From: Bugula neritina
Lineage: Eukaryota; Bryozoa; Gymnolaemata; Cheilostomatida; Bugulidae
Assembly: GCA_964035545.1 (NCBI GenBank)
Contig: OZ037769.1
Span: forward strand, 3,926,929 to 3,990,928
Length of the DNA: 64,000 bases
Direction of reading: 5' to 3'
Shown here: positions 1-64,000 of the stretch, piece by piece
Layout: every line of letters starts with the position of its first letter
Numbering within the stretch: position 1 is the first letter of the stretch
Made by a program: the position numbers and the translations under genes
Notes under the pieces: generated by a model
What the model was told of the DNA's origin: nothing
Database searches by the model: none
Seen by the model: only the letters and a program-made list of their open reading frames with translations

Positions 1-930
1 AAGTCTGACATTTCTTATTGGCCTAGACTCTAGAGTAGTTCTTTTGAGTTTGTAGCACTGTTTTTCCACTATGTAAATGGATGCTCATATCATGAATTTG
101 TGGTTGCTGCCTGCATGATCTTACGGTCGTGGTTTCATTGATATAACAACTGTTACCAAACATGGAATGAAAAATAATGCAAAGCTTGGAAATGTAGTGT
201 AAGTATGAGTTGAAAAAAGACAAGTTTTTTTTTGGTTAAGCAAAACTAAGATTAGTGTTGTTATTAGTGAGTGTCAGTGTATGCGGTATGATATCTGGGT
301 TATACAGCTGTACCATTTTTGATCTAATATCTCTAAATATAAAATTTTATTTCTGTATGAAATATAAAATATCCCCAACTAGTTTTTCACATGAGTAATG
401 TCTGTTGAGACACAAATCCATTGCTTTCATTCTGCAAATATTGTACATGCAACAAATATTGTTTGGTAACTACATGATTTCATAAATGAAATAAAATAAA
501 CGAATATATAGCAAACAACTAGGCAGACAAGAGAGATTTTTTTCAAATATCTTCTAAAATGTTAAGTATGGAATTGTCCGTTCTTCAAACCTTGTTTTCA
601 TTCGCTTTCACCAGTATATGCATAATACTGGTCTTTTAGTTGAGTTTGCTTTGTACGTGCGTACATCATACTTATTTATTCTGTATATGGATATAGATGT
701 ATAATATAGATTTGTCTGATGCATGTTGATTGTCAGTGGAATATAAATTAGTTGAAAAAATGACTGCTAATGTACTCAAGGTTTTAATGACCCATGATTT
801 AAAATAACTCAACTCGCAGAGATCTGTCGATTAGTTGCTCAGAGCTATTTTAAATTTGGTTACTGTGACAATATTTAATTATTAATAGTTTATTACATAA
901 AAACAACTGTCAGCTTATTGTCTTTGCTAA
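1..930. other. Upstream intergenic AT-rich DNA
   Basis: No coding exon, RNA gene or recognisable repeat is seen on either strand. The stretch is AT-rich with short poly-A and poly-T runs. It lies upstream of the promoter of the TLDc gene. Confidence 0.5.
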
Positions 931-945
931 TTGCAAACTGTTCAG

Positions 946-1060
946 CCAATGGGTACGGTGCCTTGTCCAACTTAAACTCTGATTGGTTGGTTCATCAATC
1001 GCGAATAAGTCTTCGCTTTTATAAATGCGCAGCCTGTGTCAGTCAATGATTAATAGTATT
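946..1060 (+). promoter_or_regulatory. Probable core promoter of the TLDc gene, with CCAAT boxes and TATA
   Basis: A forward CCAAT lies at 946-950 and an inverted one (ATTGG) at 982-986. A TATA-like TTTTATAAATG follows at about 1017-1027. Transcription would then start near 1045-1055 and leave a 5' UTR of about 120 nt before the ATG at 1175. The spacing is that of a classical focused RNA polymerase II promoter. The start site itself is inferred. Confidence 0.5.
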
Positions 1061-1174
1061 GCCATACTTGTATGTGAAAGTACTACTTATTCAGTGAAAT
1101 TTATGGGAATTTGTACAATTCAGAGCAAGCATGCAGACGTTTCTCATTTAAAAAGTGGTTGATGTCTACTCACT

Positions 1175-4100
1175 ATGCCAGGACAGGATATCGAGCTTTC
1201 TGATTCAAATGGACATCAACCGATCAATGAAAATAAGCTTGGTAAGCGTATATCCTATTCTATAGCAACTTAAAACTCTGTTATACAAACTGTAAGGCGA
1301 CTGCAAACATTAATCAAATGTAGTAACAAAAAGACTCTCCCCTCTCCCCCATTCAGTTAGCACCTGATGACCTCGACTTTCAGTTTCACTGCCAAGCCTT
1401 TTGTAGTTTATACGACTGATAATCACAATGGATTCATTTAATTGAACCTCAACTATAATAGACATGTAAATTATAATTCTATTGTCTCTCTTCTTATACT
1501 ACAATAAGACTTAGATTTTCCTGTAGCACAACTGTTGGTCTTTCATCTTATATTCAATTGTAGAGGTAGAACCTCTTTCTGTAAGGCTGGTCTCTACATC
1601 TCAATGTTTGGTGTGCTGCACTTGTACTAGTTATTATCCACTTTTTAATTACACTTTATTGTAGACCAAGAAACATGCCAGAAACTCAAGAGGAAGGGTC
1701 AAATCACTCAGCCCCCCAACACCATAGCTTACGTGGTTAGTTTGAACTTACATACTCTTGTTGAACAAAACCTACAAATCAGACTGCTCTAACCATAGCC
1801 AATCTCCATTCTTCTACAGCCATTCATATGTAAAGCTGTACTGTAGGAAAACTGCCAACACCTTTATTGCCCTTTAGAGCTGCAAAAGCAACTCTCAGTT
1901 GCTTACACCAATAATATCCCATGCTGTTGCTTTTTGTTGATCTTTCATAAGTTATATTAATACAGTTACAGCCAAGTAGCAGTTCAGCTACAGCTACATT
2001 ATTGCACACACAATTATACAAGCCTGTGGAACTGAATTTAATTACTATAATATAATTATATAACTAGTGCTTAATTGTGGGTATTCAATAGAACTGGTCA
2101 ACTGTCCAAAGTCTAAGCTATTCCATGCAAAGTAAAGGCAGGTAGCATGTTTGTTATTCTGATGCATAAAATATGCCATTATTCCAGAAAGATCTGTGCC
2201 AACACAGTCCTAGTGCCAAAAATTCTCTTTTAGCTGAAATCAGATTCTGATAAAAGAACAAAACAACACAACGAAAACAAATCAATTTTTATATCATTTT
2301 GATGCATTCAGCTGTAGAGAATAAATAATGTCTTGGTTTGTTGAGTGAATTAAAGTTGGTGCCCCCATTGTAGAGATATTCAACTTTTAACATAATGTAA
2401 TATAGTTACCTTAACTTTAATTTATTGTTGATATTAGCACAAGTGTCAACTAATTTCATCACAACCCATAAAGCAGTTGAAGCTCTGCTTTCTGCATAAT
2501 GCAACATTTCCCCACTAGATTTGTGGTTTTAACATGACTTAAATGTCATTTTTCTCTTGCTTGATGAGTGACATGCTTGGCTTTTAATATAGTTGTAGTC
2601 TTACAACATCTATTTTGATTGTAAAGCTTATATGCAGAGAATAGTATGATTTCTGAAGCACATTTGTTGTACAAAAAAGACATATATTGAGGAATTTTGG
2701 TGGAAATAAAATTGTATATTCTTTCCCTATTCTTACCATTTTAATGTAGGCCATTTTTCCTGGCTGCGCAAGTTCTTTATAACCCACAGCAATCTTAGTT
2801 CAGCGTCATGGGGGTCCTTTCAACCACCCTTTCCAGAATATGCATCTATTGAGAGTCTGTGGTTTAACTGATAGCATCATACTTTGGCAGATTAATTTTC
2901 CTACATTCATTGTGGTTTGAGTGGTGTCAAAATGACGTTAGCTTCAAACTAGAGGACTATAAGTGAAACTATATGCATCTGTCTGTGCAGTGACTAGAGG
3001 AAACAGTGTTACCATTCACTGACAATGCTACTATATGGTAACGCATACATACAGAGTCACTAACAAGTCACATTCCCTGGTCACAGTCTAAGATTCGAAT
3101 TGATTGAGAGCAGAACTGTACACATACTTTACCGATATAATTACATGATTTAGATTTGACTACTGAATTAGGTTAATAATTTTACGGCCATTTCATAATG
3201 TGATTATTACTATAAGTAATACTAATATTGTTACCCATAATTCTGCTCTATCTTTTTCCTAATTTTTAAGGACAAAGAATTGCGTTTATGAGGTGCTGGA
3301 AGAAAAGAGCTTTTTGTCTAAAAATTAGGTGCATTTTGCTTAAACAAAGAAATATTAAATATCAATAACAAATCTTGATGGCTTTTTATAAGTTAGTATA
3401 CATAGGAGTCTACTATCTTTTTTTGTCTCACCCTGAACTATTATCACTGTAAGCTACTCTCACTATAAACTACTCTCACTCTGTACTACTCTCACTGTAA
3501 ACTACTCACTGTGAACTACTATCACTGTGAACTACTCTCACTGTGAACTGCTATCACTCTGAACTACTGTCACTCTGAACTACTATCACTGTGAACTACT
3601 TTCACTGTGAACCACTCTCACTGTGAACTACTCTCACTGTGAGCTACTCTCACTCTGAACTATTATCACTCTTAACTACTACTTTAGGTCAAGCCAGATG
3701 ACAAGCTCACCAGTATTGCTGCGTGTTTCGACACGACTCCATCCATCATAAAGAAGATCAACAGACTCAGCATGGAGTTCCTGTACCCAGATCAGGTATG
3801 TTGTCATGGAAGCAAAATCTACTTCTTATTCTATAATAAACCTTTTCTGTATTGCATCTTGCATGTGTAAAGTTTTTGCAGGTGTGTTTCTAGTGGTAGT
3901 TCTATATAGGTCTTGCCACATGGAGTAGAATTTCTCTGGGAAATGTGCAGCCAAAGTTACCTCCTGCACACAATACTTTGACAGCAGGAGTAAAAAATTA
4001 TCTACGCATGGCTTTACTGTCCCACGATATAAATTATTTAATTTTGAAACCTCACGACTCCCAATAATGCACATTTTTTTGGAATGTAAATGATAAACTG

Positions 4101-7100
4101 AACCTTGAAAATGGACTTGCTAAATAGTAGTAAGTAGATTACTACTGCCTAAACTTTTCCCAGTATTTATTCAGCATTTTCACTGCATTCAATCCAAACT
4201 AGCCTTTTTTACCTATTGTGTGAAATTTTCTCTATAGGTCCTTGCTCTATGTGGTATAGTATGCATTACTAAATAATGCTACAGTGGAATGTTGTGTACA
4301 CCAAGTGCTAACATTTCCTGCAATACCACACATACCAGATACTAAATACCACGTGCCCATTACTTCCAAGTATTATGTATGTGCACACTGCTGCCAACTC
4401 ACCATTGAAGTCATGCGTCTACCAGCATCCATGGAGACCCAAACATTCATGTGATCTGAACTGCTTGTTTGCAACTGGAAATGTTGCATAAGTCGAATAA
4501 AAGTAACTTCTAATCTGATATTTTCTTCATTCTAAAAATGTGACGTCATTTCCTGGCTTTGAGATGTTGAAATGACTTCGAATGCAGCCACACGGCTTAT
4601 CACCGAGAATAATTTCACACGTAGAAGAGAATAAAACAAGTATATTTGACCTGCTATCTGCCCAGTAGCCGCGCAAGCTAGCATGCAGTGTCCACAAAGA
4701 TTGTGTTTATTTGCACACAGGAGTGATAACAAAAATTGGTGTTGTATTCCAGGGTATTACGTGACTCTAGTGATGAAAACAACAATGTTTTGGTTCCATC
4801 GTGAAGTAGGCATGCCCTTTGCATGACACTACTCAAGTCCTTAGAGTCAACTTCCTAACAAAGAACTGAGACATAACAATACAGTATCATATAACATTAT
4901 ACTGTGATATATAGCAGGTTAAATAGTGGAGGGACAAATCTTTCAACTTTGATGTGAAGAAGTATTGTTTAGCTAAAGTTTCTAATATTATGTTCAGGAA
5001 TTAATATTTCTCAGGCTACTATTATGTAACTGTTGAACTGGCAAATACCTGCTGTGATGTTCTCAGACTAAACAACAGCTTGTCTGCTAACATTATATGT
5101 GAAACTGGTTGTTAATAGTTGGATGGCAGTAAACCAATTATACTTTATTATAATTACTATACAATTATTCTATAGCTAATACTTTAAGGTTTCTAAGTAG
5201 TTGCTTGACCTCTGCAGACTAAAGTTAGTCTTGCAATACAAGCTACTACTTGGCCAACTTCTTCCCAATCAACTTAACTCTCTCAAAGGAGCAGCGAACT
5301 CAGCTTGTTAATTTGTTACTGTTTCAGGTTATATACATCCCTGTGAACTCTGGCCAAGATTCTACCACCAGGGGGAGTGAGGTATTTCTATCCAGTATGT
5401 CCAGTTCGGATGATGAAAAAACTGCTTCTAATTCTACACACAATGTATGTAGGAATTCGTAAACATTTAAATATATATATAGTTCTAATTTTAAACATGG
5501 TGAACACGGAAAGTAGAGAATTTTAGCTAATGCAGATACTCAACTATGAAAAGCTAAACTATTTACAGAAAGTAAGGTTGACTGATTACTGCAACATAGC
5601 CTTAGGTCTTGTGTTGTTATTTAGGAGTAGTTTCGGCTGGTTATTCCTCTCCCCTGTTGAAACTGAATATAGAATCAACTTTTGTTTTGATCCTCATTAA
5701 TCAAACAGTCAAACAGCAGATAATTTATCCACAGTTGAAAGTTTTTCCAGTTTTTGCCAGTTGCTTCATCAGTTGTCGGTTGTTTCATCGTTTTAGTTAT
5801 CCTTTTAAAAAATTACATTTGGCGAAATACGACACAATTTGCCATATTAATAACGATTTATATTCATAGTTAGTGTTCAGGATTATAGAATAATGTATAG
5901 TGAGCTAGAATGTGTGGGGTTGTAATACCACTGGCAAGTTCTAGTTAGCTCATTGGTTAGAAAGTTCTAGAAGTGTTTTTTGATAAGTTAGACCGACTCT
6001 CTACATATTCTAGCTTATGTTCCTTAGATATCGAGACTGAAGTACCCAGGGTTTGCTCATCGCTTGCAGGATAGAGACATCACAGGCTACCGTCGGCAGC
6101 GAGCATCCGTGTCTTCTGATGAAGGGTCAGCGGAGTTGAGATCTGAGAGCTCAGAGCAGTGTCTGGTGCAGATGTTTGTGAAGATCAACTCCCACTATAT
6201 ACTTACTGAAGAGGTTTGAATATGGATTACCTATTTGTTGGTTTACCTGATGTTACAGTTCATATTTTTGATGGAGAGATAATATTGTATATTTACATAG
6301 ATATGATATATTATCTGTTATTTGCCAACATTTTATCAGCATTCACATTACATAGCATGAATCTAAGCAAAACATGTACTATTGCAGCTAGTTTAGCTGA
6401 ACTGTTCAACAGATAAAGTTCAAACTAATATAGAGTTTGTCTCTTCAAATGATATATAATAAGTTTAATCTATTTCCTGACACGCAATGTCAGGCTAAAG
6501 TAGCTTATCAGCCCGTCGTCTGCAGTTTATTTTATCGATAGCTTGTGCTCTACTGTTTTCAGGAGACGGTGAAGGGAACGCTGCTTGTCACCCCCAATGC
6601 CGTGATGTTTGATCCTAACGTGTCCGACCCACTGGTGATGCAGAATGGGATAGAGGAGTATGGGATGATAGCCAAGCTGGATACCGTCGTATCGGCAGCT
6701 ATTTACAGAGACAGCCAAGCTATGCAGAGTCTGCGTTTACACAAGTATGTTTATACATACAGTTGCTTTGCTGCAAAACAAGTAGTCCTGTGTGGTAACC
6801 TGATGTTGAGTGTTTATAGACTGTGGACAATAAACTATTTTGTCTTTAATAATCTGTAATGCTTTATAAAATAAGCATTTTTAAATTTTAAAGTAATTTC
6901 AAAAGGGTTAATGAAATTATTTAATAATATTTTCAGGGTTTGATTTTATTTTAATAAGCTAATTATATTAATTTTTTTTCAACTGTACTTCAGCATTTTA
7001 GAAATGCTTTTAAGAAACTTGTTCATTTTATGTTTGCTAGAAGGAACTGTTTCAGATACAGTGTTTTAGCACTACAATATAATATGATATAAATCTGATA

Positions 7101-10100
7101 TATACAGTTGCAGACTGCAACCAATGGTTTGATTCTCATCAATCAGGATTTATTCATCCACAAATAGGATAACAATCTTTTGAATTAAAACCCAAGTTAC
7201 TACTTTTTCTACAGGAACGACCCCTCTATATGTACACCAGAAATCTTCCACTTGGAGAGTTGTCACTTGGCTAGCCAACCAGAAGGAGATATCTGTGTTG
7301 ACAGCGAGACCTCTGTAGATATACCAGACTTAACGCTGCCGTGCTCCTGTGGTGCTGACTCAGAGTCACTTACGCTGTAAGCTGCTTCTGGTTTATTCTA
7401 GAATTTATACTATCAACTGTGAGACCTTGGCAAGATTGTTGTGTCACTCAACACATTGCATACTCTAGTATAATGTTCTTTATTTTGATGTGCCAGCTGC
7501 AAGTCTGTGTTGTGTTTACATGAGTGGAAAACCTAGCCTTGCTGCATAGGAGGGGTTCCTGTGGTGCCCCTGGGTTTGGCCATAGTGTCTAAACTTTAGA
7601 CCTAAGTGCACAATGATAGGTGCAAGAGGTACTGCCTTACCTTCTGAGTATGTGTGGCCACTACCACTCAATATACTACTACTACTCAGTACTCTACTAC
7701 TACTCAGTACACTACTACTACTCAGTACTCTACTACCACTCAATATACTACTACTACTCAGTACTCTACTACTACTCAGTACTCTACTACTACTCAGTAC
7801 TCTACTATTACTCAGTACTCTACTACTACTCAGTACTCTACTACTACTCAGTACACTACTACTACTCAGTACTCTACTACTACTCAGTACTCTACTACTA
7901 CTCAGTACTCTACTACTACTCAGTACACTACTACTACTCAGTACACTACTACTACTCAGTACTCTACTACTACTCAGTACTCTACTACTACTCAGTACAC
8001 TACTACTACTCAGTACTCTACTACTACTCAGTACTCTACTACTACTCAGTACTCTACTACTACTCAGTACACTACTACTACTCAGTACACTACTACTACT
8101 CAGTACTCTACTACTACTCAGTACACTACTACTACTCAGTACAGTACTACTACTCAGTACTCTACTACTACAGCAGTAGTTGTATGTACTGTGTTATTCA
8201 TTCATGGGAATAATTTTTTCCACTATGCAGTAGTGTAATGGCTGGGTGTGGCAAGTTATGTAATCACTGTGTTACATAACTTGTTATATAATAAGTACTG
8301 AAGCCCCTGGGTGAAGCCTCAACTCTTATATTTTCAGCAGACACTTCTTGGAAGAGTGAAATATTTTTCCATCGTTTCTTCACTTTGCTTACAAAATAAC
8401 AGAACAATTTTGGTCATTGGCAGAATATTAAAACCCACATCTGAAAAAGTGACGTTGAGAGTATGTTTGAGTTTAGTGGTCTGGGGTTACTAACCTCCCA
8501 ATCTAAATTAGCTAAACCACATAGGCTATTCAGATATTGAAGATATTTTCTAGCTAGCACAGCTGCTTTTCTCTCCCAAAGTAGTGCGAAATGCAGTTGA
8601 AAAGTTGAAGCAGGTTTTCAGTGTTTTCTCTGCTATTCATGAAATGTGTTCTTAATTTGAAATGCTTTTAATAGTTTCTAATGTAAATGACTCTTGTATA
8701 ATACTTATAGCCAAACTATTGTAAACATTTTCTTTGTATGAAAAACTGAATAAAATTAAGATTATTGTGAAAGTTTGGAAAGTTGAGAGACGGCACTTAT
8801 GCTGTCTAGACACTGTTAGGTAATCAAGTTAAGTTACATAATAATCGCAAAGGACACTTGAATAGGAAACATCTCATACCCCTGGATAAGCTGCACAGCT
8901 TGCTTTGCAATGCTGCATATGTGTTACATGACTCAATCAGCTCTACTACATGCTGCAACAAAAATATTTGTCATAGTCAGCTTCCAAAAATAGATAACTT
9001 ATTGTATTCAAAAAATGTTGCTCTAACTTGTGCTTTGCTTTCACTTTCTTTATTGAAGCTGCATTTATATTTATTGTCTTTCTGAACTTTTTCTATTTGT
9101 ATTTTGATTTTTAGATCACCCAACACTACAGTAACGTTTTTGAATACAAGGGAGACAAACCTCAATGCCAAGGATGACAATGGCTGTTGTAGTAAGCTGC
9201 GCACAGCTGAGACCACCCCTGAGAGGACTGCAGTTTATACTAACACACACCGTGTCAAGGACAATAACATATCTACCTCAATACCCGCTACTAAACCTGA
9301 CTCCATTACATTCCCCATCAGCTGCAGCCATTCTCGTACCAATTTCTACACTGCCAGCTCATTGGACGATCCAAGCATTGACTATAATCTAGACGACGGG
9401 CCAGTCAGCCAAAGTATAGAGAAGCATGTAAATTCCTTCTCATCACCTCGAGGTCATCGGAGGACTGGGTCAGCGGCATCAAGTATCTACAGCGTAGGGA
9501 TGACCTCCAACACAGAAGTATTTGTTGACTATTCATGTGGAATCTTTGCTGGATATGCCAACACGCTGAATCATGGGAACACAACTCATGGCAATATGAA
9601 TCATGGAAGCACGGCTCATGGAAATGATCTATTAAAGAAAACGATGGTGGCCAACCACAACAAAACTATTCAGAAAGACACGACAGACGGCGGTGAGCTA
9701 CCCGACAGCGCTGTCCTGCCAGACAGCGGTGAGGTTCGGAAGTGCGTCACTGTACGTCTGGAAGACGGCGTGAGTAAAGAGGAGCGACCTAGTTTGTTTC
9801 AGCCAATCAGTGGTAAGTGCAATGACCAGCCGTTGAAGCCAAGTCTATTCTATACGTACATGCCTACACAACTGTCTATCACTTACCATAGCTGGAAAAC
9901 TTGTCAACAGAATTCCGAGTAGAATTATTATTGGCAACCTGCACTTGTTTTTCCTTGATTTGTTTATTTAGTTCCAACATGTAAACATTTCGTCATGTCT
10001 ACCATGTAGACATGACGAAATGTGTAAATGACATTACTTGGTTGGTAGACCTTGTTGCCGAGGCCAACCAGAAAGAGCAGACGAAATCTGAGCCATACTA

Positions 10101-13100
10101 CCTCTGTCTGCAAGTTGGTCAGCCAATCAACAGTCCCCGTGGCGCCGATACTTGTCCAATAGAAGCTTACGGCAAGAAAAAGAAGCCAGAGTATTGGTTC
10201 AGCATTTCTGGTGAAAAGTGAGTAGTTGTTTTCTCCTGATCAAATTATTTAGCTTCACTATAAAAATGGAGCAGCCGTGGCCTAGGGGTTAAAGCGCTGG
10301 CTTATTGAACACGAAGACATGTGTTTTATCCTCATTAGCGATGTCAGAAAGAGCATTCAGTCATAATTGCTCCTGTGCCACATATAAATAAGTCCTTAGC
10401 CCACTTAAAAAAACCCTTTCCATCAGGGGCTTCTCACAGGGATAGTGACTATACACTGATCCTATGACCACTATCCACACCAAGATATATGGACTTGACC
10501 CTCTGTCCATAAGCTTGCACTTGAACGACTTTCTAGTTTTTCTGGTAAAGCGATATATATTTTTCAGCATGTGAACACCTTTCATCCTATACTTTATAGC
10601 TCTACTGCAAATCTAAGCTTCTATCATGTGTTTAAAAAAATTGAATATTTGTCAAATGTTTATTAATTTTATAGCACTACAGCCTATTGTTTTTTTTTTA
10701 AATAATATGAGTCAACAACTATAACTTTCTTAACATGCAGCTCACCATTACATACCGGCTTGTTGAAATTAACACGTTTTCTCAACATTTTTATTTATTT
10801 TTTGAAATGCCTTCAGGGTAGTTTAAATCATCTTCTTTGCTTTTGATTGAAGCCTGTTCTATACTTTTAGTCAACAACAAGTTTTATCTACAAGCCCTGG
10901 GGTTGCTGACTTTATTATTCGTATATAGGCTTATCGACAGCATCGAACTTTGTACTACAACCAGTCTAACTGTAAATAAATACTTATAAATACTTTGTTT
11001 ACATTAGAGTAGAGAAAGTTTCCAAAAATTTTCTCCTGGGTAGACAGTGCTTATTGTTTATAGATTATAAGGTCATGTTTTATTGAGTTTGCTTGGCTCA
11101 GTCACTAAGCTAGAATAAATAAAATGAAAAATCACATTTCTGTAAGAATGGTTTAGAACTTTTAGAAAATTGATATCGGAGAAATATTTTGTGGAAATTA
11201 CTAATTATCTCAAAAAATAAAATATTCTGATTTATAATTTTTGCTTATAATTGCTTAAAGTTTTAGCTTGCTTTAAAATGTGGTGATAATTATTTTATTT
11301 TCTCCTTTAACTGTATCATCGTGATGTGTGATGTTCCATCTTCATTCCTATTGCGTTTTATAAAATACTTTTAGAATTGTCTTCTCTACTTGTCTTTTAC
11401 ATTGCCTAGGCAAGCTCCAGCTACTATCCTATATATGCACATAACAGCAGCTGTTTTGTATACATGTTCAGGGTTGAAGATCTCTACAAGTTCTTTATAC
11501 AGTGGAGACCAGAGTTGTACGGTGAAGAGATCACGGACGAGGGTGTACTGAACAGTAAAGGCTTCATTGCCATACCTCCGGAAGGCCTCGATTCTGAAAA
11601 TGTAGCGAAATGTTCGAGATCACCCTTAGTCAGGACTCTCAGCAATGTGCAGGTGTTGAAAGGTTGGGAGGTGTGTATGAGTACCCATTAGTTATTATAC
11701 TCTTGAGCTAAAGTATAGGCTATGGAGAATTTCTAGGCCATGCATAAACCACTATATCACTATGCACACTATGCGTTTGTATCATTTTACGCTGTTTAGT
11801 TATACCTTCAAATGCAGACCTGGTACAAATAGATGTGTTTTAGCAAATGCCATAGAATTTCAATGTTTTCTACCTAACTTGTTAATTTATAAGAAAGAGT
11901 GAGTTTCATAAATATTTCCAGTGTATCTTAGATGCTAAATTTTATTGAGTCAGTTTACTAATCTAGTTTGATTTTTCAAGCTATTATTTTTGGAAATTCC
12001 AAATGGCACACCTGTGTATTACCTGTAAGATATTATTGTATTTATTTGTTAGGCGTTACTGTATGTACCTGTAAGTTATTGCTGTATTTATTTGTTAGGT
12101 ATTATTTCGTTGTGTCTTGTAGATTCTGAGTGTAAATGAGATCTTAAGGCAACAGTCTATAGACTATGAGAGTTACATCAGTGTACCAGATATGGTGGGC
12201 GAAAGTCTCCTCTTGTCTGATGAGAACATAAAGAAGGTTGCTATTTAATCTGTATTGTATTTTAATCACATGTATATGTAGTGGAAGGAACAACTGTTGA
12301 AACTTAGTGCTTTCATTTCATAGCCTCTCCATGAGATTAAAGTAAATTCATTCAGTAATTTTTGAAAATAAGTAATTGAAATTTTGCATGACATGAGTTA
12401 TCATTTGGAATTTTAAGGTGCTGTTGATGTAAGTCGTATAACGATACGTTATATACTCGAATAACAAAGATTATACTTGTGAGCAGTTCTCAATGGAAGT
12501 CATATCACCTCCTTTAAAACTCATTTATATGCAGTTTATGCAAAGTATATTATATCATCTGATGGATATAGTAGTGTTCTAGTTTCTATAGCCTTGGTTC
12601 TTTATTCCTGCAGTTGGTGATGTGTCTCCCCGCAAGAGTTGAAGGTCACAGGTGGCGCCTGGCTTACAGCAATGAGGCTCATGGGTTTAGTTTGAACACT
12701 TTGTACAGAAACATGTGCGAGTTTGAATCTGCGACGTTAGTCATCATCCTAGATGACAATGACAGGGTGTGTGCAGTTTTATACCCTTGAAAATGTATGG
12801 CAACTCAATATACATATACACTATATTATATGTGCTATATATATACACAGGGGTCATTTTACCTAATTTATTACACAATTTATATCCCTTTTTAAGCTAT
12901 TTTTCACACTTTAGCTGCTAATGTATATAGTTTCTTGCATTGAACTGATGAAATTTTAGCAAATACAGCTGAATAGGCAAGGTTTTTTTTCTAATTTTGC
13001 TTGATTTTCTATGTTTTATTCTAATTTTTCAGTAACTTTGGGTGTTCGGATGTGATGCTTTTTTCATCATGCCCGCACACCACGATCTTTTCAATTCAAT

Positions 13101-14078
13101 TTTAATTAGTTGAAATTTCTATCAAACTATATTTATTTTAACTTCGTCATGTAGCATTCAGCTAGATTTTATTATTGCAGATGTTTGGGGCGTTCTCCTC
13201 TGCACCCCTCCATCTCTGCGAACACTTCTATGGTACTGGCGAATGCTTTCTGTTCACATTTGTTGATGGCTTCAAGTCGTATCCATGGAGTGGGAAGAAC
13301 ATGTTCTGTGTGAGGGGTGGACAGCAAGCGCTAACCTTTGGTACTGGAAGGTATTGTATTTTGAATACTTGTATCAGAGCTTGAATGCACACTGCTTGAG
13401 CTGGAAATCGCACAACTTTATAATTACTATCCCTGTGAAAACCCCTGATGGAAAGGGGTCTTTTTTAAGTAGGCTAAGGACTTATTGATATGTGGCACAG
13501 GAGCAATTATGACTAGATGCTCTTCTTAACATCACCAATGGCTTTTACTGGGTTCGAACCCACAACTTTGTGTTTACTAAGTCAACGCTTTGACCCCTGG
13601 ACCACGGCTGCTACCACACTGTCTGAACCCATACATTGTTAAAATAAGATGAATGTTGAGTTTACGAGTTTGTCCGCTACAATGTACACATTTATGTAAA
13701 CATGCTTACAATCGCCATTGAAAAATAGCAGTTCGGACAGTTATGGCGTCACAAAGTTCACTCCTAAGCATTTTGGCTATAACCCAAGGCTCAAACTCTA
13801 CGAGGTTGGGGTGGTATGAGACATGTGGTGGTGGTTGTTATCGTGGTAGAGGGGTATACTGGCAGTAAACGAAATTAGTATTCTTGTAGTTGATAAACTT
13901 TAAAAACAACTATTTTTGTTTTCAGTTCTGCATGTGGACTGTGGCTGGACGCAGACATTTATCATGGCCGCACACAGCATTGTGACACTTTTAATAATGA
14001 CCCGTTGACTGGAGATGATGAAGACTTCATTGTTAAAGCTATTGAGGTGTGGGGGCTTAACGACCAGGAGTTTGACTG
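1175..14078 (+). CDS. OXR1: LysM-GRAM-TLDc protein, OXR1/NCOA7 (mustard) family
   Basis: Fourteen exons join in frame: 1175-1241, 1665-1735, 3688-3795, 5328-5444, 6028-6213, 6563-6744, 7215-7376, 9115-9812, 10010-10217, 11472-11670, 12123-12236, 12614-12766, 13181-13350 and 13926-14078. The protein is about 862 aa. A LysM domain spans residues 41-88 (PDDKLTSIAACF, then LYPDQVIYIPV). A GRAM-like segment spans about 170-245 (LLVTPNAVMFDP). An acidic, low-complexity linker with His-Gly repeats (exon 8) precedes the C-terminal TLDc domain, about 690-862 (GHRWRLAYSNEAHGFSL, CGLWLDADIYHGR). TLDc proteins of this family protect against oxidative stress and bind the V-ATPase. Invertebrates usually have one gene for vertebrate OXR1 and NCOA7, so the symbol is approximate. 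The 3' end is uncertain: splicing from 14078 to an AG at about 14365 makes TGA at once, whereas reading on gives TAA at 14125-14127. Confidence 0.9.
3430..3680. repeat. Minisatellite, about 16-bp unit, ending at the exon 3 acceptor
   Basis: About 15 degenerate copies of a 16-bp unit (CTACTCTCACTGTGAA and variants) fill the end of TLDc intron 2. The last units run into the 3' splice site, and exon 3 starts at 3688. The units are pyrimidine-rich on the sense strand, so the array may supply the polypyrimidine tract. Confidence 0.85.
7663..8172. repeat. 18-bp minisatellite in TLDc intron 7
   Basis: About 28 copies of an 18-bp unit (CAGTAC, A or T, then CTACTACTACT) lie mid-intron. The unit length is a multiple of three and contains no stop, so all three forward frames stay open for over 500 nt. 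This is a property of the repeat and not evidence of coding. Confidence 0.9.
9985..10023. repeat. Perfect 17-bp inverted repeat over a 3' splice site
   Basis: The arms are 9985-10001 and 10007-10023, perfectly complementary, with a 5-nt loop. The right arm contains the AG at 10008-10009 and the first 14 nt of TLDc exon 9. In RNA the acceptor would sit inside the stem. Confidence 0.85.
10268..10465 (+). mobile_element. tRNA-derived SINE copy 1 (TLDc intron 9)
   Basis: The head GAGCAGCCGTGGCCTAGGGG resembles a tRNA 5' end with an A box (TGGCCTAGGGGTTAAAGCG). It is followed by a family core (CATAATTGCTCCTGTGCCAC, CCTTAGCCCACTT, CTTTCCATCAGGGG, TCTCACAGGGATAGTGACTATA) shared with the copies near 13.5, 20.2 and 46.4 kb. 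The B box is degenerate and the 3' end is not sharply defined. It starts about 50 nt after the exon 9 donor. Confidence 0.8.
12886..13085 (+). mobile_element. About 200-bp interspersed element with terminal hairpin, copy 1
   Basis: This segment of TLDc intron 12 matches, in inverted orientation, 33418-33620 in an MLH1 intron. Shared words include CTTTAGCTGCTAATGTA, GATTTTCTATGTTT and GTGATGCTTTTT. The distal end folds as an imperfect hairpin around the GATGCTTTTTTCATCATGCC region. No ORF, tRNA head or target-site duplication was seen. It could be a SINE tail family or a small non-autonomous DNA element. Confidence 0.6.
13425..13613 (-). mobile_element. tRNA-derived SINE copy 2 (TLDc intron 13)
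   Basis: On the minus strand this carries the full tRNA-like head, including a good B box (GGGTTCGAACCC at 13550-13561). The same core and 3' portion as the other copies follow. It lies about 75 nt downstream of the exon 13 donor. Confidence 0.85.
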
Positions 14079-14127
14079 GTTAGTAGTTTGCTTATCTTTA
14101 TATTCATTCCTTGAATGCAAAGCATAA

Positions 14128-15381
14128 TATAATATAATATAATTTAATGTGGTCTAAATTGATAGGTTCCATAAAAAAGTAGGTGAGAATGACCTTCTGC
14201 AGTAAACATGATATAAATTGTTTTGCTTGCAACCGTTTGATTTAAGTTTCAACTTTACAGTTTATAGTTTTCAGCAAAAGCCAAAAAACTATTTTTCTCA
14301 TGGATATTCATCTTATACTATATAATGACTGCTTGCATAATACATTGTTATAATGTTTCTGTAGAACCGCACAGGTACTTGTCACTGACAGACCCTGGCA
14401 GGTGGTCATCACTGACAGGCGATGACAGGTGATTCCCACTGACAGAATAAGAAGTCAATAATTGGACCTCTTGGGAGTTGTTTTTTAAAATCTATATTTA
14501 GGACCTTGCCATAATATTGCTGATCTTCAATTGTAAACTAAGTTTTTTTGTATGTATTTTTTATTTATTATGTTTTAGTATTCTATATAATCATTTTTTT
14601 ATTTTATGTATATTATGTATTTTTTGATGTACACTCAATTTGTTCCTTTGGTCTATATACTTTGTTTTTATTACCACTATATTATTATACCAACTGTAGT
14701 TATTAGCATGTAAAACATGTGATTCCTGTTTAAAGTGCAACTCAAGCTCATAATATTACACTATAACCTAAAATGTTATTATTATATGTCTGTATTTGAA
14801 TCTACTCTTCCTTAATTTCCATAGCATAATAAGGTGCTCAGTCCGCATTGCTTGGTGAGTTCAGTTAAACTTATGCACCATATATATTTCTTTAGCTTTG
14901 AATAACATAAGCTGACATTATCAATGCATTGAATATTCTTATTTATAATAAATGTTATTGTTGAAACTTCATTTATTTTGCTCTTGATATACAAGTATGA
15001 GTATGCTAAAAAACAACTTATTGTTGCACTGGATTATACCAAATATGTAGTAATATATATTTCTTACAGGGAAATATTTCCTATTGCAACTTAATATGTT
15101 CACACAGCTCTAATATATATTGACTTTATTTAAATTCTAGTGCCACCATAAGATTTTTCACAAAAAAAACTATGAATCAAAACCCTGCAATATATATTTA
15201 TATATAGAGTAAAATAAAAAAATAATGGAAAGAATTTTTAGCACCAGCCATGAATACAGATATTTGACAATTCTGGAAGAATAATTTAAACTTATTAGCG
15301 AAATACAAATACGTCTACATGGGAACTTAGCGAGCAGACAACTCCAACATGCAGCATACAAACTATTGTAATGAAAGTGTT
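14128..15381. other. Convergent intergenic region, TLDc gene to BLOC1S5-like gene
   Basis: AT-rich sequence with short AATAT runs near 14125-14150. A few short GACAG-containing repeats lie at 14365-14440, after the possible final acceptor of the TLDc gene. A candidate minus-strand poly(A) signal (TTTATT on plus) lies at 15125-15130. No further gene is seen. Confidence 0.5.
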
Positions 15382-16407
15382 TCACAACATATTTGAATCC
15401 TTCAATTTTTCATTAGCTTCCTTGTAATAATTGCTCATAGTTTCGCTCTCTCTACAATATTTATCATCTAATTCCAGAGCTTTGCTTTTCATTTCATTCA
15501 TAAACCTTTCCCATTTCTCTGCTCTAGCTTGTCTTTCATTGGCTAGATATTCTGGCTGTGAAACGCATCAACAGTTTAGTTAAAAAATACATCAATAGAG
15601 GTGAAAAATTACATATTAAAAAACTACATTCCAAGTTTTAGTGAAAAAAGTTCTGAAATCTAAAACATGAGTTTCATACCTTGAGATGCGTCTCAGATTG
15701 CATAAGTATTGTATCACAAATTTGCTTTGCTGTGACTAATGAAGAGCTGACAGCTGACAGGGTAGGTAACTCCTTATCAAACCTTGAGAATATTTCAGAT
15801 GTTTGAGTCAGCTGATCTTGAAAAATCTAAAAACAGTAAACAACATAATGGAAGAGCAATCTAAAATAAACACAAATCTGATACTGAGTAGTCCACATGA
15901 AGTACGTCACATCCCAGGCGCCAAAATTGCGCCAGAGCCATTGTGGCGTGCAAAAGTAAAACATAACAGCATGCTTACAACCAAAACATTGCCTCACATC
16001 TAATTGGTTCATTACACACATTACTAACAGAGAGATGTGCGTAGAAACACTTACCTGAGCTGATTTTTCACAAGGCTGTGTATAACCATCAAAGTTCCTC
16101 ATAGCATTGATATCTGACTGAAGAATGGCGTGATGATTAAACACTCTCCCATAAAGCTGGGTGGCACCTAGTTTACAGAATTGCAAAAACTAAACCTTGG
16201 CAAGCTGATTTTTGTTTAAATACTTTATAAAAAACATGATAATAATAACGTGATTGACGAAAAATTGCACACCTGCAACTATTTGAAGCAATAGAACAGA
16301 AGTACGCTGAAAATGTTGAATATGAAGATCCTTTTTAATAAAACCTTAAAATTTACAGTAAAATTATACATGTGGTTACCTTTTACTAATGATTGATGAT
16401 TTGCCAT
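15382..16407 (-). CDS. BLOC1S5: BLOC-1 subunit 5 (Muted)-like protein
   Basis: Four minus-strand exons join in frame: 16407-16380 (ATG at 16407-16405), 16167-16055, 15826-15680 and 15555-15382 (TGA). They encode 153 aa. The protein is all-helical with no membrane segment. It opens with a Leu-Tyr-x-Arg-Val-Phe-x-His-His segment that fits the LLDHRPVIQ region of vertebrate BLOC1S5. The last exon carries EKWERFMNEMKSKALELDD, which fits the W-x-x-FM-x-E coiled-coil end of that family. BLOC-1 is a cytosolic complex for lysosome-related organelle biogenesis and endosomal sorting. The call rests on remembered family patterns over a short, fast-evolving protein, so another coiled-coil BLOC/BORC-type subunit is possible. 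The start was chosen because its 28-nt exon completes the Gly codon of exon 2. Confidence 0.65.
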
Positions 16408-16499
16408 TGGGAAACAGAAGATATGTTGATATGCCTGCGCTGTATATGCTTGTACACAACTATAAAATGAAAAAATATGATTATAGAAATTAGACAGTG

Positions 16500-16572
16500 C
16501 GTGTGCGCGTGTACATACTGATACACACATACTGATACACACGCGCGCACACTGATACACACACTCACACCT
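16500..16572. repeat. CA/CG-rich short tandem repeat
   Basis: Short units of the type ATACTGATACACACA with GCGCGC interruptions, upstream of the BLOC1S5-like start codon. It contains alternating purine-pyrimidine runs. Confidence 0.7.
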
Positions 16573-16617
16573 ATGCACAAACCTGCGCACTTACACAGAT
16601 ATCCGTAAGATCGATAT

Positions 16618-17850
16618 AATGTAAATTGTATGAGTGAGTGAGTAATATCGCTTTAGTGATAACCGCAATGATTATAATACTAATATCCATATTCATTTTG
16701 ATATTCATATTCACTATATAATGTTGAATGTCATTATTATTATGATTTTCAATATCACAATGACTATGAGGCTGACATTACTATTACTATTAGACTCAGT
16801 AAAACAATCAATATCATAATGATAATCATAATGTAAATGAATAAATGACAATTTATTCCTTTATATTAATTTTTAATTCAATAAAATAATAATAACAACT
16901 CTAATAAAAATTCAATAAATTAAAATAACAATTAATAATAATTTAAATTATCATAATACGAAAATATTAAAATTAATTTCATTTCATATTAATATTTAGA
17001 ATTAGTGAGTCACTTTGAGTTTCAGTTTGAGTTTGACTTTCGAGTATTAAATTACTAATCAGTATTACTATCAGTTAACCAAAGAAATCAATGTTATTCC
17101 CGTAAGAAATCCTACTCAATTTTCAAACAAAAACTATTGTGCTAAACATTAATACAAATAATATGATATACTCCATAACAATTCGATTATCATAGCTAGA
17201 GAGGTAGTGAAGAACTTAAAGCCTTCGCACTTTTGCATTTGTGAGAAACAGAAACGGGTTAGCTGGAATCACTGCTCCTAGCTGACAATCCGTAACTTTT
17301 TTTACAGATGTCTGTTTTTTTTCATGAATTTATTGTACCCAAGTTCTAAAATTATCGTTAATAACTCTTGTCTCACGGGCTATCCTGTGCTCATTCATTT
17401 CCTGTTGAACAGTTGGTTATGCTTCACTTTTCTCTACTGGCTACTCTTCAAAAACGATTTCACGATACGAGCCTGAGTTTTTTCCTAAAATAATATCAGT
17501 TCCATATCTAGTGTTTGTTTGTTTTGAAATATTTAAACTCTGCAAGACATTTTTGTGAGAAACAACTTATGCTTAGTTCGAGTTTAGACTAAAAACTAAG
17601 GCAGTAACACTAACTCAGAACTGAGACTAACAGTAACAGTAACTGTAAGTGTAAGACTAAGAGTAAGAGTAAAGACTAAAAGTAAAACTAGAGTATGACT
17701 ATCCGTTACAGTAATGTCAATATTAATAGTAATATTAATTATATGTGAAATGTCGCATTAACTTTAAGTTATAGAGCCCTTGCCTTAGGCTTAAATTATA
17801 CCTCATACTTATAGTTATAGTACTACTACTAGCAATTTAATTATAAAAGC
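16618..17850. other. Divergent promoter region BLOC1S5/PGM3 with low-complexity DNA
   Basis: No exon was found here apart from likely unseen 5' UTR. The sequence is built of words such as CATAATGATAATCATAATG, ATTACTATTACTATTAG and AAGACTAAGAGTAAGAGTAA. It lies between two divergent genes, so it must hold both promoters. No TATA box stands out. The same texture recurs upstream of MLH1, TTC32 and HDAC11. Confidence 0.55.
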
Positions 17851-18118
17851 AAAACTAAATTTTTTTTTTGCTATGGTAATTCTTTAGCTCTTTAATTGTG
17901 ATTTATTCTAGGTTTTTGGTTTAAGTTGTTTTAGTGAGAGCACAGACTTTTGTCAAATTACTGGCTAATACCTTTCTCTGAATTTGTGTTTACTGTAGCC
18001 TCAGTCTGAACATGTATGGAAATGGTTAAATAGTAAAATGTCTTGATATTTTATACCTTGTTGAAAGTTTAAATGAAACAAGCCATTAAAATAAAATAAC
18101 ACAATTGTTGCAGGTATA

Positions 18119-21100
18119 ATGTCTTTATTTGTCGATGTCATCAAACATGCTGCACAAAATTATCCCAAAACTGACCAAGACGCTTATCTCTATGGAACGG
18201 CGGGATTCCGAATGAAGTTTGTGCATTTTTTTAAACTCAATTTACAATTTATGCTGCATATATTGTTTTCTGTTTATTTAATAGAACTTCTGAGATCTCA
18301 TTTTCATCTGTTTTGTAAGTTGTACTTGAATTATTGCCTTTTTAACACCAGCATGATTTTATTTAATAGAGCTGAAAAGTTGGATTTCATAGCATACAGA
18401 GTAGGAATACTGGCATCTCTGAGATCACAGGCTAAATCAGGTTAATACAATGAGTCAATTAGTTTGTTCATCTGCCAATTCAATCTGTATGGTATTCAGT
18501 GTATAAATACATAATGAATTTTACACGTGTATTTATATTCTTCAGATTTGTTAAAATTGAGTGCACTAGCACATTGATGATTTTTACAGTTTTAGCAAAC
18601 TGTTTACCATGTATTAAACCCTGGATAGTTCATGGTTTTTAGCTACAAATTGTTTCAATAATTTCTATTTACCATTTTAGCTGTGACTGGGGTTATGATC
18701 ACGGCCAGTCACAATCCTGCGTGTGACAATGGAGTGAAAATTATTGAACCTCACGGAGAGATGCTCCATGTTGACTGGGAGAGTTTTGCCACGAGAATTG
18801 TAAACTGCAGGTGAGGGTTAGCTTCTCTCTTCAGTTGTTAAATGGAGATTTATTTTCAAATAGGTTGTAAATGTTTTTTTGCCGTTAATAAGTTTTTGAC
18901 CAACTTTTGAGGTTAGTATATTTCTGCTAATTTCCAATTATTTGGTGGTAGTCTGTAGGTAAAATGTGTGAAAATGCTTTTGGGTAGGTATACTGTCTTA
19001 AAATTCATGTTGGCGAACTAACATCTTAAATTATGGTATTGCATATTAAAGGAATTGATTCCCATAAGATATACTGCATTCTAGTTTAACTCACCTGTTA
19101 GCACTTGCCACCGTATATTAGCACATGCTATCACCTGTCAACACTTGTTCTATACACCTATAGAGATGAAGATCTAGGGAATGTGATTCAATCTATCATC
19201 GAGGAAACTAAGCTGGACCCATCAATAACACCTCAGGTGTTTGTTGGAATGGATACTAGGTAATCCAAACAATAACATTATTCTCATATATTTATAACTA
19301 AATGGTTGCTGTGTTTAAAATGCTTTTGTGCCTATTAATTTATTTTATAAGCTTTTCATAATTGGTGTACTTAGGCAAATGTTATTTTCTACCATATTTT
19401 TAGCCAGCTATTTGTTTTGTGTTGGAGATATTGTTATACCTATATAAAATGTACCAGCAGTCTCATGACCATTTAACATGTTTTGGTGATCATTTCTTCA
19501 ATCAACATAGTATTAGTTATTCAGTCAGTAATAGCGAGTCACAGCTGCAGGCCATGTCATCTGACATTTTAATATATCGTTAAGACTTGCTGCATTTACT
19601 TTATGGATCACTATAGTTTTATTAGATACTTTATGTACATACTTGAGGATGTTGTACATACTTTAGGATATGATTTATATACATCAGGGTGGTTTGTTCT
19701 TCCAGTAAGTGCTGTACTTACATTAGGATGCTGTATACTTATATTAGGGTAATGTGTACTTACAGTAAGATATTGCATGTGGATGTTTTAGGCCCAGTAG
19801 TCCAGGTCTATCAAAAGCATGTCAGGCTGGAGTCAGTGTGATGAATGGAAAAGTTACAGATTATGGTGTGTCTTTCTACTCTTTATACTTTCTATTCATT
19901 GTGTTGCAATTTCTAATTGTTTGAACATTTTTTTCATAAATTAGTTATTAGTTGAATTGTGAAATCTGTTCAATCTATATAAACCTTCTTTGCTAATCAA
20001 ATACATGCATATCATGTAAATTGTTGCATGTAACAGTTGACAATGACTTAAAATTAGCAATGAAACTGTGCCATTCATATAATATAAGCAAACAAATTGC
20101 AGATTTATTTGTTATAAAAAGTTCCACTTCATTTCTTATAGTTTTACTAACACATATGGTTTCATTAAAGGAGCAGCCGTGATTTAGGGGTTAGAGAGTT
20201 TGCTTAGTAAGCATGAAGTCATGAGTTCACACTTCGACAAAGGAAGAGTATCCAGTCATAATTGCTCCTGTGTATACCATCTGAATAAGCCCTTAGCCCG
20301 CTTAGAAAACCCTTTCCACCAGGGATTTCTCACAGGGATAGTCACTATGAACTTGCGCGAGTTTTCAGTTTTTATATTATTTATTTATCAATTGTTATAC
20401 ACTTCAGGTTATGTCACCACACCACAGTTACACTACATAGTGTGGTCTCACAATACCAAGTTTACTCACCCACCCACTCAAGAAGGATACTACCTTAAAA
20501 TATCAACTGCTTTGAGACAGTTTTTGGACCTTTGCAAGCATTCCAATTCCATCACTCAAAAGGTGAATTCTGTTAAAGTATTATTTATCTCTTTCATAGT
20601 TTATTACTAAACAGAAATATTGCAAAATAATATGTTTTGCTAATGTAATTATTTTTTACAAAAAAATTAATATTTTCAAATGTTTCTTTGACTGCAATCT
20701 TCTGTTAATATTGAGGCATTTTAACATTGTATTGTGTGTCATGATTGGCTAGGTGACTGTAGATGGGTCCAATGGAGTAGGTGCTATGAAAGTGAGAGAA
20801 TTGCAGGCATATTTAGGAGACATGCTAACCATCAACTCTGTGTTTGATGGCTCTACTGGTGTACTAAATTATCAGGTAGCTCACGGAGTTATCTTCTCTA
20901 CTCTTCAAATTTTTTTCTTCACTCAGTTTAATTACATTGCAAAGCTCAACACGTGTATTTACATTTATATAATTCGATATTCTTAAAGTGTAAACTTATA
21001 GTTATTTGTGCTGTATTAGATTTTATCATTATTCAATAATAATTAATATACATTTCTCAAACAACTGTTAGGAGCAGATAAATTAGCTGTCATGCTACAC

Positions 21101-24064
21101 GGGTTAGTGAATATCAGTATCTAGTGTATACTCTCTGCTTGTACAGTGCGGGGCTGACTATGTAAAGTCTAACCAAACCAGTCCGGTTGGCCTTGACCTT
21201 GTGCCGGGAGAGAAATACGCTTCATTTGATGGAGATGCTGACAGGATAGTCTACTACTTTACAACCCAAGGTGAGAGTGATTTGACATTCTTTATTTTCC
21301 TAACTTGGCTAATGATGATTCTGGGAGAGGAAATTTTTCCTTAATTTAACTTAACTTAGTAAAATAGAATAGAAAATATAAAACATAATATAAAATCAAA
21401 CTTATGATTTTAGTTCTGAAATCTGTATTATTTACACAGAGCTATTTTTAGTGGGATACAATCACATGTCCGGTTTTCAGTTAGTCAAGCTAATGTGTTT
21501 TTTTTTCAAACATTTGTGATAAAATTTATTTTTAAAAGTCACAAGACTACTGAATAACTTCAAAGTGTTTAGTAAGAGATTTTGTCAGTTTTTTGTAAAA
21601 GTAATAAAATTTGTTGCATGTTACTAAAGACTTGTTGAGCACTTTATACTAAAAGATTTCCAATAAGCTGTGATAATGTATTTATATTCATACATTATTA
21701 TTTTCACCTTCAGAAGGAAAGTTTCAACTACTAGATGGGGATAAGATTGCCATATTGATAGCCTCATATCTGAAGCAGTTGTTGGTGGATTCAGGGCTAA
21801 GCAAGGAAATATCTCTGGGATTAGTGCAGACTGCCTATGCTAATGGAGCTTCTACTGAATACATATCAGATAAGCTGGTGAGTCTAACAGCAGTATTACA
21901 CTTATATTACAAGTTTATATTACACTTATGTTGCAAGTTTATGTTACTCTTATATTACAAGTTTATGTTACACTTATATTACAAGTTTATATTACACTTA
22001 TATTACAAGTTTATATTACACTTATATTACAAGTTTATATTACACTTATGTTACAAGTTTATATTACACTTATATTACAAGTTCATGTTATACTTATATT
22101 ACAAGTTTATATTACACTTATATTACAAGTTTATATTACACTTATGTTACAAGTTTATATTACACTTATATTACAAGTTTATATTACACTTATATTACAA
22201 GTTCATGTTATACTTATATTGCAAGTTTATATTACACTTATATTACAAGTTTATATTACACTTCTGTTACAAGTTTATATTACAAATTTATATTACACTT
22301 ATATTACAAGTTTATATTACACTTATATTACACCTATGTTATAGTAGTACGTCTTGAGTTATTCATCAAGTTGTATTAATTACCATAATATTTTCTGTAG
22401 CAATGGGTTCAACATGTTGTGTTTTCTACAGTCAGTACCAGTTACGTGTTCTAAAACTGGAGTAAAGTATCTGCATCACTGTGCACTGCAGTACGACATC
22501 GGAGTTTACTTTGAAGCTAATGGGCATGGCACGGTCATGTTCTCTGATAAAGCTGCCATGACTATTGACCTTGCTGCCAAAAGGTATGTCTTTATGGTTT
22601 AAACGTTTTCAGTGATGAGCTAGTTTTCAAAAATATGCCTGATGAAATTTTTTATGTATTTTTATATCGAAGGCGCTTCATAATTATATGGATAAACGTT
22701 AAGAATAACCCAGCGCGTAGTGTGCGCAGTAAATAGTTGCCGTGTAACTGTTTTTTATACAAAAGTTGAAATGTCTTATTGAATGTGATGTTGATTTTGA
22801 TGCTTTCCAAACTTTTCTTTGCTGATAAAGCAAATTGTTCTATGAACTCTATTAGGAATGAAATGTCTTTAACAGCCATATGTTTGAGAAATATTATGTT
22901 AGCCTAAAAATATTCAATTTTCTGTCTAGAAATTTACAAAAAGAGTACTTTTCACATACATAATTTTTTATTACAAATCACTCCAAATTAATTCTCATTA
23001 TTAGCAACTGTAAATAACCACTAAACTAACAGGTCTATGAACTTCTTATTCCTTCGGCATTCTAAAGCTAATCTCTCTGTTGTAGTGCTGACTCCAACAC
23101 GGCTGCCGGAACAGCTGCTCTCAAGCTATCCGCGCTGACACAACTCATAATGCAGATAGTAGGGGATGCCATATCCGATCTAGTCTTTGTCGAAGCTATA
23201 CTTACTGACCTTAACATGACCTTGAGCCAATGGAATGACCAATACACTGATTTACCGAATGTCCTTTGTAAAGTTTCTGTGAGTTGATGGATTTTTAGAA
23301 TTGAGCTTTGAAATTACCATTTAAATCCCCAACAAATTTCTCGGGTGATTATCATTGAGGACGAGATTAATAATTTGCATTTATTTTCACGTCTTTGTAA
23401 GGAAATCAGTTGAATGTGTTGAGGAACTGATGTTTTCTAACTACTAGATTTGGATTAAAGTATTTCTGTAACCTTATGAACTTTATATAGGTAGCTGATA
23501 GGCAGGTAATAAAGACTACTAATGCTGAACGAACAGCCACTAGTCCTATTGGTTTACAGGCAGCAATTGATGAAGTCGTGTTGAAAGTCAGCAAAGGAAG
23601 GTCGTTTGTTCGGTAGGTCTGCCTAGTGACATCATAGTTTCTAAGTGTGAAGTTGGGTGAAGGTTATAATATTGTTTAATTTCAAGCAGTTTAGTCATCA
23701 ATAGATTTCAAATGTGGTGCCTGGGTGTTGAAATAATTTATTATATTGTCACTCTTTTTATATTAAAATTCTTGCACTGCAGCATTTTGGTAACAGATAA
23801 GTTGGTTTTCGAGATTTTTTAATTTTCAAGTAACTGTATAATGTCAGACTATCCATTAACTGATCAGAATGGCAAATGGGATCTAGTATTGTGTACTCAT
23901 ATTCTGCTTTTCTATGCACACTTTATATCAGGCCATCGGGAACAGAAGATGTTGTTAGAGTCTATGCGGAAGCTTCAACTGTAGAAGAGGTGAAGCAACT
24001 GTCGTTGGGAGTTGCTTGCCTTGTATATGATATGTGTGGTGGTGTTGGAGAAAGACCAGTGTGA
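18119..24064 (+). CDS. PGM3: Phosphoacetylglucosamine mutase
   Basis: Thirteen exons join in frame: 18119-18216, 18370-18440, 18681-18810, 19164-19259, 19792-19865, 20408-20562, 20753-20875, 21147-21270, 21714-21877, 22432-22583, 23086-23278, 23491-23612 and 23932-24064. They encode 544 aa, against 542 in human. The enzyme interconverts GlcNAc-6-phosphate and GlcNAc-1-phosphate in cytosolic UDP-GlcNAc synthesis. The phosphoserine loop TASHNP is at 64-69 (Ser66). The metal loop DGDADR is at about 277-282, the sugar-binding motif EANGHG is in exon 10, and the phosphate-binding loop [15 protein letters not shown] starts at 501. All key residues are intact. An AG stands five bases before the ATG, so a 5' UTR intron is likely. 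A candidate poly(A) signal is at 24518-24523. Confidence 0.97.
20170..20362 (+). mobile_element. tRNA-derived SINE copy 3 (PGM3 intron 5)
   Basis: Head GAGCAGCCGTGATTTAGGGG, then the family core (CATAATTGCTCCTGTG, CCCTTAGCCCGCTTAG, CCCTTTCCACCAGGG, TCTCACAGGGATAGT). The A box has diverged. The copy ends about 45 nt before the acceptor of PGM3 exon 6. Confidence 0.8.
21890..22345. repeat. 24-bp AT-rich minisatellite at the PGM3 exon 9 donor
   Basis: About 18 copies of a 24-bp unit (ACACTTATATTACAAGTTTATATT and variants) start 13 nt after the exon 9 donor. Because the unit is a multiple of three, two frames stay open, one of them continuous with exon 9. Reading into it would add octapeptide repeats rich in Leu, Tyr and Lys to PGM3, so correct splicing of the exon 9 donor matters. 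Confidence 0.9.
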
Positions 24065-24718
24065 AAAGAGCTTTAATTATACTGTATGTCGTATGCAAAA
24101 CTGCAATTTTCATACAAAAGTGTATTTATTTTTATAAATTGTACACATTTTAAATACAAATTTTTCAACCTACCAGTTATATTCAAGACCAAGCATTTTT
24201 TCCTGTTTACCCTTCTTGCTCAGTAAATTTTATAATCATTTGTGTAATCTATGCAATGCTTCTATAGCAATAATATATTTACTTAATGTAGCCATGATAA
24301 GTTAAGTCAATTTTCACATCAACCCACAAATGAATTTTAGCAATATCATCGGAATTTACTTTTATGCCAACTATTCATTTTACCATAGAACCAATGAATG
24401 AAGTGTATTTTAATTTTTTGTGATCACATACTTATTTTCGTTTCAAGTCATTTTTACTTAATTTAAAAAACTTTTATACTTGAGAGTAACTTCACTTATT
24501 CAAGAATCTCGAAAATGAATAAAACGTATCTAATATATTTGGATTTGTGTGAATAACACCCTCTTGTTTAACAGATATTAATGAAAAGCCTTATAACTTC
24601 ATACAGTTATTGTTAAAGCTGTTCTTGAAATGTGGGAAAACCAAAGTTGATGAAAATCCAAAATTGTTAGACATGATGGCAAACTACCAAACAACACAAA
24701 CTCAGTAACAAAAAAATA
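24065..24718. other. Convergent intergenic region PGM3/NDUFS4
   Basis: AT-rich, with the probable 3' UTRs of both genes. The minus-strand poly(A) signal of NDUFS4 is at 24719-24724 (TTTATT on plus), about 23 nt past its stop. Nothing else is recognised. Confidence 0.5.
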
Positions 24719-24746
24719 TTTATTTGAATAGTTTGTCTTAGTTCAA

Positions 24747-26102
24747 TTATTTAGCAGAGCGTCTTGTACGTTTATCCCAAGAAAAGTTGGCTCCATAAGA
24801 TTTAGCTCTGATATATTTGGTTCTAGGTTTCTCAATGTGATAATTCCAGCCTGTAATAGAATCCATATATTCAAATAAAGTGAAGACATTTACTCAAACA
24901 CTTTAAATGTTAATGTGAAAGGCAATAAAAATTAAAACATTGTGAAGACTGATTATCTAATAATATACACTGAGATACCTTATAAAATGCATACTACAAA
25001 CATACTTCATTAGTTAAATGGAAGTGTTACATAATAAACTAAAAATAATCATTAATGATTAATACTTTGCAGAATATTTCTGCATTAATTCATCAAACAA
25101 CCCACCATTTTTTTCACAAAACGCTGCTGCAGATTCGGCATCAGGAAAGTCTAGGACCATGTTAGACAAAGGGTCAGCACTAAAACAGCAACAACAGGAG
25201 TATAACATAATACAGACATGCAAGTTATATCTAATTTATGAGTAAACTAGCTAGAGCAATATAGAAACATTATTAAACATAGTGATTATAACATTGTATT
25301 CAATACATTTAGTGCAACAGACATAAGAAATATAACACAATATTTTGTATTAGCCACGTGTAAAAAATTGAATAATCGGTTGCAACGTAAATTGACTACT
25401 TCATTTTATACAGTAATTATCTGTTAACTAAAATACTGACGTGGATGCCCAGCCCATGAGGTGATTCTCCCATCGTTCCCGAGTATCGAACTCCAATTTC
25501 CACTTATGAGTTTGATTGGTTCCCGACTGAGCAGCAGATCTGGCCGGCATGTATATACGGACATGGCGCTTCGAAATGTGCTCTTCCGGTACGCCAGAGA
25601 TAGCTTTGATACTCATCTGCAAGTAAGATATTTGCTGTCTGAAATGTATAGTTTTTATCATTTAATTAATTGTTACTAAATAGGTAGGAAGAACAATGTC
25701 AGTAGTTCGAATTCCGTAAAAATACCTTTTCATCCGGGGTTTTGATAGGAGTAGCGACTAAAAACCCACATGAGTTTGTTTTATAAAGCACTCTTTTTGT
25801 TTTTCATTCTCATTACACAGTATACAAGCCTCTAAACAACTAACACAGCACATACCTTTCTGAAGGAAGGATATAAACAAGTGATGGTTTCACCAACAGT
25901 TAAGTATATTCAGACCCTTAAAATAGAAACTGTTATGATATATAGAGAAACTACAAGATAAAAACAAAGAGTGAGGCTTACTGGTTCATTCACTCGTACA
26001 GTCTCCACACTGGTCAAGTGTTTATTTTGTAAAGCAGAACCATCATGCTGAACAATGTCATCAATAGTTGACTTTTGTACAACACATGACGTACTCAGAG
26101 CC
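24747..26102 (-). CDS. NDUFS4: NADH dehydrogenase (complex I) subunit NDUFS4, first exon missing
   Basis: Four minus-strand exons join in frame: 26102-25982, 25616-25441, 25179-25106 and 24850-24747 (TAA). They give 158 aa after the unknown first exon. Diagnostic stretches are [49 protein letters not shown] and [23 protein letters not shown]4 is the 18-kDa accessory subunit near the N-module of mitochondrial complex I, needed for late assembly. The C-terminal RVS phosphosite described in mammals reads RRS here. Exon 26102 begins with one base completing a codon, so an upstream exon carrying the start and mitochondrial targeting peptide is required. I did not find it between 26103 and 27270. 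The ATG at 26125 could only serve if intron sequence were retained. Confidence 0.93.
25721..25770 (+). mobile_element. SINE core fragment in NDUFS4 intron
   Basis: Only the distal core is recognisable (CCTTTTCATCCGGGG, GATAGGAGTAGCGACTA). It is diverged from the complete SINE copies, with no tRNA head left. Confidence 0.5.
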
Positions 26103-27273
26103 CTAAAATCAAGTAGGTTGTACAATAAGAGATTTAATACCAGTACAACTGATAGATAGAAACAAACTTTATATATTATCTCAAAACAGTAAAAGGCATT
26201 CTCTCAAAATAAACAGTATGAGTAGGACACATTTTGACAGTACACAAAATATTATGCTGGCTAAAATCAAGAAGTATAAAGCTGTCTAATAAGATAAAAA
26301 AGTGTTGGGTGACAAAAGATAACGATAAAAATAAAGTTTTAATTTTTTTAATAGCACTGCTAAAAGTAATTTGTATTTTTAGAGTAAATTTCAGTAAATA
26401 TCAATGACTTGAAGTTAAAGTCAATATAAACGTCATTGTCAAACTAATTGAATATAACTGAATTCAATTTGACTACTAACACTAATATTAATTGACTAAT
26501 ACTAATAGTAATACTAATAGTAATACTAATAGACAATAGACATAGTAATACTAATACTAATAGTAATAGTAATTCACTCTCAAATTCAACATCAAACTCA
26601 ATTCAACTGTAAACCACTGAACGTGAATCACAACTAGAATGAGAATCAAAATGTGACATTCATAATCATCATCACCATGACCATTATCATGATGATCATG
26701 ATGATCATAAAATTAAAAATAAATGATTCAACTTTAGCTTTTAGCAGTCAAAGGTTTATTAAATACTTCCATTTTGCTTTCATATTATTTGCAAAAATGT
26801 CTACTAAAATTATAGATAAGTTTATGAGTTACCTAGATGCTGATCTAAGGTATAACGCCGAGTTTGAACAGAATGAGAGTCTCACAAAATTCTGTAGCAC
26901 CGACATTTCAGTTTCGGAGTTTAGCCGTAGCCGTGTTTTGTAGCCTAAAAACTTTACGAAGTTGAAGCATTTAGCCGTGAAGCCTAAATTGTAATGATTT
27001 TATTGATGCGACAAGCTATCCGCACCTTCTTTTGCCTGTGCAATGTTCATCTGAAACTTTAAATAGTCAAAATTCTAAGACATGCGATATGTCTAAGAAA
27101 AAACGGAATAGAACCACCAATTATTTTTCCGTTTACATTTATAAAAGGTTTCACGAATCCAGCTCAATAATTTGTAAACGCTTTGCTCCCGCTGCTCTAT
27201 CAAGGCACGACTAGACAACAGTTGTTATCATTATGATTATGATGGTTAATTATTAACTATTAATGTTAATATT
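26103..27273. other. Divergent promoter region NDUFS4/MLH1 with low-complexity DNA
   Basis: This must hold the missing NDUFS4 first exon and both promoters. The part from about 26380 to 26720 is made of ACTAATAGTAAT-type and CATGATGATCAT-type words and palindromes. Two short plus-strand ORFs (26791-26943 and 27032-27214) lie here; I see no family in the first, and the second is discussed under rejected items. No TATA box is obvious. Confidence 0.5.
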
Positions 27274-30200
27274 ATGGCTGCAACCATTAGACGTTTAGAG
27301 GAAGCAGTTGTTAACAGAATAGCTGCTGGGGAAGTAATACAACGGCCTGCTAATGCTATTAAAGAAATGATCGAGAACTGGTAAGAGTCAGAGTAACTGT
27401 AAGACTAAGAGTAAGAGTAAGACTCTAATTCTAAGAGTAAGAGTAACTCACTAACTGTTAGTGTAAGACTAAGAGTGAGAGCAAGTAAGTAAGAATTTGA
27501 ATTAAAATGTTATTTGTGTTGATGAGTTACTGTTGGTGTTAGTGTTGAGCTTTTCTTGAGGCAACATAATATTAATAATGCTAATTTTAATAATATTAAT
27601 TATAATTATAATAATTGTCCTGCTAGCACTATAATATTAGTATTACTATTATAATACTAAAACTAATAGTCATGGTAGTACTAATTTATCTAAAGTTAAT
27701 TCACTTCCAAGGAAGTGTATTTTAATACTAATAGTAATAGTAATAGTAATGATTAAATACTTACTGTTGGGTTTTCTAAGAGTATAAACTAAAAGTAAAC
27801 AGTTTGGTGTATTTGCTTATCTTACACTGACAGTCAACATTTTGATTTAGATTGTTATTATATTGATATGCCTATGGTCCTCTGTTAGTGTTATGTTTAG
27901 ATGTTTCATTTTTTGGGCGTTTGATAACTCAATATGATTTATGATAATGATATTTTAGTTTCTAAAAATGGGTGAGTACACCTAAATGGTATGCATATTT
28001 ACTGATTTAGTCTTAGTGCATATATAGATAAATCAATGTTTGTTGCTTTTCTGAAACTGCACGTATATGTTTTTAGCTTAGATGCTCAATCTAGCTCAAT
28101 TCATGTGACAGTAAAAGATGGGGGTCTAAAGTTAATACAAATTCAGGATAATGGCACAGGAATACAGGTAAACATAGACTAAGCTATAAGAAGTGTTTCA
28201 TACCTGTCATAGAAAATACAAATCTTGCACGTTCTTAGTTTCTGTAGGATCCTTTATGGTAAGTATTTTAGGCGCTAGATGTAGCGGAAGAGTAATTATT
28301 GGGAGAGGCTTTTACTGACGCCATCAATGATTCTGTTGGATTTTGATTCACCAGTCTAACATATTTTTTGTCCTATTAAACCAGTGCCTTTAACCTTTCC
28401 ATCAGAGGTTCTCACAAGGGATGGCAGCTATAAACCTGCATGAGTTTTTTAACTACTGGAGCATTCTGTATTTGAATTGCATAACAAAACACTATTCATC
28501 TACAGATTTACTTGTTTAAGTAACGTAATTCTAAGTATCGTTTCGATTTGTTTGGCAATTACTTATACTTTTTATAACTGTTATGGAAACAGAAGAAAGA
28601 CATGGAAATAGTGTGTGAAAGATTTACCACCAGCAAACTGGCAAAGTTTGAAGATTTGAATAATATAAATACTTACGGATTTCGAGGAGAAGCCTTAGCC
28701 AGTATCTCACACGTCGCTCATGTCACTATCATGTCTCGCACTAAGGATTCTAAATGTGCCTACAAGTATGTGCTGACTCGCTGTCAGCAGGCTTTCTATC
28801 TGCTTATGGAAAGTCAATAAATATTTTATAATTTGAAAAATAATTGTGTGAATAGAGTTTTGGTTTCTTTAAACGATTTTTTTATGAGTTGAAAATAATA
28901 AGCATTTGATTAAAAAAGGCTTTATTTGAACTATAAAACAACCTATTCATGATTATATAACTGTAAGTGGTTGCAACACTATTCAATATCAGATACATTG
29001 AGTAATGGTGCAAATAATGCTATTCTAGGGGTTGTTATAATGATGGGAAACTTAAAGAATCTGTGAAACCATGTGCTGGGAATCTAGGCACTATAATATC
29101 CGTAAGTAATGCTTTCAATCTTCTATTTAGTGTATTGTAATACACAAACATTGTATATATTTAAACTATAAATACACATGATATATACAAATCTACTACA
29201 CTGTTGCTTTTTGCTGTTTGTAATATTCTCTTAATTTGAACATTTTGTTACTATAAAAATACTAGTTGATAGTATTTTAAGCTTATTAACTCAGAATCTC
29301 TGTGCTGATTAGAATTTTTTTTAAGAGCCAATGTGTAAATGTGGGTTTTGTTTTAGGAGTTGTCCAACTAATGTTAGATTTGTGTATGATATTGCTAAGG
29401 TGTTTTGTTTCTAGGCCGAGGACTTGTTCTACAATGTACCCACAAGACGGAGGACTCTGAAGAACGTCGCTGATGAATACAGTAGAATAGTGGACGTGGT
29501 CAGCAGGTTAGACTTGTTCAGTATGAAGTGTTGAGTTGGTCTTGTGGTGCATCGAGTCACTGTTCAAGTCGCCAAGTTGCATCCTAATAATTTACTACTC
29601 GAAAAATTAAGTAGCAGCAGCAAAGTTTTTTGTAAAATCAATCATATGTTTCGGTTTCCACAAATCTTTGTTTATATTGTTTGACTTTTGCTCTCTTAAC
29701 ATTCATATCTTCTGGATGTAGTCTAGTTATGTTATAAATGGTGTAACTATAATGTATGCCGATGCTTACAGATACGCTGTTCACAACTCAACTGTTGGGT
29801 TCTCGTTGAAGAAACATGGAAACCCTGCAGCAGACGTTAAAACTACAATGAGCTCTAACACAGTTGACAATATAAGAATAATATACGGTCCTTCTATTGC
29901 AAAGTAAGTGCAGTTTAGTTCTTTCAACACATGCAGAAAATACATTATAAGTAGTATTGCATCTCATAAGATTGTTTAATGTGGCTATGACGCTAGGAAA
30001 TTTCTGTTCAAGAGATATGTGCATGTATTCAAGTAAATTCTTCAAGGTTCACGCGATACACACAGTTTCATCAACAATTTACTTTATAGTGCATTTGAGC
30101 TTTAACACTTGCATGTATTTTATTATTCTCGATATAATAAACTTATTTTTTATATCTGGCCATCTATTTTTACACAGAAATGCCAATAGAAGTTTATGTC

Positions 30201-33200
30201 AGCTTTTGCATTGTATGTGACTAAATAATATTGACATTTTCTGCAATACCAATCTGGAAATAAATCATGTACTCATAACAGACATTTTTATATGCTATTT
30301 AAGTTATCATGTTTTTAAATTAAATACCTACTTTTTGACTATCATTCCAATGACCCTGCTTGTGGTAAGAAAAGCTATTCATTTTATAGTCGTTTAACTT
30401 TATTCTTGACCTGTTATGCTGTGTCCCAGGGAGCTGTTGGCAGTGAAGGATGAGGATCCTAGACTAGGAATGACTTTATCTGGTCACATCACCAACGCCA
30501 ACTACTCCATGAAGAAGGGGATATTTTTACTCTTCATAAATGGTCAGATATATATTGGTTATTTGTTTTATTGCATTTCTTTTTCTTGTTTTTTACTTAA
30601 AATGCTAATTCACGTTTCTAAATAAAAGTAAAGTTGATTGTATTTGTTATATAATATTAATAATAATTAATAAAGTTAAGTGCATTACAGAAGTATATTC
30701 CATGCTGCCATATACTATCTGGTTACAGTGTGGTCATAGTGATTATTTTATTATGTTTCTGTTGGACTTTGTGTATTACAGAGAGGCTTGTAGAGTGTAT
30801 ACAACTCCACAAAGCTCTAGACTCTGTCTACAGTACTTACTTACCAAAGGGTTGCTCTCCTTTCCTTTATCTCAGGTGAGTGAGTGAGTGTGAGTGAGTG
30901 AGTGAAAGAGTGTGAGTGAGTGAGTAAGTGAGTGAAAGAGTGTGAGTGAGTGTGAGTGAGTGAGTGAGTGAGTGTGAGTGAGTGAGTGAGTGAGTGTGAA
31001 TGAGTAATTGAGAGAGAGTGAGTGAGTGTGAATGAGTAATTGAGAGAGAGTGAGTGAGAGAGTGAGTGAGTGAGTGAATGAGTAAGTGAGTGAGTGTGAG
31101 TGAGTGAGAGAGTTAGTGAGTGAGTGAGTGAGTCAGTCAGTGAGTGATGAACGAGTGAATGTGAGTGAGTTAATGTGATTTAGCATGAGTATGTGACTGA
31201 GTGAGTGTGGGTTGATTGGTGAGTTAATTTGTTGCGCCACTTTGTTATAATTTACATGTAGTATTTTATAAGCAATTTGGATCTAATATATGTAGTATAA
31301 ATGATAATACATGCTGCTTACAACGTGACGCAACTGTTTTATCTTCAGGTCATGAGAATGTATACTAATAATTTAATTATATGACTAACTTTATACATCT
31401 TTAAAATCTCTTAGGATTGTAGTCAAATATGAAGCTTACATTTGCAATGTATACCCAAGTGTCTATACTTTAATCCATTCAAGGTTTTCATGTTCCCCCA
31501 TCTTATAGCAAATTTGCAAAATCATCGCAATCCAAAAAATTGCAACACGGTTTTCTTCTTGGTTGTACGGAGTTGTGTTGCCCTTGACTTTTAGTCTAAA
31601 GATTGCCCCTCACAACATTGATGTGAATGTTCACCCTACAAAGTATGAGGTGCATTTCCTGCACCAAGAGCAAGTGATAGAGAGAATACAGAAGGCTGTG
31701 GAGCAATGTCTACTTGGCTGTAACTCCTCCCGCACTTTTTACACTCAGGTTTGTTAGTTCCTCTGCTAAGACTTGTTTACTCAGTGAATATTCCTGACTT
31801 ATAGTTTTGACTTGAGAGTTATGGCTTTATAGGGTAAAATAAGTCAAATTGTTTATCTACACCTTGGTATTTATTTTGTTTTCAGTACTTATTTTTATGT
31901 TTTAAATGCGTTATGTCAATATAATTTATGATTTAACATTATTGATAACAGTGACTGTGATCATACATGAATATGCTGCTCTGTTATTTATCTAGACGCT
32001 GATAGCGCTGCCTAAGTCTAGTCAGAAAGAGGCGTCTGGTCAGAAAGAGGCGTCTGGCACTAATGAAGAAGCTAAAACATATGGCTATAACATGGTAAGG
32101 ACAGACTATTCGGAGAGGAAGTTAGATCAGTATCTGCAGGTGCAGACGCAGCCTTCTGCACCAGTTTCTACGTCTGCAGCAGATAAAGAGAACACAGTGC
32201 CTGCTGCAGCTTCTACCGCAGATGACCAGTTGGCTACTGGAACACCAGCGCCGTGAGTATCAACTGTTAAGTAAAGTATTTATGACTTCCGGAAGCGTCC
32301 TAGGAAATAAATTGTTAAAATATTAGAGCTCGCTGCGCTTTGCAAATTGTGTTGACATGCTTTTGATATGCTGTTTTATTTTGTAGCTATTTTTAAGACT
32401 TTCTAGACTTTACTGCCATTGATAACTTTTAAACTATCCAATAATGCTTAGCCAAGCTATGATTTTGATGCTGTATCTATGAATTCAGTTGCATAGGTCT
32501 GCAATTGCCAGTCTCATGTGTATTGACAGTGTTGACTGTTTTGCAGTTTGTTTTTACTACATTTTAACTTATAGCCTAGCATTTATCCATAACTATTTCT
32601 TAAAATTCAAGCCCTACAAATATTGAAAAATTCCAATTAGGTTACATACAAAAGATGCTAGTTTTGGTGAACTCGGTTGTTTTTTAAGCAATCTTTTAAA
32701 ATATAGAATTACACTGTCTATAAATTTTTGTATATTAGTACGATTCTGCTATGAGTTATGCTATGACTCATAATACGACTCATCCGTTGATTGTGATAGC
32801 TGACTCAGTGATAGGCTGTCTTTACATTTAGGAAAAGACAGCGTAAAGATATGGAAGAAAGATTTCCTGGTAACAGATATAAAGTCACTCTGTCTAGCGT
32901 ACTTCAGTTACAGAGACAGTCTGAGAAAGCAGTTCATGAAAGTAATGTTTACCTGCTATCTTATTACTGTGGCTAATGTGATGTATCAGTACTTTTGATT
33001 GGTCCAAATTCTCCCATTAATTTTGATGCTTGAATTAAAAAAAGCAAATTTTACAAAGTTTATCTCCACATGGAGAGAATAAATTTAAAAACACTATTGT
33101 AGCTTTCTTTCCAAACTTTGCACCTTTTTTTAAGAATTTACCATTTTGTAGAATGTAGGTACCAAAGCACTAAAATTGATGGTTTGAATTAGTGATGATA

Positions 33201-35362
33201 TTCATATTTGATTTTTTTTCTACTGTTGTGTGGATTTTTTTGTAGAGTTGAGAGAGATAATTCGAGAACACACATTCGTCGGGTGTGTTAACAAGTCTTT
33301 CAGTCTGATACAACATCAGACTAAACTCTATCTTATCAATAACAAGAATCTCACGTGAGTATATCTACACTGTGTCTGTTTCCTTTATAGTCTTTACTTC
33401 CAACTGCAGGTTTTACGGTCTTTAATTTGGTTGCGTGGACGTGATGCTTTTTACATTACGCCTGCACAACCAAATTTACTAAAACATTAGGATAAACATA
33501 GAAAATCATTCAATATTAAAAAACACTTGCTTATTCAGATGTATATATGTTAATATTTTATCAGTTTATTGCAAGAAGCTATGTACATTAGCTGCTAAAC
33601 TGTGAAAAACAGCTAAAAACTAGAAATATTAGTGTGTACTAAGTAAAGTAAAATAGCCCACATATACTTTTTCAAGTTTAATTTGAAAATGTTTTTAGCT
33701 AGTTGAAATTTTTTATTGTTGCAACCGAAATGCCTGCTCTTTCTTTGTGCAGCAGCTACTGTCTTAGAAGACACTGTCGACTAACAGCTTGGTATGCTAT
33801 CCTCTCTAATGTGATTTGTAGGCAGGAGTTATTCTATCAAATTATGCTGTATCAGTTTGGAAATTTCGGCATGCTCAAACTGTCGGTGAGTATTTAAACA
33901 ACTCATGTGAACACAAATACAATCATACTTCTGACATGACAAACCATGATACGCGTCTGCAATGTTTCATCTGTGTAGTAGATTAATTATAATTTATTAT
34001 AAAAGTTTATCTGCCTTTTTATTAGTATTATATTGTATTATGTGTGTATGTCTCTGTGCTGCAAGTGTGGATTTATATTTTATATCATTGTTTAAGCTGT
34101 GTTTTTGTTTTGCTTTTTGGAGTTGCCTCATCATCAGAACACTCTACAGCTGCTACTGTGTTCTTTTAAAGGAGAAAACAAGCATACAGGAATTGGCTCT
34201 CTTAGCCCTAGATCTACCGGAATGTGGATGGACTCCGGAAGACGGGGATAAAGTCGATATTGCCAAGTACGCATGCCAATTTCTTATATCAAAGGCCGAG
34301 ATGTTGTACGAATATTTCAGTATAGAAATTGATAAGGTGGGTTGCATGTGGTGGTTGTGTGCAACAGTTGCTCAAATTGCTTTTATAATGTTTCACTTGT
34401 TTCATTTATTTTTGTAAAAATTACAAAATATAATGTTATAGTCAGTTATGAAACCTTTTTGTTGATTTTTTTTTATTCTAAAGCGTTTCAGAAATAATTT
34501 CTGCTGTACAGATATCATTAGTCAAATATTTTTGCAGTAATATATTCACAGATGTGGGCGCATTGATTAAATATTTTTTTGCAATAAGCACATTATTAAT
34601 CAATTTCACTAATTGTTGGCTACCACAAAATATATTGTACAAAAGTAGCTGAGAGCACAACTCCTTTTTCAGGATGGAAATCTGTGCTCTTTGCCCTTGC
34701 TGCTGGAAGGTTATATCCCAGAGCTGGAAAGAATACCCTTGTATCTAGTCAGATTAGTCACTGAAGTTGAATGGGATGAAGAACAGCGATGCTTTCATGA
34801 CATATGTAAGGAAACTAGTCTATTTTACGCTCTACAGAAGGAAATCCTTCCTGTCCCTTCTTCTCAACAGGTATGTAATATGTATGTTCTAGCTTTTAGG
34901 GCGTAGTTGGTGATTGTCTTTCCACTGGGAAAATTGATCAACTGTAATTAGCTCACAATATGAACACTAGTCACAATATAATATAGATTGTAAGCTCACC
35001 AAAAAGAGTAACTTAGTAGTTTGAACACTGCTGCATTGTGCTTCGTTTTTCAGTTTTCTAGCTAGTTTTTAGTGAATAGTAGTGCATAGTAGAGTATGTT
35101 CTTTGTTAAAAATTGTTTTTATTTTCCTTGATTTAGCTAACTATACAGTCACTGCCTTCTAAGTTGTATCTATTTGTTTTATTTTTTTTACTGTTTTTAT
35201 TAGTCAGAAGAGGAAGAATTGAAATGGAAAAATATAACTGAACATGTAATATGTCCAGCTATGAGAATGACTTTACTACCTTCTCTTCAAAGAGCGGAAG
35301 ATGCTACATTTCTTGAAATTGCTAATTTGCCAAATCTTTACAAAGTATTTGAAAGGTGCTAA
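27274..35362 (+). CDS. MLH1: DNA mismatch repair protein MLH1
   Basis: Sixteen exons join in frame: 27274-27380, 28077-28167, 28593-28765, 29029-29101, 29415-29506, 29772-29903, 30430-30542, 30782-30875, 31595-31748, 31996-32252, 32832-32941, 33246-33354, 33822-33885, 34172-34336, 34673-34870 and 35204-35362. They encode 696 aa, against 756 in human; the shortfall is in the disordered linker (exons 10-11). MLH1 is the MutL subunit that pairs with PMS2/PMS1 in nuclear mismatch repair and in meiotic crossing over. The GHKL ATPase is complete: KEMIEN with Glu31 and Asn35, DNGTGI from Asp60, [11 protein letters not shown] in exon 3. The C-terminal domain ends in the invariant YKVFERC tail that contributes to the PMS2 endonuclease site. 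Exon 10 has an 18-nt tandem duplication (QKEASG twice). A poly(A) signal is at 35475-35480. Confidence 0.98.
27381..27760. repeat. Low-complexity AGTAAGACTAAGAG block in MLH1 intron 1
   Basis: Starting at the exon 1 donor, the intron has runs of AAGACTAAGAGTAAGAGTAA, then AATAATATTAAT and TAATAGTAATAGTAAT words. It continues the texture found upstream of the gene. Confidence 0.65.
28388..28446 (+). mobile_element. SINE core fragment in MLH1 intron 2
   Basis: The fragment keeps only the core of the SINE family (ACCTTTCCATCAGAGG, TCTCACAAGGGATGGC, then CTATAAACCTGCATGAG). The tRNA head is absent. Confidence 0.55.
30876..31215. repeat. (GTGA)n array starting at the MLH1 exon 8 donor
   Basis: A 340-nt GTGAGTGA tract with interruptions begins at the first base of intron 8. 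The true donor (GTGAGT at 30876) is therefore followed by dozens of identical GTGAGT hexamers. Confidence 0.95.
33418..33620 (-). mobile_element. About 200-bp interspersed element with terminal hairpin, copy 2
   Basis: Inverted second copy of the element at 12886-13085, in MLH1 intron 12. Its hairpin end is better preserved here: ATTTGGTTGCGTGGACGTGATG pairs imperfectly with the reverse complement of CATTACGCCTGCACAACCAA around a short loop. Confidence 0.6.
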
Positions 35363-36199
35363 TATTTTTACGTTGTAAGCTTAGAGTTCAAGGACAAATT
35401 TGTTATTTTTTGCTCAAAAATCGAAAGTTACCCCGTTATATTTTTTATTCTGAGTTGTTATATTTGCTTAGTTCAATAAACTATTTTATGTTATACTGGG
35501 TTAATTTAATTTATCTAAAAGTCTTCAAAACCTGTTGTTTTCCTTTGCAATGTGAGTGAGAGAAAGATATCTCTGAACCATTTTAATTGTGCTTTGAAAT
35601 TATTTTTCAGTTTTTACAGTTCAACTTTTTGCATAGTTCAAAGTACCAATGTTGAAAAAGGGCCCCTAGCTCATAGCTATACTTCTGCTTTCACAGTACA
35701 CTCACATCTTGAGATTTGCCTATTGAGTATTCCAACTTCTCATGAATGTGAGTAAAACTGCTGCTAGAAAATCAAGGTGGTGGAGCATATAGCCTCATTT
35801 TGGTAATAGAGATGTCCTTACTTATACACGCAATAGTATGTAATAAGAACGGAGTACTTAGATATTTTTGCAATAACATGAAAAAATAACCTGCACTAGC
35901 GTTTATTCGCAGTTAGCTTGTTATATCAATATTATTTTGTAAAGCAGAAGTTGTCTCGTCCATAGGGTTAAAGTTCACGCTGAACGATGTTGAATACGAC
36001 TCGCTGAAGCAATGTGTAGTTAAAGCCTATGCGCGCCAGTCAAGGAGTAACGGAGATAATATTATTTATTCAAATTCGCTAAAACCGAGTAGCACAGGCC
36101 TTAGTTCTGGAAAAAGTCTATATATTTTTATGTTCATTTTGCTAAGAGTCATAATCATAATGATAATATGACCTGTACGGAAGATTCATCATCATAATT
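35363..36199. other. Intergenic region MLH1 to TTC32
   Basis: It holds the MLH1 3' UTR with the poly(A) signal at 35475-35480, then AT-rich DNA and the presumed TTC32 promoter. No TATA box is evident. ATAATCATAATGATAAT words begin about 80 nt before the TTC32 ATG. Confidence 0.5.
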
Positions 36200-38039
36200 A
36201 TGGAAACTGAATCATGTATTGAAGCTGCTACAGAGTTCAGAAAAAAGAGAGAGTTTGTCAGTGCCATAAATTTATTTACACAATGTATAACTCAGTGCAT
36301 AAGACAAAATGAAAACTCATCATCGCCATGCAAGTAATGAATTATTAAATTAATTATTACAATTATTGTAAGTTGAACTTGATGCATTATGATTATTAAT
36401 ATTAGTTATCACTTTATGATTATGATCAACCCACTATGGTTATCGGAATATCACTGTTACTGTTGGTAATTAGAAGAATAATTACAGGTCAAAGCCAGTG
36501 TCACTGCCATTCTACTTGTTGAGTTGTTAGCTATGGTGGTAAACTGTAGTGTAAAGCATGGTGGCGATCTAGTGATTAAACTTGATCACTATTAGTATTA
36601 GGGATACTCATACTGATTATGAAGTTTAATAATTACATTATGAATGTGTAATTAACTACAATATGTAATGACACAGACTTTGACTTGTGAGTAGTAGACA
36701 AACCCAATCATCAGTCTAATGGTTAACTGAAAAAAATTACTGTGAAACTTATGGTAATACTAATACGCGCTAACAGTTACAGTAAATGAGTAAGTACTTG
36801 TACAGTTGTACTAACAGTAGCACTAACACTCTTACTTTTAGTAACAGTGTTAAAAAATAACTCACAGCTTTAATACTGCTACTAGTATTATTGTTGTACT
36901 AGTAATAATAAGTGTCATTGTATGAGCTATATTAACGCTACTAATTGTACCCATTGCAATTTAAAATTTAACTCATCATCATCATCATTATTTCATTACC
37001 ATTTGAATATTTTCATATTTTAACTTGAACTCGGGATCCAAGTTTTAGTCACCATTATATTTTTGTCTACTGCTTATTTTATTGTAGAGTGTAGTTTGAT
37101 AATAGTATAATAGCTGTGGCATAATATCTGTTGGGTTATTATAATTTTCACTTGTTGCCACTTTTTTGAGAATTTATATGTGTTATATTATACTGTTGAT
37201 TATAGCAATGAGATGTTGGCTTCCTTGTACAATGAAAGAGGGTTCACCAAGTATTTGTATGTAGACTTCAATGGTGCTATTGAAGATTACACTAAGGCTC
37301 TTGGTCTCTATCAGTCTGCTACATACTATTATAATAGAGGACTAATACACTATCGACTAGGTGTGTATTATATTTGACTACGGTATAACTTTGTAAACTT
37401 TCAAGGTAACAGAAATGAATATGAGTTTGCAGGTTAACACGTTAATTTGAATACAGTTAGTAAAAGAAAATCAAAAGCTTTTCTGTTTTGAAAGGGAGAT
37501 TTCGTGAAGCAGTTCATGACACTTCTGAAGCACTCCGAATTCAGCCTGATTTTACTGATGCCCTGAAATGCCAGCAGCAATCGATAATAGATGGTAAGCT
37601 TGGTTGATAAGTTTATTTGTAACCTGAGATCTACCATGAAATAAAGTAGAAACTAGGCTCTTCAGACTTAGCTTTGGTTTGCCAATGCTGTTTTATCAAG
37701 TCATGAAAACCATAGGTCTATTTTATGTTGGCAGTCATAATTCTTTCTGTTATATTCTGGAGTTGTCCTACCTAATTCACCCGGACTTGCAATGAATAAG
37801 TCAGCTTTTCCTAAGTCATTTTTTCTTTTAAATAATTAAACTTGCAAAAGAGAATTTATGAAACTTTTTTTCTTGTTCTATAAGTTTTCTATGTTTTTCT
37901 TTCAACGCAAGAGGCTAAATTATGTACAAAGAAACAATGTAAATAGTGTATTAAATTAATACAAATATATTTGCATGGATAAATAACTATATGGCATGCA
38001 AATGGACATATTACTACATTTTTTCCTTCTGTAGCCTAA
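36200..38039 (+). CDS. TTC32: Tetratricopeptide repeat protein 32-like
   Basis: Exons 36200-36333, 37206-37360 and 37495-37593 join in frame. A final exon of only five bases (38035-38039, CC-TAA, after TTCTGTAG) would complete Ala then stop, giving 130 aa; that exon is a guess. The middle exon reads NERGFTKYLYVDFNGAIEDY and YYYNRGLIHYRLG, and the third GRFREAVHDTSEALRIQPDF. These are two adjacent TPR motifs and match vertebrate TTC32 (about 150 aa) in motif order. TPR proteins are helical scaffolds; the role of TTC32 is not known. The protein has no signal or membrane segment. The gene follows MLH1 on the same strand and converges with the LYSMD gene. Confidence 0.78.
36334..37080. repeat. 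Low-complexity AT-rich block in TTC32 intron 1
   Basis: Degenerate short words (ATTATTACAATTATTG, ATTAGAAGAATAATTAC, CATCATCATCATTATT, ACTAGTAATAATAAG) of the same texture as in the divergent intergenic regions. Confidence 0.5.
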
Positions 38040-38833
38040 CTTCAAATGTTCTAATTGTATTTCTGTTATATATATTTGTAACAAAGGAGTATTCTGTTAT
38101 CTATGTCTTTCAATGATGAATAAATCATATAATTCTAAAACCAACAGGTTCCTTGTGTTCTAAACTATAAGGCATGGTTCATTGATGTTCCAAAAATATA
38201 TTGTATTACAAAAATACAAGTTTCTTATATAAAGTTTCTAACACATCTAGAAATAACTTACACCATTGTATTATAATAATTATTATACAATTGACAATGC
38301 ATAAGGAATTCAACTGGGTTGTTTGTTTAATAGTATTGGCCATTCATCTGCTCTTGAGGACAAGTTTATTCTAGACATGAAAAGAATTTCAACTGCTTGT
38401 CATTGCAATATCATTGTAGAAATGTTTCAACATCCGTAAAGAATTTAATTTTCCTTTAAAACTTGTGACATCTAATATCTAATTTTGCTTTGAATACAAA
38501 TATACTCACAAAATATTATTGAAACAGTAAAATTATAATTGAGTGTCAATATGATCTTGGGTATATAATACAGCTGTGGAAATTTAACTTTTTCTAAATG
38601 CTAAATTGGGTATTTGCACTATGCACTACTAATTTAGTGCGATTTTTTTTTAATTTTTCAAATAAAAAATATTGTCTCAATCAAATAGAGTCAGTTGGCA
38701 CAAGAGAAATTCCTAAATTTATTCTTAGTTACCATTGTAAAGGGCAACCATATCATTCGGAGAAACTCATTACTTCAAAATGACTGTTGGAAGTTGGAAT
38801 TAACTAGAACCGGTATGTACGCACGGAAGCGGT
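38040..38833. other. Convergent intergenic region TTC32/LYSMD
   Basis: AT-rich with no coding signal. An AATAAA near 38118-38124 could serve TTC32. TTTATT at 38718-38723 could be the poly(A) signal of the minus-strand LYSMD gene. Confidence 0.45.
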
Positions 38834-41672
38834 TTACGCATGCTCAGACTTGAAGAACTTGTGATAAATTAAAACAAATAAAATTGGAACAATAATGACT
38901 AAGAAAGCAAGAGAAACGAGTAAGCATGGTACTGACAGGTTGATGGTGGACAGGCAGTTTCGAGGACGCTGACTTATCGTAGTTACTAAACTGGCATCAG
39001 TCATAAAAGCTGCCATATCTCGAGACCCATTGGTCTGCTGTTGCACCTTTTCCGATATAGCTTTCAGTTCTTCGTCTTTTCGAGATATTATTTTATCAAA
39101 TTTCTTTTTCTCTCGCTTACTGTCATTGGCCGTTTGTTGCTTATGATTAGACCAGTCTCTGTCTAAAAGAGCGTACGACTCCGAATCCTCGGGGTCGCTG
39201 TGTAATTCTATCATGTCCAGCACTGATTGGTTGCTTGCTGCAGCTAGTCCTGCTCCCATTTCCTCATCTTCACTAGTCTCCTGCTTCAATAAACAGTCCA
39301 AAATAAAACACACACAAGTACAACAATGACAGGGGATATATGATACACAAGTATTTATTTAAGGACAATGCCTCTTGAGTATCTAACTAAAACGCTGCCT
39401 ATATGAGACAGATGTTACCAGTTCAAACAGTGAAAAGTAGCAGTTTATATCTAGCATAGTATATTGGATAGCAATGTGGCATGAATCTTTGAATCAAATG
39501 ATTCAAAAGACTATAAGTTAAACTCATGAAATGCAGTAAATTTAAAGTGTAAACGTAGATTAATACCCATGAGTCAAGTTTGAATTCAATATTGTGGAAG
39601 AATTATTGTTTTAGAACATCATGATTATTATTGATTTGATGTTAAAAAGACACAAGTTTGTGTTCCTGAAGACTGTTCATTTAAATTATTAAATAAGTAG
39701 GTCTTCTTTAAACAATATTCAAAACAAGATTTTCAATTTTAAAAATCTGTGACAGTACTGTGATGAAATAAATTCTGTCTTACAAAAAATTTTGAACTTT
39801 ACAAATCCAACATTATCACCTAATTTAATGATGCCATCGATACAAGCTTCATATTTTATCAACAATCAACATTAATTAAACAGTTAAACCAACTCGAGAC
39901 CTGGCCCCCAATATATTGATGAGGAGATACTGCTACAATCTCTCTGTTACTAGTTCACATACATGATGTAGAGCGGATGTAGAAAGTTAAAAGCCAGGCC
40001 AGTCTACAAGAACTACTCTAACAATTTGTTGAACCACAGGCTTTGTAAGTTAACAGCTACCAGCACAAACTTGCAGTTTCTTATGCAGGTATCACATGCT
40101 GGTATTATTTAACACCACTCTGCCTATATAGCCTACCATGTTGAGCTCTTACAGGAAGAGATATGAAAATAATGACATGTCTCAAAAAGAAACCATTTTC
40201 TCAAGCAACAAATTCAGGTCCAGTAAATTTTCCACCTGTCAAAAAAACCTCAACATATTCTGAAGAATTTCCTTATTAATTAAATGCATTATTCATGCAA
40301 TTAGGAAGAGCTTTATGACTGGAAAGACGACTGTGAGTCCATGCCAACATAGTTTGGTTACACGTGATTTCAGCAGTGTAATTATGCTTTAAAATGTGAT
40401 AAATTACCTCCAAGTCACTTCCCTTTACCTATAACTAACGTGCCAGCTTATTTCTCCAAATGCATAAAAAGACGTGGCTCTGTATCATAATGAAGTGCAA
40501 ACTAGTAGTAGATATTTCAACATATGCAAGTTTTGAGAGATCAATTTGTCAATTAAATTAAATACTACAGAATATTTTCATGATTTCTCACAAAAAGCTA
40601 TAAGCAGATAAAGAAGTTACAAAGAATGAGCTAGAATCAGACCAAACATCTTTTGATTCTTTCATTTTGTGAAGGCTAAACTAGTTTCACAGATCCTAAA
40701 TTTGAAAGACACTCCTTTACTTTGTATACTACTTGAGCTGGAATTTGGTTATAGGTTATGGAGATATTAGTTATAGCGGATCAACTTTAGGATAAATTTT
40801 GACAATGTGATTGCAGTTTAATTCTGGATAATCATTAGATGATTTATTATTCTCTTACTTCCTCTACTTTATACAAAACCAAGACTTTTATTATCCGTAG
40901 AATAGAACTGCCACTTACACTGCTTACGATATCAGCTGTACACCGTTTCTTAGTTACAACTGCATCTTCTCCTGAGGTTAAACGGCTTTTAGCAACAGTT
41001 TCTAACTCTTGCTGTAGTAATCGCTGATGTGAACGTATAGGAATCTTAATAGAAGTCAATGCGTAGAACTCCTGGTCATTGTACAGTTTGTTGATTCGCT
41101 TAAGCTCTGGTATCTAAAACAAAATCAGAAAAATAAAACAAAAACTACTTTATTAGAGGGTTTTTAGTCAGTGTTGAACTAGAGAAATACTATCCCAATT
41201 ATATTATTTTGCACAAAAATGAAGAGTGTTTAACTGTAAATTATGCATGCTTAGCTTCACTTACTGGACATCTAAACTTGATGGATAAACTCTGGAGGGT
41301 GTCTGTTTTATGGAGTGGTATCTCTTTGGTGATAATGTCATCGAATTGACTAGACGCCATGGTTTTATAGGATCGCTGAGACTGACTGTCACCTGGTAAT
41401 GCCGTCCCTCTACGCGTCATCTGCGTTAACTCAACAGTTTCATCCTCCGTATCTGCTATCGTGCCGTCACTAAACACATACACTTTCTTGCTTTTCACAT
41501 TCTGCATTTGTCCTAATTGTTTGGCTCTATCTTCAGTTAATATGTTTGATTCTGTCTCGTTGCTATGACTACAATGGCGCTGTTTTCTTTTGTCTTTATC
41601 ACCATCTTGTGTAGAATAGCCATTATAATTGTCTGATGAGTCCAACAATTTAGTGTAACCTTTTTTACTCAT
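38834..41672 (-). CDS. LYSMD3: LysM domain single-pass membrane protein, LYSMD3/4-like
   Basis: Three minus-strand exons join in frame: 41672-41265, 41113-40928 (or to 40919) and 39280-38834 (TAA). They encode 346 or 349 aa. A long polar N-terminal region is followed by one LysM motif at about 117-165 (IPLHKTDTLQSLSIKF, then IPELKRINKLYNDQEFYALTSIKIPI). It has the spacing of animal LYSMD3/LYSMD4, which keep LysM ahead of one C-terminal transmembrane helix. The helix is here (VPCLLVSLAFLVIIVPILFV), about 10 residues before the C terminus, preceded by an acidic and a Lys-rich stretch. There is no signal peptide, so a type II or tail-anchored topology is likely. LYSMD3 versus LYSMD4 cannot be decided. 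Two good donors nine bases apart end exon 2 (GTAAGC at 40927, GTAAGT at 40918). Confidence 0.82.
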
Positions 41673-44600
41673 CTTCAGCAAACTTGTCGGATTAACTGTA
41701 CATAAAGCTAATTAAAACAAAATTTACTTTCTGTGTAAAGATTAGTAAAAAATCTCATAAAACCATGGTCCAGGAAAAGGGGCATCAGTAGTATGATCGC
41801 CAAAACATCTACAAAGAAGTAATTCTAATGAAAAATTAAAACTTTATTAATACAAAGTCCATTTTACAAATTCGAAAAATTTTAAAATTAGTTTAAAACA
41901 TAAACATAGTAATGCATATTTATATATTTTGATCAGGCTAGGAATAGTAATGTAAGATCTTCCACCTCTATTTAATTAAAGACAATGTAAGTTCACATTA
42001 TACATATTTAACTCACATTGTGTTTGAATGAAAAGCACATTTCATAACTTCAATGATTCATCTACATGTTATAAAGTACTTCCATGAAAAGCACAGTCTT
42101 TGAAACTAACTAACATGAAATCAGAATTTAGATAGTGATGGTATTTCTCTTGAATGTTCTGTTGAGTGTAAGAATTTGAGTACCCTCATCTGTACAGAAC
42201 AACTATTGCATGATATTTATGCCCACAGTGAGCAGTGTAAAAAGATGCCTTTTCACGCCGAATATACACTGTTTAGCCTATCAGAATACATCAGTTTAGG
42301 ATATATGTGTAACAAGATATTACTAAACATGCAAGATGAAAAAAGCTGAATCAGATTAATTAGTTACTGAAACATCTAACTAAAGACATACCTTAACATA
42401 CATATTTTCAAAAGTAAAATTCATCAAATATCTATAAGACATAGGTGATTCCTGTAAAGCAAATGTAAATATATTACTTGCTGACTCAACTGGTTTTACT
42501 TAACAGTGACAAAATTTGTTCTACAGATATCGGTCTGACCACTGGCCCTAGACAATCACAATTGCAATGGGTATGGCTGTTTCACAATATTAAAATTTTG
42601 TAGCTTATTTGAATTTTATCTATGATCTATATTTCAATTTGTATCATATTATAAACATTGAAGTAATTGCAATCAGTATAACTATAAGTATTAGAATAGC
42701 TATAGATATATATCACTATTATATAAAGTGCTTCTAATTAAAATTATCATAATCATAATCATTTTTTATTACCATTATGATCACGATAATAATGATAAAA
42801 TCACAAAGTTAAACTTGAAAACTTTTGTTCTGTGAATTAGCAGCATTTTCAGAAAAAAAAGGTTTTCAAGTTTAAATAATCGTAAAACTAAATGTTGATT
42901 TTAATACCGATTACAAAAATCAAAATTTAGTTTTACAATTACTCGAATTCTCACTCTCACTCTGTCTTTTACCCCTGCTCCAGTATTCATAGTCTTAATC
43001 TTACTCTTGGGAAAAACTAAAAAGACTTACTTTTGGAGTTACAGTTAGACTAGTCTAAATTTCATCTAATTTAAATTAACTACACTTGATCATTATTTAA
43101 TTGCATGGTTTATCATTATGATTATAATTATGATACTAATACTAATAGTAATACTAATAGTCATAACCATAATGATACTCATAAAACTAAGTCATATGAT
43201 AATCAAAAAATAAATATAGTATTAGTTATTTAGTATAACTATAAGTATTACTATTACTATTAGTATTACTATTACTATTAGTATTACTAGTAACTATTAG
43301 TATTACTATTACTATTACTATTAGTATTAGTATTAGTATTATATTAGTATTACTATTAGTACAAGACAATAAGTATAATAACTATAATTTAAAGGAATAG
43401 TATGACTGCAGTAACAAGTGGTATATCATATTATAAACCATTGCATTGATCAAGAAAAAAAGTTGAAGAGTAATAAAATATCCACAATCACGATGACAAT
43501 CACAATAAGTGAATAACTGAATAACATTGATCACTACGATTGGCGTTGGAAATTGAAGGCTTTGCTTGACACATTGCAATTAGTGGCAAATCAGCCAGCT
43601 CAAATTGTACGGTGCGGGGCGAGTACCGCTCTTTTCACATAGTAAATGAGTCTAAAGTTAAAATCTCTCTAACGCAGTTATTATCTATAGATGTGTTTCC
43701 TATGTTAGCGAGCCATTTGAGTAACTTGAACACCCAATATCCGCTATTGAGTTGGGCAACTATCAGATCTATCACCTTCACTATCTGAATGAATAATCGT
43801 AATCGTAATATGATAGTACTAGTAGTAATACTGAATTGTTTTACATTTAGTGATAATATGAGTTGCAACATGAAAATTGGCTATAGGTGTGCATTGTCAA
43901 CTATAATTTGTAACTGTCAAAATGATGTTGCAATTGCAAGTCACACGTGTGACTACGTCTACTGACACTACTGAAAGTGAATACAAGTCGTACTCGTAGT
44001 ACAAACACTGAGACAGTAACACTTAGACTTACAGTAACAATGACTTATGGCTAGTCTAGTTTATCCAAATATAGTAAAATACATTGTGTGGTGTATATAT
44101 ATTAATATATGTAATTATGGTAAATATCACTTCAAGTTCATTGTTATCAAGCAATCACAATGTGAATGTGAATAGTATTAATAAATTTAGTTTTAAATTT
44201 TTAAGCAAGTGTCATTAATATGTAAAATAAAAACATCTAGAAAAGTCCTATACTTTTATAGTTATAACCATATGTATCGTTGTAGTTATCTACTGTTTCA
44301 ATTATGCAGTAAGATTTATAGTTGTAAGACCTAAAGCATAAGTATAAGTTATAGGTACTAAAAGTTAAAGTTAAATTATAAATGACTATTAGTATTGGCT
44401 AGTAGAAGAAATTCAAAAGATTTACACCAAATTAATAAAATGTCTCAAATAACTTAGATTTGATAACTGTTAGTCGTTTTCAAATACTTAAGTTAGCAAG
44501 TCAACACTGAAAATAAATTTATTTGTTGGTGGTAGACGTGGTTAAATATTTAATAATGACTATAAAAGTATTTGCTTAACTAAATACATCATCATACCTA

Positions 44601-44707
44601 CATGTTCTAATCTATTTATAGATAATGGGAAGTTGATCTTTTGGACTCTTTTCACTCTTCAATCATTTCAGCTTCTTCAGACTTGGAAATAAATTTTGAA
44701 CATTAAA
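41673..44707. other. Divergent intergenic region LYSMD/HDAC11 with low-complexity DNA
   Basis: About 3 kb with no exon recognised. From about 42650 to 44420 the sequence is dominated by the recurrent words, including TAGTATTACTATTAC runs at 43220-43350 and ACTTAGACTTACAGTAAC near 44010. Short AT-rich ORFs here show no domain and are probably chance. Confidence 0.5.
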
Positions 44708-47700
44708 ATGGCTGCTGACTGTTCTAAAAGGTTTGAATAAAATTGAAATGTCCTTTAGAGAGTACATTTCATATTGACATATTCACTAAATATTGTTTTG
44801 TTTTTTCATAGTAATGCATAAATATTTTTTGTCGTCGATCTTTTGTTACTTTATGGAGATTAACCTTTCCTATTCTGTATTTCAGCAAGTGTGCGATACT
44901 GTTTGCTAAAATAAAGGAGTTGAATAATGACGTCTGGCCAATCGTCTACTCTCCAAATTACAATATCACTTTCTTTGGTATGGAAAAACTTCACCCTTTT
45001 GATTCGACAAAATGGGGCAATGTTTTTCGATACCTGCAAGGTTAGTGATCACTAGCCTACACTATACATGACAATCTAGTATTATAAACCAAGCGGAGAC
45101 ATATTGCTTTTCTCTTTCTTTGTCCCACTAAAAAGCTGGAAACTTAATATTTTTATTCAAAATATTGTTTTGTTCTTTGTAAAGAATATATTCTGATTTG
45201 TAAGACATTAATATGTTGTTGTTTGAAAATTGAATTTTCTGTGTTTTACCATTATTTCAGACTCTTGGTTTACATTTGATTTTTTTTAAAAAGTTGTGAA
45301 GTTTAATAAAGAAAAATAAATAGGTTCTTGCAATATTTTCTGTTTGATTAAATTATCTTCTTTCAATAATTAATTTTTTGTGGCAACAGTGAACAGAAGT
45401 AAATGCTTTTTTTTTGTTGATTTAGCAACATCAGCAAAATTATGTTAGGTTCAAATTCAAATATTGTATAGACTTTTCTAGAAGTGTCCTTGCTTTAATT
45501 TTTTTCTCCTATTTGTGCATAGAGCACAAGTAGTCTGTGAATCAGGAAAGATAAAATTGTCAGCATTGGACAGTTTCACTCTAGCTCAACCAATCAAAAG
45601 TGAGGACGCGTTTTATTGGATAGTGATATACTCATATATAAATGCTGTAACATATTTATCTTTATTACAGATAGCAATATGATTAATAAAGACACAGTTG
45701 TATGCCCTACAGAGATCAGCAAAGAACAACTTTTAGAGTTTCACACTGAAAGATATATTTCAAGTCTAAACGTACGAGTACCTTATAATAAATAAGCATT
45801 GCGTAATTCTGTCAGAACATCTTTAGATAATCTTCAGATTTGATCTGTTGAAGCGATTTTATTAGAAAAACCTGTCATTAAGCAGCTTCAAACATAGCAA
45901 TCCTGGTCAGCATATCATTATATAGCTTACAGTGTGAATGTTTTGGAACTGTGCAGAACTCGATTGCATTGGTACATCATGAAATTGATTTTTCAGTGGC
46001 ACATATATTATTGCTGCATGAATTTAACTAATGTCAAACTTTGTGTTGGTGTTTATAAAACAGTGCTTTGCATGGAATTACTCTTAAAGAATATTGTAAA
46101 ACTGATTATAAGTTAAAGCTTGGGTCTACAAAGATTACACAATTGTGAATATTTGTAATCAACTTATAAGTAGCAAATGCATATTATTATTAGGAATTAT
46201 TTATTGTTGATGACTTTCTTACTAAATTCTCATTTTTTACCGCCATGTCCTGAGCAAGTGGCGGGAAAACTTTATAGTCATTTTCCCTGTGAAAACCCTG
46301 GTGGAAATGGTTTTTTAAATTGGGCTAAGGACTTATTCATATGTAGCACAGGAGCAATTATGACTGGATGCTCTTCCTTACATCACCAATGACCTTTACT
46401 GGAGTTTGAACGCATGACTTCGGGTTTACTAAGCCAAACACTTCAACCCCAGAGCACTGCTTTCCTACTAAATCGCAATGGTTATTATTGTACTTTTAGT
46501 GGTCATCTAAAGTAGCAGTGATTACAGAGGTCCCACCTGTAGCCTGTCTTCCTAACATTGTAGTTCAAAGACGTCTGCTGAGTAAGCTGAGGCTACAGAC
46601 TTCAGGCACCATTATTGTAAGTTTCTCTCAATAATTTTTCATTTTGAAGTCTACTAACAATAATCAGTTTGTTCATAATTTGACAAACTGTTGGTTAGCT
46701 AAACACAACTCAATATTTCTGGTCATGTGACTCTACCTTCATATTCTAGCAATATTGTGTTTGATATTGTTCAGCACACATCTGTGGTCTGCTATAACTA
46801 TCAAGAGACTTTCTTAGCTTTTTAGAACTTAAGTCTTAGGCAAACAAGAGTAAAATTGAGTGACTGTTTATTACAGAATATTTAAAATTTTAAATATATC
46901 CTGTAATTTAAATCATATGGTGCCCTATATTATATGGCATATACTGAAATACTGCTCTTTCTATAGGCTGCCCGTTTAGCATTACTGAGACAATGGTCAA
47001 TTAACTTGGGCGGTGGGTTCCATCACTGCTCATCCGACAAAGGCGGTGGTTTCTGTGCCTATGCTGACATCAGCGGTGCTCTAAAGACTCTAAAGACAGA
47101 AGGGTTAATCAACTCGGCTCTTATAATAGATCTGGATGCTCATCAAGTAGGTCCAGTACCGTCTAATGAATCACAACTTTAGTGTGTCAAGTGCTGAACG
47201 TATTTCGTGAAATCCTGCTTAATATGTAACAGTATGCACATGTTGAAAGGATTTTTATGTACAAGTAGTTTTTTTTTAAATTTTTGATATATTGTTATCT
47301 TTTCAGTATTGTGGGTTAGTGTGCAATCGAGTGACTTGCTATCGTGTAAGCTAGATCAATTTCACCAGTGAGATTTGAATTATAAGAATATATTTGATAC
47401 AATGATACACAATCTAAAAACTACATCTATCAGAATACATCAACAGCTACTCAACACAGTGTCTACAGTTTGCCAGACTATTCCTAACTGACTGCTACGC
47501 TGGAAGCCACAGCTACTAATAATAGTTCATGATTCCTATTGGTGGGTTGCTGTCTCGGGTCATCTTCTTAAAATACTTAGTGACTCCGTGCTGCACTTAG
47601 GAAAGAAGTAACATTCCCCCCTCCCCCCCCCCCCCCCCCCGTTATTACGATGGTAGCTCCACGAGTCACCACAATATGACACATGCTGTCAGCTTGGTGC

Positions 47701-50178
47701 TTTTTTGACACACGCTGTAAAGTGAGTGTTTCATGACATTTTGACACAGAATGTGTGGTCAGTGTTCTATGATATTTTGACACACTGTCAGGTTGGGGTT
47801 GTGTCACTTTTTGACACACACTGTAAAGTGAGTGTTCTGTTATGCATGCTGTGTGCTCTATGTTGTGGCACACACTGCACAGTGTCTGTTTCAACATGTG
47901 ACTGTAATTATACTCTCTTTGTTCTTGTGTAGGGAAATGGCCACCAGAGAGATTTCAAAGATACTGATTGGGTTCACACACTAGATGTATATAATGGTAG
48001 CATCTACCCTGGTGATTATAAAGCCAAAGGTTAGAAGTTGTTTATTGTCGATACTATGGTTTACAAAGTGGGCCTTTATCTAGACACCCTTATTATTATA
48101 ATATCAATAAAATTTGGCTAATTTTGTCAAAGTCCTAAGTTAGTTTAAGATGCTTTGAAGTCTACTAAGTTCCTCCATAGTTTCTTTAAAGTCTGTTTTG
48201 TATAATTTTAATTTCAAAAGATTTTTATGAGGTTATGAAATTCATAAAATCAGCCGAAATAATCTAAAGCTACCAGTATGTTTTATTAAGAATTGAAAGC
48301 TGGAACAAATGGTATTTTTCTGCTGCCTCTAAATCACATGATCAAATTACCTGCACATGTCATATGAAAATACATCATTTTACCTGCAAATGCTAATCAC
48401 TTTGCTTATCTTAGCCAATTTAAATGTCTTTCTATTTTCTAGTTTTATCATTTCAGTCGATTTTAAAGCATGTTTGTTGTTTTGGAGCAAATTAATATGC
48501 ATTTAAAACAGAGTAATGACTGTTTTGTATAAATTATGTAGTTTAATTTCACAATTTGTTATCTATATGCATCATTACTTAGGTGAAAGTCAAACATATT
48601 TTTATTCAATTAGTAATCGTTTCATATATTTCTTTTTTCACGTTTTCAGAAATGAAAAATCTACTAGCCATTGAGCTGCGTTCATTTACCGCTGATGAAA
48701 AGTATTTGGATAAAGTTTCCAAGTAAGATGTTAGTAGTATATGTGGAGGATTTGGTACCCCATCTCTGTGGTACACTCCTAGCATCCCTGTGGTATGCTC
48801 CTAGCATCCCTGTGGTATGCTCCTAGCATCCCTGTGGTATGCTCATAGCATCCCTGTGGTATACTCATAGCATCCCTGCAGTATACTCCTAGCATCTCTG
48901 TGGTATGCTCATAGCATCCCTGTGGTATGCTCATAGCATCCCTGTGGTATACTTCTAGCATCCCTGTGGTATACTCCTAGCATCTTTGTGGTATACGCCT
49001 AGCATCCCTGTGGTATGCTCATAGCATCCCTGTGGTATACTCCTAGCTTCTCTAATAAAACATATAACAAACAATTCTAAAGTGTTGATTTCATTCCAAT
49101 GCCAATTCAACTTCTACTTTGGTTTTAGTGGATTAGATAGAATATTTTCTGTGATGGGACAGAGTCCTCCAGATATCATAGCCTATAATGCTGGGACAGA
49201 TTGTATGGTAGGGGACCCCTTAGGACAGCTTAGCATCAGCCCACAGGTATCTTGACTCAGCAAAAGTTACTTGCAATTTTTTTCTTTTCCCATAAAAGTT
49301 GTTGGCAGATTTAGTCAGTAATCAAGCATTTTTCTCTTCTAGCTATGTATCTTGTATTAGTAACACTACGAGTTTATAACTTGTATTAGTAACACTGTGA
49401 GTTCATATCTTGTATTAGTAACACTACGAGTTTATAACTTGTATTAGTAACACTGCGAGTTTATATCTTGTATTAGTTATACTGCAAGTTTATATCTTGT
49501 ATTAGTAACACTGCAAGTTTATATCTTGTATTAGTAACACGCAAGTTTATTTATTCCAACCTTTTGTACAATAATTCGTTTTAAAGACTGATGCTTATCA
49601 AGCTTGATACTTTTGAAATTTGCTAAATCATGAAATTTAAGTTGGATTTTACAAAAATAATCAATTAGTATGGTTTTTAATATGATTGTCATTCACAGTG
49701 GTAATAAATATGGCATTCAGGAGATATTTTGCCAACTTTCTCAAAACTTAAACTATTTAGGAGAAAATCTTGAGCTGGAAGATGGATCGTGAGACATTAC
49801 TAGCTTTGTACTAAAAGTATTTAGATCTAACTTTAGATTTGACTTATCACGTTATATTGTCTCGCAGTGTACACACAATACAAATTTAAAATGCAGTACA
49901 TGAATGAGCTACAAATAGCTTTCCAATGTTTAATTTATTCTTTTTAATTTCTAAAGTTTTGAATACTTTTTTGTTGTGGCAACATTTAAAGCTCTTACTG
50001 TTTTACACAGGGCATCATTAGACGAGACGAGATGGTTTTTAGACTGGCAAGAGAGAGAAAGATACCCATATTCATGGTACTCAGTGGTGGGTATCAACCT
50101 CAAACTGCTCAGGTCATCGCTGACTCTATTCTAAATCTAAAAGGTCAAGGTCTTGTAGCTCGAGAACTTAACTTATAG
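44708..50178 (+). CDS. HDAC11: Histone deacetylase 11 (class IV)
   Basis: Nine exons join in frame: 44708-44730, 44886-45040, 45671-45771, 46500-46616, 46967-47146, 47933-48029, 48650-48722, 49129-49246 and 50011-50178. They encode 343 aa, against 347 in human. HDAC11 is a zinc-dependent class IV enzyme that acts mainly as a lysine defatty-acylase. The zinc site and catalytic residues are all present: His151-His152 in GGGFHHCSSDKGGGFCAYAD, Asp189 and His191 in IDLDAHQGNGH, Asp273 in YNAGTD, and Tyr316 in SGGYQ. The first exon codes for only seven full codons; its start is the only ATG that keeps phase with the diagnostic WPIVYSPNYNITF exon. Candidate poly(A) signals are at 50430-50435 and 50884-50889. 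Confidence 0.97.
46276..46470 (-). mobile_element. tRNA-derived SINE copy 4 (HDAC11 intron 3)
   Basis: Minus-strand copy with the diverged head (GCAGTGCTCTGGGG) and the family core (GGAGCAATTATGACTGGATG on plus, CTGTGAAAACCCTGG). It ends about 30 nt before the exon 4 acceptor. Confidence 0.78.
47619..47640. repeat. Poly(C) tract in HDAC11 intron 5
   Basis: A C-rich run of CCCCCCTCCCC type followed by 18 or more C. Homopolymer length may be unreliable in an assembly. Confidence 0.85.
47695..47905. repeat. Degenerate repeat, about 50-60-bp unit, before HDAC11 exon 6
   Basis: Four or so diverged copies of a TTTTGACACACACTGTAAAGTGAGTGTTC-type unit. The array ends about 28 nt before the exon 6 acceptor. 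Confidence 0.7.
48765..49055. repeat. 22-bp minisatellite after HDAC11 exon 7
   Basis: About 12 to 13 copies of CTCCTAGCATCCCTGTGGTATG with few changes, starting about 45 nt past the exon 7 donor (48722). Confidence 0.92.
49350..49555. repeat. 29-bp minisatellite in HDAC11 intron 8
   Basis: About seven copies of CTTGTATTAGTAACACT followed by ACGAGTTTATAA (29 bp). The copies are contiguous with no unique spacer, so this is not a CRISPR-like array. Confidence 0.9.
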
Positions 50179-51034
50179 CATGAGAATTGCAAGTATTGAA
50201 GAAATACAAGTGTCCTCCTCAGATCATTTTAGTAGACTTTATTGAACATTATTTACTATAATCTGTACTGTGATAGGAAATTTATTTTTGTTATATTTTA
50301 GGCTACACTGAAAATAATGTACTGTATTTAAAATATGCTATAAGTTGATAAAGTGTTTTATTTTACAAACTAAAAGCATCATTGATTAGTCGTTTGCTTC
50401 AAGTACTGCAACTTTGCTTGAACTTCACAAATAAACTGCTTTCAATTGATAAGTCATTCCTCATTACTAACTCCTAACTCTGGGTTTATCAATCACTTTT
50501 CTATGACACCTAAACTTGTGTGAACCAGTGCACCTTCAAACCTACACTTGCGTTGTCAACAGCTGCATTTTATGGCAAACATCAGAAATTTCTCTAGCAT
50601 TAAGTTAAGAGTTGCAGAAGGTATTATATGCCATCTATTATGGTTGAAACAAGAACATAAAAATAAACTCTATGTGGATAGTTTTTGTGTGAATTTTAAT
50701 AATTTGCATCTAACTTTTGAGATGACTAAGCCTGTATTTTTTATTCTCCTTGACCAGTTGCAAGGTTTTTTGGTGAAACAGTTTCTAATACTAATTATAA
50801 AATTTCAGAATTTTAAAACCATTAAATGATTCTTGAGCTGTAACAATAAGTTCAGTTAGTAATATGTTGCCAGAGTAATTCTAAATAAATAGATGTAAAC
50901 ATTTATAATGTTGCTTGTTTTTCTGCTCTGAAAATTTGAAATATGATAATGGGATTTTTTATGAGTTACATGTAGCTAATTTTGTTTTTGTTAGCCAAAC
51001 AGCAATTCATCTCAAAAGGAAAGCTGACAAAACA
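50179..51034. other. Convergent intergenic region, HDAC11 to repeat polyprotein
   Basis: AT-rich sequence with the HDAC11 3' UTR and its poly(A) candidates. An ORF at 50548-50829 has no domain or splice support. Nothing else is seen. Confidence 0.5.
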
Positions 51035-51040
51035 TTTATT
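51035..51040 (-). terminator. Poly(A) signal of the repeat polyprotein gene
   Basis: TTTATT on the plus strand is AATAAA on the coding strand, 70 nt past the stop codon at 51112-51110. Confidence 0.6.
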
Positions 51041-51109
51041 TTATCAACAAAACCAATTCACAAATAACATTACAAAATTGACCATCAAGCAAGATATTTC
51101 TATTGGATT

Positions 51110-51246
51110 TTACCCAAAAAACTTGTCCCAGACTTTTTTGGCTCCAGCAGCCAGTGCCTGACTACCTGCAGCTACAGCAGCACGGCAAGCAGAACTGCCA
51201 AGGCATGCTTTGAATGCAGCTGTTCCTGCAGCTATTGCTGTAGTAA
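51110..51246 (-). CDS. Terminal module exon of the polyprotein
   Basis: Precursor residues 563-607. It keeps the Thr-Thr-Ala opening and the Cys-x5-Cys pair (CLGSSAC), then AKKVWDKFFG and TAA. The final Gly sits where the other modules have Gly-Lys-Arg, so no protease step is needed to expose an amidation donor. The sequence is otherwise diverged from the array, and the preceding intron is short (313 nt). Confidence 0.85.
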
Positions 51247-54200
51247 CTGTAAATACAATGACATCAACTTATTAATCTGTGGTAAAGCAATTACTTACAT
51301 TACACCATAATAAACCACTGTAATGAGTAATATTATACTTGTTAGTACTTTCTATTTATTAAACAATCTTTTTTTTCTATTTTTGTTCGCATTTCGAATC
51401 TTTTTACCTCTACTAATTTTAAAATAGCAAGCTTTAAATAAGCTTTATAGAACTTACTAAAATGTTAAATATTTATATATATTCACTCTTTTAAAACAAA
51501 AGTGAGAGTGTCTTTGTTACCTGATGCACATAATGCTCAAAATAAAAATATTTACACACCAACAGCTCTCTTTCCCCAGAGTTTGCCCCAAAGTTTCTTA
51601 ACTCCACCAACAACTGCATTAACACCATCTTTCACAATTTCTTGGCACTTTCCACTGGCAGCACATGCTTTAGCTGCAGCTGTTCCTAGAGCCACTGCTG
51701 TAGTAACTGTAAATATCATGACATGAACATTTTTAATATTTGATACAAGAAAAGTTACTTACATTACTGCATAATGGCCCACTGTAATGTCCAGTATAAA
51801 ACTTATTTTTATTCCTTTTATAGTTTAATACGTGTTTGTAACTCCACTAATCATAAATTCTATGAAAATTCAAGAAAAGCTCATAACTTTTTCATCATTT
51901 TTAAAATTTTGAAACACGATTGTTTTAAAATAAAATTGCATTTTTACCAAGCTTTTTGAATCTTAAGGTTTGTGAAAAAGAGCAATGAAATACTGATATT
52001 TTGTAAAAAGAACAATTTGAAGGTTTTACAATATAAACATATATAAACAGGACTGTTGTTTTCTCCTGTAAAATTGTCATGATTAAAACCACTTTTTCCA
52101 AGTCACCTGAGAGCAAATGAACTTCAGTTAACATTTTCTTACAACACATTTAGTGATCATGCCTATTCAACACTCAGCTGAGTCATCTAGTTTCACATGA
52201 AAATCTTTTTAATACTATAGCGAAGAACAAAAAAAACGAGAAAAAATATTTTTAGTTGTTTTCCAACAAGCCTGTTCCACAATGACCCCCTTCAACAACT
52301 TGGTTTAACATCTATAGCTACAACATGAAGAAAAACAGTGCTGACACTGTTTTCACTCCACCTAATGCTACTGTATTTTTGATAATCTTTCAGAAACATG
52401 TTTGTATAGTTAGAACAGTGTAATACTAATAAATATAAAATTTAATGGTTTTTTTATGAATTTTAAAGTTGCTAATACAATAAAGCTGCAATGAAGGTAT
52501 GCAATAACTGAAAAATATGTTCCTGTGATATTATCACCAACATGATATTCTTATACTTTAAGGCCAAGTGACCTGAGAACAGATCAAGCAGTTTTGAGAC
52601 ATAAGAATAGATAATTCCACTGATTATTTAATACTATTATATAGGCAATGATATTCAGCTTAATTAATTCCACATAATTAAATACTCTACATCTAATTGT
52701 GTGACAAAGACGGTTCAATACTAATAAATGTAAACTATATGCACACTCTCTATATAATGAGCTAGAATAATTCTATATTCTCTCAGTTAACAATTTTGTA
52801 TACTCAAAGTAGTTTACATACCAACAGCTCTCTTTCCTCCAAACCTGCTGGTAAGTTTATTCCACAAGAACTTGGCTCCTTCAGCAATTTTCTTAGCACC
52901 TGATTTCACAGCCTTAACACACTCACTACTAGCAGCACATGCTTTAGCTGCAGCTGTTCCTAGAGTTACTGCTGTAGTAACTGTAAATATCATGACATCA
53001 AGTCATTACCATTTAGTAAAACAACTGCTTACATTACAGCAAAATGATTTACTGTAATAACCAATTTAGTACTTGGTGCTAGTCTTTGCTTATATAATAA
53101 GGCTTTTCACATATCAACAGGTTGTTTTCCAACAAGCCTGCTCCACAATGACACCCCCCCCCCCCCCAACAACTTTGTTCAACATCTATAGCTACAGCGT
53201 GAAGAAAAACAGTGCTGACAGCACATGTTTTTACTCCACCTAATGCTACTGTATCTATGATAATCTTTCAGAAACATGTTTGTATAGTTAGAACAGTGTA
53301 ATACTAATAAATATATAATTTTATGTTTTTTTATGAATTTTAAAGTTGCTAATACAATAAAGCTGCAATGAAGGCATGCAATAACTGAAAAATATGTTCC
53401 TGTGATATTATCACCAACATGATATTCTTATACTTTAAGGCCAAGTGACCTGAGAACAGATCAAGCAGTTTTGAGACGTAAGAATAGATAATTCCACTGA
53501 TTATTTAATACTATTATATAGGCAATGATATTCAGCTTAATTAATTCCACATAATTAAATACTCTACATCTATTTGTGTGACAAAGACGGTTCAATACTA
53601 ATAAATGTAAACTATATGCACACTCTCTATATAATGAGCTAGAATAATTCTATATTCTCTCAGTTAGCAATTTTGTATACTCAAAGTAGTTTACATACCA
53701 ACAGCTCTCTTTCCTCCAAACCTGCTGGTAAGTTTATTCCACAAGAACTTGGCTCCTTCAGCAATTTTCTTAGCACCTGATTTCACAGCCTTAACACACT
53801 CACTACTAGCAGCACATGCTTTAGCTGCAGCTGTTCCTAGAGTTACTGCTGTAGTAACTGTAAATATCATCACATGAGCATTTTTAATATTTGATACAAG
53901 AAAAAGTTACTTACATTACTGCATAATGGCTTAGTCTAATGTCCAGTATAAAACTTATTTTTATTCTTTATTAAGTTTAATGCCTTTTTGCAACTCCACT
54001 AATTATAAATGCTATGAAAATTCAAGAAAAGCTCATAACTTTTTCGTCATTTTTAAAACTTCCAGAAGCACAATTGTTTTAAAATAAAATTGTATTTTTT
54101 TACCAAGCTTTTTAAATCTTAAAGTTTGTGAATAAAAGGCAATGAAATACTGTTAAATTGTAGAAAGAACAGTTTGAAGGTTTTACAATATAAACAGGAC

Positions 54201-57200
54201 TGTTGTTTTCTTCTGTAAAACTGTCATTAAAACCACTTTTTTCAAGTCACCTGAGAGCAAACCAACTTTAGCTAACATTTTCTTACAACACATTAAATGA
54301 TCATGCCTATTCAACACTCAGCTGAGTCATCTAGTTTCACATAAAAAGTGATTTTAATACTATAGCAAAGAACATTAAAAACGAGAAAAAATATTTTTAG
54401 TTGTTTTCCAACAAGCCTGTTCCACAATGACGCCCTTCAACAACTTGGTTTAACATCTATAGCTACAACATGAAGAAAAACAGTGCTGACACTGTTTTCA
54501 CTCCACCTAATGCTACTGTATCTATGATAATCTTTCAGAAACATGTTTGTATAGTTAGAACAGTGTAATACTAATAAATATATAATTTTATGTTTTTTTA
54601 TGAATTTTAAAGTTGCTAATACAATAAAGCTGCAATGAAGGCATGCAATAACTGAAAAATATGTTCCTGTGATATTATCACCAACATGATATTCTTATAC
54701 TTTAAGGCCAAGTGACCTGAGAACAGATCAAGCAGTTTTGAGACGTTTACGAATAGATAATTCCACTGATTATTTAATACTATTATATAGGCAATGATAT
54801 TCAGCTTAATTAATTCCACATAATTAAATACTCTACATCTAATTGTGTGACAAAGACGGTTCAATACTAATAAATGTAAACTATATGCACACTCTCTATA
54901 TAATGAGCTAGAATAATTCTATATTCTCTCAGTTAGCAATTTTGTATACTCAAAGTAGTTTACATACCAACAGCTCTCTTTCCCCAGAGTTTGCCCCAAA
55001 TTTTTTTAACTCCATCAACAGCTGCATTAACACCATCTTTCACAATTTCTTGGCACTTCCCACTGGCAGCACATGCTTTAGCTGCAGCTGTTCCTAGAGC
55101 CACTGCTGTAGTAACTGTAAATATCATGACATGAACATTTTTAATATTTGATACAAGAAAAGTTACTTACATTACTGCATAATGGCCCACTGTAATGTCC
55201 AGTATAAAACTTATTTTTATTCCTTTTATAGTTTAATGCGTGTTTGTAACTCCACTAATCATAAATGCTATGAAAATTCAAGAAAAGCTCATAACTTTTT
55301 CATCATTTTTATAACTTTGAAACACAATTGTTTTAAAATAAGATTGCATTTTTTACCAAGCTTTTTGAATCTTAAGGTATGTGAAAAAGAGCAATGAAAT
55401 ACTGATATTTTGTAAAAAGAACAATTTGAAGGTTTTACAATATAAACATATATAAACAGGACTGTTGTTTTCTCCTGTAAAATTGTCATGATTAAAACCA
55501 CTTTTTCCAAGTCACCTGAGAGCAAATGAACTTCAGTTAACATTTTCTTACAACACATTTAGTGATCATGCCTATTCAACACTCAGCTGAGTCATCTAGT
55601 TTCACATGAAAATCTTTTTAATACTATAGCGAAGAACAAAAAAAACGAGAAAAAATATTTTTAGTTGTTTTCCAACAAGCCTGTTCCACAATGACCCCCT
55701 TCAACAACTTGGTTTAACATCTATAGCTACAACATGAAGAAAAACAGTGCTGACACTGTTTTCACTCCACCTAATGCTACTGTATTTTTGATAATCTTTC
55801 AGAAACATGTTTGTATAGTTAGAACAGTGTAATACTAATAAATATAAAATTTAATGGTTTTTTATGAATTTTAAAGTTGCTAATACAATAAAGCTGCAAT
55901 GAAGGTATGCAATAACTGAAAAATATGTTCCTGTGATATTATCACCAACATGATATTCTTATACTTTAAGGCCAAGTGACCTGAGAACAGATCAAGCAGT
56001 TTTGAGACGTAAGAATAGATAATTCCACTGATTATTTAATACTATTATATAGGCAATGATATTCAGCTTAATTAATTCCACATAATTAAATACTCTACAT
56101 CTATTTGTGTGACAAAGACGGTTCAATACTAATAAATGTAAACTATATGCACACTCTCTATATAATGAGCTAGAATAATTCTATATTCTCTCAGTTAGCA
56201 ATTTTGTATACTCAAAGTAGTTTACATACCAACAGCTCTCTTTCCTCCAAACCTGCTGGTAAGTTTATTCCACAAGAACTTGGCTCCTTCAGCAATTTTC
56301 TTAGCACCTGATTTCACAGCCTTAACACACTCACTACTAGCAGCACATGCTTTAGCTGCAGCTGTTCCTAGAGTTACTGCTGTAGTAACTGTAAATATCA
56401 TCACATGAGCATTTTTAATATTTGATACAAGAAAAAGTTACTTACATTACTGCATAATGGCTTAGTCTAATGTCCAGTATAAAACTTATTTTTATTCTTT
56501 ATTAAGTTTAATGCCTTTTTGCAACTCCACTAATTATAAAGGCTATGAAAATTCAAGAAAAGCTCATAACTTTTTCGTCATTTTTAAAACTTCCAGAAGC
56601 ACAATTGTTTTAAAATAAAATTGTATTTTTTTACCAAGCTTTTTAAATCTTAAAGTTTGTGAATAAAAGGCAATGAAATACTGATAAATTGTAGAAAGAA
56701 CAGTTTGAAGGTTTTACAATATAAACAGGACTGTTGTTTTCTTCTGTAAAACTGTCATTAAAACCACTTTTTTCAAGTCACCTGAGAGCAAACCAACTTT
56801 AGCTAACATTTTCTTACAACACATTAAATGATCCTGCCTATTCAACACTCAGCTGAGTCATCTAGTTTCACATAAAAAGTGATTTTAATACTATAGCAAA
56901 GAACATTAAAAACGAGAAAAAATATTTTTAGTTGTTTTCCAACAAGCCTGTTCCACAATGACGCCCTTCAACAACTTGGTTTAACATCTATAGCTACAAC
57001 ATGAAGAAAAACAGTGCTGACACTGTTTTCACTCCACCTAATGCTACTGTATCTATGATAATCTTTCAGAAACGCATGTTTGTATAGTTAGAACAGTGTA
57101 ATACTAATAAATATATAATTTAATGTTTTTTTATGAATTTTAAAGTTGCTAATACAATAAAGCTGCAATGAAGGCATGCAATAACTGAAAAATATGTTCC

Positions 57201-60200
57201 TGTGATATTATCACCAACATGATATTCTTATACTTTAAGGCCAAGTGACCTGAGAACATATCAAGCAGTTTTGAGACGTAAGAATAGATAATTCCACTGA
57301 TTATTTAATACTATTATATAGGCAATGATATTCAGCTTAATTAATTCCACATAATTAAATACTCTACATCTAATTGTGTGACAAAGACGGTTCAATACTA
57401 ATAAATGTAAACTATATGCACACTCTCTATATAATGAGCTAGAATAATTCTATATTCTCTCAGTTAGCAATTTTGTATACTCAAAGTAGTTTACATACCA
57501 ACAGCTCTCTTTCCTCCAAACCTGCTGGTAAGTTTATTCCACAAGAACTTGGCTCCTTCAGCAATTTTCTTAGCACCTGATTTCACAGCCTTAACACACT
57601 CACTACTAGCAGCACATGCTGTGGCTGCAGCTTTTCCTAGAGTTATTGCTGTAGTAACTGTAAACATCATGACATCAAGTCATTACCATTTAGTAAAACA
57701 ACTGCTTACATTACAGCAAAATGACTTACTGTAATAACCAATTTAGTACTTGGTGCTAGTCTTTGCTTATATAATAAGGCTTTTCACATATCAACAGGTT
57801 GTTTTCCAACAAGCCTGCTCTACAATGACACCCCCCCCCCCCCCCAACAACTTTGTTCAACATCTATAGCTACAGCGTGAAGAAAAACAGTGCTGACAGC
57901 ACATGTTTTTACTCCACCTAATGCTACTGTATCTATGATAATCTTTCAGAAACATGTTTGTATAGTTAGAACAGTGTAATACTAATAAATATATAATTTT
58001 ATGTTTTTTTATGAATTTTAAAGTTGCTAATACAATAAAGCTGCAATGAAGGTATGCAATAACTGAAAAATATGTTCCTGTGATATTATCACCAACATGA
58101 TATTCTTATACTTTAAGGCCAAGTGACCTGAGAACATATCAAGCAATTTTGAGACGTAAGAATAGATAATTCCACTGATTATTTAATACTATTATATAGG
58201 CAATGATATTCAGCTTAATTAATTCCACATAATTAAATACTCTACATCTAATTGTGTGACAAAGAAGGTTCAATACTAATAAATGTAAACTATATGCACA
58301 CTCTCTATATAATGAGCTAGAATAATTCTATATTCTCTCAGTTAGCAATTTTGTATACTCAAAGTAGTTTACATACCAACAGCTCTCTTTCCTCCAAACC
58401 TGCTGGTAAGTTTATTCCACAAGAACTTGGCTCCTTCAGCAATTTTCTTAGCACCTGATTTCACAGCCTTAACACACTCACTACTAGCAGCACATGCTTT
58501 AGCTGCAGCTGTTCCTAGAGTTACTGCTGTAGTAACTGTAAATATCATCACATGAGCATTTTTAACATTTGATACAAGAAAAAGTTACTTACATTACTGC
58601 ATAATGGCTTAGTCTAATGTCCAGTATAAAACTTATTTTTATTCTTTATTAAGTTTAATGCCTTTTTGCAACTCCACTAATTATAAATGCTATGAAAATT
58701 CAAGAAAAGCTCATAACTTTTTCGTCATTTTTAAAACTTCCAGAAGCACAATTGTTTTAAAAAAAAATTGTATTTTTTTACCAAGCTTTTTAAATCTTAA
58801 AGTTTGTGAATAAAAGGCAATGAAATACTGATAAATTGTAGAAAGAACAGTTTGAAGGTTTTACAATATAAACAGGACTGTTGTTTTCTTCTGTAAAACT
58901 GTCATTAAAACCACTTTTTTCAAGTCACCTGAGAGCAAACCAACTTTAGCTAACATTTTCTTACAACACATTTAGTGATCATGCCTATTCAACACTCAGC
59001 TGAGTCATCTAGTTTCACATAAAAAGTGATTTCAATACTATAGCAAAGAACATTAAAAACGAGAAAAAATATTTTTAGTTCTTTTCCAACAAGCCTGTTC
59101 CACAATGACCCCCTTCAACAACTTGGTTTAACATCTATAGCTACAACATGAAGAAAAACAGTGCTGACACTGTTTTCACCCCACCTAATGCTACTGTATC
59201 TATGATAATCTTTCAGAAACATGTTTGTATAGTTAGAACAGTGTAATACTAATAAATATATAATTTCATGTTTTTTTTATGAATTTTAAAGTTGCTAATA
59301 CAATAAAGCTGCAATGAAGGTATGCAATAACTGAAAAATATGTTCCTGTGATATTATCACCAACATGATATTCTTATACTTTAAGGCCAAGTGACCTGAG
59401 AACATATCAAGCAGTTTTGAGACGCAAGAATAGATAATTCCACTGATTATTTAATACTATTGTATAGGCAATGATATTCAGCTTAATTAATTCCACATAA
59501 TTAAATACTCTACATCTAATTGTGTGACAAAGAAGGTTCAATACTAATAAATGTAAACTATATGCACACTCTCTATATAATGAGCTAGAATAATTCTATA
59601 TTCTCTCAGTTAGCAATTTTGTATACTCAAAGTAGTTTACATACCAACAGCTCTCTTTCCTCCAAACCTGCTGGTAAGTTTATTCCACAAGAACTTGGCT
59701 CCTTCAGCAATTTTCTTAGCACCTGATTTCACAGCCTTAACACACTCACTACTAGCAGCACATGCTTTAGCTGCAGCTGTTCCTAGAGTTACTGCTGTAG
59801 TAACTGTAAATATCATGACATCAAGTCATTACCATTTAGTAAAACAACTGCTTACATTACAGCAAAATGACTTACTGTAATAACCAATTTAGTACTTGGT
59901 GCTAGTCGTTGCTTATATAATAAGGCTTTTCACATATCAACAGGTTGTTTTCCAACAAGCCTGCTCTACAATGACACCCCCCCCCCCCCCCCCCCCCAAC
60001 AACTTTGTTCAACATCTATAGCTACAGCGTGAAGAAAAACAGTGCTGACAGCACATGTTTTTACTCCACCTAATGCTACTGTATCTATGATAATCTTTCA
60101 GAAACATGTTTGTATAGTTAGAACAGTGTAATACTGATAAATATAAAATTTAACGTTTTTTATGAATTTTAAAGTTGATAACACAATAAAACTGCTAAAT

Positions 60201-62281
60201 GCAATGAAGGCATGTATTAACTGAAAATTCTTTTCCTTGTAAAATTACCACTAACATAACATGTTCAAACTTTAGGCCAAGCCACCTAAGAACAGCTAGA
60301 TCAATTTTTGAAAACCTTTTACTTGAATTTTTTCTATAACCACTATATTTTAATTTTTCTTATCACATGTCGTTTCACATGAAAGCAGTTTTGAGATGAG
60401 AGCAGATAATTGCACCAAAATTAAAATGCTACTAGTATATGTGGTTGAGGTCTTTTTGACAAAAAGCACGTTTCAGCTAGGAAATTAATAAAATGCTGAA
60501 ATGAACTCGCTTTGCTTATATTGGTGAACTGATAGAGTATATTATTTAATATCTCAAATATGTTTATGAAAAAATATACTGATAAATATTAAACTTTCAG
60601 TTTGCTATTTGTTGGTGATAGTTTTTCTCAACCAGCTCTCGTATACTCAAAGTAGTTTACATACCAACAGCTCTTTTTCCCCAGAGTTTGCCCCAAATTT
60701 TTTTGGCTCCATCAGCAACTGCTGTAGCAGCTCCAGATAAGACACTTTTGCAAGTTGTGCTACCAAGACATGCCTTTCCTGCAGCTAATGCTGTTCCAAT
60801 AACATCTACTCTTTTGTCTACGAAACAAGAAGCTTTCTAATTTAGCAGTCATATGCAGGTTACATGTATTGAGTAGCAGACTAGTAACAACAAACTTTAA
60901 AACTAAATACTAATAAGTCTGCATTTTTGATTATTCTTACGGTATAAAGTTTTGCATGCCTGCAGTTTTTTCAATAGACTTTTTACAATCTTTGTTTTGC
61001 AGCCACTATGAATGGTCAAACTTCAAAAATGTTGTGCAGTTGATTTTGAAAATGTTTAAGTGCTTAAAAAGTAGTTTTTAATAAAAGGCATTTTTTTGCA
61101 TTTCAATTAGTTGCTGACTTTAGTCTTACCAGTGGCAGCTTCAAAAACTTTGTTGACAACTCCATGCACAGCCTCTTTGCATTGATCATTCTGAGCACAG
61201 AATTTTACAGCATTTGAGAGAACCTGCTTCACCTTGTCAAACTCTTCATCAACAAAGTCTAGTTTGTCAGCTGTAACAATAGATTCGATTTATAAGGCGA
61301 CAGTTAATCATGAGATGACAACTCTGAACTCAAATATAGTTATATAAGGAAGAATCTGAAAGTCTTTCTATGTGAACTGATAGTTGTAATTGCTTAGGCA
61401 GGTAAAACTAACGTATATTCTGTAAATCTCATAGGTACTTACCTACAAGTTCTTTAGCATCAGCCAGACCATTTCTAGTAGACTCTGAAATATTGATATA
61501 GTTTTGTTATTAGAATGCTACAACTGTGTATACATACAGCTCATATATATCTTATTATATGCAATATATTATATTCAAAGTTGATAGACCAACAAATGTG
61601 CATATAAACATGAAAAATTAGTTGGAAAGATACAAGAATTATTTGGTAATTGCATAGATCAACAAATGTGCATATAAACATGAAAAATTAGTTGGAAAGA
61701 TACAAGAATTATTTGGTAATTGCATAGATCAAAATTCAAAAATGTATGACTCACTATTGACCTAAATTTGTTGTTTATAGTTAAAATTTTAGCCATTGTT
61801 TGGTTATGTAGGTTTATGAATTTTAAAAATGCTATGACACTTGGAAATTGTGAGAAATCATTTTTCTGGCATGTGCAAAATTGAATGTTCAACATTTGTG
61901 CAGTTTAATGGCAAAATTGAATAAAAACCTGTGTTCTATACTACTATAAATGAAGCAAAAAGCGATGTTCTCACAAAAATTTCCAACCAAATTTTACCAC
62001 ATCTTTTAGCAAAATAAAAAGCCTGGGTGATATCTCAATTTCCTCACTGTTGCAACTAACTGAAAGCTTTATTGTAACTAAGTGTTGCATTTCTATGGCA
62101 TAATACAAATTCAAACTGAGTATATTGAACTTAACAACTTGTCATTAATCAAGCTATTATTTAACATTATTTACAAACCTTTGAAGATGTCTAGAAGAGA
62201 ATGGACTCCTTCTTCAACATGTTGGAAAACATTTGCGTTGGCGACGGCAACAGCCAGGAAAAGGATTGCAAGCACTTTCAT
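51110..62281 (-). CDS. Secreted ten-module cationic peptide polyprotein, family not recognised
   Basis: Thirteen minus-strand coding exons join in frame: 62281-62179, 61484-61443, 61270-61130, 60817-60665, 59803-59645, 58535-58377, 57657-57499, 56388-56230, 55114-54968, 53857-53699, 52980-52822, 51706-51560 and 51246-51110 (TAA). The product is 607 aa. Residues 1-16 form a signal peptide (MKVLAILFLAVAVANA). Residues 17-95 form an acidic pro-region. Residues 96-607 are ten modules of 45-53 aa. Every module, and pro-region exon 3, has Cys-x5-Cys followed by a Lys/Ala-rich amphipathic stretch. Nine modules end in Gly-Lys-Arg; the last ends in Phe-Phe-Gly-stop. An Asp-Lys-Arg site opens the first. 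Dibasic cleavage and amidation would release ten peptides of net charge about +3 to +6. I infer an antimicrobial or host-defence precursor; a neuropeptide-like or structural role remains possible. All internal introns are phase 1, so any exon subset keeps frame. Confidence 0.8.
51560..60817 (-). repeat. Tandem exon-intron repeat array of the polyprotein gene
   Basis: Nine module exons are separated by near-duplicate introns. The exons are of two kinds. The 159-nt F-type ends in SRFGGKR and sits at 52822, 53699, 56230, 57499, 58377 and 59645. The W-type ends in GKLWGKR and sits at 51560 and 54968 (147 nt) and 60665 (153 nt). Introns fall in three size classes: about 718 nt (52981-53698, 57658-58376), about 1110 nt (53858-54967, 56389-57498, 58536-59644) and 1115 nt (51707-52821, 55115-56229), plus one of 861 nt (59804-60664). 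Introns of one class look almost identical by eye. Poly(C) tracts mark the 718- and 861-nt introns. The block 51560-52821 is repeated as 54968-56229. Confidence 0.92.
57499..57657 (-). CDS. Divergent F-type module exon of the polyprotein
   Basis: Precursor residues 253-305. It differs from the other five F-type exons, which read identical to each other, by Val to Ile, Thr to Lys and Lys to Thr in the segment before the first Cys. The Lys/Thr swap leaves the charge unchanged. The rest of the module, including the dibasic site, is unchanged. Confidence 0.85.
61130..61484 (-). CDS. Acidic pro-region exons 2 and 3 of the polyprotein
   Basis: Exon 61484-61443 encodes 13 full codons and exon 61270-61130 encodes 46. 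Exon 3 reads DEEFDKVKQVLSNAVKF, then CAQNDQC, and counts to about net -3. It is built like a module (Cys-x5-Cys then a helix) but without the dibasic end. It is probably the ancestral or inactive module, and may neutralise the cationic repeats before processing. Confidence 0.75.
61590..61729. repeat. 70-bp perfect tandem duplication
   Basis: Two consecutive 70-bp copies (AACAAATGTGCATATAAACA at 61591 and again at 61661) in intron 1 of the polyprotein gene. They appear identical, so the duplication is recent. Confidence 0.92.
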
Positions 62282-62570
62282 CTTCAGTTCACTACAAAAT
62301 CATATATCAGTTCACATATTATATTATATATTATATTATACTACGGACTACAGCATGCTGGATAAGTGTAATATTACCAACACAAACTAAGATTTTATCA
62401 TGGTTACTAATTATCATTTTAACATGATGTCCGTTGCAGCAACACTTAGTGAAAATGTTTAAAACATTGAACAAGATGCAAGCTAAACATGAATTGAAGA
62501 AATTGTTTACTGCAAAATACTAATTTTATAAACAAGTGCTAAAAGTGAGTATTAGAGAAGAATATATTAC

Positions 62571-62612
62571 CTGAATGTGAGTCTATATGGATGAAAGTCA
62601 GGTGAGTTGTGA
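62571..62612 (-). other. Non-coding first exon of the polyprotein gene (predicted)
   Basis: A donor (CATTCAG then GTAATA) lies at 62571/62570. An acceptor (GATTTTGTAG) lies just before 62291, ten bases upstream of the ATG at 62281. Together with the TATA box this predicts a 5' UTR exon of about 40 nt. The transcription start is inferred from TATA spacing. Confidence 0.6.
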
Positions 62613-62638
62613 CTGATGAGTTATCGGAAAGCACCAAC

Positions 62639-62690
62639 TTTTATACCCTTGGAGGCACCATGTGTTGGTTCCCATCGCCACACTGACGTA
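62639..62690 (-). promoter_or_regulatory. TATA box and CRE-like site of the polyprotein gene
   Basis: On the coding strand TATAAAA lies at 62645-62639 (GGGTATAAAAGTTGG context). A CRE-like TGACGTA (plus-strand orientation) lies at 62684-62690. A strong TATA box fits an inducible or highly expressed secreted product. I see no convincing NF-kappaB site. Confidence 0.6.
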
Positions 62691-62699
62691 TGCAGAAAT

Positions 62700-64000
62700 T
62701 CTATTATATTTTAGACTAAGATTCAAGAATATATCAAAGTTTCTAAGTATGTGTTATAAGTTAAATTTTTCTAATGCTTACGGTTTGGGTCCCAGAATGG
62801 AGCTCTCTATGTAATGCATGCATCTCTAATTACTATACAGTAATACTGCTTAAATATTGTTGCATCATATCATGGCAAGGTTTTTATATTTTCCAATGTT
62901 TTGCTCTAATGGTGCTTGTTTTCTGCACTTTGTAAGAATACACATTTTATTCTTAAGCTAAGATAAACACTTCGAATTTTTTAAGAACCAATCTGGTTCA
63001 AAGAATTAGATCCCTGAAACGTAAATGTTATTACGACCATCACTATTTAAGTATTTATGAAAAGTTTTATTTTTTAAAACTAATATTAACATTGTAAAAT
63101 TCTTGTTATAAAAGAACTTTTTTAAATTTTTAGCTTCTCAAACTACTGATATATGTCTGTATAGGTTATTGGCTAGGTACGTAAAATCCATGTGCATATC
63201 TACTGCATATACACACTAATTAAAAGGTTTAACAATTAGCTTCAAGCAGAGCTTTTCTCACATCATAATTCTGGCCTCCTTGAGAACTTTTAATTTTTAT
63301 ATATAAATTCATTAAATTGCTCTGTTTTTTTTTAAATTTTTGTAATTGTGTATGACTTTGTCATCTACATGTTGAAATATAAACATCTTACTATAGATAA
63401 AGTTTTCATTTGCTCTCATCTTAACTATAAGCATGTAAAACAAGCTATACAAATTGTTGTCATGGCATTTGTTTTTTAGCTTTAGTATTTGACTTCATCT
63501 ATAGACATAACTTTGATATATATAGTAACAGAAAAAATTTCAACTTTTAATTATACTGCTTATATATACCACTAGTTAAAAAATAAAACCTTAATATATA
63601 AAATGGTATATATAACATAAATTTTAGTCATGACCAATAGATAGTAATGCATATTTTTCAGTAAAACTGTCTTCTTGTATATAGCAGTTAAGGTGCAAAT
63701 ACTGTCCTGGTGCATTCTTAATGTATAGCTATAAGGAATAGCTGCCAATAGGGGGTGTTTATTATTTACCCAAGACAGAATATGTTTGTTACAAACCCAT
63801 AAAATAGGGTGAGAACTTAGGCTAAAGGATTGTAATTTAGATGTCCTTTGTTTTTACCACATTCCAAAAAGTGTTAAATGGCAAACCTGAAAACAAATGA
63901 TAAATTAAACAGCAAACAAAATAATTAAAGTTAATAAATAATACAATAAACTGTTTGGCAAACTGAATGAAAACTCAAGCGAGTAAACTAAAGGGCGTTT
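62700..64000. other. AT-rich intergenic DNA
   Basis: Upstream flank of the polyprotein gene. No exon, RNA gene or repeat family was recognised on either strand. Confidence 0.5.

What the first reader, a model, noticed from the sequence alone, without database searches (positions are those of the whole stretch)
51110..62281. Ten-module secreted polyprotein built by exon duplication, each module ending in an amidation signal
Seen: signal peptide, acidic pro-region, ten one-exon modules with Cys-x5-Cys, nine Gly-Lys-Arg ends and a tenth ending in Gly-stop. Known: Gly before a dibasic site, or before the C terminus, is the substrate of peptidyl-glycine amidating enzymes, and acidic pro-regions commonly accompany cationic host-defence peptides. 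Inference: one precursor releases ten disulfide-bonded, amidated, amphipathic cationic peptides. I recognise no described family with this module.
Basis: partly seen in the sequence, partly recalled or inferred. Interest (0 to 1): 0.92.

Follow-up and report, generated by a model that had tools for sequence, protein, structure and literature searches.

The report
Bryozoan ten-peptide secreted precursor gene
A sea-mat animal (bryozoan) carries a gene that appears to make one long secreted protein which is cut into ten short helical peptides, each capped by an amide, most likely for defence against microbes; a second bryozoan has a protein of the same plan, and no described family that we searched matches it.

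Summary
On the minus strand (ATG 62281, stop 51110-51112), 13 GT-AG exons, all joined in phase 1, give an uninterrupted 607-aa precursor: signal peptide, acidic pro-region, ten one-exon modules with Cys-x5-Cys, nine ending Gly-Lys-Arg and the tenth Gly-stop. Contig lengths identify Bugula neritina. Whole-genome searches matched only this locus. The one protein relative found is an uncharacterized 679-aa protein of the bryozoan Watersipora subatra with the same plan (E 1.8e-76). New points: exon 3, inside the pro-region, has its own Cys-x5-Cys and looks like a diverged, anionic "module zero". Six modules would leave Gly-amide, three Trp-amide, one Phe-amide. Two exons look chimeric. Amidating-enzyme and convertase-type sequences are present. 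Host-defence function is likely but inferred: Watersipora modules are only weakly cationic (+2 to +4), no kappa-B site was found, and no RNA, mass-spectrometry or activity data were available. Tandem-exon or tandem-peptide defence precursors are known (Xenopus magainin/caerulein; Drosophila Baramicin), so the gene design is not new; the peptide family appears to be.

The parts
62638..62645 (-). candidate TATA box (TATAAAAG)
   Evidence: 12 such matches in the window against 9.56 expected, so weak
62292..62570 (-). candidate 5'-UTR intron (GT...AG) between a non-coding first exon and the exon with the ATG
   Evidence: read by eye; no RNA
62179..62281 (-). Exon 1: signal peptide MKVLAILFLAVAVANA and start of the pro-region
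   Evidence: 56% identical to Watersipora residues 1-36, E 0.0445 on its own
61443..61484 (-). Exon 2: pro-region
61130..61270 (-). Exon 3: acidic pro-region with C-x5-C, a probable diverged 'module zero'
60665..60817 (-). Exon 4: KR cleavage site, then module 1 (ends LW-GKR)
59645..59803 (-). Exon 5: module 2 (ends SRFG-GKR)
58377..58535 (-). Exon 6: module 3 (SRFG-GKR)
57499..57657 (-). Exon 7: module 4 (SRFG-GKR, 3 amino-acid changes against module 2)
56230..56388 (-). Exon 8: module 5 (SRFG-GKR)
54968..55114 (-). Exon 9: module 6 (LW-GKR); 5' part like exon 5, 3' part like exon 4, middle unlike both
53699..53857 (-). Exon 10: module 7 (SRFG-GKR)
52822..52980 (-). Exon 11: module 8 (SRFG-GKR)
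51560..51706 (-). Exon 12: module 9 (LW-GKR), same type as exon 9 (96.6% identical)
51110..51246 (-). Exon 13: module 10, ends KFFG then TAA stop
51035..51040 (-). candidate polyadenylation signal AATAAA about 70 bases after the stop
   Evidence: read by eye

Best explanation
One gene makes a secreted multi-peptide precursor. The signal peptide sends it into the secretory pathway. A proprotein convertase cuts after each KR, a carboxypeptidase trims KR, and peptidylglycine amidating enzyme turns the exposed Gly into an amide. The result is ten peptides of 43-50 residues (six distinct sequences) with one short C-x5-C loop, a hydrophobic Ala-rich first half and an amphipathic second half with a bulky aromatic residue at or near its end. 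The anionic 'module zero' probably keeps the cargo soluble or silent until cleavage. The peptides most likely bind and disturb microbial membranes as host-defence peptides; repeated exons raise the yield per transcript and supply three end variants. Shown: gene structure, open frame, conservation of the plan in a second bryozoan, enzyme-type sequences in the genome. Inferred: splicing, cleavage, amidation, disulfide, membrane activity and defence role.
For: Open 13-exon frame, all phase-1 introns. Same plan in W. subatra: 44% identity over signal, pro-region and first module; 7 of its 10 KR-delimited pieces end GKR. A Bugula module profile scores 34.5-49.0 bits on 7 of 7 Watersipora modules tested (two longer ones of nine were left out), against shuffle maxima of 13.6, or 21.6 with Cys fixed. 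Second halves amphipathic in 4 of 6 tested sequences at p<0.03 by shuffling. Mature charge +4 to +7 in Bugula, acidic pro-regions of -5 and -9. Two exons, at C2:31613662 and C2:1685732, match peptidylglycine amidating monooxygenase structures; 12 P-domain matches of the convertase type. AlphaFold model of a module: helices 2-15 and 18-44 with the bend at the Cys loop, but mean pLDDT only 66.5.
Against: Watersipora peptides are only +2 to +4. Two of six second-half amphipathicity tests were not significant at the fixed 100-degree angle (module 1 p 0.052, module 10 p 0.29), nor was the Watersipora first half (p 0.27). No kappa-B-like site in the window (0 found, 0.97 expected). No expression, mass-spectrometry or activity data. 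2 of 9 Watersipora modules are not GKR-ended in the deposited model. A KK pair inside each of the ten modules could give other cuts.
Confidence: 0.6

Rival explanations
1. Neuropeptide or peptide-hormone precursor: many near-identical copies between dibasic sites, amidated, acting on a receptor.
For: Multi-copy GKR-flanked precursors are typical of neuropeptides (established knowledge, recalled). The genome has amidating-enzyme and convertase-type sequences.
Against: The C-terminal end, usually the receptor-reading part, varies (G-amide, W-amide, F-amide), while the body of the module and its Cys loop are conserved. Peptides are 43-50 aa. By eye it is not among the peptides of Table 2 of the B. 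neritina larval survey of 11 precursors (PMC4990251, section 13); that survey mined a larval transcriptome by BLAST, so absence is weak. No Pfam family matched the 11 module sequences at E<=1 except one weak Con-6 hit.
Confidence: 0.15
2. Anti-predator or anti-fouling secretion: membrane-active peptides aimed at eukaryotic cells (predators, epibionts, competitors) rather than at microbes.
For: Same anatomy as the favoured reading; the amphibian skin arsenal that includes tandem-exon genes holds both hormone-like anti-predator and antimicrobial peptides (PMC3731216, abstract start and passages).
Against: Nothing here separates it from antimicrobial defence.
Confidence: 0.15
3. Secreted repeat protein that is not cleaved (structural, adhesive or lipid-binding), the KR sites being unused.
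For: No cleavage data exist; modules are Ala-rich and modelled as helical, at low confidence.
Against: GKR is kept at module ends in two bryozoan species (9 of 10 and 7 of 9 modules) whose modules are only 34-53% identical in pairs, and the last Bugula module keeps the terminal Gly without needing KR.
Confidence: 0.08

Closest known systems
Uncharacterized protein of Watersipora subatra (P0001, 679 aa)
   Same: Signal peptide, acidic pro-region with C-x5-C, tandem C-x5-C modules, eleven such loops as in Bugula, W-x-K-[LI]-F-GKR ends. A homologue by the sequence tests run.
   Different: Modules weakly cationic, 46-57 aa counted with GKR where GKR-ended; a second copy of the pro-region inside the protein (residues about 403-469); a low-complexity STYED tail from residue 598. 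The deposited model may fuse neighbouring copies or read through an intron; not testable here.
Xenopus laevis magainin and caerulein precursor genes
   Different: Vertebrate peptides, unrelated and shorter as far as I recall; no sequence comparison with them was run.
Drosophila Baramicin A (and apidaecin) multi-peptide precursors
   Same: Tandem peptides between furin sites, likened to a 'protein operon'; [quoted passage not shown]
   Different: Furin RXRR sites; the main text has no word beginning 'amidat'. That the Baramicin peptides lack such a Cys loop and one-exon repeats is recalled, not tested.
Calcitonin-type peptides and the frog 'Rana box'
   Same: A C-x5-C heptapeptide ring; calcitonins are also amidated (recalled).
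   Different: Here the first Cys is residue 14 or 17 of the mature peptide, and there is no C-terminal Pro-amide; no Pfam calcitonin match.

Membership tests
Family shared with W. subatra P0001 | Homologous signal, pro-region and module sequence | tested here: met
   E 1.8e-76; 44% identity over 144 aa; 7 of 7 modules tested 34.5-49.0 bits against shuffle maxima 13.6 and 21.6
Family shared with W. subatra P0001 | One module per phase-1 exon | not testable with these tools
   met in Bugula; the Watersipora gene structure was not seen
Multi-peptide defence-peptide precursors (kind: magainin/caerulein, Baramicin) | Secreted precursor with tandem peptides between convertase sites | tested here: met
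   at sequence level only
Multi-peptide defence-peptide precursors (kind: magainin/caerulein, Baramicin) | Demonstrated antimicrobial activity or immune induction | not testable with these tools
   no RNA or assay; kappa-B consensus absent from the window
Amidated peptides | Gly before dibasic site or before the C-terminus, with amidating enzyme in the genome | tested here: met
   10 of 10 modules; PHM-type exons at C2:31613662 and C2:1685732; the lyase half (PAL) was not looked for
Calcitonin family | N-terminal Cys ring and calcitonin domain | tested here: not met
   ring mid-peptide; no Pfam calcitonin match for any of 11 modules
Known B. neritina neuropeptide precursors | Listed in the 2016 in-silico survey | tested here: not met
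   by eye, none of the Table 2 peptides resembles the module

The most novel reading that the evidence does not exclude
The first gene-encoded defence-peptide family of bryozoans: amidated, disulfide-looped helix-turn-helix peptides released ten at a time from one gene, with exon cassettes exchanged and homogenised by recombination, and an anionic homologue of the peptide recruited as its own pro-region inhibitor. Because every internal exon is phase 1-1, exon skipping could also vary the number and mix of peptides without breaking the frame.
Probability: 0.45. Interest if true: 0.72.

Novelty: new variant of a known kind. Interest (0 to 1): 0.6.

Why it matters
The paper listings seen (7 of 7 papers; 20 of 31; 1 of 1; 10 of 12) showed no title or listed abstract start that reports a bryozoan gene-encoded antimicrobial peptide; the papers themselves were not read and most subscription journals are not held. 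B. neritina is best known for bryostatins made by a bacterial symbiont (recalled), so a host-made peptide arsenal would change what is tested in its defence and in control of its symbionts. The gene is also a clear case of exon-cassette amplification with homogenised copies, and possibly of a peptide module turned into its own pro-region. Precise masses are given for a direct peptidomics test.

Tried and rejected
Pfam on the whole precursor gave nine families. Cas_TM1802 scored 25.3 bits, just above its curated cut-off of 25.1; the other eight were below theirs. I reject all nine as repeat or composition artefacts: only DUF1664 had a stretch that passed on its own, and single modules gave no Pfam match at E<=1 except one weak Con-6 (1 of 11 members, E 0.017). 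The exon-3 piece had three hits at E 0.11-0.14, all below cut-off. PDB searches with one module and with six modules gave only marginal hits, E 0.17-1.4 and 1-2.1. NCBIfam gave two meaningless weak hits. In the first protein search only the 7998 candidates sharing most words were scored. Two further protein searches, with a two-species profile of the first ~145 residues (1438 candidates) and with ~300-residue composites (8000 candidates scored), found nothing at E<=1, so not even a B. neritina gene model turned up; length limits and candidate caps mean relatives could be missed. A scan of bacterial and archaeal genome contigs, using one degenerate pattern around the first Cys, found 375 stretches and no relative by tblastn at E<=1e-3, so a bacterial or symbiont origin has no support. 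Calcitonin and known neuropeptides were rejected as above. A fold search was not run because the model confidence (66.5) was too low. Kappa-B sites: none. TATA: not above chance in the window. The first hmmsearch control script gave no scores; it was corrected and repeated. In one search the profile of Watersipora modules did NOT pick out the pro-regions (44 and 114 of 1000 shuffles scored as high as the Bugula and Watersipora pro-region; 88 and 201 with Cys fixed). With the Bugula profile and Cys positions fixed, 7 of 1000 shuffles matched the Watersipora pro-region score. With the combined profile 1 and 6 of 1000 did. So 'module zero' is well supported for Bugula and only moderately across species. 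A literature search for single precursors with multiple amidated AMP copies and exons listed no paper.

Full report
WHERE. The window is C5:3926929-3990928 of a 215.85-Mb, 295-contig genome. Contigs C1 and C5 are 35,640,107 and 17,720,077 bases, equal to chromosomes 1 (35.64 Mb) and 5 (17.72 Mb) of Bugula neritina tzBugNeri2.1, total 216.00 Mb in 320 scaffolds (PMC11480708, passages). The contig count differs (295 against 320), but the lengths fit closely and the only protein relative is also bryozoan, so I take the species as B. neritina. A planned COX1 check did not complete.

THE GENE. It lies on the minus strand. Thirteen exons from ATG 62281 to the TAA ending at 51110 join into 607 codons without an internal stop; all 12 introns start GT, end AG and lie in phase 1. 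A candidate TATA box, 5'-UTR intron and AATAAA signal frame it, by eye; the TATA motif is not above chance in the window. Splicing itself is not shown.

THE PRECURSOR. It has a 16-residue signal peptide (hydrophobic core, cleavage after ANA by inspection), an acidic pro-region (net -5 over 82 residues), a KR site, then ten modules. Predicted mature peptides are 43, 50 or 46 residues, net charge +4 to +7 with the free N-terminus counted. Ends: six Gly-amide (modules 2, 3, 4, 5, 7, 8), three Trp-amide (1, 6, 9), one Phe-amide (10). There are six distinct module sequences.

A RELATIVE. A search of 5.77 billion proteins, with 7998 candidates scored, returned one hit at E<=10: an uncharacterized Watersipora subatra protein of 679 aa, E 1.8e-76. 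Its signal, pro-region and first module align to ours at 44%. Cut at KR, it gives 10 pieces, all with C-x5-C, 7 ending GKR. Of the three others one is the signal plus pro-region, one a module fused to a second pro-region, one the last module running into a STYED repeat tail. Bugula and Watersipora modules are 34-53% identical in pairs (10 against 7; the two long Watersipora pieces were left out). Eight columns are invariant over 11 module sequences (6 Bugula, 5 Watersipora): three Ala, both Cys, and Lys, Trp, Lys near the end (A12 A13 A16 C17 C23 K39 W42 K44). Within each species some copies are identical, so each lineage probably amplified or homogenised its own set. The Watersipora gene was not seen at the DNA level.

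MODULE ZERO. Exon 3 reads FCAQNDQCKEAV around its own C-x5-C. A profile-profile comparison with the modules gives P 1.5e-4 but a probability of only 51. A profile of the ten Bugula modules scores it 15.5 bits; 0 of 1000 shuffles reach that, also with the cysteines fixed (maxima 6.9 and 13.8). The Watersipora pro-region scores 7.1 with that profile (0 of 1000, and 7 of 1000 with cysteines fixed). The combined profile gives 0 and 1 of 1000 for Bugula, 0 and 6 of 1000 for Watersipora. The profile of Watersipora modules detects neither pro-region (44 and 114 of 1000 shuffles as high). I read exon 3 as a diverged, anionic module: good support in Bugula, moderate across species.

HOW IT GREW. Exons 5, 6, 8, 10 and 11 are identical over 159 bases. 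For exons 5 and 6 the next 450 bases downstream are also 96-100% identical in 50-base steps before falling to 34-63%, while the 400 bases upstream are only 31-74% identical; exons 8 and 11 likewise share exon and downstream intron but not the upstream flank (30-72%). Exon 7 differs from exon 5 at 4 bases, 3 of them changing an amino acid. Introns fall into matching sets (5/7/9, 6/10, 8/11 at 98.6-99.5%), which indicates duplication of multi-exon blocks. Exons 8 and 9 are 68% identical with gaps counted (73.5% without), yet their flanks are 84-100% identical. Exon 9 matches exon 5 at 54 of its first 60 bases and exon 4 at 41 of its last 44, where exon 5 matches 28 of 44; its middle (24 of 43 against exon 5) resembles neither closely. 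Exon 12 shows the same (54 of 60; 39 of 44 with exon 4). So exons 9 and 12 look like recombinant cassettes inside shared introns, with a further diverged middle.

THE MACHINERY. The genome holds 20 matches to PF03712 and 23 to PF01082, the copper type II monooxygenase domains. Eight of the PF03712 loci were translated. Two, C2:31613662 and C2:1685732, match peptidylglycine amidating monooxygenase structures (best E 5.7e-15 and 1.1e-9; all 13 listed hits of each search are that enzyme). The other six look by eye more like dopamine-beta-hydroxylase kin (recalled motifs, not tested). There are 12 P-domain (PF01483) matches, the domain of proprotein convertases, though not of these alone; one of 14 control genomes also rings. 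The lyase half of the amidating enzyme and carboxypeptidases were not looked for.

SHAPE AND CHEMISTRY. AlphaFold on six module sequences gives helices 2-15 and 18-44 bending at the Cys loop, with low confidence (pLDDT 66.5, pTM 0.32). Nine segments were tested for amphipathicity by shuffling. The part after the loop passes in the SRFG type (p 0.0096), the LW type (0.0066) and both Watersipora types (0.024, 0.0002), is borderline in module 1 (0.052) and fails in module 10 (0.29). The exon-3 piece gives 0.044, the Bugula first half 0.009, the Watersipora first half 0.27.

FUNCTION. Secretion, multi-peptide release and amidation follow from sequence with good confidence. A membrane-active host-defence role is the best fit: amphipathic, mostly cationic in Bugula, amidated, anionic pro-part, variable ends, copy turnover. 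It is weakened by the low charge of the Watersipora peptides (+2 in five of seven, +4 in two) and the lack of any kappa-B consensus. The rivals are neuropeptide (0.15), anti-predator or anti-fouling peptide (0.15) and uncleaved repeat protein (0.08).

KNOWN KIND. X. laevis magainin and caerulein genes have multiple tandem-repeated peptide exons with quasi-zero divergence (PMC3731216, passages). Baramicin A is a tandem precursor cut at furin sites, and its authors name apidaecin as the first described case (PMC8423362, passages). So the gene plan is a known kind; the peptide family matched nothing convincing in the libraries searched (Pfam, NCBIfam, PDB). The 2016 survey of B. neritina neuropeptides does not list it, by eye (PMC4990251, outline, passages and section 13). 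Literature listings for bryozoan, Bugula or Watersipora antimicrobial peptides (7 of 7 papers listed; 20 of 31; 1 of 1; 10 of 12) showed none by title or abstract start; I did not read those papers, and most subscription journals are not held.

UNIQUENESS. Whole-genome protein searches, exon by exon, matched only this gene: 10 of 10 matches with a Bugula module and 6 of 6 with the 147-residue Watersipora N-terminal piece (E 1.2e-6 to 0.08) lie in its exons (positions checked). More distant paralogues could be missed, since this genome could not be searched with a profile.

Noticed in passing
window 61584-61732: A 70-base unit repeated 2.1 times, 98% matches, in intron 1 of the gene.
   Followed up: no
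window about 53146, 57832 and 59978: Runs of C in introns 10, 6 and 4, a likely mark of a shared intron segment in three copies (read by eye).
   Followed up: no
window 33962-34417 (+) and 21755-22357 (+): ORFs matching the MLH1 C-terminus and phosphoacetylglucosamine mutase domain III: ordinary conserved neighbours; five other ORFs scanned had no Pfam match.
   Followed up: partly
window 7613-8238: Long simple-repeat stretch open in three forward frames.
   Followed up: no
G000 C2:31613662 and C2:31645544: A PHM (amidating enzyme) exon and a P-domain exon of convertase type lie about 32 kb apart on the same chromosome.
   Followed up: no
G000 C3:32.01-32.02 Mb, C4:5.71-5.73 Mb, C9:5.51-5.54 Mb: Clusters of copper type II monooxygenase exons; those translated (C3, C4) look by eye more like dopamine-beta-hydroxylase kin than PHM, suggesting a local expansion.
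   Followed up: partly
P0001 (W. subatra), residues about 403-469 and from 598: A second copy of the acidic pro-region inside the protein, fused to the preceding module, and a STYED repeat tail: either real duplication or a fused gene model.
   Followed up: partly
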